Assembly: GCA_012720075.1 (NCBI GenBank)
Contig: JAAXZE010000139.1
Coordinates: forward strand, 1 to 39,820
Source of the DNA: Clostridia bacterium
GTDB taxonomy: Bacteria > Bacillota > Peptococcia > Peptococcales > BICA1-8
Length of the DNA: 39,820 bases
Direction of reading: 5' to 3'
The position numbers and the translations under genes were made by a program. The notes beneath the pieces are model-generated. The model ran no database searches. It was not told the origin of the DNA and saw only the letters and a program-made list of their open reading frames with translations. Shown here in pieces: positions 1-39,820 of this stretch (position 1 is its first letter; the number at the start of each line of letters is the position of its first letter).

Positions 1-991
1 CGTAAATCATAAGATAAAATAGGGCTGCAGAAACACCTTCCGTTGAAAAGGCCACCAAACCCAGCAAAACATAGCCGGCTTGGGCTATACCGGAAAAGGC
101 CAGTAATCTCTTGATGTTCTTTTGGGGAATAGCTACAAGGTTTCCTAAAACCACTGTTAATACGGTAACGGCAATAATTACCGACATCCAGTCTTGGACA
201 TTTCCGGCAACACCATGCATAAACACCCGGAAGACCACGCCAACAGCCGCACCTTTAGAAGCAACCGACAATAGCGCAGTAACCGGAGTAGGAGCTCCCT
301 CATATACATCAGGGGTCCACATATGAAAAGGCACTGCCGAAATTTTGAAGCCAAAACCACTAATCAGGAAAATAATTCCTAACAACATTATGGGCGCAAT
401 TTCGCCTTGGACAAGGTATTCCATTACTCCCTTAATATCTGTGGTTTTTGTAACAGCGTAAATAAGAGATAAACCATAGAGCAAAAGCCCTGAGGATAGA
501 GCACTTAATAACAGGTATTTAATAGCGGCCTCCGTAGCACGGAAAATACCTTTTCCAAAGCCAACAAGGACTATAAAGGAAATGGTCATTAATTCCAATG
601 CAATATAAAGGGTAATAAAATCACCGGCCGATACTAATGTCATCATCCCTAATGTGGCAAAAAGAATTAAAAAACAGAACTCGCCCATAAAACCTGCAAT
701 AAATTTTTCTACATAGGTAATTCCCAAAATGACAGCCATCGTCGAGGATAATAATATTAATATTTTCATGAAGGAACCAAAGGGATCCACCACATACATC
801 CCGTTAAAAAGGCTGTCATGGACATCAATCATCAAGTAAGTTACTACCATAGTTGCCAGCAAACCAAAAACAGTTAAATAAGCCAAACCTTTTTTCTGAT
901 CTTTAGGAACTAGGAGGGAAATTATCAATACTGTAAAGGCTAAACCTGCGACTAATAATTCTGGAATGATTAAGGAAAAATCAATAGCCAT
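1..991 (-). CDS. nuoN: NADH-quinone oxidoreductase subunit N (NuoN), 3' end cut by window edge
   Basis: Antiporter-like membrane subunit of complex I that takes part in proton translocation at the Q-module end of the membrane arm. The frame stays open from an ATG at 991 to the window edge, giving about 330 residues with no stop, so the gene is truncated by the window and not broken. The translation is strongly hydrophobic and contains the family landmarks FHMWTPDVYEGAPTP and KRLLAFSGIAQAGY, which hold the conserved lysine region of NuoL/M/N proteins. It is the last gene seen in the nuo operon. Its ATG overlaps the nuoM stop (TAATG), so translation is coupled. I identify it from these motifs and from its place after nuoM. 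Confidence 0.95.
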   Translation of the reverse strand, partial: MAIDFSLIIPELLVAGLAFTVLIISLLVPKDQKKGLAYLTVFGLLATMVVTYLMIDVHDSLFNGMYVVDPFGSFMKILILLSSTMAVILGITYVEKFIAGFMGEFCFLILFATLGMMTLVSAGDFITLYIALELMTISFIVLVGFGKGIFRATEAAIKYLLLSALSSGLLLYGLSLIYAVTKTTDIKGVMEYLVQGEIAPIMLLGIIFLISGFGFKISAVPFHMWTPDVYEGAPTPVTALLSVASKGAAVGVVFRVFMHGVAGNVQDWMSVIIAVTVLTVVLGNLVAIPQKNIKRLLAFSGIAQAGYVLLGLVAFSTEGVSAALFYLMIY

Positions 992-2478
992 TAAAACATC
1001 CCTCCAATCTCAAGGGTAGATAAATAATCGATAACGAAAGGATCTACACCGTTATTAATCATATCCATCAGTAATGACGGGAAGAAGCCCAGGAAGAGCA
1101 GTACGGCGCATAATATTACAATGGGTACCATTTCCACGCCTTTGGCGTCCTCCAAATCATCCCATCTGGGATTTCGAGGTCCATAAAACACCTTCTGGAC
1201 AACCCTTAAAACATAAGTTGCGGTAATAACTATACCGGAAACCGCCAGTACCGCTAAGGCCGGATAAACCCTGAATGCTCCCACAAAGATGGAATACTCA
1301 GCTACAAAGTTAACCAATCCAGGCAAACCTAAGGATGCCAGACCGGCAATGACGAAACCGACGGCTACCCTCGGCATTTGATGGGCCAGACCGCCAAAAT
1401 CGGCAATCATTCTGGTATGGGCTTTATTGTAAATATTACCCACCAGGGCAAAGAATAAAGCCGTCATAATTCCGTGGGCGAACATCTGAGCCACTGCTCC
1501 GCTGATGCTCAAGGTATTTAAAGCAGCAACACCTAGGAGTACGTAACCCATATGGCTGACACTGGAGTAACCGATAACAAACTTCAAGTCTTTCTGAGCC
1601 ATAGCCACCATTGCGCCATATACCACGTTTACTATACACAATCCGGCGATTACAGGGGCCCAAAATTTTGCTCCTTCGGGAAACATAAAGATACCAGCCC
1701 GAACTAAACCATATCCGCCGAGTTTCATCAATACTCCTGCATGAAGCATACTAACGGCTGTGGGAGCAGCAACGTGACCGTCCGGTGACCATGTGTGCAA
1801 CGGCCACATCGGCACCAAAAAGCCAAATCCTATCATTAGCAAGAAGAAGGCAAATTTTTGGAACCCAACATCATATGTTTGTTTGGTTAGGGTTAGAATA
1901 TCAAAGGTTCCCAAGCCAGTATAGAGATAAACGGCGATTATGGCAATCAGGGCAAAGGCACTACCTACCAGCAGATACAAGGTCAGCTTCATTGCGGCAT
2001 ATTCCTTATTGGTACTGCCCCAGACCCCTATTAATATATACATGGGAATAACGGCAACTTCAAAGAACAGATAGAAGAAAAACAAGTCTGTTGTTAAAAA
2101 TACGCCAAATACTCCCGCAACCAGGGCCAATAAGAAAATGAAAAATTCTTTAACTCTCTCTTCAAGCCCCCATGAAGCAAACACTCCGGCAAAGATAACA
2201 ATTGCCGTCAAAAGGACCAATGGTAAGCTTATACCATCCACACCAAGACCATAAGCTACGCCCAGTTTTTCTATCCAAGGAATATGCTCAACAAATTGTA
2301 GGCCTCCCACCGATTGGTCATAGGCAAAATAAGCTATGAGAGACAATATTACGGTTATACCGGTAGCAATGGCTGAAACAATTTTTATTATTTTATCTTC
2401 CTTTTCCGGAATAAACAGGATTACTAAGACCCCAAGTACCGGTGCCAATAATATGCTTGATAGAATTGGGAAACTCAT
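991..2478 (-). CDS. nuoM: NADH-quinone oxidoreductase subunit M (NuoM)
   Basis: Second antiporter-like proton-pumping subunit of the complex I membrane arm, 495 residues and about 14 predicted membrane helices, which is the family size. Landmarks are FFEVAVIPMYILIG, containing the conserved membrane glutamate, and PLHTWSPDGHVAAPTAVS followed by LHAGVLMKLGGYG. The ATG lies inside the end of nuoL (ATGA overlap), and the ribosome site AGGAGGTGTACA is formed by the last nuoL codons, a clear sign of translational coupling. The stop overlaps the nuoN start. The product acts in the cytoplasmic membrane next to NuoL and NuoN. Family assignment is firm. Confidence 0.97.
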   Translation of the reverse strand: MSFPILSSILLAPVLGVLVILFIPEKEDKIIKIVSAIATGITVILSLIAYFAYDQSVGGLQFVEHIPWIEKLGVAYGLGVDGISLPLVLLTAIVIFAGVFASWGLEERVKEFFIFLLALVAGVFGVFLTTDLFFFYLFFEVAVIPMYILIGVWGSTNKEYAAMKLTLYLLVGSAFALIAIIAVYLYTGLGTFDILTLTKQTYDVGFQKFAFFLLMIGFGFLVPMWPLHTWSPDGHVAAPTAVSMLHAGVLMKLGGYGLVRAGIFMFPEGAKFWAPVIAGLCIVNVVYGAMVAMAQKDLKFVIGYSSVSHMGYVLLGVAALNTLSISGAVAQMFAHGIMTALFFALVGNIYNKAHTRMIADFGGLAHQMPRVAVGFVIAGLASLGLPGLVNFVAEYSIFVGAFRVYPALAVLAVSGIVITATYVLRVVQKVFYGPRNPRWDDLEDAKGVEMVPIVILCAVLLFLGFFPSLLMDMINNGVDPFVIDYLSTLEIGGMF

Positions 2479-4361
2479 TGTACACCTCCTACCACAGGTC
2501 CTGCCAGAAATAAGGTGATTACTACAACAGCCGTGAAAATCACCAACCCGTAGGTCTGCAAGCTCCCGGTATGGAGATAACGACCTTTGTAGCCTGAAGT
2601 TCGAATAATCCAGGCAATACTATGGGCAATGCCGTCAACAATATAACGGTCGCACCAGTTAAACACATTGGAAATGCCAAGAACAATTTTATTAAAGAAC
2701 CATGCATATATTTCATCTATATACCATTTGTTGTACAAGAATTTATAAATTGGTGCAAACTGCGTAGCAATTTTTTCTGCCGATATGGCTTTTTTGATAT
2801 AAATCAACCAAGCCAGGAAAATTCCTGCTACTGCAACCAAAGTCGAGGAAACCATCACCATTAAATCGGGAGTCGGATGATGGGGTTCACCGAAATAAAC
2901 ATAACTGGCATATCCGTGTTCAACAAAAGGCGCTCCGATAAATCCGCCAAAAATGGAAAATACGGCTAATATTATTAATGGTATTGTCATGGTCAGCGGT
3001 GATTCATGGGCATGAAAATCACTGCGTTTTTCACCAAAGAAAGCTAAAAATATCAGCCTGAACATATAAAATGCTGTTAAGAAAGCGGTAATGGAAGCCA
3101 TAATATACAATAAAGTAAATCCATTGGCCTTGGCTGTTAAGAGTATTTCATCCTTGCTCCAGAACCCTGCAAAAGGCGGGATACCGGCAATAGCCAAGCC
3201 TCCTATAACCATACATGTACCGGTAATTTTCATTTCCTTAAAAACGCCGCCCATTTCAAAGATATCTTGTTTGTGAAGGGCGTGAATAACGCTACCGGCG
3301 CATAAAAACATCAGGGCTTTAAAGAAGGCATGGGTAGTCAAATGAAACATTCCTGCCGTCAGGCTGCCAATTCCGATAGCCATAACCATGTAACCCAACT
3401 GACTTAATGTTGAAAAGGCCAAAATCCGTTTGAAATCCCTCTGGGTCACGGCAATGGTGGCCGCAAACAAGGCAGTAAAGCCGCCTAAATAAGCAATAAA
3501 GGTAATGGTAGTTGTGGAGCTGGCAAAGAGAATAAAACCCCGAGCCAATAAATATACACCGGCTGCAACCATTGTTGCCGCATGGATTAAAGCACTAACC
3601 GGTGTAGGACCTTCCATGGCGTCCGGTAACCACACATGCAAAGGGAATTGACCTGATTTACCAATTGGGCCGACAAAAACCAAAATTCCGGCCAATGTTA
3701 TCAGGGCTAAATCCGATGAAGCATTAATAGCTTCAGCTAATTTACCGAAGTTAAAGGTATCAAAATTGACAAATAAGATTATGATCCCCAGCATGAATCC
3801 AAAATCAGCAACCCTGTTGGTGATAAAAGCTTTTTTGTTGGCATCTGCTGCGGAATTTTTATAATAGTAAAAGCCAATCAAAAGGTAGGAACATAAACCA
3901 ACCAGTTCCCAGAAAAAGAACATCTGAAAATAGTTATTGGCAATTACAAGACCTAACATGGAAAACACAAACAGACCTAAATAGGAAAAAAACCTTGAAA
4001 AACCCGGGTCATCATGCATATACCCAACGGAATAGATGGTAACCAGTAAAGATATAAAAGTCACCACAAAGAGCATGCCGGCGGTCAAGGGATCGATCAA
4101 TGCACCGGCTTCTATGAATAAACCGTTAATGTCAATCCAGGGAACGGCTATTTCTATTGGGTTATTCATGGTAATCTCATGATTAGTTAAAACTAAGCGC
4201 AGGATATCCAAAGATAAGATAAAAGATATTGCCATGCTAACAATGGCGGTAACGGCGCTTAACATTTTAAACCTTTTAAACAGTAAAGAGATTAAAATAA
4301 ATGCTACCAAAGGAGCCAGGGGCACAAGCCAAATATATTTAATACCGATAGATTCCATCAT
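2475..4361 (-). CDS. nuoL: NADH-quinone oxidoreductase subunit L (NuoL)
   Basis: Largest antiporter-like subunit at the distal end of the complex I membrane arm, 628 residues. The core carries FFFWELVGLCSYLLIGFYY (the glutamate of the antiporter fold) and PLHVWLPDAMEGPTPVSALIHAATMV, the hallmark of NuoL/ND5. The C-terminal part, from about residue 500, has further hydrophobic segments that fit the long lateral helix and terminal anchor known in NuoL. The start is ATGATG after the ribosome site AAGGGGTGGTGA. A 16-base gap separates it from nuoK, and it overlaps nuoM by 4 bases. Nothing unusual was seen. Confidence 0.97.
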   Translation of the reverse strand: MMESIGIKYIWLVPLAPLVAFILISLLFKRFKMLSAVTAIVSMAISFILSLDILRLVLTNHEITMNNPIEIAVPWIDINGLFIEAGALIDPLTAGMLFVVTFISLLVTIYSVGYMHDDPGFSRFFSYLGLFVFSMLGLVIANNYFQMFFFWELVGLCSYLLIGFYYYKNSAADANKKAFITNRVADFGFMLGIIILFVNFDTFNFGKLAEAINASSDLALITLAGILVFVGPIGKSGQFPLHVWLPDAMEGPTPVSALIHAATMVAAGVYLLARGFILFASSTTTITFIAYLGGFTALFAATIAVTQRDFKRILAFSTLSQLGYMVMAIGIGSLTAGMFHLTTHAFFKALMFLCAGSVIHALHKQDIFEMGGVFKEMKITGTCMVIGGLAIAGIPPFAGFWSKDEILLTAKANGFTLLYIMASITAFLTAFYMFRLIFLAFFGEKRSDFHAHESPLTMTIPLIILAVFSIFGGFIGAPFVEHGYASYVYFGEPHHPTPDLMVMVSSTLVAVAGIFLAWLIYIKKAISAEKIATQFAPIYKFLYNKWYIDEIYAWFFNKIVLGISNVFNWCDRYIVDGIAHSIAWIIRTSGYKGRYLHTGSLQTYGLVIFTAVVVITLFLAGPVVGGVQ

Positions 4362-4377
4362 TATTAATCACCACCCC

Positions 4378-4686
4378 TTACCATTTTAACCAATCTAAAT
4401 TCTCAACCTCTACCGTTGAACGGTCACGGTAAATGGCCACTACGATTGCCAAACCCAAAGCTACTTCACAAGCTGCTACAACTATTACGAATAAAGCAAA
4501 TATTTGACCGGTAATATCTCCGGGAGTTAAAAATTTAGTGATAGCTACCAGATTTACATTTACCGCATTTAACATGAGTTCAATACTAATCAAGATGGCA
4601 ATGGCATTCTTTTTTGATAATGCACCATAAAGACCTATACAAAACAAAATTGCACTTAACAATAAATAATGATTTAAGGTTATCAT
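4378..4686 (-). CDS. nuoK: NADH-quinone oxidoreductase subunit K (NuoK)
   Basis: Small membrane subunit of complex I, 102 residues with three predicted helices, which is the family norm. The segments [23 protein letters not shown] and [19 protein letters not shown] contain the two conserved membrane glutamates (in IELML and CEVALG) known to matter for proton transfer in NuoK. It overlaps the nuoJ stop by 4 bases (ATGA), so the two are translationally coupled. It sits in the usual J-K-L order. Confidence 0.96.
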
Positions 4687-5192
4687 TTAAGGTTTTTCAC
4701 CTCTCTTGCAATGACGATAGCGCCTATCATGGCGACGGTAAGGAGAATGGCTGCTAATTCAAAAGGAATTACAAAATTATTGAATAAAACCTCACCGATG
4801 GTTCCCATGTTTTCTTCAGCGACTATACCATTTGTTACCTGCCAAGGCGTAATGATGATGAAATATGAAATTACGCCAAATAAAGCGGCAATAACCACAA
4901 AAGCAGTATATTTATACTTGCCGAAAGTGTTGGTTTCACACATTCGTCCTTCTCCGCGGGTAATCAGCATAATACCAAATACTATCAGAATTGAAACCGC
5001 GCCTGCATATACCAGAACCTGAACGGCCGCAAGGAAATCAGCATGCAAAGTCAGATAAAGACTGGCGATTCCTAAAAAAGTCATAATTAAGGCCAAAGCG
5101 CTGTGAACTATATTTGTTAAATAGACAACTGCCAGAGCCGAGCCTAAAGTAACAAAGGCTATGATCCAAAATGCTATTACCTGTAAATCCAT
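4683..5192 (-). CDS. nuoJ: NADH-quinone oxidoreductase subunit J (NuoJ)
   Basis: Membrane subunit of complex I, 169 residues with five predicted helices. The conserved third-helix region is visible as [25 protein letters not shown], the most recognisable stretch of the ND6/NuoJ family. It contributes to the proton path near NuoH and NuoK. Six bases separate it from nuoI, and its stop overlaps the nuoK start. The ribosome site AAAGGAGGAAT precedes the ATG by a short AT spacer that also contains the nuoI stop. Confidence 0.95.
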
Positions 5193-5198
5193 TATTTT

Positions 5199-5648
5199 TT
5201 ATTCCTCCTTTCCTGCCGTTACGCCGGTTTTTTCCGGCTGAGCGTAACTTGATGTTGGCGCAGAAAGGTTTTGATTGTTAAACAAATCTAAAACAACTTC
5301 ATCCTTATTATAGACGGCAGTTTCAAATTCTTTGGTAAATCGCAGACATTTCTTCGGACAGCTTTCAACACACAAACCACAGAATAAACAATACGATCTA
5401 TCTAATTTATAACTGGATAATCGTTTTTTGTTATCTTCGGTTTTCTCGGTTGTAAGCTTAATAGCCGAATTAGGGCAGGACTTTTCGCATAAACCACAGG
5501 CAATACATTCATTAACGTCTAATTGAAAGCTTCCCCGCCAGCGTTCAGCTAATTTAGGTTTAACTTCGGGGTACTTTTCGGTAAGTCTTTTTCTAAAAAC
5601 ATTCCTGCCTGTTACACTTAATCCTTTGAGGATACCTTTACCGTACAT
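5199..5648 (-). CDS. nuoI: NADH-quinone oxidoreductase subunit I (NuoI), 2x[4Fe-4S] ferredoxin subunit
   Basis: Peripheral iron-sulfur subunit that carries electrons through the connecting module of complex I towards cluster N2 in NuoB. The 149-residue protein has two classic ferredoxin motifs: Cys48, 51, 54 and 58 (CIACGLCEKSCP) and Cys87, 90, 93 and 97 (CLFCGLCVESCP), expected to bind clusters N6a and N6b. The C-terminal 30 residues are rich in Ser, Thr and charged residues and look like a loose tail. It lies 3 bases from nuoH and 6 bases from nuoJ. With no NuoG in this operon, NuoI would be the outermost cluster-binding subunit encoded here and could be the entry point for electrons from a donor such as ferredoxin. 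That last point is inference. Confidence 0.96.
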   Translation of the reverse strand: MYGKGILKGLSVTGRNVFRKRLTEKYPEVKPKLAERWRGSFQLDVNECIACGLCEKSCPNSAIKLTTEKTEDNKKRLSSYKLDRSYCLFCGLCVESCPKKCLRFTKEFETAVYNKDEVVLDLFNNQNLSAPTSSYAQPEKTGVTAGKEE

Positions 5649-5651
5649 TTA

Positions 5652-6704
5652 TTACCACCACCCCAATCCGTTATTGTAGATATAAACACCGATTCCTGTT
5701 ACAAAAACGTTTGCCAAAGAAAGGGGCACTAATACCTTCCAGCTGAAATTCATCAAATGGTCTACCCTTATCCGGGGGAAAGTCCACCGGAACCAGATGA
5801 AACAAGACATTATTAAGAAAGTTTTCAGTAAAAACCATAACCAACCTGGTAACAGAGGACCATGCCAACCACCTAAAAACATGGTGGCCGCCACCGATGA
5901 CATTACAAACATATTGCAGTATTCGGCTAAATAAAATAATGCCCATCTCATCCCCGAATATTCTGTATAAACGCCGGCTGTTAATTCGGATTCACCTTCA
6001 GGCAAGTCAAAAGGCGCCCTGTTTGTTTCCGCTATTGCACAAATAAGGAAAATAACAAAAGCAACCGGTTGCAGTACTATAAACCATACCGAAGACTGGG
6101 CTTCTACAACTCCTTGTAACTTCATGGTACCGGCAATTAAAATTACTCCCAGCAAAGAAAAAACTAAAGGAATTTCATAACTTACCATCTGGGCCACCGC
6201 CCGCATGGAGCCGACCAGCGAATATTTGTTATTGGAGCTCCAGCCGGCCATAAAAATCGGAATGGTTGACAAGGATGTTACTGCAATGAGATAAAAAATT
6301 CCCAGATTTAAATCAAGGGCTGCCATACCCTCTCCGAAAGGAATTACCGCCAAGGCTAAAACGGTAGGCACAAAAATGAACAGAGCAGCCAATAAATGGA
6401 CTATTCTGTCAGCACCTTGAGGCACTACGTCTTCCTTGGTTAATAGCTTCATAGCATCAGCAATGGTTTGCAGCCAGCCATTGGGACCTAGCCTATTGGG
6501 TCCGGGGCGGCGTTGAATATATCCTGCCAGCTTTCTTTCCCAAAGTACATAAAATAAAGCTACCAAGACACAAACACCTAAGATGGCCACCAGGTAAACA
6601 ACGGCCATGCCCATCTCAACCCAAACAGGAGAAAAGCCCAAGGCGGCAAGAAGCTCTCTTATCCACTGAGCAATATTAACAAAGATGTTATTTAAAAACT
6701 CCAT
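5652..6704 (-). CDS. nuoH: NADH-quinone oxidoreductase subunit H (NuoH)
   Basis: Membrane subunit that forms much of the quinone-binding chamber between the peripheral and membrane arms, 350 residues with about eight helices. Signature segments are ERKLAGYIQRRPGPNRLGPNG near residue 60 and AETNRAPFDLPEGESELTAG near residue 215. A longer frame opens at 6737 inside the end of nuoD, but the ATG at 6704 is preceded by the excellent ribosome site AAAGGAGATATACACC and gives the normal family N-terminus (MEFLNN), so I use it. This leaves a 22-base gap to nuoD. The gene lies between nuoD and nuoI, as in other NuoEFG-less Firmicute operons I recall. Confidence 0.96.
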   Translation of the reverse strand: MEFLNNIFVNIAQWIRELLAALGFSPVWVEMGMAVVYLVAILGVCVLVALFYVLWERKLAGYIQRRPGPNRLGPNGWLQTIADAMKLLTKEDVVPQGADRIVHLLAALFIFVPTVLALAVIPFGEGMAALDLNLGIFYLIAVTSLSTIPIFMAGWSSNNKYSLVGSMRAVAQMVSYEIPLVFSLLGVILIAGTMKLQGVVEAQSSVWFIVLQPVAFVIFLICAIAETNRAPFDLPEGESELTAGVYTEYSGMRWALFYLAEYCNMFVMSSVAATMFLGGWHGPLLPGWLWFLLKTFLIMSCFIWFRWTFPRIRVDHLMNFSWKVLVPLSLANVFVTGIGVYIYNNGLGWW

Positions 6705-6726
6705 GGTGTATATCTCCTTTCTCGCC

Positions 6727-7821
6727 CTAGGCATCAATTTCGCCTAAAACAATATCAAAGCTTGCCAAAATCGCCACGATATCAGCTATTTTATGGCCGA
6801 TAAAAAGTTCATCATAAATAGAGATATTATTGAAAGAGGGCCTTCTAAAATGCACCCTGTACGGCTTCGGCGAGCCGTCACTCACAACATAGCAGCCTAA
6901 TATGCCTTTTGGATTCTCAGCTTGATGATAAGCATCGCCTACGGGAGGTTTGATCAGTTTGGGAACTTTAGCCATCACCGGGCCTTCCGGCATTTCCTTG
7001 TATGCTTGTTTTATGATTTTAAAGCTCTCTTCTACCTCTTTCATTCTCACTACATAGCGATCGTAACAGTCACCGTTTTTACCCACAGCAGTCTCAAAAT
7101 CAAATCGATCATAAACACTGTAGGGACTGATTTTCCTTAGATCGTAATCAACCCCTGAAGCCCTTAAATTAGGACCGGTCAGCCCATAGCTCATGGCCTT
7201 TTCGGCACTAATAACTCCAATATTTTTTGTTCTGGCTTTAAATATCTCATTATCGTCAACTAATTTATGGTATTCTTCAATAAATCGAGGGAATTCGTTA
7301 ATAAAATTATCCAACTCAGGATAAAAATCCGGATGGAGATCATAGGCTACCCCACCTATGCGCATATAATTGAAAGTCATCCGGCCGCCGGATATATGAC
7401 TCATCAGTTCTAATATTTTTTCCCTTTCAATAAATGGATAGAACACCGCAGAAACTGCACCTAAGTCCATAATATATATCCCAATACCGACCATGTGGCT
7501 GGCAATCCGCATTAACTCCGCCAATAAGACCCTGATATATTCGGCCCGTTCCGGCACTTCTATACCCATTAATTTTTCAATGGTCTGGACATAAACCAAG
7601 TTATTGCTCATACCTGATAAATAATCCAGCCTATCGGTATAAGGTATTACCTGCGGGTAAGTTCTATCTTCCACCAGTTTCTCAATTCCCCGGTGTAAAT
7701 ATCCTATCTGTGTTTTGCTACCTACACAGATTTCGCCATCTAACTCCAGGACAACGTGCAGCACCCCGTGGGTACTTGGATGCTGAGGTCCAAAATTTAA
7801 TGTGTAAGTTTGAGTTTTCAC
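6727..7821 (-). CDS. nuoD: NADH-quinone oxidoreductase subunit D (NuoD), 49 kDa type
   Basis: Peripheral subunit related to the large subunit of NiFe hydrogenases; it contributes the quinone-reduction site. The protein has 364 residues, is not fused to NuoC, and starts with the signature FGPQHPSTHGVLHVVLELDGE. Later motifs are IGYLHRGIEKL, DRLDYLSGMSNN and GPNLRASGVDYDLRK. The start is GTG, with GAGGTG placed 6 bases upstream; no better ATG exists nearby. It follows nuoC after 20 bases. Confidence 0.96.
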   Translation of the reverse strand: MKTQTYTLNFGPQHPSTHGVLHVVLELDGEICVGSKTQIGYLHRGIEKLVEDRTYPQVIPYTDRLDYLSGMSNNLVYVQTIEKLMGIEVPERAEYIRVLLAELMRIASHMVGIGIYIMDLGAVSAVFYPFIEREKILELMSHISGGRMTFNYMRIGGVAYDLHPDFYPELDNFINEFPRFIEEYHKLVDDNEIFKARTKNIGVISAEKAMSYGLTGPNLRASGVDYDLRKISPYSVYDRFDFETAVGKNGDCYDRYVVRMKEVEESFKIIKQAYKEMPEGPVMAKVPKLIKPPVGDAYHQAENPKGILGCYVVSDGSPKPYRVHFRRPSFNNISIYDELFIGHKIADIVAILASFDIVLGEIDA

Positions 7822-7841
7822 TGTAACACCTCAACTTCCTA

Positions 7842-8291
7842 TTACTTACGGCTACTTTGTTTTTTAGAAACAAAATCTTTTCGTAAAGGGTGACCTTCAA
7901 AACCTTCCCAGGTTAAAATTCGCTCCAAATTAGGATGATTTATAAAAGTAATACCCATCAAATCATATACTTCCCGTTCCAGCCAGTTGGCAGTTTCCCA
8001 AAGGGCGGTAGCGGAAGGAACTTGTGGATTATTATGATCCAGTTTAACCTTTATCGTCAGATGGTCGGAATTATCAAAACTAAATAATTGATAAACAACC
8101 TCAAAATATTCTTTATAATCGACACTTGAGATATCTGCCAAGAAATTTAAACCTTCATTTTTTAAAAACTCCAAAACTGATATTAAATTATCGCCATCGG
8201 TATAAACTTCATTAGGTTTTTCCGGATTAAAAACAGTTTTATCTCCAAACCTTCCGGTTAATAGTTCCGGATAATTTTTCTCATTTTTCAT
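7842..8291 (-). CDS. nuoC: NADH-quinone oxidoreductase subunit C (NuoC), 30 kDa type
   Basis: Peripheral subunit of complex I without cofactors, 149 residues, a short stand-alone form and not a NuoCD fusion. The diagnostic segment is [36 protein letters not shown] near the C-terminus, which is the 30 kDa-subunit signature. The start ATG overlaps the nuoB stop by 4 bases. It ends with a short basic tail. It packs against NuoD and NuoI in known structures. Confidence 0.95.
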
Positions 8292-8803
8292 TTTTTCTTC
8301 ACCCTCACCTTAGCCGGAGATTTTATCTTTTCTTTCAGTTGCAACATCCCATGAATTAAAGCCTCAGGTCGGGGTGGGCAACCAGGTATATAAATATCTA
8401 CCGGCACAATATCATCTGCACCCGGTACCACAGAGTAAGAATCAACAAAGGGGCCGCCGCTTATGGCACAATTACCCATAGCAATTACCCAGCGTGGTTC
8501 GGCCATTTGATGATAGAGCCGTTCTACTGATGGTCTCATTTTCTCAGTAATTGTACCTGCAACAATCATTACATCTGCCTGGCGGGGCGAGTTTCTGAAA
8601 ACCTCATAACCAAATCGGGAGCAATCAAACCTAGATTGGGTTATACAAATCATTTCTATTGCACAACAGGCTAAGCCAAACTGAAAAGGCCATAATGACC
8701 AGCCTCTCGCCCAATTGAAAAGTTTATCCAATGAAGTGAGGAGAATTCCTTTGTCTTCAAGTTCTTCTTGTGTCAAGTATTCTTTTTCGTTATCTATTGC
8801 CAT
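8288..8803 (-). CDS. nuoB: NADH-quinone oxidoreductase subunit B (NuoB), cluster N2 subunit
   Basis: Peripheral subunit that holds the terminal [4Fe-4S] cluster N2, which reduces quinone. The 171-residue protein has the expected four ligands: adjacent Cys46 and Cys47 in LACCAIEM, Cys112 in GNCAISGG and Cys142 in [10 protein letters not shown]. The ATG lies 10 bases inside the end of nuoA, preceded by AAGGAAGGTGCATTAGA, and the stop overlaps the nuoC start. A short acidic N-terminus and a basic C-terminal tail (VRVKKK) flank the conserved core. Confidence 0.97.
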
Positions 8804-9150
8804 TCTAATGCACCTTCCTTCCAGGCATACCAGAAGCCAATAATTAAAATGGTTAAGAAAATAAACATTTCAATAATGGCAAAAAGACCTAAACTTTGGA
8901 ATTTTACTGCCCATGGGTATAAAAATATGGTTTCAATATCAAAAATTAAAAATACCATGGCGTACAAAAAATAACTGTTTTTGAATTGTACCCATGCCGT
9001 ACCGCGAGTTACCATCCCACATTCATATGTTTCCATCTTTTGAGAGTAAGGACGGTGGGGTTGTAAAAGTCTTGATAGTATCATTGCAATAGAACCAAAA
9101 GCTATAGCGCCTAAAAAAAGTATTCCAATTGTTGCATACTGGGTTAGCAT
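8794..9150 (-). CDS. nuoA: NADH-quinone oxidoreductase subunit A (NuoA)
   Basis: Small membrane subunit of complex I (ND3 type), 118 residues with three predicted helices. The family signature [33 protein letters not shown] is present, including the loop cysteine in YECG and the FDIE motif. It is the first nuo gene and follows rnhB after 49 bases. The ribosome site AAAGGAGGTTTTTT stands before the ATG. I see no convincing promoter in the 49 bases, so transcription probably comes through rnhB, or a promoter lies inside rnhB. Confidence 0.96.
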
Positions 9151-9199
9151 AAAAAACCTCCTTTCATTAATAAATTGTTTTATTTAATTTAATACAAAG

Positions 9200-9979
9200 T
9201 TATAAACTCTCTTTAACTGGAGAAAAGCTTTTTCTGTGGATATCAGAGCAACCCTTATGACGTATTGCTTCCAGGTGTTGTTGAGTACAATAACCCTTAT
9301 GCACGGCAAAGTTAAAATCGGGATAAATTTTATCATAACTATCCATAATAGTATCCCGATGAACTTTGGCAATTATTGATGCTGCCGCAATTGAGGCGCT
9401 TAAAGCATCTCCTTTGATAATAGCCATTTGAGGCATGGAAATTAAAGGATTTTTTTGACCGTCAATCAACACAAAATCGGGCAAAGAACCTAGTGCTTTC
9501 AGAGCTAATTGCATTGCATACCTGGTAGCTTGCAAAATATTGATTCTATCAATGGTAATGGAGTCCACCACTCCAACCGCCCATTTTATGGCTTTTGTTT
9601 TAATTTCATTGGCAAGTAATGACCGTTTTTGAGGACAAAGTTTTTTAGAATCATTTAGTCCTTCAATAATACAAAAGGGCGGTAAAATCACAGCGGCGGC
9701 TACCACAGGACCTGCTAAAGGACCCCGCCCTGCTTCATCAATTCCAACAATGTATTTATAGTTTTGGCTAAAAAGGCTTTTTTCATAGCTCCACATCTCA
9801 AGTACCCGCTGTTTTTCAACCAACTTTTTTGCCAGCAATGACTGGTACTTTTCTGCTAATTTTCGGATTGATTTTCTAGGGTCGCCGGCTAGTAACTTGA
9901 GATACTCTTGTTGTTCTTCTTCACTTAAGGATAAAAAATATTGTTGAATTTCTGTTACAGAACTCTTTTCAGGCAACAT
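9200..9979 (-). CDS. rnhB: Ribonuclease HII
   Basis: Endonuclease that cuts the RNA strand of RNA:DNA hybrids and single ribonucleotides in DNA. The 259-residue protein has the Firmicute-type N-terminal extension of about 70 residues, then the catalytic core: IDEAGRGPLAG with Asp81 and Glu82, NDSKKL near residue 110, and Asp173 in LIDGQ. These give the three acidic metal ligands expected. Start MLPEKSS has the ribosome site TTTTTAGGAGATAGTTT. It normally follows rbgA, and does so here, but across a 240-base AT-rich gap. Downstream it leads into nuoA where I would expect housekeeping genes such as yraN or topA. Confidence 0.95.
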   Translation of the reverse strand: MLPEKSSVTEIQQYFLSLSEEEQQEYLKLLAGDPRKSIRKLAEKYQSLLAKKLVEKQRVLEMWSYEKSLFSQNYKYIVGIDEAGRGPLAGPVVAAAVILPPFCIIEGLNDSKKLCPQKRSLLANEIKTKAIKWAVGVVDSITIDRINILQATRYAMQLALKALGSLPDFVLIDGQKNPLISMPQMAIIKGDALSASIAAASIIAKVHRDTIMDSYDKIYPDFNFAVHKGYCTQQHLEAIRHKGCSDIHRKSFSPVKESL

Positions 9980-10104
9980 AAAACTATCTCCTAAAAAACT
10001 CTTAAAATATTAATTTTTCACTAATCGATATTACTATTACCCTATTCTTTTATATTTTAACATTAAAATCCTTTTTAGTAGTTTCGTACTATTATTTTTT
10101 TAAT

Positions 10105-10141
10105 CAAAAAAAAATAAATAGTTTTTATAAACTATTTTTTT
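10105..10141 (-). terminator. A/T-rich stem-loop after rbgA
   Basis: A perfect 9-base inverted repeat (AAATAGTTT at 10116-10124, AAACTATTT at 10129-10137) with a 4-base loop is flanked by A runs on one side and T runs on the other. It could therefore work in both directions, and on the minus strand it is followed by a U-rich tract. It lies about 80 bases beyond the rbgA stop and upstream of rnhB. The stem has only one G-C pair, so its strength is uncertain. Confidence 0.45.
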
Positions 10142-10218
10142 AATTCGCATAGTAATAATTTACTACATTTCAATTATTAAATAAAGAGTTTTTTTAATAA
10201 AAATTAATTATGGATTTT

Positions 10219-11076
10219 TTACGGTTTTTCCAGTGTAATACGGCCTATTTGTCCGCCGCGAAACTCCTTTATAATGATTTTGGAGATTTTTTCATAGTCA
10301 ATATTTTTCCCCGGCAGGAGACATCCTCTGTTAACAGCAATTTTATCCATCAGTTCCAAAGGGGTATTCTGTAAATCATCAGCATTCAGCTTGTATCTTT
10401 GGCAAAGCAAAGCAGGATAATTTTCCTGTAGAAATTTAATCAGTTCAAGGGCACCTTCTTCTTGATTAAAAACTTCGTCATTAATAGCACCGGTTATTGC
10501 CAGCCGAAATCCGATATTTTCATCATCAAATTTAGGCCATAATATGCCGGGAGTATCTAAAAGTTCCAAATCCTTGTCCAGTCTAATCCACTGTTTACCT
10601 CGGGTAACGCCGGGCATGTTTCCCGTTCTTGCTGCTTTTATCCCTACGATATTATTAATAAAAGTACTTTTCCCTACATTGGGTATCCCGACTACCATAG
10701 TCCTTATTGTAGCATTTTTGATGCCTTTTTTTCTTCTTTGTTCACGTTTTTCCGCTGTAAGATACATCAAGATTTCTTTTAACTGAGCTAAAAGATTCCT
10801 ATTTAAAATGGTTGCATTAAACTTTATAGCTTTCATGTTATTTAAACTGTTAAAATAATGGAGCCAAAGTTCTGTAATTTTTTCATCGGCCAAATCCTCT
10901 TTATTAAGGACAATTATTATCGGTTTATTAATAATCAGTTCATCAATTAAAGGATTTCTGCTGCTTTGAGGTATCCTGGCATCTACAATTTCAATAACAG
11001 CATCAACTAACTTTAATTGTTCCTGAATTAACCTGCGTGTTTTTGCCATATGGCCGGGAAACCACTGAACCTGCAC
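10219..11076 (-). CDS. rbgA: Ribosome biogenesis GTPase RbgA (YlqF)
   Basis: Circularly permuted GTPase needed for late maturation of the 50S subunit. Motif order is permuted as expected: G4 NKED at residues 58-61, then G1 GIPNVGKST at 130-138, MPGVTRG near 154 and G3 DTPG at 174-177. A longer frame opens at 11109, but the GTG at 11076 gives MQVQWFPGHMAKTRR, which matches the usual N-terminus of the family, and it has GGGAGG 8 bases upstream. That start overlaps the lepB stop by one base (TAGTG), so the pair is coupled. Length is 285 residues, close to what I recall for the Bacillus subtilis protein. Confidence 0.93.
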   Translation of the reverse strand: MQVQWFPGHMAKTRRLIQEQLKLVDAVIEIVDARIPQSSRNPLIDELIINKPIIIVLNKEDLADEKITELWLHYFNSLNNMKAIKFNATILNRNLLAQLKEILMYLTAEKREQRRKKGIKNATIRTMVVGIPNVGKSTFINNIVGIKAARTGNMPGVTRGKQWIRLDKDLELLDTPGILWPKFDDENIGFRLAITGAINDEVFNQEEGALELIKFLQENYPALLCQRYKLNADDLQNTPLELMDKIAVNRGCLLPGKNIDYEKISKIIIKEFRGGQIGRITLEKP

Positions 11077-11600
11077 TATTTTACCCTCCCTATTCTGGAT
11101 ATTGGCCAATAAATAGCCTGAGCCTTACCGATGAGATAATCATCTTTGACAAAACCCCAGACCCTGCTGTCACTACTGTGATTTCTATTATCCCCCATTA
11201 CAAAATAGTTATTTTCCGGTACTTGAATCGGTCCATAATCATCAAAAACTAAACCGGGCGGTAAATATGGCTCTTTAACCAATTGGTCATTAATATACAG
11301 TTTGCTGTCTTTAATCTCTACTTTTTCACCGGGTAAGCCTATTAATCTTTTTACATAGTCCTTATCCGGTTCTACTGGATATTTAAAAACAATGACATCT
11401 CCCCTTTGGGGCTCCTCAAACCAATAAGAAAAACGGGTAACCACTATCCTGTCATTTATTAACAACGTAGGTTCCATGGATCGGGATGGAATCCAGAAAA
11501 ATTGGAAAAGAAAAGTCCGAATAATCAGGGCTAAAATAATAGCAATAATTACTGATTCTAAAATATCTTTAATTCCCAATGCCGAACTTTTTTCCGTCAT
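11076..11600 (-). CDS. lepB: Signal peptidase I
   Basis: Membrane-anchored serine/lysine protease that removes signal peptides on the outer face of the membrane. The 174-residue protein has one N-terminal helix (about residues 14-34), the catalytic serine Ser41 in PSRSMEPTL, the catalytic lysine Lys84 in VKRLIGLPGE, and the GDNRNHSSDSR box at 136-146. This is the short Gram-positive SipS-like type. The ribosome site GGAGGGAGCAAT precedes the ATG. It sits between rplS and rbgA and is separated from rplS by a terminator, so it probably has a promoter in the 67 bases upstream, although I cannot pick out a clear one. Confidence 0.95.
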   Translation of the reverse strand: MTEKSSALGIKDILESVIIAIILALIIRTFLFQFFWIPSRSMEPTLLINDRIVVTRFSYWFEEPQRGDVIVFKYPVEPDKDYVKRLIGLPGEKVEIKDSKLYINDQLVKEPYLPPGLVFDDYGPIQVPENNYFVMGDNRNHSSDSRVWGFVKDDYLIGKAQAIYWPISRIGRVK

Positions 11601-11667
11601 ATTGCTCCCTCCTCATATTTAGCAAGATACTACTGTATTATCCAAGGTAAAGATAAAAGTATGTAAA

Positions 11668-11694
11668 AAGGACTGAATACTTAGTTCAGTCCTT
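11668..11694 (-). terminator. Rho-independent terminator after rplS
   Basis: Perfect 10-base-pair stem (AAGGACTGAA at 11668-11677, TTCAGTCCTT at 11685-11694) with a 7-base loop, followed on the minus strand by a run of U. It begins 10 bases after the rplS stop and should end the ylxM–rplS transcript before lepB. Confidence 0.85.
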
Positions 11695-11704
11695 AAATGT
11701 TTTA

Positions 11705-12049
11705 TTATTTACGTACATCTTTAATTCTAGCAGCTTTGCCGGACAGTTGACGTAAGTAATATAGTTTTGCTCTTCTTACACGGCCTCTGCGCAACACAGT
11801 AATTTTATCAATACGAGGAGAATGAATTGGGAAACAACGTTCAACGGCAACACCATAGGTTACACGACGAACTGTAAAGGTTTCACTTAAGCCTGAACCC
11901 CTACGTTTAATTACAATCCCTTCAAATGCCTGAATACGTTCTCTGTTACCTTCAACAACTTTTACATCGACACGAACGGTATCACCAGGTTTAAAATCAG
12001 GAATGTCCTTTTTTAATTGTTCGGCTTCAATACTTTTGATAATATCCAC
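11705..12049 (-). CDS. rplS: 50S ribosomal protein L19
   Basis: Ribosomal protein at the 30S-50S interface. From GTG at 12049 the product has 114 residues, the normal L19 length, and begins [20 protein letters not shown] longer frame opens at 12091 but its first residues do not fit the family, while the GTG has GGAAGGGGGG upstream. Conserved stretches are [28 protein letters not shown] and [12 protein letters not shown]. It is the last gene of the translation operon but also has its own promoter and leader (12072-12171), and is followed by a terminator. Confidence 0.95.
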
Positions 12050-12071
12050 GGGATTTCCCCCCTTCCTCTCT

Positions 12072-12124
12072 GGATGTTCTTGTCTTACCATTCCTTATTT
12101 CTAAATTAAGACAGCGGACCATCC
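12072..12124 (-). ncRNA. Structured 5' leader of rplS, candidate L19 leader
   Basis: The untranslated leader downstream of the rplS promoter can fold into nested stems: an outer GGATG/CATCC pairing (12120-12124 with 12072-12076) and an inner 7-base-pair TGTCTTA/TAAGACA pairing (12107-12113 with 12081-12087). The pairings are seen in the sequence. An autoregulatory L19 leader is known upstream of rplS in low-GC Gram-positives; whether this RNA belongs to that family I cannot confirm without a covariance model. Confidence 0.45.
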
Positions 12125-12142
12125 GTTATCAACACGTTGGCA

Positions 12143-12171
12143 ATTATACCATAAATCAAGAAAAGATACAA
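12143..12171 (-). promoter_or_regulatory. Internal sigma-A-type promoter for rplS
   Basis: On the minus strand, TTGTAT (12171-12166) and a perfect TATAAT (12148-12143) are separated by exactly 17 bases. The predicted transcript starts near 12136 and carries the structured leader before rplS. The -35 box lies just after the stop of the SPOUT methylase gene, so rplS can be expressed on its own as well as from the upstream operon. Confidence 0.75.
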
Positions 12172-12174
12172 GAT

Positions 12175-12744
12175 CTACCACCATTTTTCTCCACAAAGTC
12201 TATCCAGTATTATACTAACGGCGCTGCGAACAGAAAGATGGTTATAATCGCCGTTGCCCATGATAGGATATAAGCGGTAATCGGCATTGTCCATTATTTC
12301 TTTGGCTAATCCATAACCGGTTCCAAACAACAATAAAAAGTTACAATCAGGACTGGAAGCTATTCTTTCCCTTAATTCTAAATAACCGGTTGAATTAGGA
12401 AAAATTCTGGCGTCAGTAACAATAGTTTTCACCTTTTTACCGTTGAAAAGAGTAATATCCGTTATTACATCCTGGATACTTTCTTTAATAACAACCCTAT
12501 CCAAAGCAGTTTTACGGTCAGGATTATAAACACTTCCGTAACCTTCTTGCCAATAGGATATTATTTCCTGCGCAATTTCCCCTTGGGCTTTATGGGGGTG
12601 GACAATATAATACCTGACTAAACCGTATGTAGCAACGGTCCTGGCTATGTCATGGATATCTAAATTAGTAATGGAAGTGGAAATTACATCCATGTTTTTA
12701 TTATAAACAGGATAATGTACCAATGCTAAAAAGATATTATCCAT
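12175..12744 (-). CDS. SPOUT-type RNA methyltransferase linked to TrmD (PF09936-like)
   Basis: Predicted SAM-dependent RNA methyltransferase of the family found beside trmD in some bacteria; its RNA target is, to my knowledge, not established. The 189-residue product begins MDNIFLALVHYPVYNKN and has the conserved stretch TSITNLDIHDIARTVATYG, a middle TIVTDAR segment, and LLLFGTGYGLAKEIM followed by NHLSVRSAVSIILDRL. These last two fit the SAM-binding trefoil knot of SPOUT enzymes. I chose ATG 12744 over an earlier in-frame start at 12765, because GAGG lies 9 bases before it and its N-terminus fits. It overlaps the trmD stop by 8 bases. The family name is from memory and a profile search would settle it. 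Confidence 0.82.
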   Translation of the reverse strand: MDNIFLALVHYPVYNKNMDVISTSITNLDIHDIARTVATYGLVRYYIVHPHKAQGEIAQEIISYWQEGYGSVYNPDRKTALDRVVIKESIQDVITDITLFNGKKVKTIVTDARIFPNSTGYLELRERIASSPDCNFLLLFGTGYGLAKEIMDNADYRLYPIMGNGDYNHLSVRSAVSIILDRLCGEKWW

Positions 12745-13480
12745 TGTTTTTTTCCTCTGTTTCAATTTCCTTTAAGAGTTTTTCGTCTTCCGGAGTTAAT
12801 TTATAGGATTTTAACAAATCAGGTCTTCTTTTTAAAGTCCTGCGCAAAGATTCCTTACGCCGCCAGCGCTGTATCTTCTGATGATTGCCCGACAATAATA
12901 TTTCAGGAACTTCCATATTTCTAAAAACCCGGGGCCGGGTATATTGGGGATACTCAATTAAACCATGGTAAAAAGAATCCTCCTCGAAGGATTGCGTCTC
13001 TTTTATAACACCGGGAATCAGCCTGCTTATAGCATCAATCATGACCATTGCCGGCAATTCGCCGCCGGTTAAGACATAATCACCTATGGAAAATTCCTGA
13101 GTCACAAAAGAACGAATTCTCTCATCAAAACCTTCATAATGTCCGCAGATTAAAGCCAGTTTTTTCTTTTTGGCCAAAAGTTTAGCATTTTCCTGATTAA
13201 AAACTTTTCCCTGGGGTGATAAAAGGATAATCTCCTGTTCATCATCATCGAAAGATAAATTATCTTCCAAAGCCAAGACAATGGGTTCCGGTTTCAAAAC
13301 CATGCCTGCCCCTCCTCCGAAGGGATAATCGTCTACCGAATTATGCTTGTCCTGGGCATAATCCCGAAAATTAATGAGGGTTATGTTCAACAGCCCCTTT
13401 TGTCTGGCCTTAAATAAAATACTGGAATTTAAAGGGCTCTCAAACATTTCCGGAAAAAGTGTAAAAACCTTTATATCCAA
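12737..13480 (-). CDS. trmD: tRNA (guanine-N1)-methyltransferase TrmD
   Basis: Makes m1G37 in tRNAs with G at position 36, which protects against +1 frameshifting. The 247-residue protein has the SPOUT knot motifs: YPFGGGAGMVLKPEPI, LICGHYEGFDERI and SIGDYVLTGGELPAMVMIDAISRLIPG. The C-terminal basic RRKESLRRTLKRRPDL matches the family. Translation most likely starts at a TTG at 13480 (TTGGATATAAAG), with AAGGGGGG placed 6 bases upstream; no nearby ATG gives the correct MDIKVFTLFPEMF start. It lies 12 bases after rimM and overlaps the SPOUT gene. Confidence 0.96.
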   Translation of the reverse strand: MDIKVFTLFPEMFESPLNSSILFKARQKGLLNITLINFRDYAQDKHNSVDDYPFGGGAGMVLKPEPIVLALEDNLSFDDDEQEIILLSPQGKVFNQENAKLLAKKKKLALICGHYEGFDERIRSFVTQEFSIGDYVLTGGELPAMVMIDAISRLIPGVIKETQSFEEDSFYHGLIEYPQYTRPRVFRNMEVPEILLSGNHQKIQRWRRKESLRRTLKRRPDLLKSYKLTPEDEKLLKEIETEEKNNG

Positions 13481-13492
13481 ATGGATCCCCCC

Positions 13493-13990
13493 TTATTCCA
13501 ACAATCCTTCGGGTAGAGAAACTGACATCTTTTTTTCTTTTAAATCTATTACTTTTATAATTGATTTTAAAGCAGGAATTAATATTTCTTTTTGATTATT
13601 TTTAACTATGTAGACATCATTGCTGCCGGTTTGAACAACATCAGTGATTTTACCTAAATATAGGTCATTTTCATAAACATCCAAACCAATAATTTGAAAA
13701 AGAAAATAATGGTCTTCGGGCAAATCAACCAATTGTTCTTCTTCAATGGTTATGTATAACCCTCTAAGTTTTTCGGCAGCAGTCATATCAGGAACTTCAG
13801 TAAACTTTATAAAGACCAGATTATTATGCACACGAACCTTTTCAATATGGACCTTTTTCATCCCGTCAGGCAATTGCAAAAATACATATTTCAGTTTTTT
13901 AAACCTTTCCGGATTATCGGTTAAAGGAAAAATCTTTACTTCTCCTTTATGACCATAGGTAGTAAGAATTTGCCCCACTTTAATCATCAT
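13493..13990 (-). CDS. rimM: Ribosome maturation factor RimM
   Basis: Assists 30S subunit assembly by binding S19 and the 16S head. From the ATG pair at 13990/13987 the product has about 165 residues and begins MMIKVGQILTTYGHKGEVKIFPLTD, the expected N-terminal beta-barrel start. The C-terminal PRC-barrel part contains DVYENDLYLGKITDVVQTGSNDVYIV and EILIPALKSIIKVIDL. A longer frame opens at 14077 but its first 29 residues do not resemble the family. The ribosome site (GGGGTTGG) is weak. Its order between ylqD and trmD is the standard Firmicute arrangement. Confidence 0.93.
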   Translation of the reverse strand: MMIKVGQILTTYGHKGEVKIFPLTDNPERFKKLKYVFLQLPDGMKKVHIEKVRVHNNLVFIKFTEVPDMTAAEKLRGLYITIEEEQLVDLPEDHYFLFQIIGLDVYENDLYLGKITDVVQTGSNDVYIVKNNQKEILIPALKSIIKVIDLKEKKMSVSLPEGLLE

Positions 13991-14057
13991 CTGGAAAACC
14001 AACCCCAATAATAAGTTAATAATTACCGGTGACCGGTTCCTTGAAACTTTCCTATAG

Positions 14058-14465
14058 TTAGCCCCGAATTTCCACAATAACTCCGTCTTTTATCACAATT
14101 TCCACCTTGCTTAAATTTTCAAAGTTGTCGCCGACTTTTATTTCCATGGGACCGTCGATGGTGCCATGCAGCACCTCGTCACCTAGATTTAGCTTACTTA
14201 TGGCTTTAAGCTGTTCTAATAATTGTTGCTTATAAGCATTAAGCTTTCCTTTTTCATTTTCAACCTGTTGTTTAATTTGATTTAACTGGGGATGTCCTTT
14301 AAGTGTTAATTCGGTAATGGTTTTTTTCGTTTGTTTATCAAAAGCTTCTATATCAGTTTCAACCTTTTTTATGGCATTTTGCAATTCCAAAGCTGCCTTC
14401 TTTTTAAACTCCTCCGTAACTACTTGTTTGACATTTATTGTTCGCATTACAGTTATTTTCTCCAT
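14058..14465 (-). CDS. ylqD: YlqD family protein
   Basis: Conserved Firmicute protein of unknown function, 135 residues, recognised by position between khpA/rpsP and rimM and by sequence style. Residues from about 15 to 95 are rich in Lys, Glu and Gln with heptad character, predicting a long coiled coil; the C-terminal 45 residues (VLHGTIDGPMEIKVGDN onwards) look like a small beta domain. The ATG has a strong ribosome site, TTTAGGAGGTACTACTT. An 81-base gap with a stem-loop separates it from khpA. Given the operon, a ribosome- or RNA-related role is plausible but unproven. Confidence 0.85.
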   Translation of the reverse strand: MEKITVMRTINVKQVVTEEFKKKAALELQNAIKKVETDIEAFDKQTKKTITELTLKGHPQLNQIKQQVENEKGKLNAYKQQLLEQLKAISKLNLGDEVLHGTIDGPMEIKVGDNFENLSKVEIVIKDGVIVEIRG

Positions 14466-14522
14466 AAGTAGTACCTCCTAAACGGGAATGTAAGGTTCTG
14501 TTTTATACTTAATGATTACATA

Positions 14523-14545
14523 AATAGGGGCTACCAGCCCCTATT
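14523..14545 (-). other. Stem-loop between khpA and ylqD
   Basis: Perfect 8-base-pair stem (AATAGGGG at 14523-14530, CCCCTATT at 14538-14545) with a 7-base loop, starting one base after the khpA stop codon. On the minus strand it is not followed by a run of U, so a simple terminator is unlikely. It may be an attenuator, an RNA processing site or a 3' stabiliser that separates rpsP-khpA from ylqD and later genes. Confidence 0.5.
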
Positions 14546-14546
14546 A

Positions 14547-14774
14547 TTACATTATTTCAATTACTACTTTTTCACCTTTCCGTGTTGCAGCGGCTTTTAC
14601 AACCGTACGAATTGCTTTAGCTATTCTACCCTGTTTGCCGATAACCTTACCCATATCTTCAGGTGCTACTGTCAATTCCAATATAGTGGAATTGTCACCT
14701 ATAATTTCTTTTACTTCTACTTTTTCAGGATTATCAACCAGTGATTTAGCTAAAAATTCTACTAATTCCCGCAC
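14547..14774 (-). CDS. khpA: KH-domain RNA-binding protein KhpA (YlqC)
   Basis: Small single KH-domain RNA-binding protein, 75 residues. The GxxG loop is GKQG at 46-49 inside MGKVIGKQGRIAKAIRTVVKAAA. In other Gram-positives KhpA works with KhpB in RNA binding that affects cell division and small RNA biology; here only the family is seen. The start is GTG with AGGGGGTG upstream, giving MRELVEFLAKSLV. It follows rpsP after 20 bases, the usual order in Firmicutes. Confidence 0.93.
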   Translation of the reverse strand: MRELVEFLAKSLVDNPEKVEVKEIIGDNSTILELTVAPEDMGKVIGKQGRIAKAIRTVVKAAATRKGEKVVIEIM

Positions 14775-14794
14775 TGCTACACCCCCTAAAATTA

Positions 14795-15043
14795 CTACTT
14801 GTTATATATCCCTGCTTTTCTTAATAAAGATTTTACGGTATCAGAGGGTTGGGCACCATTTTCAATCCATTTCATAGCTTTTTCTTTATCAATTTCAATT
14901 ATTGCAGGGTTCTTAGTAGGATTATAATATCCTAATTCGTCAATAAAACGACCGTCTCTGGGGGAACGGGAATCAGATACTACCACACGATAGAAAGGAT
15001 TCTTTTTAGCGCCCATTCTTTTCAGTCTTATTTTTGTTGCCAT
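14795..15043 (-). CDS. rpsP: 30S ribosomal protein S16
   Basis: Ribosomal protein S16, 82 residues, of the 30S body. The N-terminal signature [22 protein letters not shown] is complete and is followed by [19 protein letters not shown]. The ribosome site AAAAGGAGGTGATAATGT stands before the ATG. It lies between ffh and khpA, 52 bases after ffh. Confidence 0.98.
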
Positions 15044-15095
15044 ACATTATCACCTCCTTTTAAAGGATAAGAAACTTCTATATTAATATTAAATC

Positions 15096-16436
15096 TTACA
15101 TAAAAGGCAGTTTAAATTTGCCCTTTTTGACTTTGCCTGTAGCCATTCCCGATAGCTGTTTCATCATTTTTTGGGCCTGCTCAAATTGTTTTAATAATCT
15201 GTTTACATCCTGAACCTTTGTTCCGCTGCCCAAGGCTATCCTTTTTCTACGGCTGCCGTTAATAATATGAGGCTTTTGCCTTTCCTCTTTTGTCATGGAT
15301 TGAATAATAGCCTGAAATCTGATAAACTCTTTTTCGTCAAATTCAACACCTTTAAGCTTTGCTTTATTCATACCCGGAATCATATCCAAAATCTGGTCCA
15401 GAGGCCCCATGTTTTTCATCTGCTGCATTTGGTTTAAAAAGTCTTCTAAAGTAAATTCCGCCTTTAACAATTTTTGTTGCATTTCTTTTGCCTTTTTGGC
15501 ATCAAAACTTTCCTGGGCTTTTTCGATTAAAGTAAGCACATCGCCCATGCCCAGGATCCTGGACGCCATCCTTTCCGGATGAAAAGGCTCTAAGGCATCA
15601 AGTTTTTCACCCATCCCGGCAAATTTAATGGGTTTTCCGGTTACCGCTTTTACCGAAAGGGCGGCACCGCCCCTGGTATCGCCATCTAATTTGGTTAAGA
15701 TAACACCGGTCAAATTCAATGTTTCATTGAACTTTTCAGCAACATTTACGGCATCCTGACCGGTCATGGCATCAACTACCAACAAAATTTCAGTGGGGTT
15801 TATGGCTCTTTCGATGGCGGAAAGCTCTTCCATCAGCGCGTCATCTATATGGAGCCGTCCCGCCGTATCCAGCAAAACAAAATCATTGCCATGATAAGAA
15901 GCATGATTGACAGCCGCCTTGGCTATATCAACGGGATTTGTCTTATCACCCAAGGAGAAAACAGGAATATCCAGTTGCTCTCCTAAAACCTGAAGTTGTT
16001 TAATTGCAGCAGGTCTGTAGATATCGCAAGCTACTAACAACGGTCTCCGGCCTTGTTTTTTTAGGTAGCGGCCTAGCTTACCCGTTGAAGTGGTTTTGCC
16101 GGAACCCTGCAGGCCAACCATCATAATAATGGTAGGAGGTTTGGGAGAAATTTCTAATTTACTGTGGGACCCGCCCATTAATTGAGTTAATTCATCATAT
16201 ACTATTTTAATTACCTGTTGACCGGGGGTCAGGCTTTCCAATACTTCTTTTCCCAAAGCCCGTTCATTAATTGAATTGATAAAATCTTTAACAACTTTGT
16301 AGTTGACATCGGCCTCCAATAAAGCTACCCGTACTTCGCGGAGTGCAGCCTTTAAGTCTTTTTCCGAAATCTTCCCTTGTCCTTTTAATTTTTTTAAAAC
16401 ACCTTGTAGTTTTTCCCCCAAGCTTTCAAAGGCCAC
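15096..16436 (-). CDS. ffh: Signal recognition particle protein Ffh (SRP54)
   Basis: GTPase subunit of the signal recognition particle, which binds SRP RNA and signal sequences of nascent chains. The 446-residue protein has an N domain (1-85), a G domain with P-loop GLQGSGKTT at 108-116, DTAGRLHID and [14 protein letters not shown], and a methionine-rich M domain from about 325 ([23 protein letters not shown]). The RNA-binding [18 protein letters not shown] segment is near 393-410. The start is GTG with AAAGGAGG upstream. It is preceded by ylxM after 26 bases. Its receptor FtsY is encoded about 4 kb upstream in transcription order. Confidence 0.98.
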
Positions 16437-16462
16437 TTTAAAACCTCCTTTAGTTATAGCTA

Positions 16463-16810
16463 TTAGCCTTCATTAATGACATCTCTGACAATTTTTTTTA
16501 GCTCCGCCAAAGTTGAGTTATTAATTGTATTTTCCAGTTCATTGACAAGGGCTAAAACCTGTTGCAGTTTTTCTTTGTTATTTTGAAATTTTTTAACCAG
16601 CTTTAATTTATTTTCATAATCTTCAAGGATATTTTCACTTCTTTTAATAATGTCATAAACCGCTTGCCTTGAAATATTCAGCTGTTCGGCAATTTCACCC
16701 AATGATAAATCATCCTGATAATATAAATCAAAGATTAACCGTTGCTTTTCTGTAAGTAGAGCGGAATAAAAGTCAAATAATAAAATTAAATAATCTCTTT
16801 TCTCCAGCAT
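16463..16810 (-). CDS. ylxM: YlxM family SRP-associated helix-turn-helix protein
   Basis: UPF0122/YlxM family, 115 residues, encoded directly before ffh in many Firmicutes. It has a sigma-factor-region-4-like helix-turn-helix, [41 protein letters not shown] (residues 19-59), followed by a helical, coiled-coil-like C-terminus. In streptococci a YlxM protein has been reported to modulate SRP activity; its role here is inferred from that and from context. The ATG has AGGTGATATC upstream. It is the first gene after a strong promoter (16883-16911). Confidence 0.92.
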
Positions 16811-16882
16811 GATATCACCTGATTACAGTGACCTGTAACAAAAATTGAATATGTTAATAGTCAACCTTAACCAACAATGTTT

Positions 16883-16911
16883 ATCATAATACAACAAACC
16901 ACTATTGTCAA
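16883..16911 (-). promoter_or_regulatory. Sigma-A-type promoter for ylxM–ffh–rpsP operon
   Basis: On the minus strand a perfect -35 TTGACA (16911-16906) and a -10 TATGAT (16888-16883) are separated by exactly 17 bases. The predicted start is near 16876, giving a leader of about 65 bases before ylxM. It lies just beyond the terminator that ends the salvage cluster. Confidence 0.8.
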
Positions 16912-16932
16912 GTAAATAAGCTTTACACATAA

Positions 16933-16956
16933 TAAAAAAGGCCTGCTTGCGCAGGT
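16933..16956 (-). terminator. Rho-independent terminator after mtaD
   Basis: On the minus strand, CCTGC-GCAA-GCAGG (16955-16942) makes a 5-base-pair, GC-rich stem with a GNRA-type loop, extended by weaker pairs and followed by a run of six U. It starts about 11 bases after the mtaD stop and should end the rnc–smc–ftsY–mtnP–mtnA–aldolase–mtaD transcript. Confidence 0.8.
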
Positions 16957-16966
16957 TTATAATTAA

Positions 16967-18262
16967 TTAATCGAGCATGCTAAATGCATAACGTCTGGCC
17001 TCAAACATCACTTTTTCTTCATCAATAGTTAATACCTGCCGGTCTTTCATGATTATTTTTCCGTCAATTATCGATGTTTTAACATCAGAACCTTGGGCAG
17101 AGTATATCAGGTTGGCTACTAAATCATAAGCAGGACAGAGATGGGGTTGGTTAAGATCTATAAAAATTATATCCGCTTTTTTACCTGGTTCCAGAGTACC
17201 GATTTCATTGTCCAGATTAAGAACCCGGGCCCCTAAAACCGTACCCATTTCAAGTGCCTGATATGCAGGAACGCTTGTAGGGTCCAGCTTGCTGACTTTA
17301 TGAAGTAATGATGCAATATGCATTTCTTCAATCATATTAAGATTATTATTACTGGCGGTGCCATCGGTACCGATTCCAACATTAACACCTGCTTTCAATA
17401 AGCTGGGAATTGGCGCCATTCCGCTGGCCAGCTTCATGTTACTGGTAGGATTATGGGCAACACCTACGGACCCCTCTGCCATTAATTCAATATCCTCCTC
17501 AGTAAGGTAAACACAGTGGGCTGCCAAGACCGGCACCTGAAAAAGCCCCAAATCATAAACATGTCTGGTGGGAGTTTTGCCATATTGCTCTAAAATGTCG
17601 TTAAACTCCTGTTTTGTCTCGGCTAAATGGATATGGATACCTACTTCTAGCTCCTGGGCTGCTTCCAAAACTTTCTGCAAGTAGTCAGGGGGGCAGGTGT
17701 ATGGCGCATGGGGCGCCAAAGTACAGGTAATCCTTCCGTTGCAGGATTTATGCCATTTTTTCACGAAATCCTTGCTTTCTTTTAGAGCAGCATAATTTTG
17801 GTCCTTAAAACCAATCAATCCTCGAGATAAAACGGCCCGTATACCGCTTAACTCTACCGCCTTAGCAACTTCATCCATAAAGGAATACATATCGGCAAAA
17901 GTAGTGGTTCCGGATTTAATCATTTCTAAAACGGCCAGCATACTGCCCCAATAAATATGCTCCCCTTTCATTTTTTCTTCCTGGGGCCATATTTTTTGTT
18001 CCAGCCAGGGCATTAATTCCATATCATCGGCATAACCCCGTAAAAGTGTCATGGCAGCATGTGTGTGACAATTTATCAGGCCGGGCAAAGCAAGACAATT
18101 TTTACCGTTAATAATCTCAACATCTTTGTCCAAATCAGTTATTGTTCCTATTTTTTTTATGTATTGACCTTCAATCAAAATATCGGCATCAATAACCTGT
18201 TGGACTTGATCTGTCATAGTTAAAACCTTGGCATTTTGAATTAAAATTTGTCCGGACATCAT
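16967..18262 (-). CDS. mtaD: Amidohydrolase: 5'-methylthioadenosine / S-adenosylhomocysteine / 5'-deoxyadenosine deaminase
   Basis: Cytosolic zinc amidohydrolase that removes the 6-amino group from adenosine derivatives. The 431-residue protein has the full metal set: His66 and His68 in NCHTHAAMTLLRG, His212 and Glu215 in HIHLAETKQE, His249 in AAHCVYL and Asp300 in GIGTDGTASNN. These are the marks of the MTA/SAH deaminase family, to which the archaeal 5'-deoxyadenosine deaminase DadD also belongs. The start is an ATGATG pair after AAAGGGGGAGA. It is the last gene of a module with mtnP, mtnA and an aldolase, 19 bases after the aldolase. Its neighbours favour MTA and/or 5'-deoxyadenosine as substrates; sequence alone does not choose among them. 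Confidence 0.88.
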   Translation of the reverse strand: MMSGQILIQNAKVLTMTDQVQQVIDADILIEGQYIKKIGTITDLDKDVEIINGKNCLALPGLINCHTHAAMTLLRGYADDMELMPWLEQKIWPQEEKMKGEHIYWGSMLAVLEMIKSGTTTFADMYSFMDEVAKAVELSGIRAVLSRGLIGFKDQNYAALKESKDFVKKWHKSCNGRITCTLAPHAPYTCPPDYLQKVLEAAQELEVGIHIHLAETKQEFNDILEQYGKTPTRHVYDLGLFQVPVLAAHCVYLTEEDIELMAEGSVGVAHNPTSNMKLASGMAPIPSLLKAGVNVGIGTDGTASNNNLNMIEEMHIASLLHKVSKLDPTSVPAYQALEMGTVLGARVLNLDNEIGTLEPGKKADIIFIDLNQPHLCPAYDLVANLIYSAQGSDVKTSIIDGKIIMKDRQVLTIDEEKVMFEARRYAFSMLD

Positions 18263-18281
18263 TCTCCCCCTTTTTCTTTAT

Positions 18282-18920
18282 TTATTTTTGTCCATAGGAA
18301 GTTAAATAAGCTTCACGCATTATTTTAACTTCTTCGCTATTTAATGCTACCGGTTCTCCCATAATTTGAGCGGCCAGGCTTATATGGGCCGTTTTTTCAG
18401 CCAGCAAACAGGCTTTATAGGCCTCGGCCAATGTTGAGCCAACTCCTATTACTCCATGGTTGGCCAATAATACTGCCCCTTTATCCCCTAAGGCTTCTAC
18501 CGCGTTTTGAGCCAATTCCTTGGTCCCAGGGAGGGCATAAGAAGCAACATTAACCGGCCCCCCAATTACCATAGCCATGTCTTCGATTAAAGGCGGAATG
18601 GGTTTGCGGAGGGCAGCATAGGCACTGGCATAAATACTATGGGTATGGACAACGGCATTTATATCCTTTCGGTATTTATAAAAAGCAAGATGCAAAGGTA
18701 ATTCGCTGGACGGTTTCCGGCACCCCTCAAGGATTTGCCCCTCTAAATTCACTAACACCAAATCGGAAGGCTTTAGTTTTGAATATTCCATACCGCTGGG
18801 AGTAACCAAAATTTCATCATCAGACAATTTAACGGAAATATTTCCCCAGGTTGAAGCAACCAAGCCTTGTTTAACCATGAGTTTTCCCGTTTTTATTATT
18901 TCTCGATGTAAATCCATCAT
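18282..18920 (-). CDS. Class II aldolase (FucA/AraD family), probable 5-methylthio- or 5-deoxyribulose-1-phosphate aldolase
   Basis: Zinc-dependent class II aldolase of 212 residues. The catalytic set lines up with L-fuculose-1-phosphate aldolase even in numbering: Glu73 in SSELPLH, His92 and His94 in VVHTHS, and His155 in LLANHGVIG. The N-terminal ASTWGNISVK and VTPSGMEYSKL form the phosphate-binding region. It lies between mtnA and the deaminase, and its ATG overlaps the mtnA stop by 4 bases, with AAGAGG upstream. Homologues act after MtnA on 5-methylthioribulose-1-phosphate or 5-deoxyribulose-1-phosphate, giving DHAP and methylthioacetaldehyde or lactaldehyde. The substrate here is inferred from context. 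MtnB dehydratases share this fold, but the retained aldolase Glu73 argues against that reading. Confidence 0.85.
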   Translation of the reverse strand: MMDLHREIIKTGKLMVKQGLVASTWGNISVKLSDDEILVTPSGMEYSKLKPSDLVLVNLEGQILEGCRKPSSELPLHLAFYKYRKDINAVVHTHSIYASAYAALRKPIPPLIEDMAMVIGGPVNVASYALPGTKELAQNAVEALGDKGAVLLANHGVIGVGSTLAEAYKACLLAEKTAHISLAAQIMGEPVALNSEEVKIMREAYLTSYGQK

Positions 18921-19942
18921 GAAAACAACCTCTTAATGTTTTGGCTATAGTCGGGTTTTATTATACCTTTATCAGTAATGATTGCCGTTACCAGTTCATG
19001 GGGAGTAACATCAAAAGCAGGATTAACAACATTTACTTCTTTGGGGGCCGTCCATATTTGTCCAATTTTTCGGACCTCATCGGGATTCCTTTGTTCGATG
19101 GGAATATCTTTTCCTGTATTTAAACTTAAATCAAAGGTTGATTGGGGTGCGGCGACATAAAAAGGTATTTTATGAAAACGAGCCAAAACAGCCAGCCCAT
19201 AAGTGCCGATTTTATTAGCTACATCACCGTTGGCCGCTATCCGGTCGGCACCTACCAGCACACAATGGATTTTGTCCTGCTGCATAAAAAAAGCCGCCAT
19301 ATTATCAGTTATTAGTGTTACCGGAACTTTTTCCTCCATCAGTTCAAAAGCCGTTAGACGGGCTCCTTGCAAAAGGGGTCTGGTTTCATCTACAAAAACC
19401 ATTTTTATTCTACCGTCTTTAAAAGCCGCTCTAATAACCCCCAAAGCTGTGCCATAGCCGGCCGTAGCCAGTGCGCCGGCATTGCAATGGGTTAAAACGG
19501 TAGCCCCGTAAGGAATTAGTTCCTTTCCATATTCACCCATTTTAATATTCATTGCCAAATCTTCTTCCTGGATGGAAATGGCCTCTTTTTCCATTTGATC
19601 TACCAAGTTCTCTACCGGCAAGTCTTTTTGCAAAACCTTGGCCAGCCGGTCAAGGGCCCAAAACAGGTTAACCGCCGTCGGCCTCGTTTGCTTAAGAACC
19701 ATTATGGCTTCTTCCATTTTACGAAGAAAATCGTTTTTATTAAGGTGTTGGTATTCTAAAGCTGCTAAAACCAAACCGTAAGCGGCAGCTACTCCGATAG
19801 CCGGCGCCCCTCTTACTTTCATGGTCCGGATGGCATCAGCTACACAAATATAATCGTTACACTCTATATAGTCAATTCTAATGGGAAGCTGAGTTTGGTC
19901 TAAAAGCAATAGTTTTCCTCTTTCGTACTTGATGGAATCCAA
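18917..19942 (-). CDS. mtnA: S-methyl-5-thioribose-1-phosphate isomerase MtnA
   Basis: Converts the aldose 5-methylthioribose-1-phosphate to the ketose 5-methylthioribulose-1-phosphate; some homologues also accept 5-deoxyribose-1-phosphate. From TTG 19942 the product has 341 residues, the family size. Motifs are RGAPAIG at 44-50, the catalytic Cys153 in THCNAGALATAGYGTALG, FVDETRPLLQGARLTAFEL, and the catalytic Asp233 in VGADRIAANGDVANKIGT. A longer frame opens at 20002 inside mtnP, but the TTG has AAAGGAG 8 bases upstream and gives MDSIKYERGKLLLLDQ, which fits. It starts 5 bases after mtnP and overlaps the aldolase gene by 4 bases. Paralogous eIF2B-like proteins are excluded by the intact active site. 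Confidence 0.94.
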   Translation of the reverse strand: MDSIKYERGKLLLLDQTQLPIRIDYIECNDYICVADAIRTMKVRGAPAIGVAAAYGLVLAALEYQHLNKNDFLRKMEEAIMVLKQTRPTAVNLFWALDRLAKVLQKDLPVENLVDQMEKEAISIQEEDLAMNIKMGEYGKELIPYGATVLTHCNAGALATAGYGTALGVIRAAFKDGRIKMVFVDETRPLLQGARLTAFELMEEKVPVTLITDNMAAFFMQQDKIHCVLVGADRIAANGDVANKIGTYGLAVLARFHKIPFYVAAPQSTFDLSLNTGKDIPIEQRNPDEVRKIGQIWTAPKEVNVVNPAFDVTPHELVTAIITDKGIIKPDYSQNIKRLFS

Positions 19943-19947
19943 AGATA

Positions 19948-20748
19948 TTACTCCTTTCCACCCAAAGTACCGGCTTCCTTGTTTGCGCCGGGACAGGAAC
20001 AATCCTGCCTTAAATCCACGTTTTGCAGAACTTTCATTATTAAATGCTGCAGTTTTACAGTATTTTGGGCCATTGTTTGGACCACTTCCTGGTGAGTCAA
20101 CGGTTCCGGCGATATTCCGGCGGCGAAGTTAGTAACCAGGGCGATACTGGCGTAACACATGCCTAATTCCCGGGCCAAAACTACTTCCGGAACACTGGTC
20201 ATTCCCACCAGCTGTCCTCCCCACATTTTAAACATTCTAATCTCGGCCGGAGTTTCAAATCTTGGTCCTTCGGTACATACATAGGTTCCTCGCTGATGAA
20301 GAACTGTTTCGGCAGGACAAGATTTTATTATTTCCTCGGCTAAATGGGGGCAATAAGGATTGGTCATATCTACATGAAGGACGCCTTTTTCTCCGCCTTC
20401 ATAAAAGGTTTGGACTCTCCCTTTGGTAAAGTCTATAAATTGGTCCAGCACCACCAAATGGCCCGGTTTAATGTTTTCATCCAGGGAGCCAACAGCCGAC
20501 GTAGCAATAATTTTTTTTACACCCATGGTTTTTAAGGCCATAATATTGGCTCGATAATTAATCAAATGGGGAGGCACCGAATGGTTGGAGCCGTGCCTGG
20601 CTATAAAAGCAACTTTCCTATCAGCCAATACTCCCGTAAAAACCGGAACGGTTCCAAAGGGAGTATCAACAGTCCATTGAGTAATATTCTTTAACATCTG
20701 GGGGTCATAAACACCGGTTCCTCCTATAACGGCCAAATCAGCCTTCAT
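19948..20748 (-). CDS. mtnP: MTA/MTI phosphorylase family protein MtnP
   Basis: Purine nucleoside phosphorylase-family enzyme that splits a 5'-modified nucleoside into base and 5-modified ribose-1-phosphate. The 266-residue product from ATG 20748 starts MKADLAVIGGTGVYDP and has RHGSNHSVPPHLINYRANI, TEGPRFETPAEIRMFK and VGMTSVPEVVLARELGMCYASI. In the base-recognition segment it reads VTNFAAGI, with Asn207, where adenine-specific MTA phosphorylases carry TDYD. This suggests preference for a 6-oxopurine such as methylthioinosine or 5'-deoxyinosine. A CSC motif at 250-252 near the C-terminus recalls the CxC of thermophilic archaeal relatives. The start lies 11 bases inside ftsY, with GGAGG 9 bases upstream, so the two are translationally coupled. 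A longer frame from 20835 was rejected. Confidence 0.9.
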   Translation of the reverse strand: MKADLAVIGGTGVYDPQMLKNITQWTVDTPFGTVPVFTGVLADRKVAFIARHGSNHSVPPHLINYRANIMALKTMGVKKIIATSAVGSLDENIKPGHLVVLDQFIDFTKGRVQTFYEGGEKGVLHVDMTNPYCPHLAEEIIKSCPAETVLHQRGTYVCTEGPRFETPAEIRMFKMWGGQLVGMTSVPEVVLARELGMCYASIALVTNFAAGISPEPLTHQEVVQTMAQNTVKLQHLIMKVLQNVDLRQDCSCPGANKEAGTLGGKE

Positions 20749-21712
20749 TTTCCGCATCCTCCATTCCGGCAAATAAGGCGGCAACAAATTCTTGAGGATT
20801 AAATTCCTGCAAATCTTCCATTTTCTCACCCACACCCACCAGTTTAACAGGCAGGTTTAGTTCCTCTTTTATACCGATAACAATACCACCTTTGGCGGTC
20901 CCATCCAATTTGGTCAGGATAACCCCGGTAACTCCCGCAGCCTCTCCAAAGGTTTTAGCCTGGGATAAGGCATTTTGTCCGGTTGTAGCATCCAAAACCA
21001 ACAGCACTTCCTTTAGAGCTCCGCCGGCTTCCTTATCAATAATCCTTCTTATTTTCTTTAGTTCTTCCATTAAATTAACTTTGTTGTGAAGTCTACCGGC
21101 AGTGTCAATGATTAACACATCGGCTACCCTGGCTTTAGCTGCCTGAATCCCATCATAGACAACGGCTGCCGGGTCAGCACCCTCTTTATGACTGATAACG
21201 TCAACTCCTACCCTTTGGCCCCATATTTTTAATTGGTCAATGGCAGCAGCCCTAAAGGTATCCCCTGCCGCTAAAAGAACTTTTTTCCCTTCAGATTTTA
21301 ATTTATAAGCCAGCTTTCCTATGCTGGTTGTCTTTCCAACACCATTGACTCCCACTATTAAAATAATATTGAGCTCTCCGTCTTCCAGAGCCAACCGGGG
21401 AGTTTCATGCCCCATTATTTTTATTATTTCTTCAACTAAAAGCTGCCGAAGCTGTTCAGCTTCCTTTATTTTTTCAATTTTGACCCGTTCTCTTAAGTTT
21501 TCAACCAGTTTAATGGAAGTATTAATCCCAACGTCTCCTTGAATAAGAATTTCTTCCAGTTCTTCGAATAACTCTTCATCAATGGCCCGTCCGGTAAAAA
21601 CGTCAAAAACCTTATCTATAAAACCTTTACGGGTTTTGGTAAGACTGTCGGAAAGTTTTTCCCCGCCAAAACTATTTTTAAGAGTTTCCTTTAACTTTGA
21701 AAAAAGGCCCAA
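20738..21712 (-). CDS. ftsY: Signal recognition particle receptor FtsY
   Basis: SRP receptor GTPase that docks Ffh-ribosome complexes at the membrane. The 324-residue protein has an N domain (about 20-110), P-loop GVNGVGKTT at 121-129, the DTFRAAAIDQL insertion-box region, DTAGRLHNKVNLMEEL near 203-218 and TKLDGTAKGG near 270. The acidic A domain is nearly absent, as in many Gram-positives; membrane contact would rest on the basic amphipathic N-terminus MGLFSKLKETLKNSF. The start is TTG with AGGAGTG upstream. It follows smc after 112 bases and overlaps mtnP by 11 bases. Confidence 0.97.
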   Translation of the reverse strand: MGLFSKLKETLKNSFGGEKLSDSLTKTRKGFIDKVFDVFTGRAIDEELFEELEEILIQGDVGINTSIKLVENLRERVKIEKIKEAEQLRQLLVEEIIKIMGHETPRLALEDGELNIILIVGVNGVGKTTSIGKLAYKLKSEGKKVLLAAGDTFRAAAIDQLKIWGQRVGVDVISHKEGADPAAVVYDGIQAAKARVADVLIIDTAGRLHNKVNLMEELKKIRRIIDKEAGGALKEVLLVLDATTGQNALSQAKTFGEAAGVTGVILTKLDGTAKGGIVIGIKEELNLPVKLVGVGEKMEDLQEFNPQEFVAALFAGMEDAENEG

Positions 21713-21824
21713 GTTCTTACACTCCTTTATAATTTTATTAAAGTTGATCTGAGCTAATTTTAGTAAAAAAACCTAGTTTATTTCTAGTTTTTAGCATTTT
21801 AAAATGGCTAAAAAAATATGCCTA

Positions 21825-24800
21825 TTATACTGCTTCACTTAATTTGACGGAAATCAGTTTGGAAACACCGGTATCTTCTTCAATGGTTACTCCGTACAAT
21901 ACATCGGCGGCTTCCATGATTCCCTTGCGGTGGGAGATAATAATAAATTGAGTTTTATGAATATACTGTTTTAAAAATGTGGAAAACCTTTCTACATTTG
22001 CTTCATCCAGGGCAGCCTCTATTTCATCCAATACACAAAAAGGACTGGGTTTAACCTTTAGGATAGCAAAAAGCAAAGCAATGGCTGTCATGGCCCTTTC
22101 ACCACCGGAAAGCAAGGACAAGGACTGGGGCTTTTTCCCCGGAGGTTGAGCAATTATTTCAATTCCGGTTTCTAATAAATTATCTGCATCGGATAATTCC
22201 AAGGAAGCTTTTCCACCGCCGAACATTTCGGTAAAAACACTGCTGAAAGCTTCATTTACCTGACTAAATGTTTCCCGGAATTTATTAACCATAATTTGGT
22301 CCATATCTTTTATAACTTTAATCAGGGAAGTCTTTGCCTCCTGAAGGTCCGATAATTGCTTTGTTAAAAACTCCAGCCTTTGGCCTACCCTTTCATATTC
22401 AGCAATGGCTGCAAAATTGACTATTCCCAAATCAGATATGGAACTGCGCAGTTCATTAATTTTTTTAATAACATTACGTTTATTTTGAATTTCTATTCTT
22501 AAATTTAAAGCTTCTTCATAGTCTAAACCAAATTGTTCTTTCAGCTTTTCCCTTCCGGAATTTACTTCCAATTCTATTTTGGCTAGTTTGGTCTTTTTCT
22601 CGTAGATTTCATTTTTGAGCTGGTCAATTTGAGTTTGTTTCTGTTTTAATTCTTTTTCCAAAGAAACCAGCAAATCTTGTGTGCTAACCCTTTTATCTTT
22701 GTTAATATTTATATTTTTTTCCAATTGGCTTAACTCTTGGGTTAAATCATAAATACCGGTTTGGGTTCTATTAATATCCTGTTCCAGTTGAAAGATTTTG
22801 GCTTCTAATTCCTTTTTTTCAGCGGACAGTGCTTGTTTTTGACGGGAAATGCTTTCTAAATTGCTTTCTAATGCTACCAACTGATCCCTTATTACTTTAA
22901 TAGATTGCTCCAAGGTAGCGATATTGATTCTTTTTTCATTTAAATCTTCCGTCAATTCATCCTGGCTGGCGGAAATTTCTCTAAGGCTTTCCTGTAAGAA
23001 TTTTATCTCCCTTTCTATTTCAGAAAGCTGCTCTTCTTTTTTCTCTATTTCAGTTAAAAGCCTGTCCCTCTCCTTTTCATTAGAGTTTATTTGGTTCAGG
23101 ATTTCTTCCAACTCCAGCTCACATAACGCTTTTTCATCACTGGTCCTTTTTATTTCCTGATTTAAATAATCTCTTTTATTTTCCAGTTCGGAAAGATTTA
23201 GCTGAATTTTTTGCAGCAAGTCTTTTTGAGCATTTATATCTTTATTTAGTTCTTGCAAAACCTGTTCCTGATTGGCTAACTGCCTTTGTACCCGTTCAAT
23301 TTCCCGTTTTCTTTCAGCCAGTTTCTCGGTTAATTCCTTTATTAAACGCTTCCTAGCCAATAAACCGGTCTTCTGTTTGCGAAAACTTCCCCCTGTTAAT
23401 GCCCCTCCGGGGGTGATGATTTCCCCGTCTAAAGTTACCATCCGGTAGGCAAAATTAGTCTTTTTGCCTATTTCCATAAGGGCTTTTAACCCATCTATAA
23501 CCCAAACCTTTCCTAATAGATGTTCCATTATAGCTTTATATTTTACGTCAAAACTAATTAAATCAACAGCTCGCCCGATTACCTCGGGAAAATCCAACTT
23601 TAAATTTGGTTTGGCAAACTTTATCGTATTAAGAGGCAGGAAAGTAGCCCGACCCTTTTTTTCTGCTTTAAGGTAGTTAATGGCCTTCTGGGCAGCTTTA
23701 TCATCGCCGGTTACTATATATTGCAATGCTCCCCCTAAGGCGGTTTCGATGGCAATCTCAAATTCTTTAGGTACTGTTATGATATCGGCAATGGTGCCGA
23801 TAATTCCTGAGATCTCCGAATTATTACCGGCTCGCAATTCCAGTATAGACCTTACTCCCTGCTGATATCCTTCTCCAGATTCCTCCATTTCCTCCAATAC
23901 CTGCAAACGGGAAAGTAATTGCTGGTATGCCGCTTGATTTTGTTCTTCTTCTTTTTTTAATTGGCCCAAAGTAAAATAGGCTTCTTCCACTTTTTCTCCG
24001 GAAACCGTTAAGGCCTTCTCCGCATTTTTCTTAGCTTCCAGCAATTGATTATGCTCTATTTGTAAATCCAACTGTTGGGTATCCAGCCTATTCAAATCCT
24101 GGCTAATTTTAGAGCTTTTCTCTTTCAAAAGGTCTTTTTTGCGATGCAAAATTTCCAGATCACTTTTTAATCGAGTAATCTCATTATTAATGGCCGCTTT
24201 TTCCTGAAGAGCTTCAATTACTTGGGTTTTATATTCTTCAAGCATTAGATTTGAGTTGTTAAAAATTGTTTTCTGCTCACTGATTGTTGCCGACAACTCT
24301 TTAATAACCGCTAATGCTTTTTCATATTTATTTGTTGACTCCGCCAACAGCCGTCTTTTCTCTTCAATTTCTAAAAATGTGCTATGTTCCTGTTGTCCTA
24401 AGCTGTCGATTTGGCTTTTCATCCTGTCCAGCTGTTCTAAGGAAACTTTTTTGCGCTCGCCCAATATCTCTACTTGATGTTCCTGTTGGCTGATTTGAGA
24501 ACTCAAATCATAAAACTTTTGCTGTTGGCCGGCTATTACTTCATCCAATTCTTGGCTGAACAAACGTTCTTTTTCCAACCGGGAAGCCATTTGATAATAT
24601 ATTGTATCAGCTTCGGTTAGCTTGTCCTCCAAAGTGGTTAACACATTTTTGATATCCTTTTCTTTGGTTTGGTTTTCATTTATTGCATCGATAGCTATAC
24701 TAATTTCCAGCTGGTCCAATTCTTTTTTCCAGTTTTGATACTGTTTAGCTTTTTCCGCCTGCTCTCCTAACGGTCCCAGCTGTTCCTTCAATTCAGCTAT

Positions 24801-25382
24801 GATATCATTTATACGCAGTAAGCTTTGTTCCGTATCCTCAAGTTTCTTTTCAGCTTCTTTTTTTCGGTAACGATACTTTACTATTCCGGCTGCCTCTTCG
24901 ATTAAGCTTCTTCGTTCCTCAGCCTTTAAGGTAAGAATCTCATCTATCTTGCCTTGGCCAATTACCGAAAAGCCTTCTTTCCCCATTCCAGTATCCATAA
25001 ACAACTGATGGATGTCTTTCATCCGGCAGGGCACTTTATTGATAAAATATTCGCTTTCACCGGAACGATAAAGCCTCCGGGTTATTGTAATTTCATGATA
25101 ATCCAAAGGGAAAATACCCGATGAATTGTCCATGGTCAAAGAAACTTGAGCCAGACCTAAGGGACGCCGACTATTGGTACCGGAAAAAATAATATCTTCC
25201 ATCCTTAGGCCTCTTAATGTCTTAGCACTTTGCTCGCCTAGGACCCAGCGGATAGCATCAACAACATTAGATTTTCCGCTGCCGTTAGGCCCTACCACAA
25301 CGGTAATTCCGGGATTAAACTCCAATTCAACTTTATCGGCAAAGGATTTAAATCCTTGTATTTCCAATCGTTTTAGGTACAA
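21825..25382 (-). CDS. smc: Chromosome partition protein SMC
   Basis: Condensin ATPase that organises and helps segregate the chromosome. The 1185-residue protein has all expected parts: Walker A GPNGSGKSN at 31-39, a first coiled coil from about 170 to 500, a hinge at about 510-665 with GEIITPGGALTGGSF at its end, a second coiled coil, the signature LSGGERAMTAIALLFAIL and Walker B FCVLDEIEAALDEANVERF. The start is TTG (MYLKRLEIQGFKSFAD), with GGGGGTG upstream. No frameshift or domain loss is seen. It sits 22 bases after the radical SAM gene and before ftsY, as in Bacillus apart from that extra gene. Confidence 0.98.
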   Translation of the reverse strand: MYLKRLEIQGFKSFADKVELEFNPGITVVVGPNGSGKSNVVDAIRWVLGEQSAKTLRGLRMEDIIFSGTNSRRPLGLAQVSLTMDNSSGIFPLDYHEITITRRLYRSGESEYFINKVPCRMKDIHQLFMDTGMGKEGFSVIGQGKIDEILTLKAEERRSLIEEAAGIVKYRYRKKEAEKKLEDTEQSLLRINDIIAELKEQLGPLGEQAEKAKQYQNWKKELDQLEISIAIDAINENQTKEKDIKNVLTTLEDKLTEADTIYYQMASRLEKERLFSQELDEVIAGQQQKFYDLSSQISQQEHQVEILGERKKVSLEQLDRMKSQIDSLGQQEHSTFLEIEEKRRLLAESTNKYEKALAVIKELSATISEQKTIFNNSNLMLEEYKTQVIEALQEKAAINNEITRLKSDLEILHRKKDLLKEKSSKISQDLNRLDTQQLDLQIEHNQLLEAKKNAEKALTVSGEKVEEAYFTLGQLKKEEEQNQAAYQQLLSRLQVLEEMEESGEGYQQGVRSILELRAGNNSEISGIIGTIADIITVPKEFEIAIETALGGALQYIVTGDDKAAQKAINYLKAEKKGRATFLPLNTIKFAKPNLKLDFPEVIGRAVDLISFDVKYKAIMEHLLGKVWVIDGLKALMEIGKKTNFAYRMVTLDGEIITPGGALTGGSFRKQKTGLLARKRLIKELTEKLAERKREIERVQRQLANQEQVLQELNKDINAQKDLLQKIQLNLSELENKRDYLNQEIKRTSDEKALCELELEEILNQINSNEKERDRLLTEIEKKEEQLSEIEREIKFLQESLREISASQDELTEDLNEKRINIATLEQSIKVIRDQLVALESNLESISRQKQALSAEKKELEAKIFQLEQDINRTQTGIYDLTQELSQLEKNININKDKRVSTQDLLVSLEKELKQKQTQIDQLKNEIYEKKTKLAKIELEVNSGREKLKEQFGLDYEEALNLRIEIQNKRNVIKKINELRSSISDLGIVNFAAIAEYERVGQRLEFLTKQLSDLQEAKTSLIKVIKDMDQIMVNKFRETFSQVNEAFSSVFTEMFGGGKASLELSDADNLLETGIEIIAQPPGKKPQSLSLLSGGERAMTAIALLFAILKVKPSPFCVLDEIEAALDEANVERFSTFLKQYIHKTQFIIISHRKGIMEAADVLYGVTIEEDTGVSKLISVKLSEAV

Positions 25383-25404
25383 TGTTACACCCCCAGCATC
25401 TGCA

Positions 25405-26487
25405 CTAATAAGTGATTCGATATTTATCCAAAAATTCCCTTCTGGAAAACTCTTTTGTCACGCAATTCTCCATAAAAGCTATTGAGCCCTGTTTCAAATT
25501 ATTATCGGGAACCATACTGAGTTTTATATTGCAGTTATTTTGAAAATAAGTGATATTTTCATTTTTTTGTCCTTTTAATTGGGATAGTTCTTTGGGATGG
25601 CAATATAGGGTGAGCTCGTTTTCTTCATTTCCAAGCTTATATTCATTTAAAAAAAATTCAATTTGATGGCGAAAAATCCTGGATTTTACCAGCTCACCAA
25701 AGGCAGGATGATATGGTCCGGCAATCAAATCTTTTCCAAAAAGAAGGTTATCAGTTGCCTGTAAACCCATACGGATTATAGGAATATCAGCCTGGGCAAA
25801 AAGTATGGCCATTATTGCACAGGTATCAATAGCAGTCTCCAAGGTCCATGGTTTAAATAATCCTTGAAAATAAAGGGACGCCAATGAGGTTTCTCTGATT
25901 ACTACCGTGGGATAAATTCGAACGAAATCGGGGTTTAACTCAATTACCCTCCGGGTTGAGTATAAAGCTTTTTCCCGATTATCCTTAGGTAAACCGAGCA
26001 TCAGCTGAATTCCCACTTTTATTCCCGATTTTTTTATAAGACCCACAGCTTCTTCCACCTGTCCTGCTGTATGGCCCCTTTGACTGGCGGCCAGCACTTC
26101 ATCGTCCATAGACTGGACCCCTAATTCTACCGTGGTAACACCAAAACCGACCAGTCGGTTCATAACCTCCGGATTAATATAATCGGGCCGGGTAGAAAGA
26201 CGAATACCGTCAATGAGGTGTTTCTGTTTGAGTTTCAAGGCAATAGAAAGCAAATTTTCCTGGATATCATCTCTTATACCGGTAAAACTCCCACCATAAA
26301 AAGCCAGTTCTATGTAGGCATTTTCCAGGTCAGGGAAGGTTTCCCGGTAAGTTGATACCATGGCTTTAACGCTTTCTGCTGTAGGTCCCATAAAAGAACC
26401 GGCAATTTTTCTCTGATTGCAAAAAACACAGGTATGGGGACAACCCATATGGGGAACAAAAATGGGGATAATCAAGGTCCTACTCAT
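25405..26487 (-). CDS. Radical SAM protein, Elp3-like, function unknown
   Basis: Radical SAM enzyme of 360 residues. The [4Fe-4S]/SAM motif is Cys16, Cys20 and Cys23 in GCPHTCVFCNQ, followed by FYGGSFTGI (the GGE-like SAM region), LSTRPDYINPEVM, TVELGVQSMDDEVL and GIQLMLGLPKDN. These place it near the Elp3/HemN-like radical SAM proteins, but I see no acetyltransferase domain after the barrel, only about 110 poorly characterised residues with HPAFGELVKSRIF. The ATG overlaps the rnc stop by 8 bases. From memory, clostridial genomes often carry such a gene between rnc and smc, which hints at an RNA- or translation-related job. The substrate is unknown to me. Confidence 0.85.
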   Translation of the reverse strand: MSRTLIIPIFVPHMGCPHTCVFCNQRKIAGSFMGPTAESVKAMVSTYRETFPDLENAYIELAFYGGSFTGIRDDIQENLLSIALKLKQKHLIDGIRLSTRPDYINPEVMNRLVGFGVTTVELGVQSMDDEVLAASQRGHTAGQVEEAVGLIKKSGIKVGIQLMLGLPKDNREKALYSTRRVIELNPDFVRIYPTVVIRETSLASLYFQGLFKPWTLETAIDTCAIMAILFAQADIPIIRMGLQATDNLLFGKDLIAGPYHPAFGELVKSRIFRHQIEFFLNEYKLGNEENELTLYCHPKELSQLKGQKNENITYFQNNCNIKLSMVPDNNLKQGSIAFMENCVTKEFSRREFLDKYRITY

Positions 26488-27193
26488 TTAGTTCACCCAT
26501 TTTGATTAAAGCCTGGTGGGCGGCATTTTGCTCAGCTTCTTTTTTAGTACGGCCTTTTCCTTGAGAAATAAGGCGTCCGGAACGAAAAATACCTGCAACA
26601 AATTCTTTTTCATGATCAGGTCCCGTTTCGGATATTATTTGATATTCAATTACACCATCGGCTTGTTTTTGTATTAATTCTTGAAACTGGGTTTTGTAAT
26701 CACCATAATGGCCTAAGATGACCTTTTCAATTTCCGGCTTTAAAAAACCCAAAACAACATCCCGGATAGCATTAATTCCCAGCTCTATGTACAAAGCGCC
26801 AACCAAAGCCTCAAAGGCATCGGCAAGATTAGAAGGCCGTGTCGCTCCTCCTCCGATCTTTTCCCCTTTACCCATTAATAAATATTGTCCAATACCCAGA
26901 CGGTTTGCGGCTTTTGCCAAACTGCTCTCACATACAACGGCGGCCCGCATTTTTGTTAATTCCCCTTCACTTTTTTCAGGAAATTGATGATAGAGATAAT
27001 CACCCACTATAAGGCCTACTACTGCATCCCCTAAAAATTCAAGCCTCTGATTATGGCTCCCAACTTGATTTCCTTTTTCGAAAACATAGGAAGGGTGAAT
27101 TAGCGCAGAATTTAATAAATCATATTTAGCCAATTTTAATCCGATATTGGCCAGTAATTTTTGTAATTGGCTAATTCTCTGTTCACTAACCAT
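26480..27193 (-). CDS. rnc: Ribonuclease III
   Basis: Double-strand-specific endoribonuclease that processes rRNA precursors and structured mRNAs. From ATG 27193 the product has 237 residues, with the RNase III signature HNQRLEFLGDAVVGLIVGDYLY (Glu52 and Asp56), the second acidic set in NLADAFEALVGALYIE, and a C-terminal double-stranded RNA-binding domain ending SQGKGRTKKEAEQNAAHQALIKMG. A longer frame opens at 27214, but GGAGGTGAAGAA directly before ATG 27193 decides the start. It is the first gene after the fabF terminator and overlaps the radical SAM gene. Confidence 0.97.
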   Translation of the reverse strand: MVSEQRISQLQKLLANIGLKLAKYDLLNSALIHPSYVFEKGNQVGSHNQRLEFLGDAVVGLIVGDYLYHQFPEKSEGELTKMRAAVVCESSLAKAANRLGIGQYLLMGKGEKIGGGATRPSNLADAFEALVGALYIELGINAIRDVVLGFLKPEIEKVILGHYGDYKTQFQELIQKQADGVIEYQIISETGPDHEKEFVAGIFRSGRLISQGKGRTKKEAEQNAAHQALIKMGELNE

Positions 27194-27216
27194 TTCTTCA
27201 CCTCCGTAACACATAT

Positions 27217-27245
27217 ATTTTACACATTGCGACTGAGGAGAGCAA
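27217..27245 (-). promoter_or_regulatory. Probable sigma-A-type promoter for rnc–smc–ftsY transcript
   Basis: On the minus strand TTGCTC (27245-27240) and TAAAAT (27222-27217) are 17 bases apart. The predicted start would leave a short leader of about 17 bases that still contains the rnc ribosome site. Both boxes are imperfect, so this is moderate evidence, helped by the terminator just upstream. Confidence 0.45.
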
Positions 27246-27303
27246 ATGAATATTAGTGAATAGTCAATCAGCCGGAAAAATATAATATTTATTGCGATTA
27301 AGC

Positions 27304-27328
27304 AAAAAGGTTAGCCAGCGCTAACCTT
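27304..27328 (-). terminator. Rho-independent terminator after fabF
   Basis: Perfect 9-base-pair stem (AAGGTTAGC at 27307-27315, GCTAACCTT at 27320-27328) with a 4-base loop, followed on the minus strand by five U. It starts 5 bases after the fabF stop and closes the fatty-acid operon. Confidence 0.88.
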
Positions 27329-27333
27329 CCTGT

Positions 27334-28578
27334 TTATCCCCTATATTTTCCCAAAATAACCGTTGCATTATGGCCGCCAAAGCCTAAAGAATTAGATAAA
27401 GTATAAAAAACTTCTTTTTCACGTTTAACATTAGGTACATAATCCAAATCACATTCGGGATCAGGATTTTCATAATTTATCGTCGGCGGAATAACGCCAT
27501 CCCGAATGGTCAGGGCACAAACCATCAGTTCTAAAGCCCCTGCCGCCCCTAACAGGTGGCCGGTCATGGATTTGGTTGAACTAATTGCAACTTTATAGGC
27601 TGCTTCTCCAAAAACCTGTTTTATGGCCATGGTTTCAAATTTATCATTTAATTCTGTAGAAGTGCCATGGGCATTTATATAATCAATGTTTTCCGGTTCT
27701 AATCCGGCATCATTAAGGGCAGCCCGCATAGCCCTGGCCGCACCTTCCCCATCAGGTGACGGTGCTGTAATATGGTGGGCATCAGCCGTAGAGCCATAGC
27801 CTAAGACCTCGGCATAAATCTTTGCACCTCGTTTTAAGGCATGTTCTAATGTTTCTAAAATAAGGATGGCAGCCCCTTCGCCCATTACAAAACCATCACG
27901 GTCCTTATCAAAAGGACGGCTGGCTTTGGTGGGTTCATCATTACGGGTTGATAAAGCTTTCATAGAGCAAAAGCCTGCGAAAGAAAGAGGAGTTATGGAA
28001 GCCTCGGTGCCGCCGGTAATTACTATGTCAGCATCGCCCCGCTGGATTAGTTTAAAGGCATCTCCAACGGCATTTGTACCTGAAGCACAGGCGCTGACCA
28101 CGGTAATATTAGGTCCTTTAGCTCCAAAATAAATGGAAATTTGACCGGCAGCCATATTGACAATCATCATAGGAACCATAAATGGGCTGGTCCGATTGGG
28201 TCCTTTATTGTATAACACTTTGCATTGCTCTTCCATGGTTTCTATGCCGCCAATACCCGAACCTAGAATAACGCCAACCCGGTTTAAATCAACCATTGTT
28301 AATTCCAGTTGACTGTCTTCAACAGCCATTTTAGCCGCTGCAACAGCATATTGAGTAAATAAATCCATTCGGCGTATTTCTTTTTTATCCAAAAAATCCT
28401 CCGGATTAAAATCCTTAACCTCTCCGGCTATACGGGTCGGCAATTGGCTGGCATCAAACCTGGTAATAGGACCAATACCCGATTTGCCTTCAAGTAAATT
28501 GGACCAAAATTTTTCTATTCCAGTTCCCACTGGGGAAATTATGCCTAAACCAGTAATAACTACTCTTTTCTCCGACAT
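27334..28578 (-). CDS. fabF: 3-oxoacyl-[acyl-carrier-protein] synthase II (FabF)
   Basis: Condensing enzyme that elongates acyl-ACP with malonyl-ACP. The 414-residue protein has the Cys-His-His site: Cys164 in VSACASGTN, His in [11 protein letters not shown] near residue 303, and the [13 protein letters not shown] motif with the second His and Lys. It ends [16 protein letters not shown]. It lies 82 bases after the second FabK-like gene and just before a terminator. In anaerobes lacking FabB, FabF homologues can also elongate unsaturated intermediates; that is family knowledge and not shown here. Confidence 0.97.
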
Positions 28579-28660
28579 TTCAACACCCTCTCATAGAAGT
28601 GACTATTAACTCTGGCAACTCTTAATCAGCAGTATAAAATGTTAAAGCATAGTTAATTTT

Positions 28661-29608
28661 CTAGAGGTTTTTTAAATCCTCCACCAGTTTGCGGATAATT
28701 TCTCCAGCCGGTAATATTTCTTTGATTTTTTCAATGTATTCTCCGGAGAAAATTAATCCTTCATCTAAGTTTCCTTGTTGAGCATTAACTAAAGCATCCA
28801 TTATACAAAAGTTTTTCTTGCATTTTTTTAAGCAAGCTTTACAATTTTTTGGGGTAAGATCAAATTGAGGATTATTAATTTTTTCGCTAAATTTGTTTCT
28901 AATTGCCCTTCCCGGTAGCCCTACAGGACTATCAATTAGAATTATGTCTTCTTTGGTCGCTTTAGTATAAACTTCTTTAAGGTTAGGAGCAGCATTTGAC
29001 TCGGAACTGGCTGCAAATCTGGTTCCCATTTGGACCCCATCGGCACCTAATTCAAAGGCCTCTTTCACATCAAGGGCATTGACAATTCCTCCCGCTGCTA
29101 TTACCGAAATAGATACAGCTTCTTTTACCTTAGGGACAATTTCCCGCATTGATTCTAAAGTCCCCAAATGCCCCCCTGCTTCTTTGCCCTCCACAACTAC
29201 CGCCGAGGCTCCTAATTCTTCCGATATTTTAGCCAGTTTAGCCGTTGACACTATAGGAACCAACGGAGTTTTAGCATCACTACACCATTTAAATATATCT
29301 CTGGAAAAACCAGCCCCTTGAATAATCAAATCGATACCTTCTTCTAGGGCAGTGTGTACTAATTGAGCAAATTGAGAAGCAGCAAACATAATATTAATAC
29401 CTATGATGCCTTTTGAATGTTCCCGGGCCCAACGAATTTCCCTTTTGAGCTCATTAATTTCCATCCCGGTAGCGGCAATTATTCCTATACCGCCGGCGTT
29501 GGCAACGGCTGCAGCTAAAGGAGCAGTGGAAATTCTTACTGCCATTCCGCCTTGGATTATTGGATATTTTGGTCTTAAATTACCTATTCGTAATTCCGGA
29601 AGTTTCAA
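28661..29608 (-). CDS. FabK/nitronate-monooxygenase-family FMN protein with a four-cysteine cluster
   Basis: FMN-binding TIM-barrel protein of the NMO/FabK family, 315 residues from TTG 29608 (GGAGGAG six bases upstream). Family marks are PIIQGGMAVRIS at 16-27, GGIGIIAATG at 39-48, EAGGHLG with His147, IAAGGI and VQMGTRF near 192. It differs from the true FabK of this operon (31644-32582) and carries four close cysteines, Cys256, 259, 263 and 268 (CKACLKKCKKNFC), a spacing that could bind an iron-sulfur cluster. Helicobacter FabX, an NMO-family enzyme that makes unsaturated fatty acids without oxygen, is known to have FMN and a [4Fe-4S] cluster, so a FabX-like role is a reasonable hypothesis. 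A terminator separates it from acpP. The reading upstream of 29608 runs through that terminator and was rejected as coding. The specific activity is unproven. Confidence 0.8.
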   Translation of the reverse strand: MKLPELRIGNLRPKYPIIQGGMAVRISTAPLAAAVANAGGIGIIAATGMEINELKREIRWAREHSKGIIGINIMFAASQFAQLVHTALEEGIDLIIQGAGFSRDIFKWCSDAKTPLVPIVSTAKLAKISEELGASAVVVEGKEAGGHLGTLESMREIVPKVKEAVSISVIAAGGIVNALDVKEAFELGADGVQMGTRFAASSESNAAPNLKEVYTKATKEDIILIDSPVGLPGRAIRNKFSEKINNPQFDLTPKNCKACLKKCKKNFCIMDALVNAQQGNLDEGLIFSGEYIEKIKEILPAGEIIRKLVEDLKNL

Positions 29609-29634
29609 CCGTAACTCCTCCAATTTATCTATTT

Positions 29635-29667
29635 GAAAAAAAGTCCCGTTATCAATGACGGGACTTT
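29635..29667 (-). terminator. Intra-operon terminator between acpP and the FabK-like gene
   Basis: Nine-base-pair stem (AAAGTCCCG at 29640-29648, CGGGACTTT at 29659-29667) with a 10-base loop, followed on the minus strand by a strong U run. It lies 10 bases after the acpP stop and about 26 bases before the downstream TTG start, so it should lower transcription of the FabK-like gene and fabF relative to acpP. Confidence 0.82.
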
Positions 29668-29677
29668 CTAATCTCAC

Positions 29678-29908
29678 CTATTGTACTTTTGCTTTGATAT
29701 ATTCTACAGCTGCTCCGATACTTCTAATTTTTTCAGCATCCTCATCGGGAATTTCTATATCAAATTCCTCTTCTAATGCCATTACCAATTCAACAACATC
29801 TAAGGAGTCAGCATTCAAATCCTCAAAGCTGGTATCTAAAGTCACATCATCGGGGTCAACCCCTAATTGTTCCACAACTATAGATTTTATTTTTTCAAAA
29901 AAATCCAT
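29678..29908 (-). CDS. acpP: Acyl carrier protein
   Basis: Carries acyl intermediates on a 4'-phosphopantetheine arm. From ATG 29908 the product has 76 residues, the standard size, is very acidic, and has the attachment serine Ser35 in [20 protein letters not shown] longer frame opens at 29929, but AAGGAGGTGAAGAGC directly precedes ATG 29908. It follows fabG after 38 bases and is followed by a terminator, fitting the very high expression usual for AcpP. Confidence 0.98.
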
Positions 29909-29946
29909 GCTCTTCACCTCCTTCCACAAATCCTATATTAATAATC

Positions 29947-30693
29947 TTACATTACCATTCCTCCGTCAACACAAATTATTTGTCCCGTTATGTAATCTGC
30001 TTGGGGTGAAGCCAAAAAGCTCAATACTTTGGCAACTTCCTCAGCTTTACCCAGTCTTTGCAGAGGTATCCGAGCCAATATTTGTTCTTTAACATTCTCG
30101 GGTAATTTTTCCGTCATGTCTGTTTCAATGAAACCCGGGGCAACTGCGTTTACCTGTATTCCCCTGGAAGCTAACTCCAAAGCCATTGCTTTAGTAAAGC
30201 CTATTACTCCGGATTTGGCTGCGGCGTAATTGCTCTGACCAATATTTCCAACCAAACCGACAACTGAAGAGATATTAATAATCTTGCCTTTTTTTTGTTT
30301 CATCATACTCCGGATTACGGCTTTAGTACAATTAAAAACTCCTTTAAGATTAGTTTCCATTACAGCATCCCAATCTTCTTCTTTCATCCTCATTAGTAAA
30401 CTATCTTTAGTAATACCGGCATTATTCACCAAGATACTGACAGGCCCCAATTCTTTTTCAATCATGTCCACCATTTCATTTACTTCTTCGGAGAAAGCCA
30501 CATCAGCTTTAAACGCCATTGCTTTCCCGCCGGATTGATTTATTAGTTTTACTACTTCCTGAGCCTTTTCTTCGCTGCCTTTATAATTTACAGCTACTTT
30601 CGCCCCTCTTTCAGCCAGTTCCAGGGCTATAGCCCTGCCAATTCCCCGAGAGGCTCCGGTCACTAAAACAACTTCACCGGTCAGCGGCATCAT
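29947..30693 (-). CDS. fabG: 3-oxoacyl-[acyl-carrier-protein] reductase (FabG)
   Basis: NADPH-dependent short-chain dehydrogenase that reduces 3-oxoacyl-ACP. The 248-residue protein has the cofactor motif TGASRGIGRAIA near residue 12-23, NNAGITKDSLLMRM, the catalytic Ser in INISSVVG and Tyr-x3-Lys in SNYAAAKSGVIGF. It ends in GGMVM. The first ATG overlaps the fabD stop by 4 bases, and GAGGAGGGAAT serves both neighbouring ATGs (30693 and 30690). The context among fab genes settles FabG over other short-chain dehydrogenases. Confidence 0.97.
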   Translation of the reverse strand: MMPLTGEVVLVTGASRGIGRAIALELAERGAKVAVNYKGSEEKAQEVVKLINQSGGKAMAFKADVAFSEEVNEMVDMIEKELGPVSILVNNAGITKDSLLMRMKEEDWDAVMETNLKGVFNCTKAVIRSMMKQKKGKIINISSVVGLVGNIGQSNYAAAKSGVIGFTKAMALELASRGIQVNAVAPGFIETDMTEKLPENVKEQILARIPLQRLGKAEEVAKVLSFLASPQADYITGQIICVDGGMVM

Positions 30694-31631
30694 ATTCCCT
30701 CCTCTAAACCCTTTAAAGTTTCCTGCAAGGAAAGAGAATCCTCTACATTTAAGGTTCTAACATCCTTATTTATCTTTTTAATTAATCCGGTTAATACTTT
30801 GCCGGCCCCTATTTCCACAAAAGTGGTAACACCTTCGGAAATCATTTTTCTTATGGACTGCTCCCATTTTACCGAGCTGCTAACCTGCTCTATTAAACAT
30901 CCTCTTATCTTATCTGCTTCGGTGACTATTTCAGCAGATACATTAACAACAACAGGCACTTTGGGGTCTTTTATTACTATCTTATCTAAAGTTTTCCCCA
31001 GTTCTATACCTGCCCGTTGTAAAAGGGATGAATGGAAAGGCCCGCTAACCGCTAACGGTATGGCTCTTTTGGCGCCAAAATCTTTGGCAATGCTTATTGC
31101 TTTCTCAACGGCTTGCGTATGGCCGGCTATTACAATTTGCCCCGGACAGTTAAAATTCGCCGGTTCAACTATTCCTTCACCACTGGCCGTTCTACACAAC
31201 TCTTCTACTTTTTCCTCGTCCAATCCTAAAATGGCCGCCATGGTTCCGTGACCGGGAGGAACAGCTTCTTGCATTAGCCTTCCTCTTTCTTGTACTAACC
31301 AAACTGCATCGGAAAATTCAAGGGCTTCGGCGGCCACCAGGGCTGAATATTCACCTAAACTATGGCCGGCTACATAATCAGGTTTTACTCCTGCTTCCTT
31401 TATTAACTGAAAACAAGCAACACTGGTGGTTAATAACGCAGGTTGAGTATGTATGGTTAATTTTAATTTTTCTTCAGGGCCGAAAAAGCACAAATCCGAT
31501 AAATTATATCCCAGTCTTTGGTCTGCCTCTTGAAAAATTCCTTTAGCCTGGGGAAAGTTATCATAAAGGTCCTTTCCCATTCCGACATATTGGGCACCCT
31601 GTCCGGGAAATACAAAGGCTATTTTGCCCAT
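30690..31631 (-). CDS. fabD: Malonyl CoA-acyl carrier protein transacylase (FabD)
   Basis: Loads malonyl groups from CoA onto ACP. The 313-residue protein has FPGQGAQYVGMGKDL at the N-terminus, the nucleophile Ser91 in GHSLGEYSALVAAEAL, the substrate-binding Arg in QERGRLMQ, and the catalytic His in SGPFHSSLL near residue 200. The ribosome site AAGGAGGTTGCAAA precedes the ATG. It lies 12 bases after fabK and overlaps fabG by 4 bases. Confidence 0.97.
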   Translation of the reverse strand: MGKIAFVFPGQGAQYVGMGKDLYDNFPQAKGIFQEADQRLGYNLSDLCFFGPEEKLKLTIHTQPALLTTSVACFQLIKEAGVKPDYVAGHSLGEYSALVAAEALEFSDAVWLVQERGRLMQEAVPPGHGTMAAILGLDEEKVEELCRTASGEGIVEPANFNCPGQIVIAGHTQAVEKAISIAKDFGAKRAIPLAVSGPFHSSLLQRAGIELGKTLDKIVIKDPKVPVVVNVSAEIVTEADKIRGCLIEQVSSSVKWEQSIRKMISEGVTTFVEIGAGKVLTGLIKKINKDVRTLNVEDSLSLQETLKGLEEGI

Positions 31632-31643
31632 TTTGCAACCTCC

Positions 31644-32582
31644 TTACAGCAATTTTTGCAATTTTTTCAGTATCTCTTCTCCTTCTGCTATTATTTCTTC
31701 AATAATTTCTTTGGAAGGTTGTACCTTATTTACCATAGCAGCAATCTGGCCGCTCATTACCGAGCCCATGACAACATCACCGTCAATAACGGCGTCCCGA
31801 AGTCTGCCGGCACCTAATTTCTCAAACTCTTCCTTTCCGGCATTTCGACTGGCCAATTCTTCAAATGCTTTGGTAAGTTTATTTTTAAGAACACGAACAT
31901 AGTGCCCGTTATAACCGGTTAATACGGTATCCCTGTCTTTGGCTTCAATAATAGCGGCTTTATAATTTGGATGTACGGTACATTCTTCAGCACAGATGAA
32001 TCTAGTACCCATTTGCACTCCAACGGCACCCAAGCTTAGAGCCGCAATTAAACCTCTCCCGTCATAGATGCCCCCGGCGGCAATTACCGGCAAATCTACG
32101 GCATCTACTATCTGGGGTACTAAAGCCATGGTTGTTATTTCTCCCACATGACCGCCGCACTCCATGCCTTCGGCTATTAAACCGTCGACACCGGTTCTGG
32201 CTAATCTTTTAGCTAAAGCCACGGAAGATACAACAGGAAATACTTTAATGCCAACTTCTTTTAATTTTGAAATATGTTTGCCGGGATTACCGGCTCCGGT
32301 GGTTATAACAGCCACCTTTTCTTCCACAACAACATCAATTAACTCTTCCACATAGGGCGACATGTAATAAATATTCACTCCGAAAGGTTTATCGGTCAAA
32401 CTCCGGGCTTTTTTGATTTCTTCCCGGACCACTTGGGGAGGAGCATTTCCTGCACCGATAATACCTAAACCTCCGGCTTCAGAAACAGCCGCCGCTAACT
32501 GGGCCGTTGCTACCCAAGCCATTCCACCTTGAATAATAGGGTATTTAATTCCTAAAAGGGTACATAATTCAGTGGTAAGCAT
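31644..32582 (-). CDS. fabK: Enoyl-[acyl-carrier-protein] reductase II (FabK)
   Basis: FMN-dependent enoyl-ACP reductase that finishes each elongation cycle, an alternative to FabI. The 312-residue protein matches the streptococcal FabK pattern: YPIIQGGMAWVATAQLAAAVSEAGGLGIIGAGNAP at 14-48, LTDKPFGVNI, ITTGAGNP, AEGMECGGHVG with His145, and VQMGTRF near residue 195. It lacks the clustered cysteines of its paralogue two genes downstream of acpP. It sits 11 bases after fabH and 12 bases before fabD, the usual place for FabK in clostridial fab operons. Confidence 0.95.
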   Translation of the reverse strand: MLTTELCTLLGIKYPIIQGGMAWVATAQLAAAVSEAGGLGIIGAGNAPPQVVREEIKKARSLTDKPFGVNIYYMSPYVEELIDVVVEEKVAVITTGAGNPGKHISKLKEVGIKVFPVVSSVALAKRLARTGVDGLIAEGMECGGHVGEITTMALVPQIVDAVDLPVIAAGGIYDGRGLIAALSLGAVGVQMGTRFICAEECTVHPNYKAAIIEAKDRDTVLTGYNGHYVRVLKNKLTKAFEELASRNAGKEEFEKLGAGRLRDAVIDGDVVMGSVMSGQIAAMVNKVQPSKEIIEEIIAEGEEILKKLQKLL

Positions 32583-32593
32583 CCTTTACCTCC

Positions 32594-33589
32594 TTAATAA
32601 ATCCAGTCTAAAACGCAAGATCCCCAGGTTAAGCCGGCTCCGAAACCAACAAGAACAATCATATCGCCTTTTTTTATTTTTTTCCCCCGAACAGCTTCAT
32701 CCAAAGCCACCGGAATGGAAGCACCTGACATATTGCCATATTTGTCAAGGTTGATATAGACTTTGGAAGGGGGCAATTGCAAACGTTTTACTGCCGCATC
32801 CACAATTCTGATGTTGGCTTGATGGGGTATTAAAAAGTCAATATCGGCACAAGTCAAACCTATTTTATTCAGAGCTTTTAAAGAAGTCTCCCCCATAATC
32901 CTCACGGCAAACTTAAATACATCGTTCCCCATCATGGTTAAATAGTGTTTGCCTTGTTGTACGGATTCTAAACTTGCCGGTACTCGGGATCCCCCTGCCT
33001 CCTGGTATAATAACATAGTTCCGGAGCCGTCAGCACCTAAGTCAAAAGATAGAATGCCGCCCTCTTTCACAGGACCAAGGAGCGCAGCCCCGGCCCCATC
33101 GCCAAAGAGGATAAGTGTGCTCCGATCGGCAGGGTGTATGATTCGGCTTAATGTCTCAGTGCCAATTACCAAAACATATTTATACATACCGGTAGCGATA
33201 TATTGAGCGGCAACCGATAATCCATAGATAAATCCTGTGCAAGCGGCACTTAAATCAAAAGCAGCCGCATTTGTGGCACCTAATTTATCCTGAATTATGC
33301 AAGCTGTTGAAGGGAAAAGCATATCCGGAGTAATTGTGGCAACTATGATCAGGTCAATTTCAGTAGCCTTAATTCCGGCAGCTTCAATAGCCCTTTGGGC
33401 AGCTATCACACCCATGTCTGACGAAGCAATATGGCTCTCTGCTTTTCGTCTTTCGCTTATCCCGGTACGGGTAACTATCCATTCATCCGACGTATCAACT
33501 ATTTTTTCCAGGTCTTTATTAGTTATGATTTGTTCCGGTACATAAGAGCCGGTTCCAATAATTCCTACCGGAATTAAATTACTATTCAT
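32594..33589 (-). CDS. fabH: 3-oxoacyl-[acyl-carrier-protein] synthase III (FabH)
   Basis: Starts fatty-acid synthesis by condensing an acyl-CoA primer with malonyl-ACP. The 331-residue protein has catalytic Cys117 in SAACTGFIYGL, His256 in LIPHQANIRI and Asn286 in YGNMSGASIP. The last motif is usually GNTSAAS; the essential Asn is kept while two neighbours differ. IGTGSYVPEQIITN at the N-terminus and DEWIVTRTGISERR are typical. The ATG overlaps the plsX stop by 4 bases. Confidence 0.96.
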   Translation of the reverse strand: MNSNLIPVGIIGTGSYVPEQIITNKDLEKIVDTSDEWIVTRTGISERRKAESHIASSDMGVIAAQRAIEAAGIKATEIDLIIVATITPDMLFPSTACIIQDKLGATNAAAFDLSAACTGFIYGLSVAAQYIATGMYKYVLVIGTETLSRIIHPADRSTLILFGDGAGAALLGPVKEGGILSFDLGADGSGTMLLYQEAGGSRVPASLESVQQGKHYLTMMGNDVFKFAVRIMGETSLKALNKIGLTCADIDFLIPHQANIRIVDAAVKRLQLPPSKVYINLDKYGNMSGASIPVALDEAVRGKKIKKGDMIVLVGFGAGLTWGSCVLDWIY

Positions 33590-34587
33590 TCTAAAACCTC
33601 TCCCATATTGATATTTGCCTTAATAGTATCAATAAACCCTTGGGAGTAACTTTCATAAGCTACCCTAATGGCATTATGAATAGCTTGAGATTTGGAACTG
33701 CCGTGACAAATAATGCTGATGCCATCAACTCCTAATAAAGGGGCTCCTCCATATTCCGAATAATCCATGCGTTTTTTCATCCCTTTTAAGGCAGGCAGCA
33801 TCAAAGCTGCGCCCATTTTTGATACAAAACTTTTATTTGTTTCTTCTTTGATAATCTGGGCAAAAGCTGAGGCCATTCCCTCCATTAGCTTTAAAACAAC
33901 ATTGCCGACAAAGCCGTCACATACCATCACATCAGCATCACCTTTGGGAATATCACGACCTTCAACATTACCGACAAAATTTATATCATTCATTTTTTCC
34001 AGTTGTTCATAGGTTTTTATAGCCAATTCATTTCCTTTTGTTTTTTCACTGCCTATATTAATCAAAGCCACCTTAGGATTTTCAATTCCTAAAACTTTTT
34101 CTGAATATATGCTACCCATTTTTGCAAATTGTACTAAATGCTGAACTTTACAATCGGCATTTGCACCAACATCTAAGAGTAATTTGCCGCCTTTAAGGGT
34201 AGGTAAAACCGTCCCTATTGCAGGCCGATCGACTCCCTTTATACGACCTAATCCAAATAATGCCGCTACCATTTGGGCGCCTGTGCTGCCGGCCGACACC
34301 ACCCCATGGGCTAGCCCGTCTTTTACTAATTTAGTTGCGACCGTAATTGAAGCATCCTTTTTCTTCCGATAGGCAATTCCCGGGTGTTCATCCATGGCAA
34401 TTACTTCGGAAGCATGGAATATTTCCAATTTTTCATGCTTTTCCTGTAAGTAATCTTGAATCTGTTTTTGGTCGCCAACCAAATATATCTTTTCTATGTA
34501 AGGATATAGTTTCACAGCCTCTTGGGCACCCTTGATTATTTCGGCGGGTGCGTAGTCGCCACCCATTACATCGAGAGCAATCTTCAC
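33586..34587 (-). CDS. plsX: Phosphate acyltransferase PlsX
   Basis: Converts acyl-ACP to acyl-phosphate for the PlsY/PlsC route of phospholipid synthesis, as a peripheral membrane enzyme. The 333-residue protein starts MKIALDVMGGDYAPAEIIKGA, and carries GVVSAGSTGAQMVAALFGLGRI, LLDVGANADCK and VMVCDGFVGNVVLKLMEG, all standard PlsX landmarks. It lies 11 bases after fapR and overlaps fabH. The fapR-plsX pairing is the core of the FapR regulon in Firmicutes. Confidence 0.97.
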   Translation of the reverse strand: MKIALDVMGGDYAPAEIIKGAQEAVKLYPYIEKIYLVGDQKQIQDYLQEKHEKLEIFHASEVIAMDEHPGIAYRKKKDASITVATKLVKDGLAHGVVSAGSTGAQMVAALFGLGRIKGVDRPAIGTVLPTLKGGKLLLDVGANADCKVQHLVQFAKMGSIYSEKVLGIENPKVALINIGSEKTKGNELAIKTYEQLEKMNDINFVGNVEGRDIPKGDADVMVCDGFVGNVVLKLMEGMASAFAQIIKEETNKSFVSKMGAALMLPALKGMKKRMDYSEYGGAPLLGVDGISIICHGSSKSQAIHNAIRVAYESYSQGFIDTIKANINMGEVLE

Positions 34588-34598
34588 TCTTATTCCCC

Positions 34599-35153
34599 CT
34601 AACGTGATACAACAATAAACTTCCCAACAAACACTTCTTCAGCTCCAACTTTGGAAACTACTTTTACCAGGTGTTTATTGGAATGTCTTTTGGCTAAAAC
34701 AGCCGTTGCTATCAATCTTTCGTTTAAATATACCGGTCTGCGATATCTGACTCTGGCGCTGCCCGTTAAAACAACCTCGGCATCAATTAAAGCCATAGCC
34801 AGCATATTGGCCTGGGAATAAATATGGTGTCCTCGACAAACTTGACTTTTTTCGGACACCATTTCAGGAGTAACTTCTAATAGAGATGTTGCCCTTTTTC
34901 CCAACTCTAATTCTATTAACTCACCGATAATTTCCTTATCAGTAACTGACTTAACCAGGGAATAGTTTTGCTGAGCGACTCTTTTCATCCTTTCCCGGAC
35001 TTCCGGAATACCCAGTTCCAGCCGATCCAGCCTGATGGTCTGAATACTGCAGCCAAATTTTTCGGCCAAATCTTCATCGGTTGCAAAAGGGTTCTCCTGG
35101 AGATAAGCCTGAAGACTTTCTTGTCTTTCGGCCTTGGCCAATCTTTTTTTCAT
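34599..35153 (-). CDS. fapR: Fatty acid and phospholipid biosynthesis regulator FapR
   Basis: Repressor that senses malonyl-CoA and controls fatty-acid and phospholipid genes. From ATG 35153 the product has 184 residues, near the 188 I recall for Bacillus subtilis. An N-terminal DeoR-like helix-turn-helix (TDEDLAEKFGCSIQTIRLDRLELGIPE, residues 25-51) is followed by a hot-dog effector domain with HHIYSQANMLAMALIDAEVVLTG. The frame opens earlier at 35204, but that region holds the promoter and FapR box, so I use the ATG preceded by GGTGGG. It heads the fab operon and most likely represses itself. Confidence 0.95.
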   Translation of the reverse strand: MKKRLAKAERQESLQAYLQENPFATDEDLAEKFGCSIQTIRLDRLELGIPEVRERMKRVAQQNYSLVKSVTDKEIIGELIELELGKRATSLLEVTPEMVSEKSQVCRGHHIYSQANMLAMALIDAEVVLTGSARVRYRRPVYLNERLIATAVLAKRHSNKHLVKVVSKVGAEEVFVGKFIVVSR

Positions 35154-35180
35154 TTTAACCCACCATTCCTTATACCAGAT

Positions 35181-35199
35181 ATTAGTACCTGATATCAAT
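35181..35199. promoter_or_regulatory. FapR operator overlapping the fapR transcription start
   Basis: ATTAGTACCTGATATCAAT is an imperfect palindrome (ATTAGTA at 35181-35187 against TATCAAT at 35193-35199) and closely resembles the FapR box as I recall it, with its TTAGTACCT core. It covers the predicted start site just downstream of the -10 box, where binding would block transcription. Confidence 0.8.
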
Positions 35200-35203
35200 A
35201 CCA

Positions 35204-35232
35204 AGTATAATATATTAAGGGAAAATATGCAA
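35204..35232 (-). promoter_or_regulatory. Promoter of the fapR–plsX–fab operon
   Basis: On the minus strand, TTGCAT (35232-35227) and TATACT (35209-35204) are separated by exactly 17 bases. Transcription should start near 35197, inside the FapR operator, leaving a leader of about 44 bases before fapR. Confidence 0.8.
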
Positions 35233-35286
35233 GATAATTATTAATGTTAACAGTTAATAAATATTTAACAAATTAATACAAAAATA

Positions 35287-35323
35287 TACAAAAAAAGAGC
35301 AAGCAAATTATTGCTCGCTCTTT
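35287..35323 (-). terminator. Rho-independent terminator after rpmF
   Basis: Thirteen-position stem with one A-C mismatch (arms 35294-35306 and 35311-35323) and a 4-base loop, followed on the minus strand by a run of U. It starts 11 bases after the rpmF stop and insulates the fapR promoter from rpmF transcription. Confidence 0.87.
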
Positions 35324-35334
35324 GGTTTCCGTTA

Positions 35335-35523
35335 TTACTCGGCAGCTGCTTTTTTCACAACTTCACGGTTTTTGTAATATCCACATTCCGGACAAACCCT
35401 ATGAGGTAGTTTAGGTTCATGGCATTGTGGGCATTCCATTCTGGTTGGAGTATCGAGTTTGGCCCAGATGGATCTTTTCTTTCTGGTTCTGGATTTAGAT
35501 CTCCTATTTTGTTGTACTCCCAT
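35335..35523 (-). CDS. rpmF: 50S ribosomal protein L32, zinc-ribbon form
   Basis: Ribosomal protein L32, 62 residues, with a basic N-terminus ([15 protein letters not shown]) and four cysteines, Cys31, 34, 44 and 47 in CPQC and CPEC, forming the zinc ribbon of the C+ type. The ribosome site GAGGAGGTGTAATA stands before the ATG. Two bases separate it from the DUF177 gene, a pairing conserved widely in bacteria. It is followed by a terminator. Confidence 0.96.
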
Positions 35524-35525
35524 TA

Positions 35526-36059
35526 TTACACCTCCTCAGCGCCTTTAAGTTTAGCTAAAACGGCTAATCGTGGGTCAATTTCTCTATTCTCACAATTACA
35601 CTGTTGTATATTAAGATTTTGACCGCATTTCATACAAAGCCCCTTACATTCCTCAGAACATAAAATTTTATAGGGCAAGGATGAAATGATATTCTCCCGA
35701 ATTAAATCTGTTAATTCAAGAATATCATTATCAAAGACCACAAATATATCTTCGATTTCATCCTGAGAATAATCACCAAGATAACGCAAATCAGCAAAGT
35801 AGACCAGTTCTTCTTCGATAATGGTATTTACAGGTAAGATGACCTGCCCTAAACAACGGTGGCATACCGTTTTTATTTCTGTATTGATAAAACCTTTTAA
35901 TTCTAAGATGCGCCTATTATTGGTCACCATTAAGGATATACGAACAGGTTTAATAATTTCCAGTTCATCGTTTATTTTGAAGTTATCACTTAATAGCTCA
36001 TAACTTGAGGTTATTCCTGTTTTATTTCTTACCCTTGCCAAATTAATACTTAAAGACAT
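35526..36059 (-). CDS. DUF177 (YceD/YlbN) family protein
   Basis: Conserved protein of about 177 residues encoded next to rpmF in many bacteria; relatives have been linked to 23S rRNA accumulation, so a ribosome-assembly role is likely. The C-terminal half holds a cysteine-rich segment, [17 protein letters not shown] then CNC, typical of DUF177, and an earlier CHRCLG. The domain [20 protein letters not shown] precedes it. I chose ATG 36059 (AAAGGTGGTAAAA upstream) over an earlier GTG at 36068. It is transcribed from a strong promoter at 36110-36139. Confidence 0.9.
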
Positions 36060-36109
36060 TTTTACCACCTTTATTCTCTATTAAGGGTAACCATATAGGC
36101 GACCTTTTT

Positions 36110-36139
36110 ATTATATATTTCAAAAGGTTGGATTGTCAA
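36110..36139 (-). promoter_or_regulatory. Strong sigma-A-type promoter for DUF177–rpmF
   Basis: On the minus strand, consensus TTGACA (36139-36134) and consensus TATAAT (36115-36110) are separated by 18 bases. A second TTGACA lies 17 bases further upstream (36156-36151). The predicted leader is about 43 bases long. Confidence 0.85.
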
Positions 36140-36182
36140 GCAGGCGTCCTTGTCAATATAAACTCTTTCTTTTAACTTTAAT

Positions 36183-37175
36183 CTAACATTGTAAAACAGT
36201 CATTGCTACAGTGTTCACAATGTCTTCGACACTGCATCCCCGTGACAAATCATTAACCGGTTTATTCATACCTTGAAGAACAGGACCTATGGCTTCGGCC
36301 TTAGCTAAACGCTGAACCAATTTGTAACCGATGTTACCTGCCTGTAAATCAGGGAATACCAGGACATTTACCTGTCCGGCAACTTTGCTGCCCGGAGCTT
36401 TAGAACTACCAACTTTAGGAACTATTGCCGCATCTAACTGCAGCTCACCATCAATAGCTAATTCAGGATATCTTTCTTGGGCAATTTTAGTAGCCTCAAT
36501 GACTTTGTCAACCAATTCATGCTTAGCACTGCCTTTAGTTGAAAAAGAAAGCATGCCGACTTTAGGTTCTTCAATTCCTACCAGTTTTATTGCTGTTTTA
36601 GCTGACAGGTAGGCAATTTCCGCTAATTGTTCTGCAGTCGGATTGGGATTTACGGCACAATCAGCGAAGACAAAAATTCCATTGGAACCCAGCTCACAAT
36701 TGGGTACTATCATAATAAAGGCGCCTGATACGGAAGAGATTCCTTTTTCCGTTTTAATAATTTGTAAAGCAGGTCTCAACACATCGCCGGTTGTATTTTG
36801 CGCACCGGCTACCATACCGTCGGCATCACCGCTGTTTACCATAAGAGCGCCAAAATACAAAGGATTTTTGGTTAAATTTACTGCATCTTCCTCTGTTAAA
36901 CCTTTATTTTTTCTAAGTTCATATAAAGCTTGAGCATATTGCTTAAATTTATCAGATTCTGTAGGATTGATAATAGTTACCTCGCTTAAATCGGTATTGG
37001 TTTTTTGGGCAACAGCCTCAACCTGGCTTTTTTCACCTAGTAATATAACTTTGGCAATTTTTTCTTTGCTAATAATTTGAGCAGCCTGGACTGTTCTTTC
37101 TTCTGTTCCCTCCGGTAAGACAATAGTAGCATATTTTTGGGATGCTTTTTCCCTCATGCTTTGAATTAGATCCAT
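36183..37175 (-). CDS. pta: Phosphate acetyltransferase
   Basis: Interconverts acetyl-CoA and acetyl-phosphate, in acetate metabolism and ATP formation by fermenters. The 330-residue single-domain protein has VLPEGTEERTVQAA near residue 19, LMVNSGDADGMVAGAQNTTGDVLRPALQII near 110 and QVNVLVFPDLQAGNIGYKLVQRLAKAEAIGPVLQGMNKPVNDLSRG at the C-terminus. These fit Pta; the related phosphate butyryltransferase is less likely but cannot be fully excluded. The ribosome site AAGGAGGATTTTACA precedes the ATG. No acetate kinase gene is next to it in this window, and no clear terminator separates it from DUF177. Confidence 0.93.
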   Translation of the reverse strand: MDLIQSMREKASQKYATIVLPEGTEERTVQAAQIISKEKIAKVILLGEKSQVEAVAQKTNTDLSEVTIINPTESDKFKQYAQALYELRKNKGLTEEDAVNLTKNPLYFGALMVNSGDADGMVAGAQNTTGDVLRPALQIIKTEKGISSVSGAFIMIVPNCELGSNGIFVFADCAVNPNPTAEQLAEIAYLSAKTAIKLVGIEEPKVGMLSFSTKGSAKHELVDKVIEATKIAQERYPELAIDGELQLDAAIVPKVGSSKAPGSKVAGQVNVLVFPDLQAGNIGYKLVQRLAKAEAIGPVLQGMNKPVNDLSRGCSVEDIVNTVAMTVLQC

Positions 37176-37303
37176 TGTAAAATCCTCCTTTTGTTAATTG
37201 GTATAATTTACTTGACAAAATTTATTTCACCAAAAAATCACAAATTCCTACTATAAAAATATTTTTTGTTAAAAATTAATCCATATGTATGGGAGTTGAA
37301 GAT
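37176..37303. promoter_or_regulatory. Divergent intergenic region between pta and tmcAL
   Basis: This AT-rich 128-base region must hold the promoters for both divergent genes. Candidates are weak: on the plus strand TTCACC (37226-37231) and TACTAT (37249-37254), 17 bases apart; on the minus strand TGAAAT (37229-37224) and TTATAC (37206-37201), 17 bases apart. A perfect TTGACA at 37212-37217 lacks a matching -10 box. Confidence 0.35.
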
Positions 37304-38497
37304 ATGCAGGTAATTGGAATAATTGCCGAATATAATCCTTTTCATTTAGGGCACCTTTACCATTTGACCGAAGCCAAGAAAAAAATTGAAAACAGCGGTG
37401 TTATCGCCGTTTTAAGCGGCAGCTTCCTGCAAAGAGGAGAGCCGGCACTGGTTAATAAATGGGTTCGGACCGAAATGGCTTTAAAAGCAGGTATTGACTT
37501 GATTTTGGAATTGCCCGTCGCTTTTTCTTCCAGGAGTGCATATTGGTTTGCCCTGGGAGGAGTAAAAACATTAGCTGCCACAGGAATTGTAACCCACTTA
37601 GCCTTTGGCGCCGAGACTGATGACTTGGCTCAATTAAAAGAAACGGCTCAAAAGTTAAACTATGAAGACCCTTTATTTATGCAAAAAATCGAAGAATATT
37701 TAAGATTAGGGCACTCTTATCCCAAATCCAGAAGTTTGGCTTTAAAAAATATGGATATATCTCAACCCAATGATATACTGGCGGTCGCTTATCTAAGGGT
37801 ATTGGAACAACTGGAAACAACCATTGAACCTCTTTTAATTCCCCGGATCGGCAGTTACCACGCTCAGAGACCGGAAAATGGCCTTGCCAGTGCCACAGCC
37901 ATCCGCAAATTAATCCTTGAAGGTAATCAAAATTGGACCAGGTACCTTCCCCAGTGGTCCGCCCAATTATTATTAAAAGAATTTAATGAAGGCCGCGGGC
38001 CCGTAACTTTAACATCCCTGGAACAGTCAATTTTTGCGGTTATAAGACGAATGGGTCCCCACCAAATCAGAAAAATTATTGAAGTTTCCGAAGGTCTTGA
38101 AAACCGACTATATGAACTTGCCCAAAAAACCGGTAATATTGAAATCTTGTTAAACAAATTAAAAACCAAACGTTATACATATACTCGCCTGCAACGGCTT
38201 GTAATCCATGTCTTGTTGAATTTTACTAAAGATCTAAGTATTACTAGTCCCCAATACTTAAGGGTTTTAGGTTTTAATAAACGTGGGAAGGAATTACTGA
38301 AAAAAATGAAAAAAAGCAGTACCCTTCCCATAATAACCAAATTCTCAGATGGTTATCATGAAATTAATGACCAAGGAAAAAAAATTTTGGATTTGGAAGT
38401 ATTGGCAACCGATTTGTATTTTTTAGGTTTTCCCAATAAAGATGAGCGCAGCGGTCGCCAGGATTTTTACAAATCTCCGGTCATTATCGAAGATTAA
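37304..38497 (+). CDS. tmcAL: tRNA(Met) cytidine acetate ligase TmcAL (YlbM)
   Basis: Uses acetate and ATP to make N4-acetylcytidine at the wobble position of elongator tRNA-Met. The 397-residue protein has the nucleotidylyltransferase N-terminus MQVIGIIAEYNPFHLGHLYHL, with the HxGH-like HLGH at 14-17, then AVLSGSFLQRGEPALVNKW, DLILELPVAFS and LASATAIRKLI, all marks of the family. A longer frame opens at 37289; the ATG at 37304 has GGGAG 8 bases upstream and gives the conserved start. It is one of only two plus-strand genes. Its stop codon overlaps that of the convergent patatin gene. Confidence 0.95.
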   Translation: MQVIGIIAEYNPFHLGHLYHLTEAKKKIENSGVIAVLSGSFLQRGEPALVNKWVRTEMALKAGIDLILELPVAFSSRSAYWFALGGVKTLAATGIVTHLAFGAETDDLAQLKETAQKLNYEDPLFMQKIEEYLRLGHSYPKSRSLALKNMDISQPNDILAVAYLRVLEQLETTIEPLLIPRIGSYHAQRPENGLASATAIRKLILEGNQNWTRYLPQWSAQLLLKEFNEGRGPVTLTSLEQSIFAVIRRMGPHQIRKIIEVSEGLENRLYELAQKTGNIEILLNKLKTKRYTYTRLQRLVIHVLLNFTKDLSITSPQYLRVLGFNKRGKELLKKMKKSSTLPIITKFSDGYHEINDQGKKILDLEVLATDLYFLGFPNKDERSGRQDFYKSPVIIED

Positions 38498-39288
38498 TCT
38501 TTACCTGTTTTAACAATAAAATTATTAATCTTGTTTTTAATTTCTTCCACCACTTCCTGGCATGCTCTTCTGCCCATTTCAATAAAATAAGCGGCTTTGG
38601 CAAAATCGGTCCAGTTATAATCGCAAACACGGGGTTTAACAATTATATCGGTATAGCGGGTATAATAATTACGAGCCTGGCGTTCCAAAAGTTCGATGGA
38701 CTGCATAATTACATCGTATATATTATTAATTTCAACCTTGGTTCTATTATAATATTGCAAATCAACAGCAATAACTATATCTGCTCCCATTTCCCGGGCC
38801 AATTGAGCCGGCACCCTGTCAGTTACAGCCCCGTCAACATAAATGCTTTTTCCGCTTACCACAGGTTCGATAACCCCTGGTACCGAAATACTGGCTCTAA
38901 CGGCATTGGCCACATTCCCTTCTCTAAAAACTACCCGTTCTCCGGTGGTAAGATCTGTTGCCACAACGCCAAGCGCTATGGGAAGATCGGAAAAATCATA
39001 ATTATGGGTCAATAATCTCAGCAAATCATGAGCCTTTTTACCTTTAACCAACCCCCATTTAGGTATGCTCAGGTCCAAATAATGAGAATTATTTAACTGT
39101 AACGCCAGCTTTTCCATCATGCCAAGCTGGGCCCCTGCAGCATATATTGCTCCTATTGCCGCCCCCATACTTGACCCGGTAATTATATGTATTGGAATAT
39201 CAGCTTCCTTTAAAACCTGCAATACTCCAATATGAGCCAATCCTTTTGCACCACCGGCGCCTAAGGCTAATCCAATCTTAGGTTCCAT
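38494..39288 (-). CDS. Patatin-like phospholipase/acylhydrolase (RssA/YlbK type)
   Basis: Predicted cytoplasmic serine acylhydrolase of 264 residues. The oxyanion-hole motif GAGGAKG is at 10-16, the nucleophile elbow GSSMG at 38-42 with Ser40, and the dyad aspartate in YVDGAVTDRVP near residue 153. No signal peptide is seen. YlbK homologues occupy this ylbJ-ylbK-ylbM neighbourhood in Bacillus. The natural lipid substrate is unknown. The ATG has AGGAGGTATGCTAA upstream. It is convergent with tmcAL and divergent from ylbJ. Confidence 0.9.
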   Translation of the reverse strand: MEPKIGLALGAGGAKGLAHIGVLQVLKEADIPIHIITGSSMGAAIGAIYAAGAQLGMMEKLALQLNNSHYLDLSIPKWGLVKGKKAHDLLRLLTHNYDFSDLPIALGVVATDLTTGERVVFREGNVANAVRASISVPGVIEPVVSGKSIYVDGAVTDRVPAQLAREMGADIVIAVDLQYYNRTKVEINNIYDVIMQSIELLERQARNYYTRYTDIIVKPRVCDYNWTDFAKAAYFIEMGRRACQEVVEEIKNKINNFIVKTGKD

Positions 39289-39507
39289 TTAGCATACCTC
39301 CTAACTATTAAAGAAGTATTATCATAACTAAAGTAATATTACATATAAATGGTACTACAGGGGCAGGAAACAAGATAAAGTATGCAGGATTAAATAAGGT
39401 CAAAAAATTTTCATGCCCCTTGCTTTCTTATTTTATTTTTAATTGCCTTCAAAACACCAAATACCTGAAGTTTTTGGGATGATATAGAAATTCTCTACGG
39501 GGGTGGA
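39289..39507. other. Divergent intergenic region before ylbJ
   Basis: A 219-base gap between the patatin gene and ylbJ with no gene-like frame. It contains a 7-base inverted repeat, AGGGGCA (39359-39365) and TGCCCCT (39414-39420), 48 bases apart. A possible minus-strand promoter, TTTATA and TATGAT with 17 bases between, lies upstream of the patatin gene. I cannot identify a sporulation promoter for ylbJ with confidence. Confidence 0.35.
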
Positions 39508-39820
39508 ATGGTTTTGCGCAAAAACTTATTCTACAGCTTACTTGCTATTTTAGCGGTAATTTTGGTCGGAGCGATGATAATCCATCCAGAATCCACCTTC
39601 CAAGGAGCCCTAACAGGTCTTAAGACCTGGGGTTTAATTCTGGTTCCCTCCCTTTTACCTTTTTTTATTATCTCTGATTTATTGGTTGAATTGGGTGTTG
39701 TCCGGCTACTGGGAGTACTCTTGGAACCATTAATGCGCCCCCTTTTCAAACAACCCGGTGAATCAGGATTTGTAGTGGCAAGGGGTTTTACATCCGGTTT
39801 TCCAATGGGGGCGGTTCTGA
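39508..39820 (+). CDS. ylbJ: Sporulation integral membrane protein YlbJ, 5' part only
   Basis: Membrane protein required for spore cortex or late sporulation steps in Bacillus; its presence points to an endospore former. The frame runs from ATG 39508 to the window edge, giving 104 residues without a stop. It shows an N-terminal helix (LFYSLLAILAVILVGAMII), the conserved GLKTWGLILVPSLLPFFIISDLLVELG, and ARGFTSGFPMGAVL near the edge, which fits the nucleoside-recognition (Gate) fold of YlbJ and SpoIIIAG-era SpmA-like proteins. The ribosome site GGGGGTGGA is very close to the ATG, so the TTG at 39514 is an alternative start. Confidence 0.85.
   Translation, partial: MVLRKNLFYSLLAILAVILVGAMIIHPESTFQGALTGLKTWGLILVPSLLPFFIISDLLVELGVVRLLGVLLEPLMRPLFKQPGESGFVVARGFTSGFPMGAVL

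What the first reader, a model, noticed from the sequence alone, without database searches (positions are those of the whole stretch)
28661..29608. Second FabK-like flavoprotein in the fab operon carries a putative iron-sulfur cysteine cluster: FabX-like candidate
The operon encodes two FMN barrel proteins. One (31644-32582) is a normal FabK. The other has Cys256, 259, 263 and 268 in a C-x2-C-x3-C-x4-C pattern, seen directly. NMO-family FabX of Helicobacter is known to make unsaturated acyl-ACP anaerobically and to hold FMN plus a [4Fe-4S] cluster. No fabA, fabM or desaturase is visible here, and the source of unsaturated fatty acids in many Clostridia is unresolved. Placement directly before fabF, the enzyme that would elongate the product, fits. 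The function is inference.
Basis: partly seen in the sequence, partly recalled or inferred. Interest (0 to 1): 0.72.

Follow-up and report, generated by a model that had tools for sequence, protein, structure and literature searches.

The report
Short FabX-type enzyme in fab operon
A gene in a clostridial fatty-acid operon encodes a short relative of the Helicobacter enzyme FabX, with the same iron-sulfur cysteines, and is probably the long-missing enzyme that puts double bonds into membrane fats in many oxygen-free bacteria, though nobody has yet measured its activity.

Summary
In detail: window 28661-29608, minus strand, encodes a 315-aa NMO/FabK-superfamily protein with C256-x2-C259-x3-C263-x4-C268. 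All four cysteines are conserved in 80/80 named relatives, and orthologs sit between acpP and fabF in Peptococcia, Desulfosporosinus, heliobacteria and Negativicutes. The C-terminal domain alone matches only Helicobacter FabX in the PDB. Three cysteines align exactly with FabX C304/C308/C320; the fourth is one residue off C300. The FabX His, its Ser partner, the ACP-contact Lys and the tunnel residues beside the cluster are shared; FabK lacks all but the His. Barrel-only trees split FabX plus this group from FabK (100/100). FabX's insert and Arg164 are missing, so this is a distinct short form. The genome has no FabA, desaturase or evident FabM. In 300 sampled genomes of the phylum, 25 of 26 with cyclopropane synthase, which needs unsaturated lipids, carry a FabX-type protein (p=3e-7), always this short form where read. 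The general idea is prior art (UfaA 2011, FabX 2016/2021); Helicobacter FabX needs O2. Best reading: the enzyme makes cis-3-enoyl-ACP for FabF, acceptor unknown. Some Megasphaera-like genomes lack FabK and FabI, so it may also reduce enoyl-ACP there.

The parts
28661..29608 (-). short FabX-type flavoprotein gene (315 aa, TTG start)
   Evidence: ORF and translation; RBS GGAGGAG at 29621-29615; conserved start in relatives
28805..28843 (-). codons of the predicted [4Fe-4S] ligands C256, C259, C263, C268 (CKACLKKCKKNFC)
   Evidence: aligned to FabX C300/C304/C308/C320
29168..29170 (-). His147 codon, equivalent of FabX catalytic His182
   Evidence: invariant in all groups
28928..28930 (-). Ser227 codon, equivalent of FabX Ser273 (partner of the catalytic His); never Ser in FabK
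29237..29239 (-). Lys124 codon, equivalent of FabX Lys152 (ACP contact); K/R in 59 of 60 short forms, Ala in 17 of 19 FabK
27334..28578 (-). fabF, next gene downstream; would elongate the product
29678..29902 (-). acpP, gene upstream
29636..29667 (-). conserved hairpin plus T tract between acpP and this gene (possible partial terminator or mRNA processing element)
31644..32582 (-). canonical FabK (enoyl-ACP reductase) of the same operon
   Evidence: TIGR03151 499.6 bits over cut-off

Best explanation
The gene encodes a short-form FabX/UfaA-type enzyme: a TIM barrel with FMN and a C-terminal [4Fe-4S] subdomain in place of FabK's NAD(P)H-binding part. It works on medium-chain acyl- or enoyl-ACP and delivers the cis-3-enoyl-ACP that FabF, encoded next door, elongates to unsaturated fatty acids. 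Shown here: the fold, the conserved cluster cysteines at the FabX site, the His-Ser pair, the tunnel residues beside the cluster, the operon position, and the association with cyclopropane synthase. Inferred: that the cluster is present, that ACP esters are the substrate, and that cis-3 is the product. In strict anaerobes O2 cannot reoxidise the flavin. I favour a net redox-neutral course, in which trans-2-enoyl-ACP from FabZ is the substrate or the electron sink, over net acyl-ACP dehydrogenation with an external acceptor; this step is hypothesis.
For: Cluster domain alone hits only H. pylori FabX in the PDB (E 6e-10). Three Cys in register with FabX C304/C308/C320, the fourth offset by one. 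S273, K152, I321, L325 and F339 equivalents conserved in the short form and absent or rare in FabK. Barrel-only tree puts the window protein and H. pylori FabX on one side of FabK at 100/100. AF2 model pLDDT 95, TM 0.88 to FabX 7e1q. Conserved acpP-X-fabF operon. No FabA over cut-off and no desaturase in own genome or 39 relatives; one FabZ; the only crotonase found is Crt in a thl-hbd-crt set. Phylum sample: FabX-type in 25 of 26 cfa+ genomes, p=3e-7, all short form, 17 families; depleted among desaturase+ genomes, 2 of 15, p=0.003. Genera carrying the gene are rich in cis-UFAs: Pelosinus UFO1 62% unsaturated (PMC6107796), Selenomonas (PMC10901824). FabX needs its cluster for activity (PMC8626469); UfaA is the precedent for anaerobic UFA synthesis (PMC11300592).
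Against: Whole-protein similarity is slightly higher to FabK than to FabX (177 vs 137 bits), and global TM does not separate the two. FabX ACP-binding R164 and T130 and the roughly 27-residue insert are missing. The only solved FabX is O2-dependent. In FabK-less genomes the protein may serve as enoyl reductase. The cfa and desaturase tests are not corrected for phylogeny. A FabZ with isomerase ability (FabN-like) cannot be excluded by sequence.
Confidence: 0.72

Rival explanations
1. It is a second enoyl-ACP reductase: an FMN/[4Fe-4S] enzyme that draws electrons from ferredoxin instead of NAD(P)H and reduces trans-2-enoyl-ACP, with no role in unsaturation.
For: Closest solved full-length relatives are FabKs. 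Megasphaera cerevisiae and genomes G104 and G300 have lost fabK from the operon and keep this gene; the only intact FabK-model match is this protein itself and no FabI was found. FabX overexpression raised the MIC of a FabK inhibitor in F. nucleatum (PMC11091888).
Against: A FabK is kept next to it in most operons. The protein lacks the FabK C-terminal part and carries FabX-specific residues. The link to cyclopropane synthase is unexplained.
Confidence: 0.13
2. It is a true FabX-type acyl-ACP dehydrogenase/isomerase ('backtracking'), oxidising saturated acyl-ACP and passing electrons through the 4Fe-4S cluster to an unknown anaerobic acceptor (ferredoxin, quinone or another protein). This is a sub-mechanism of the best explanation.
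For: Same cofactor site, His-Ser pair and cluster-side tunnel residues as FabX; NGO1024 works anaerobically with an unknown acceptor (PMC11300592).
Against: No acceptor gene co-occurs in the operon. From general knowledge, enoyl/acyl couples are near 0 mV, so NAD+ or ferredoxin would be a poor acceptor.
Confidence: 0.3
3. Ordinary nitronate monooxygenase or generic NMO flavoprotein that happens to sit in the fab operon.
For: Pfam NMO is the best Pfam match.
Against: Strict operon conservation, the iron-sulfur cysteines and FabX-specific residues, weaker similarity to solved NMOs than to FabK or FabX.
Confidence: 0.03

Closest known systems
Helicobacter pylori FabX (HP0773; PDB 7e1q; PMC8626469)
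   Same: NMO barrel with FMN, His182/Ser273 pair, C-terminal four-Cys [4Fe-4S] subdomain replacing FabK's NAD(P)H part, ACP-contact Lys152, tunnel residues I321, L325, F339
   Different: Spacing C-x2-C-x3-C-x4-C instead of C-x3-C-x3-C-x11-C; lacks about 27 residues near FabX 50-78, T130 and R164; about 32% identical; host lineage is strictly anaerobic while FabX needs O2
UfaA (Neisseria gonorrhoeae NGO1024; Isabella and Clark 2011, via PMC11300592)
   Same: 2-nitropropane-dioxygenase-like protein needed for anaerobic unsaturated fatty acid synthesis; by its title already proposed to matter for obligate anaerobes lacking FabA
   Different: Sequence not available to compare here; whether the short clostridial form falls inside their UfaA lineage was not tested
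Fusobacterium nucleatum FabX homolog C4N14_08920 (PMC11091888)
   Same: Anaerobe, FabX-type cysteines, coexists with FabK
   Different: 50.8% identical to H. pylori FabX, i.e. closer to FabX proper; not described as part of the fab operon
FabK (TIGR03151; C. difficile 7l00, T. maritima 5gvh)
   Same: Same superfamily, fold and catalytic His; 34-37% identity
   Different: No cluster cysteines, no Ser partner, C-terminus binds NAD(P)H; separate side of the tree

Membership tests
FabX | NMO-type TIM barrel with FMN-binding residues and catalytic His182 | tested here: met
   N99, E175, G180, H182, G220, G221 and Q240 equivalents all present
FabX | four Cys for [4Fe-4S] in the C-terminal subdomain | tested here: met
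   C259/C263/C268 in register with C304/C308/C320; C256 one residue off C300; 80/80 relatives
FabX | Ser273 partner of His182 | tested here: met
   Ser in 60/60 short forms, never in FabK
FabX | ACP-binding residues K152, R164, T130 | tested here: not met
   K152 equivalent present; R164 helix segment absent and T130 is Arg
FabX | more than 50% identity to H. pylori FabX (criterion used by PMC8626469 for homologs) | tested here: not met
   about 32% over the structural alignment
FabX | acyl-ACP dehydrogenase/isomerase activity making cis-3-enoyl-ACP | not testable with these tools
   needs enzymology
FabX | assembled [4Fe-4S] cluster within electron-transfer range of FMN | not testable with these tools
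   model coordinates are not exposed; needs EPR or crystallography
UfaA (NGO1024) | membership of the UfaA lineage | not tested
   paper and sequence not held
FabK (TIGR03151) | score over the curated cut-off of 453.1 bits | tested here: not met
   217.7 bits
FabK | groups with FabK in a tree | tested here: not met
   opposite sides of a branch with 100 support
FabA / FabM / desaturase route in this genome | gene present | tested here: not met
   no FabA, no PF00487, one FabZ; one crotonase, Crt by context, cut at a contig edge

The most novel reading that the evidence does not exclude
The short form is a redox-neutral, O2-independent version of FabX that both reduces and desaturates: FMN reduced by one acyl-ACP is reoxidised by trans-2-enoyl-ACP, so the net reaction is trans-2 to cis-3 isomerisation. 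With an electron donor the same enzyme is an enoyl-ACP reductase, which lets Megasphaera-like genomes dispense with FabK. It would be the missing double-bond enzyme of many Clostridia and Negativicutes.
Probability: 0.22. Interest if true: 0.8.

Novelty: new variant of a known kind. Interest (0 to 1): 0.58.

Why it matters
How Clostridia make unsaturated fatty acids without FabA, FabM, FabN or a desaturase has been open since the classic labelling work; C. acetobutylicum FabZ was shown not to do it and a 'novel and unknown enzyme' was inferred (PMC2700279). This work names a specific, widely conserved operon gene in several Bacillota classes as the candidate, ties it statistically to cyclopropane-lipid genes, and isolates the exact biochemical puzzle: a FabX-type FMN/4Fe-4S enzyme that must work without O2. 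Whether C. acetobutylicum itself has the gene was not tested.

Tried and rejected
Global structure comparison does not discriminate FabX from FabK (both TM about 0.87-0.88). Full-length phmmer ranks FabK above FabX; only the C-terminal domain is diagnostic. FabA-model hits at E about 1e-6 in relatives are all below cut-off; the one in the window genome is FabZ. The crotonase in the genome was considered as FabM and set aside: thl-hbd-crt context and best match to short-chain-enoyl-CoA hydratase. The FabV search (PF12241) found nothing but its control also found nothing, so it is uninformative. A regex wrongly flagged one relative (L123) as lacking the motif; it reads CYNCLKVCSHRFCT, all four Cys. 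Isabella and Clark 2011 and Bi et al. 2016 are not held. Rfam has no entry for the acpP hairpin.

Full report
OBSERVATION. The ORF is real, on the minus strand, 29608 to 28661. A TTG start at 29608 has GGAGGAG six bases upstream and matches the start of relatives. They are invariant in 20 class relatives, in 54 diverse sequences, and in all 80 named loci once three FCV/FCL variants missed by a strict regex are read by eye. FabK at 31644-32582 scores 499.6 bits in TIGR03151 (cut-off 453.1); the finding scores 217.7.

IDENTITY. Full-length searches find FabK first (177 bits) and FabX later (137 bits). The last 98 residues alone match only H. pylori FabX entries (E 6e-10). In an alignment with FabX and longer relatives, C259, C263 and C268 stand in register with FabX C304, C308 and C320; C256 is one residue from C300. 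The ligand numbers, and the finding that changing any but C304 destroys the cluster, are from PMC8626469. Residues shared by FabX and the short form but not by FabK: Ser273 (partner of His182; 60/60 short, 0 in FabK), Lys152 (K/R in 59/60; Ala in 17/19 FabK), Leu325 (60/60; FabK mostly Arg) and Phe339 (60/60; FabK mostly Met); Ile321 is kept in 58/60 and in 4 of 19 FabK. Absent from the short form: the stretch around FabX 50-78, Thr130 (Arg, 60/60) and Arg164. A quick tree of full proteins and a careful tree of the barrel alone, with the cluster domain removed and H. pylori FabX added, both put FabK on one side at 100 support. No other NMO outgroup was used, so this is a split, not a proven clade.

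STRUCTURE. AlphaFold2 with 54 sequences gives pLDDT 95.0, pTM 0.92. Foldseek gives TM 0.88 to FabX 7e1q and 0.88 to FabK 7l00_B: the fold is right but global similarity does not choose between them. Coordinates are not exposed, so cluster geometry was not measured.

DISTRIBUTION AND CONTEXT. Orthologs at 63-83% identity are in 23 of the 40 genomes searched first (own family, order and class), in the same gene order fapR-plsX-fabH-fabK-fabD-fabG-acpP-X-fabF-rnc. In named genomes (Peptococcaceae, Desulfosporosinus, Heliorestis, Thermincola, Pelosinus, Sporomusa, Selenomonas, Mitsuokella, Megasphaera and others), acpP is the upstream neighbour in 64 of 80 and fabF the downstream neighbour in 58 of 80, the rest being contig edges or relocated genes. 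Longer forms (about 355-390 aa, C-x2/3-C-x3-C-x7-C) replace it in other families and in some also sit just before fabF.

OTHER ROUTES. In the window genome and 39 relatives there is no FabA over cut-off and no PF00487 desaturase, with positive controls ringing. The genome has one FabA/FabZ-family protein, FabZ by TIGR01750. Its only PF00378 hit is a contig-edge crotonase in a thl-hbd-crt set. Ten of eleven named carrier genomes have a single PF07977 protein; P. propionicus has a second weak one.

LINK TO UNSATURATED LIPIDS. In 300 genomes of the phylum, 157 have the FabX-type C-terminal domain, 153 of them strongly. Cyclopropane fatty acid synthase, whose substrate is an unsaturated phospholipid chain (established knowledge), is in 26, of which 25 are FabX-type positive (Fisher p=3e-7); every one read is the short form, and the 26 span 17 families. 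In a sample of 38 FabX-positive genomes fetched before cfa was searched, 9 of 23 short-form but 0 of 15 longer-form genomes have cfa (p=0.006). Desaturase-positive genomes are depleted (2 of 15, p=0.003). These tests ignore phylogeny. Published lipids: Pelosinus UFO1 is 62% unsaturated, mainly C15:1 and C17:1 omega-8 (PMC6107796); Selenomonas species have C16:1 and C18:1 omega-9 (PMC10901824). If the bond is made as cis-3, these positions imply formation at C11-C12, where FabX and FabA act at C10; this is my inference, and those particular strains' genomes were not searched.

MECHANISM. By analogy with FabX (PMC8626469): His147 removes the C2 proton, FMN takes the hydride, the cluster holds one electron, and the tunnel shape favours the cis-3 isomer. 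In FabX, O2 is the only known acceptor. That cannot hold in strict anaerobes; gonococcal UfaA likewise works with an unknown acceptor (PMC11300592). I think a redox-neutral course using trans-2-enoyl-ACP is likelier than net dehydrogenation, but this is hypothesis. A clue: Megasphaera cerevisiae and genomes G104 and G300 lack fabK in the operon; genome-wide the intact FabK-model match is this protein only, and FabI is not found, although FabV was not conclusively excluded. So the enzyme may also reduce enoyl-ACP there. In F. nucleatum, FabX overexpression partly offsets FabK inhibition (PMC11091888).

VERDICT. A new short variant of the known FabX/UfaA kind, very probably for unsaturated fatty acid synthesis. 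The general proposal is prior art; the specific clostridial and negativicute enzyme, its diagnostic residues, its operon and its cfa association are what this adds. I could not find a held paper that tests this short form, but most subscription journals are not in the library.

Noticed in passing
window 29636-29667 (minus strand), between acpP and the FabX-type gene; also in about 110 related loci: A strong hairpin, mostly GUCCCGU...ACGGGAC and often with a following T tract, occurs between acpP and this gene in 111 of 112 loci examined; in a 28-sequence alignment 10 of 12 pairs show changes on both sides and 95.5% of cells pair. No Rfam family matches. Perhaps a partial terminator or mRNA-processing site that raises ACP over downstream genes.
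   Followed up: partly
L106 (Megasphaera cerevisiae), L141 and L167 (genomes G104, G300): fabK is cleanly missing from the fab operon; no FabK other than the FabX-type protein (G300 has one extra copy broken by a stop) and no FabI were found, so the enoyl-ACP reductase of these genomes is unknown.
   Followed up: partly
L024-L030, L115, L116, L118, L121, L122 and others: A second, longer FabX-like group (about 355-390 aa, C-x2/3-C-x3-C-x7-C) is widespread in other Bacillota families, sometimes also just upstream of fabF, and shows no association with cyclopropane synthase in the sample.
   Followed up: partly
L123 (genome G058): A FabX-type protein with four Cys (FCT in place of FCI) in a 6.8-Mb genome that also has a desaturase; branches between the short and longer groups.
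   Followed up: no
window 29608 vs 29677: Automatic start choice would pick GTG at 29677 (338 aa), reading through the hairpin; TTG at 29608 with a strong RBS is the likely start.
   Followed up: yes
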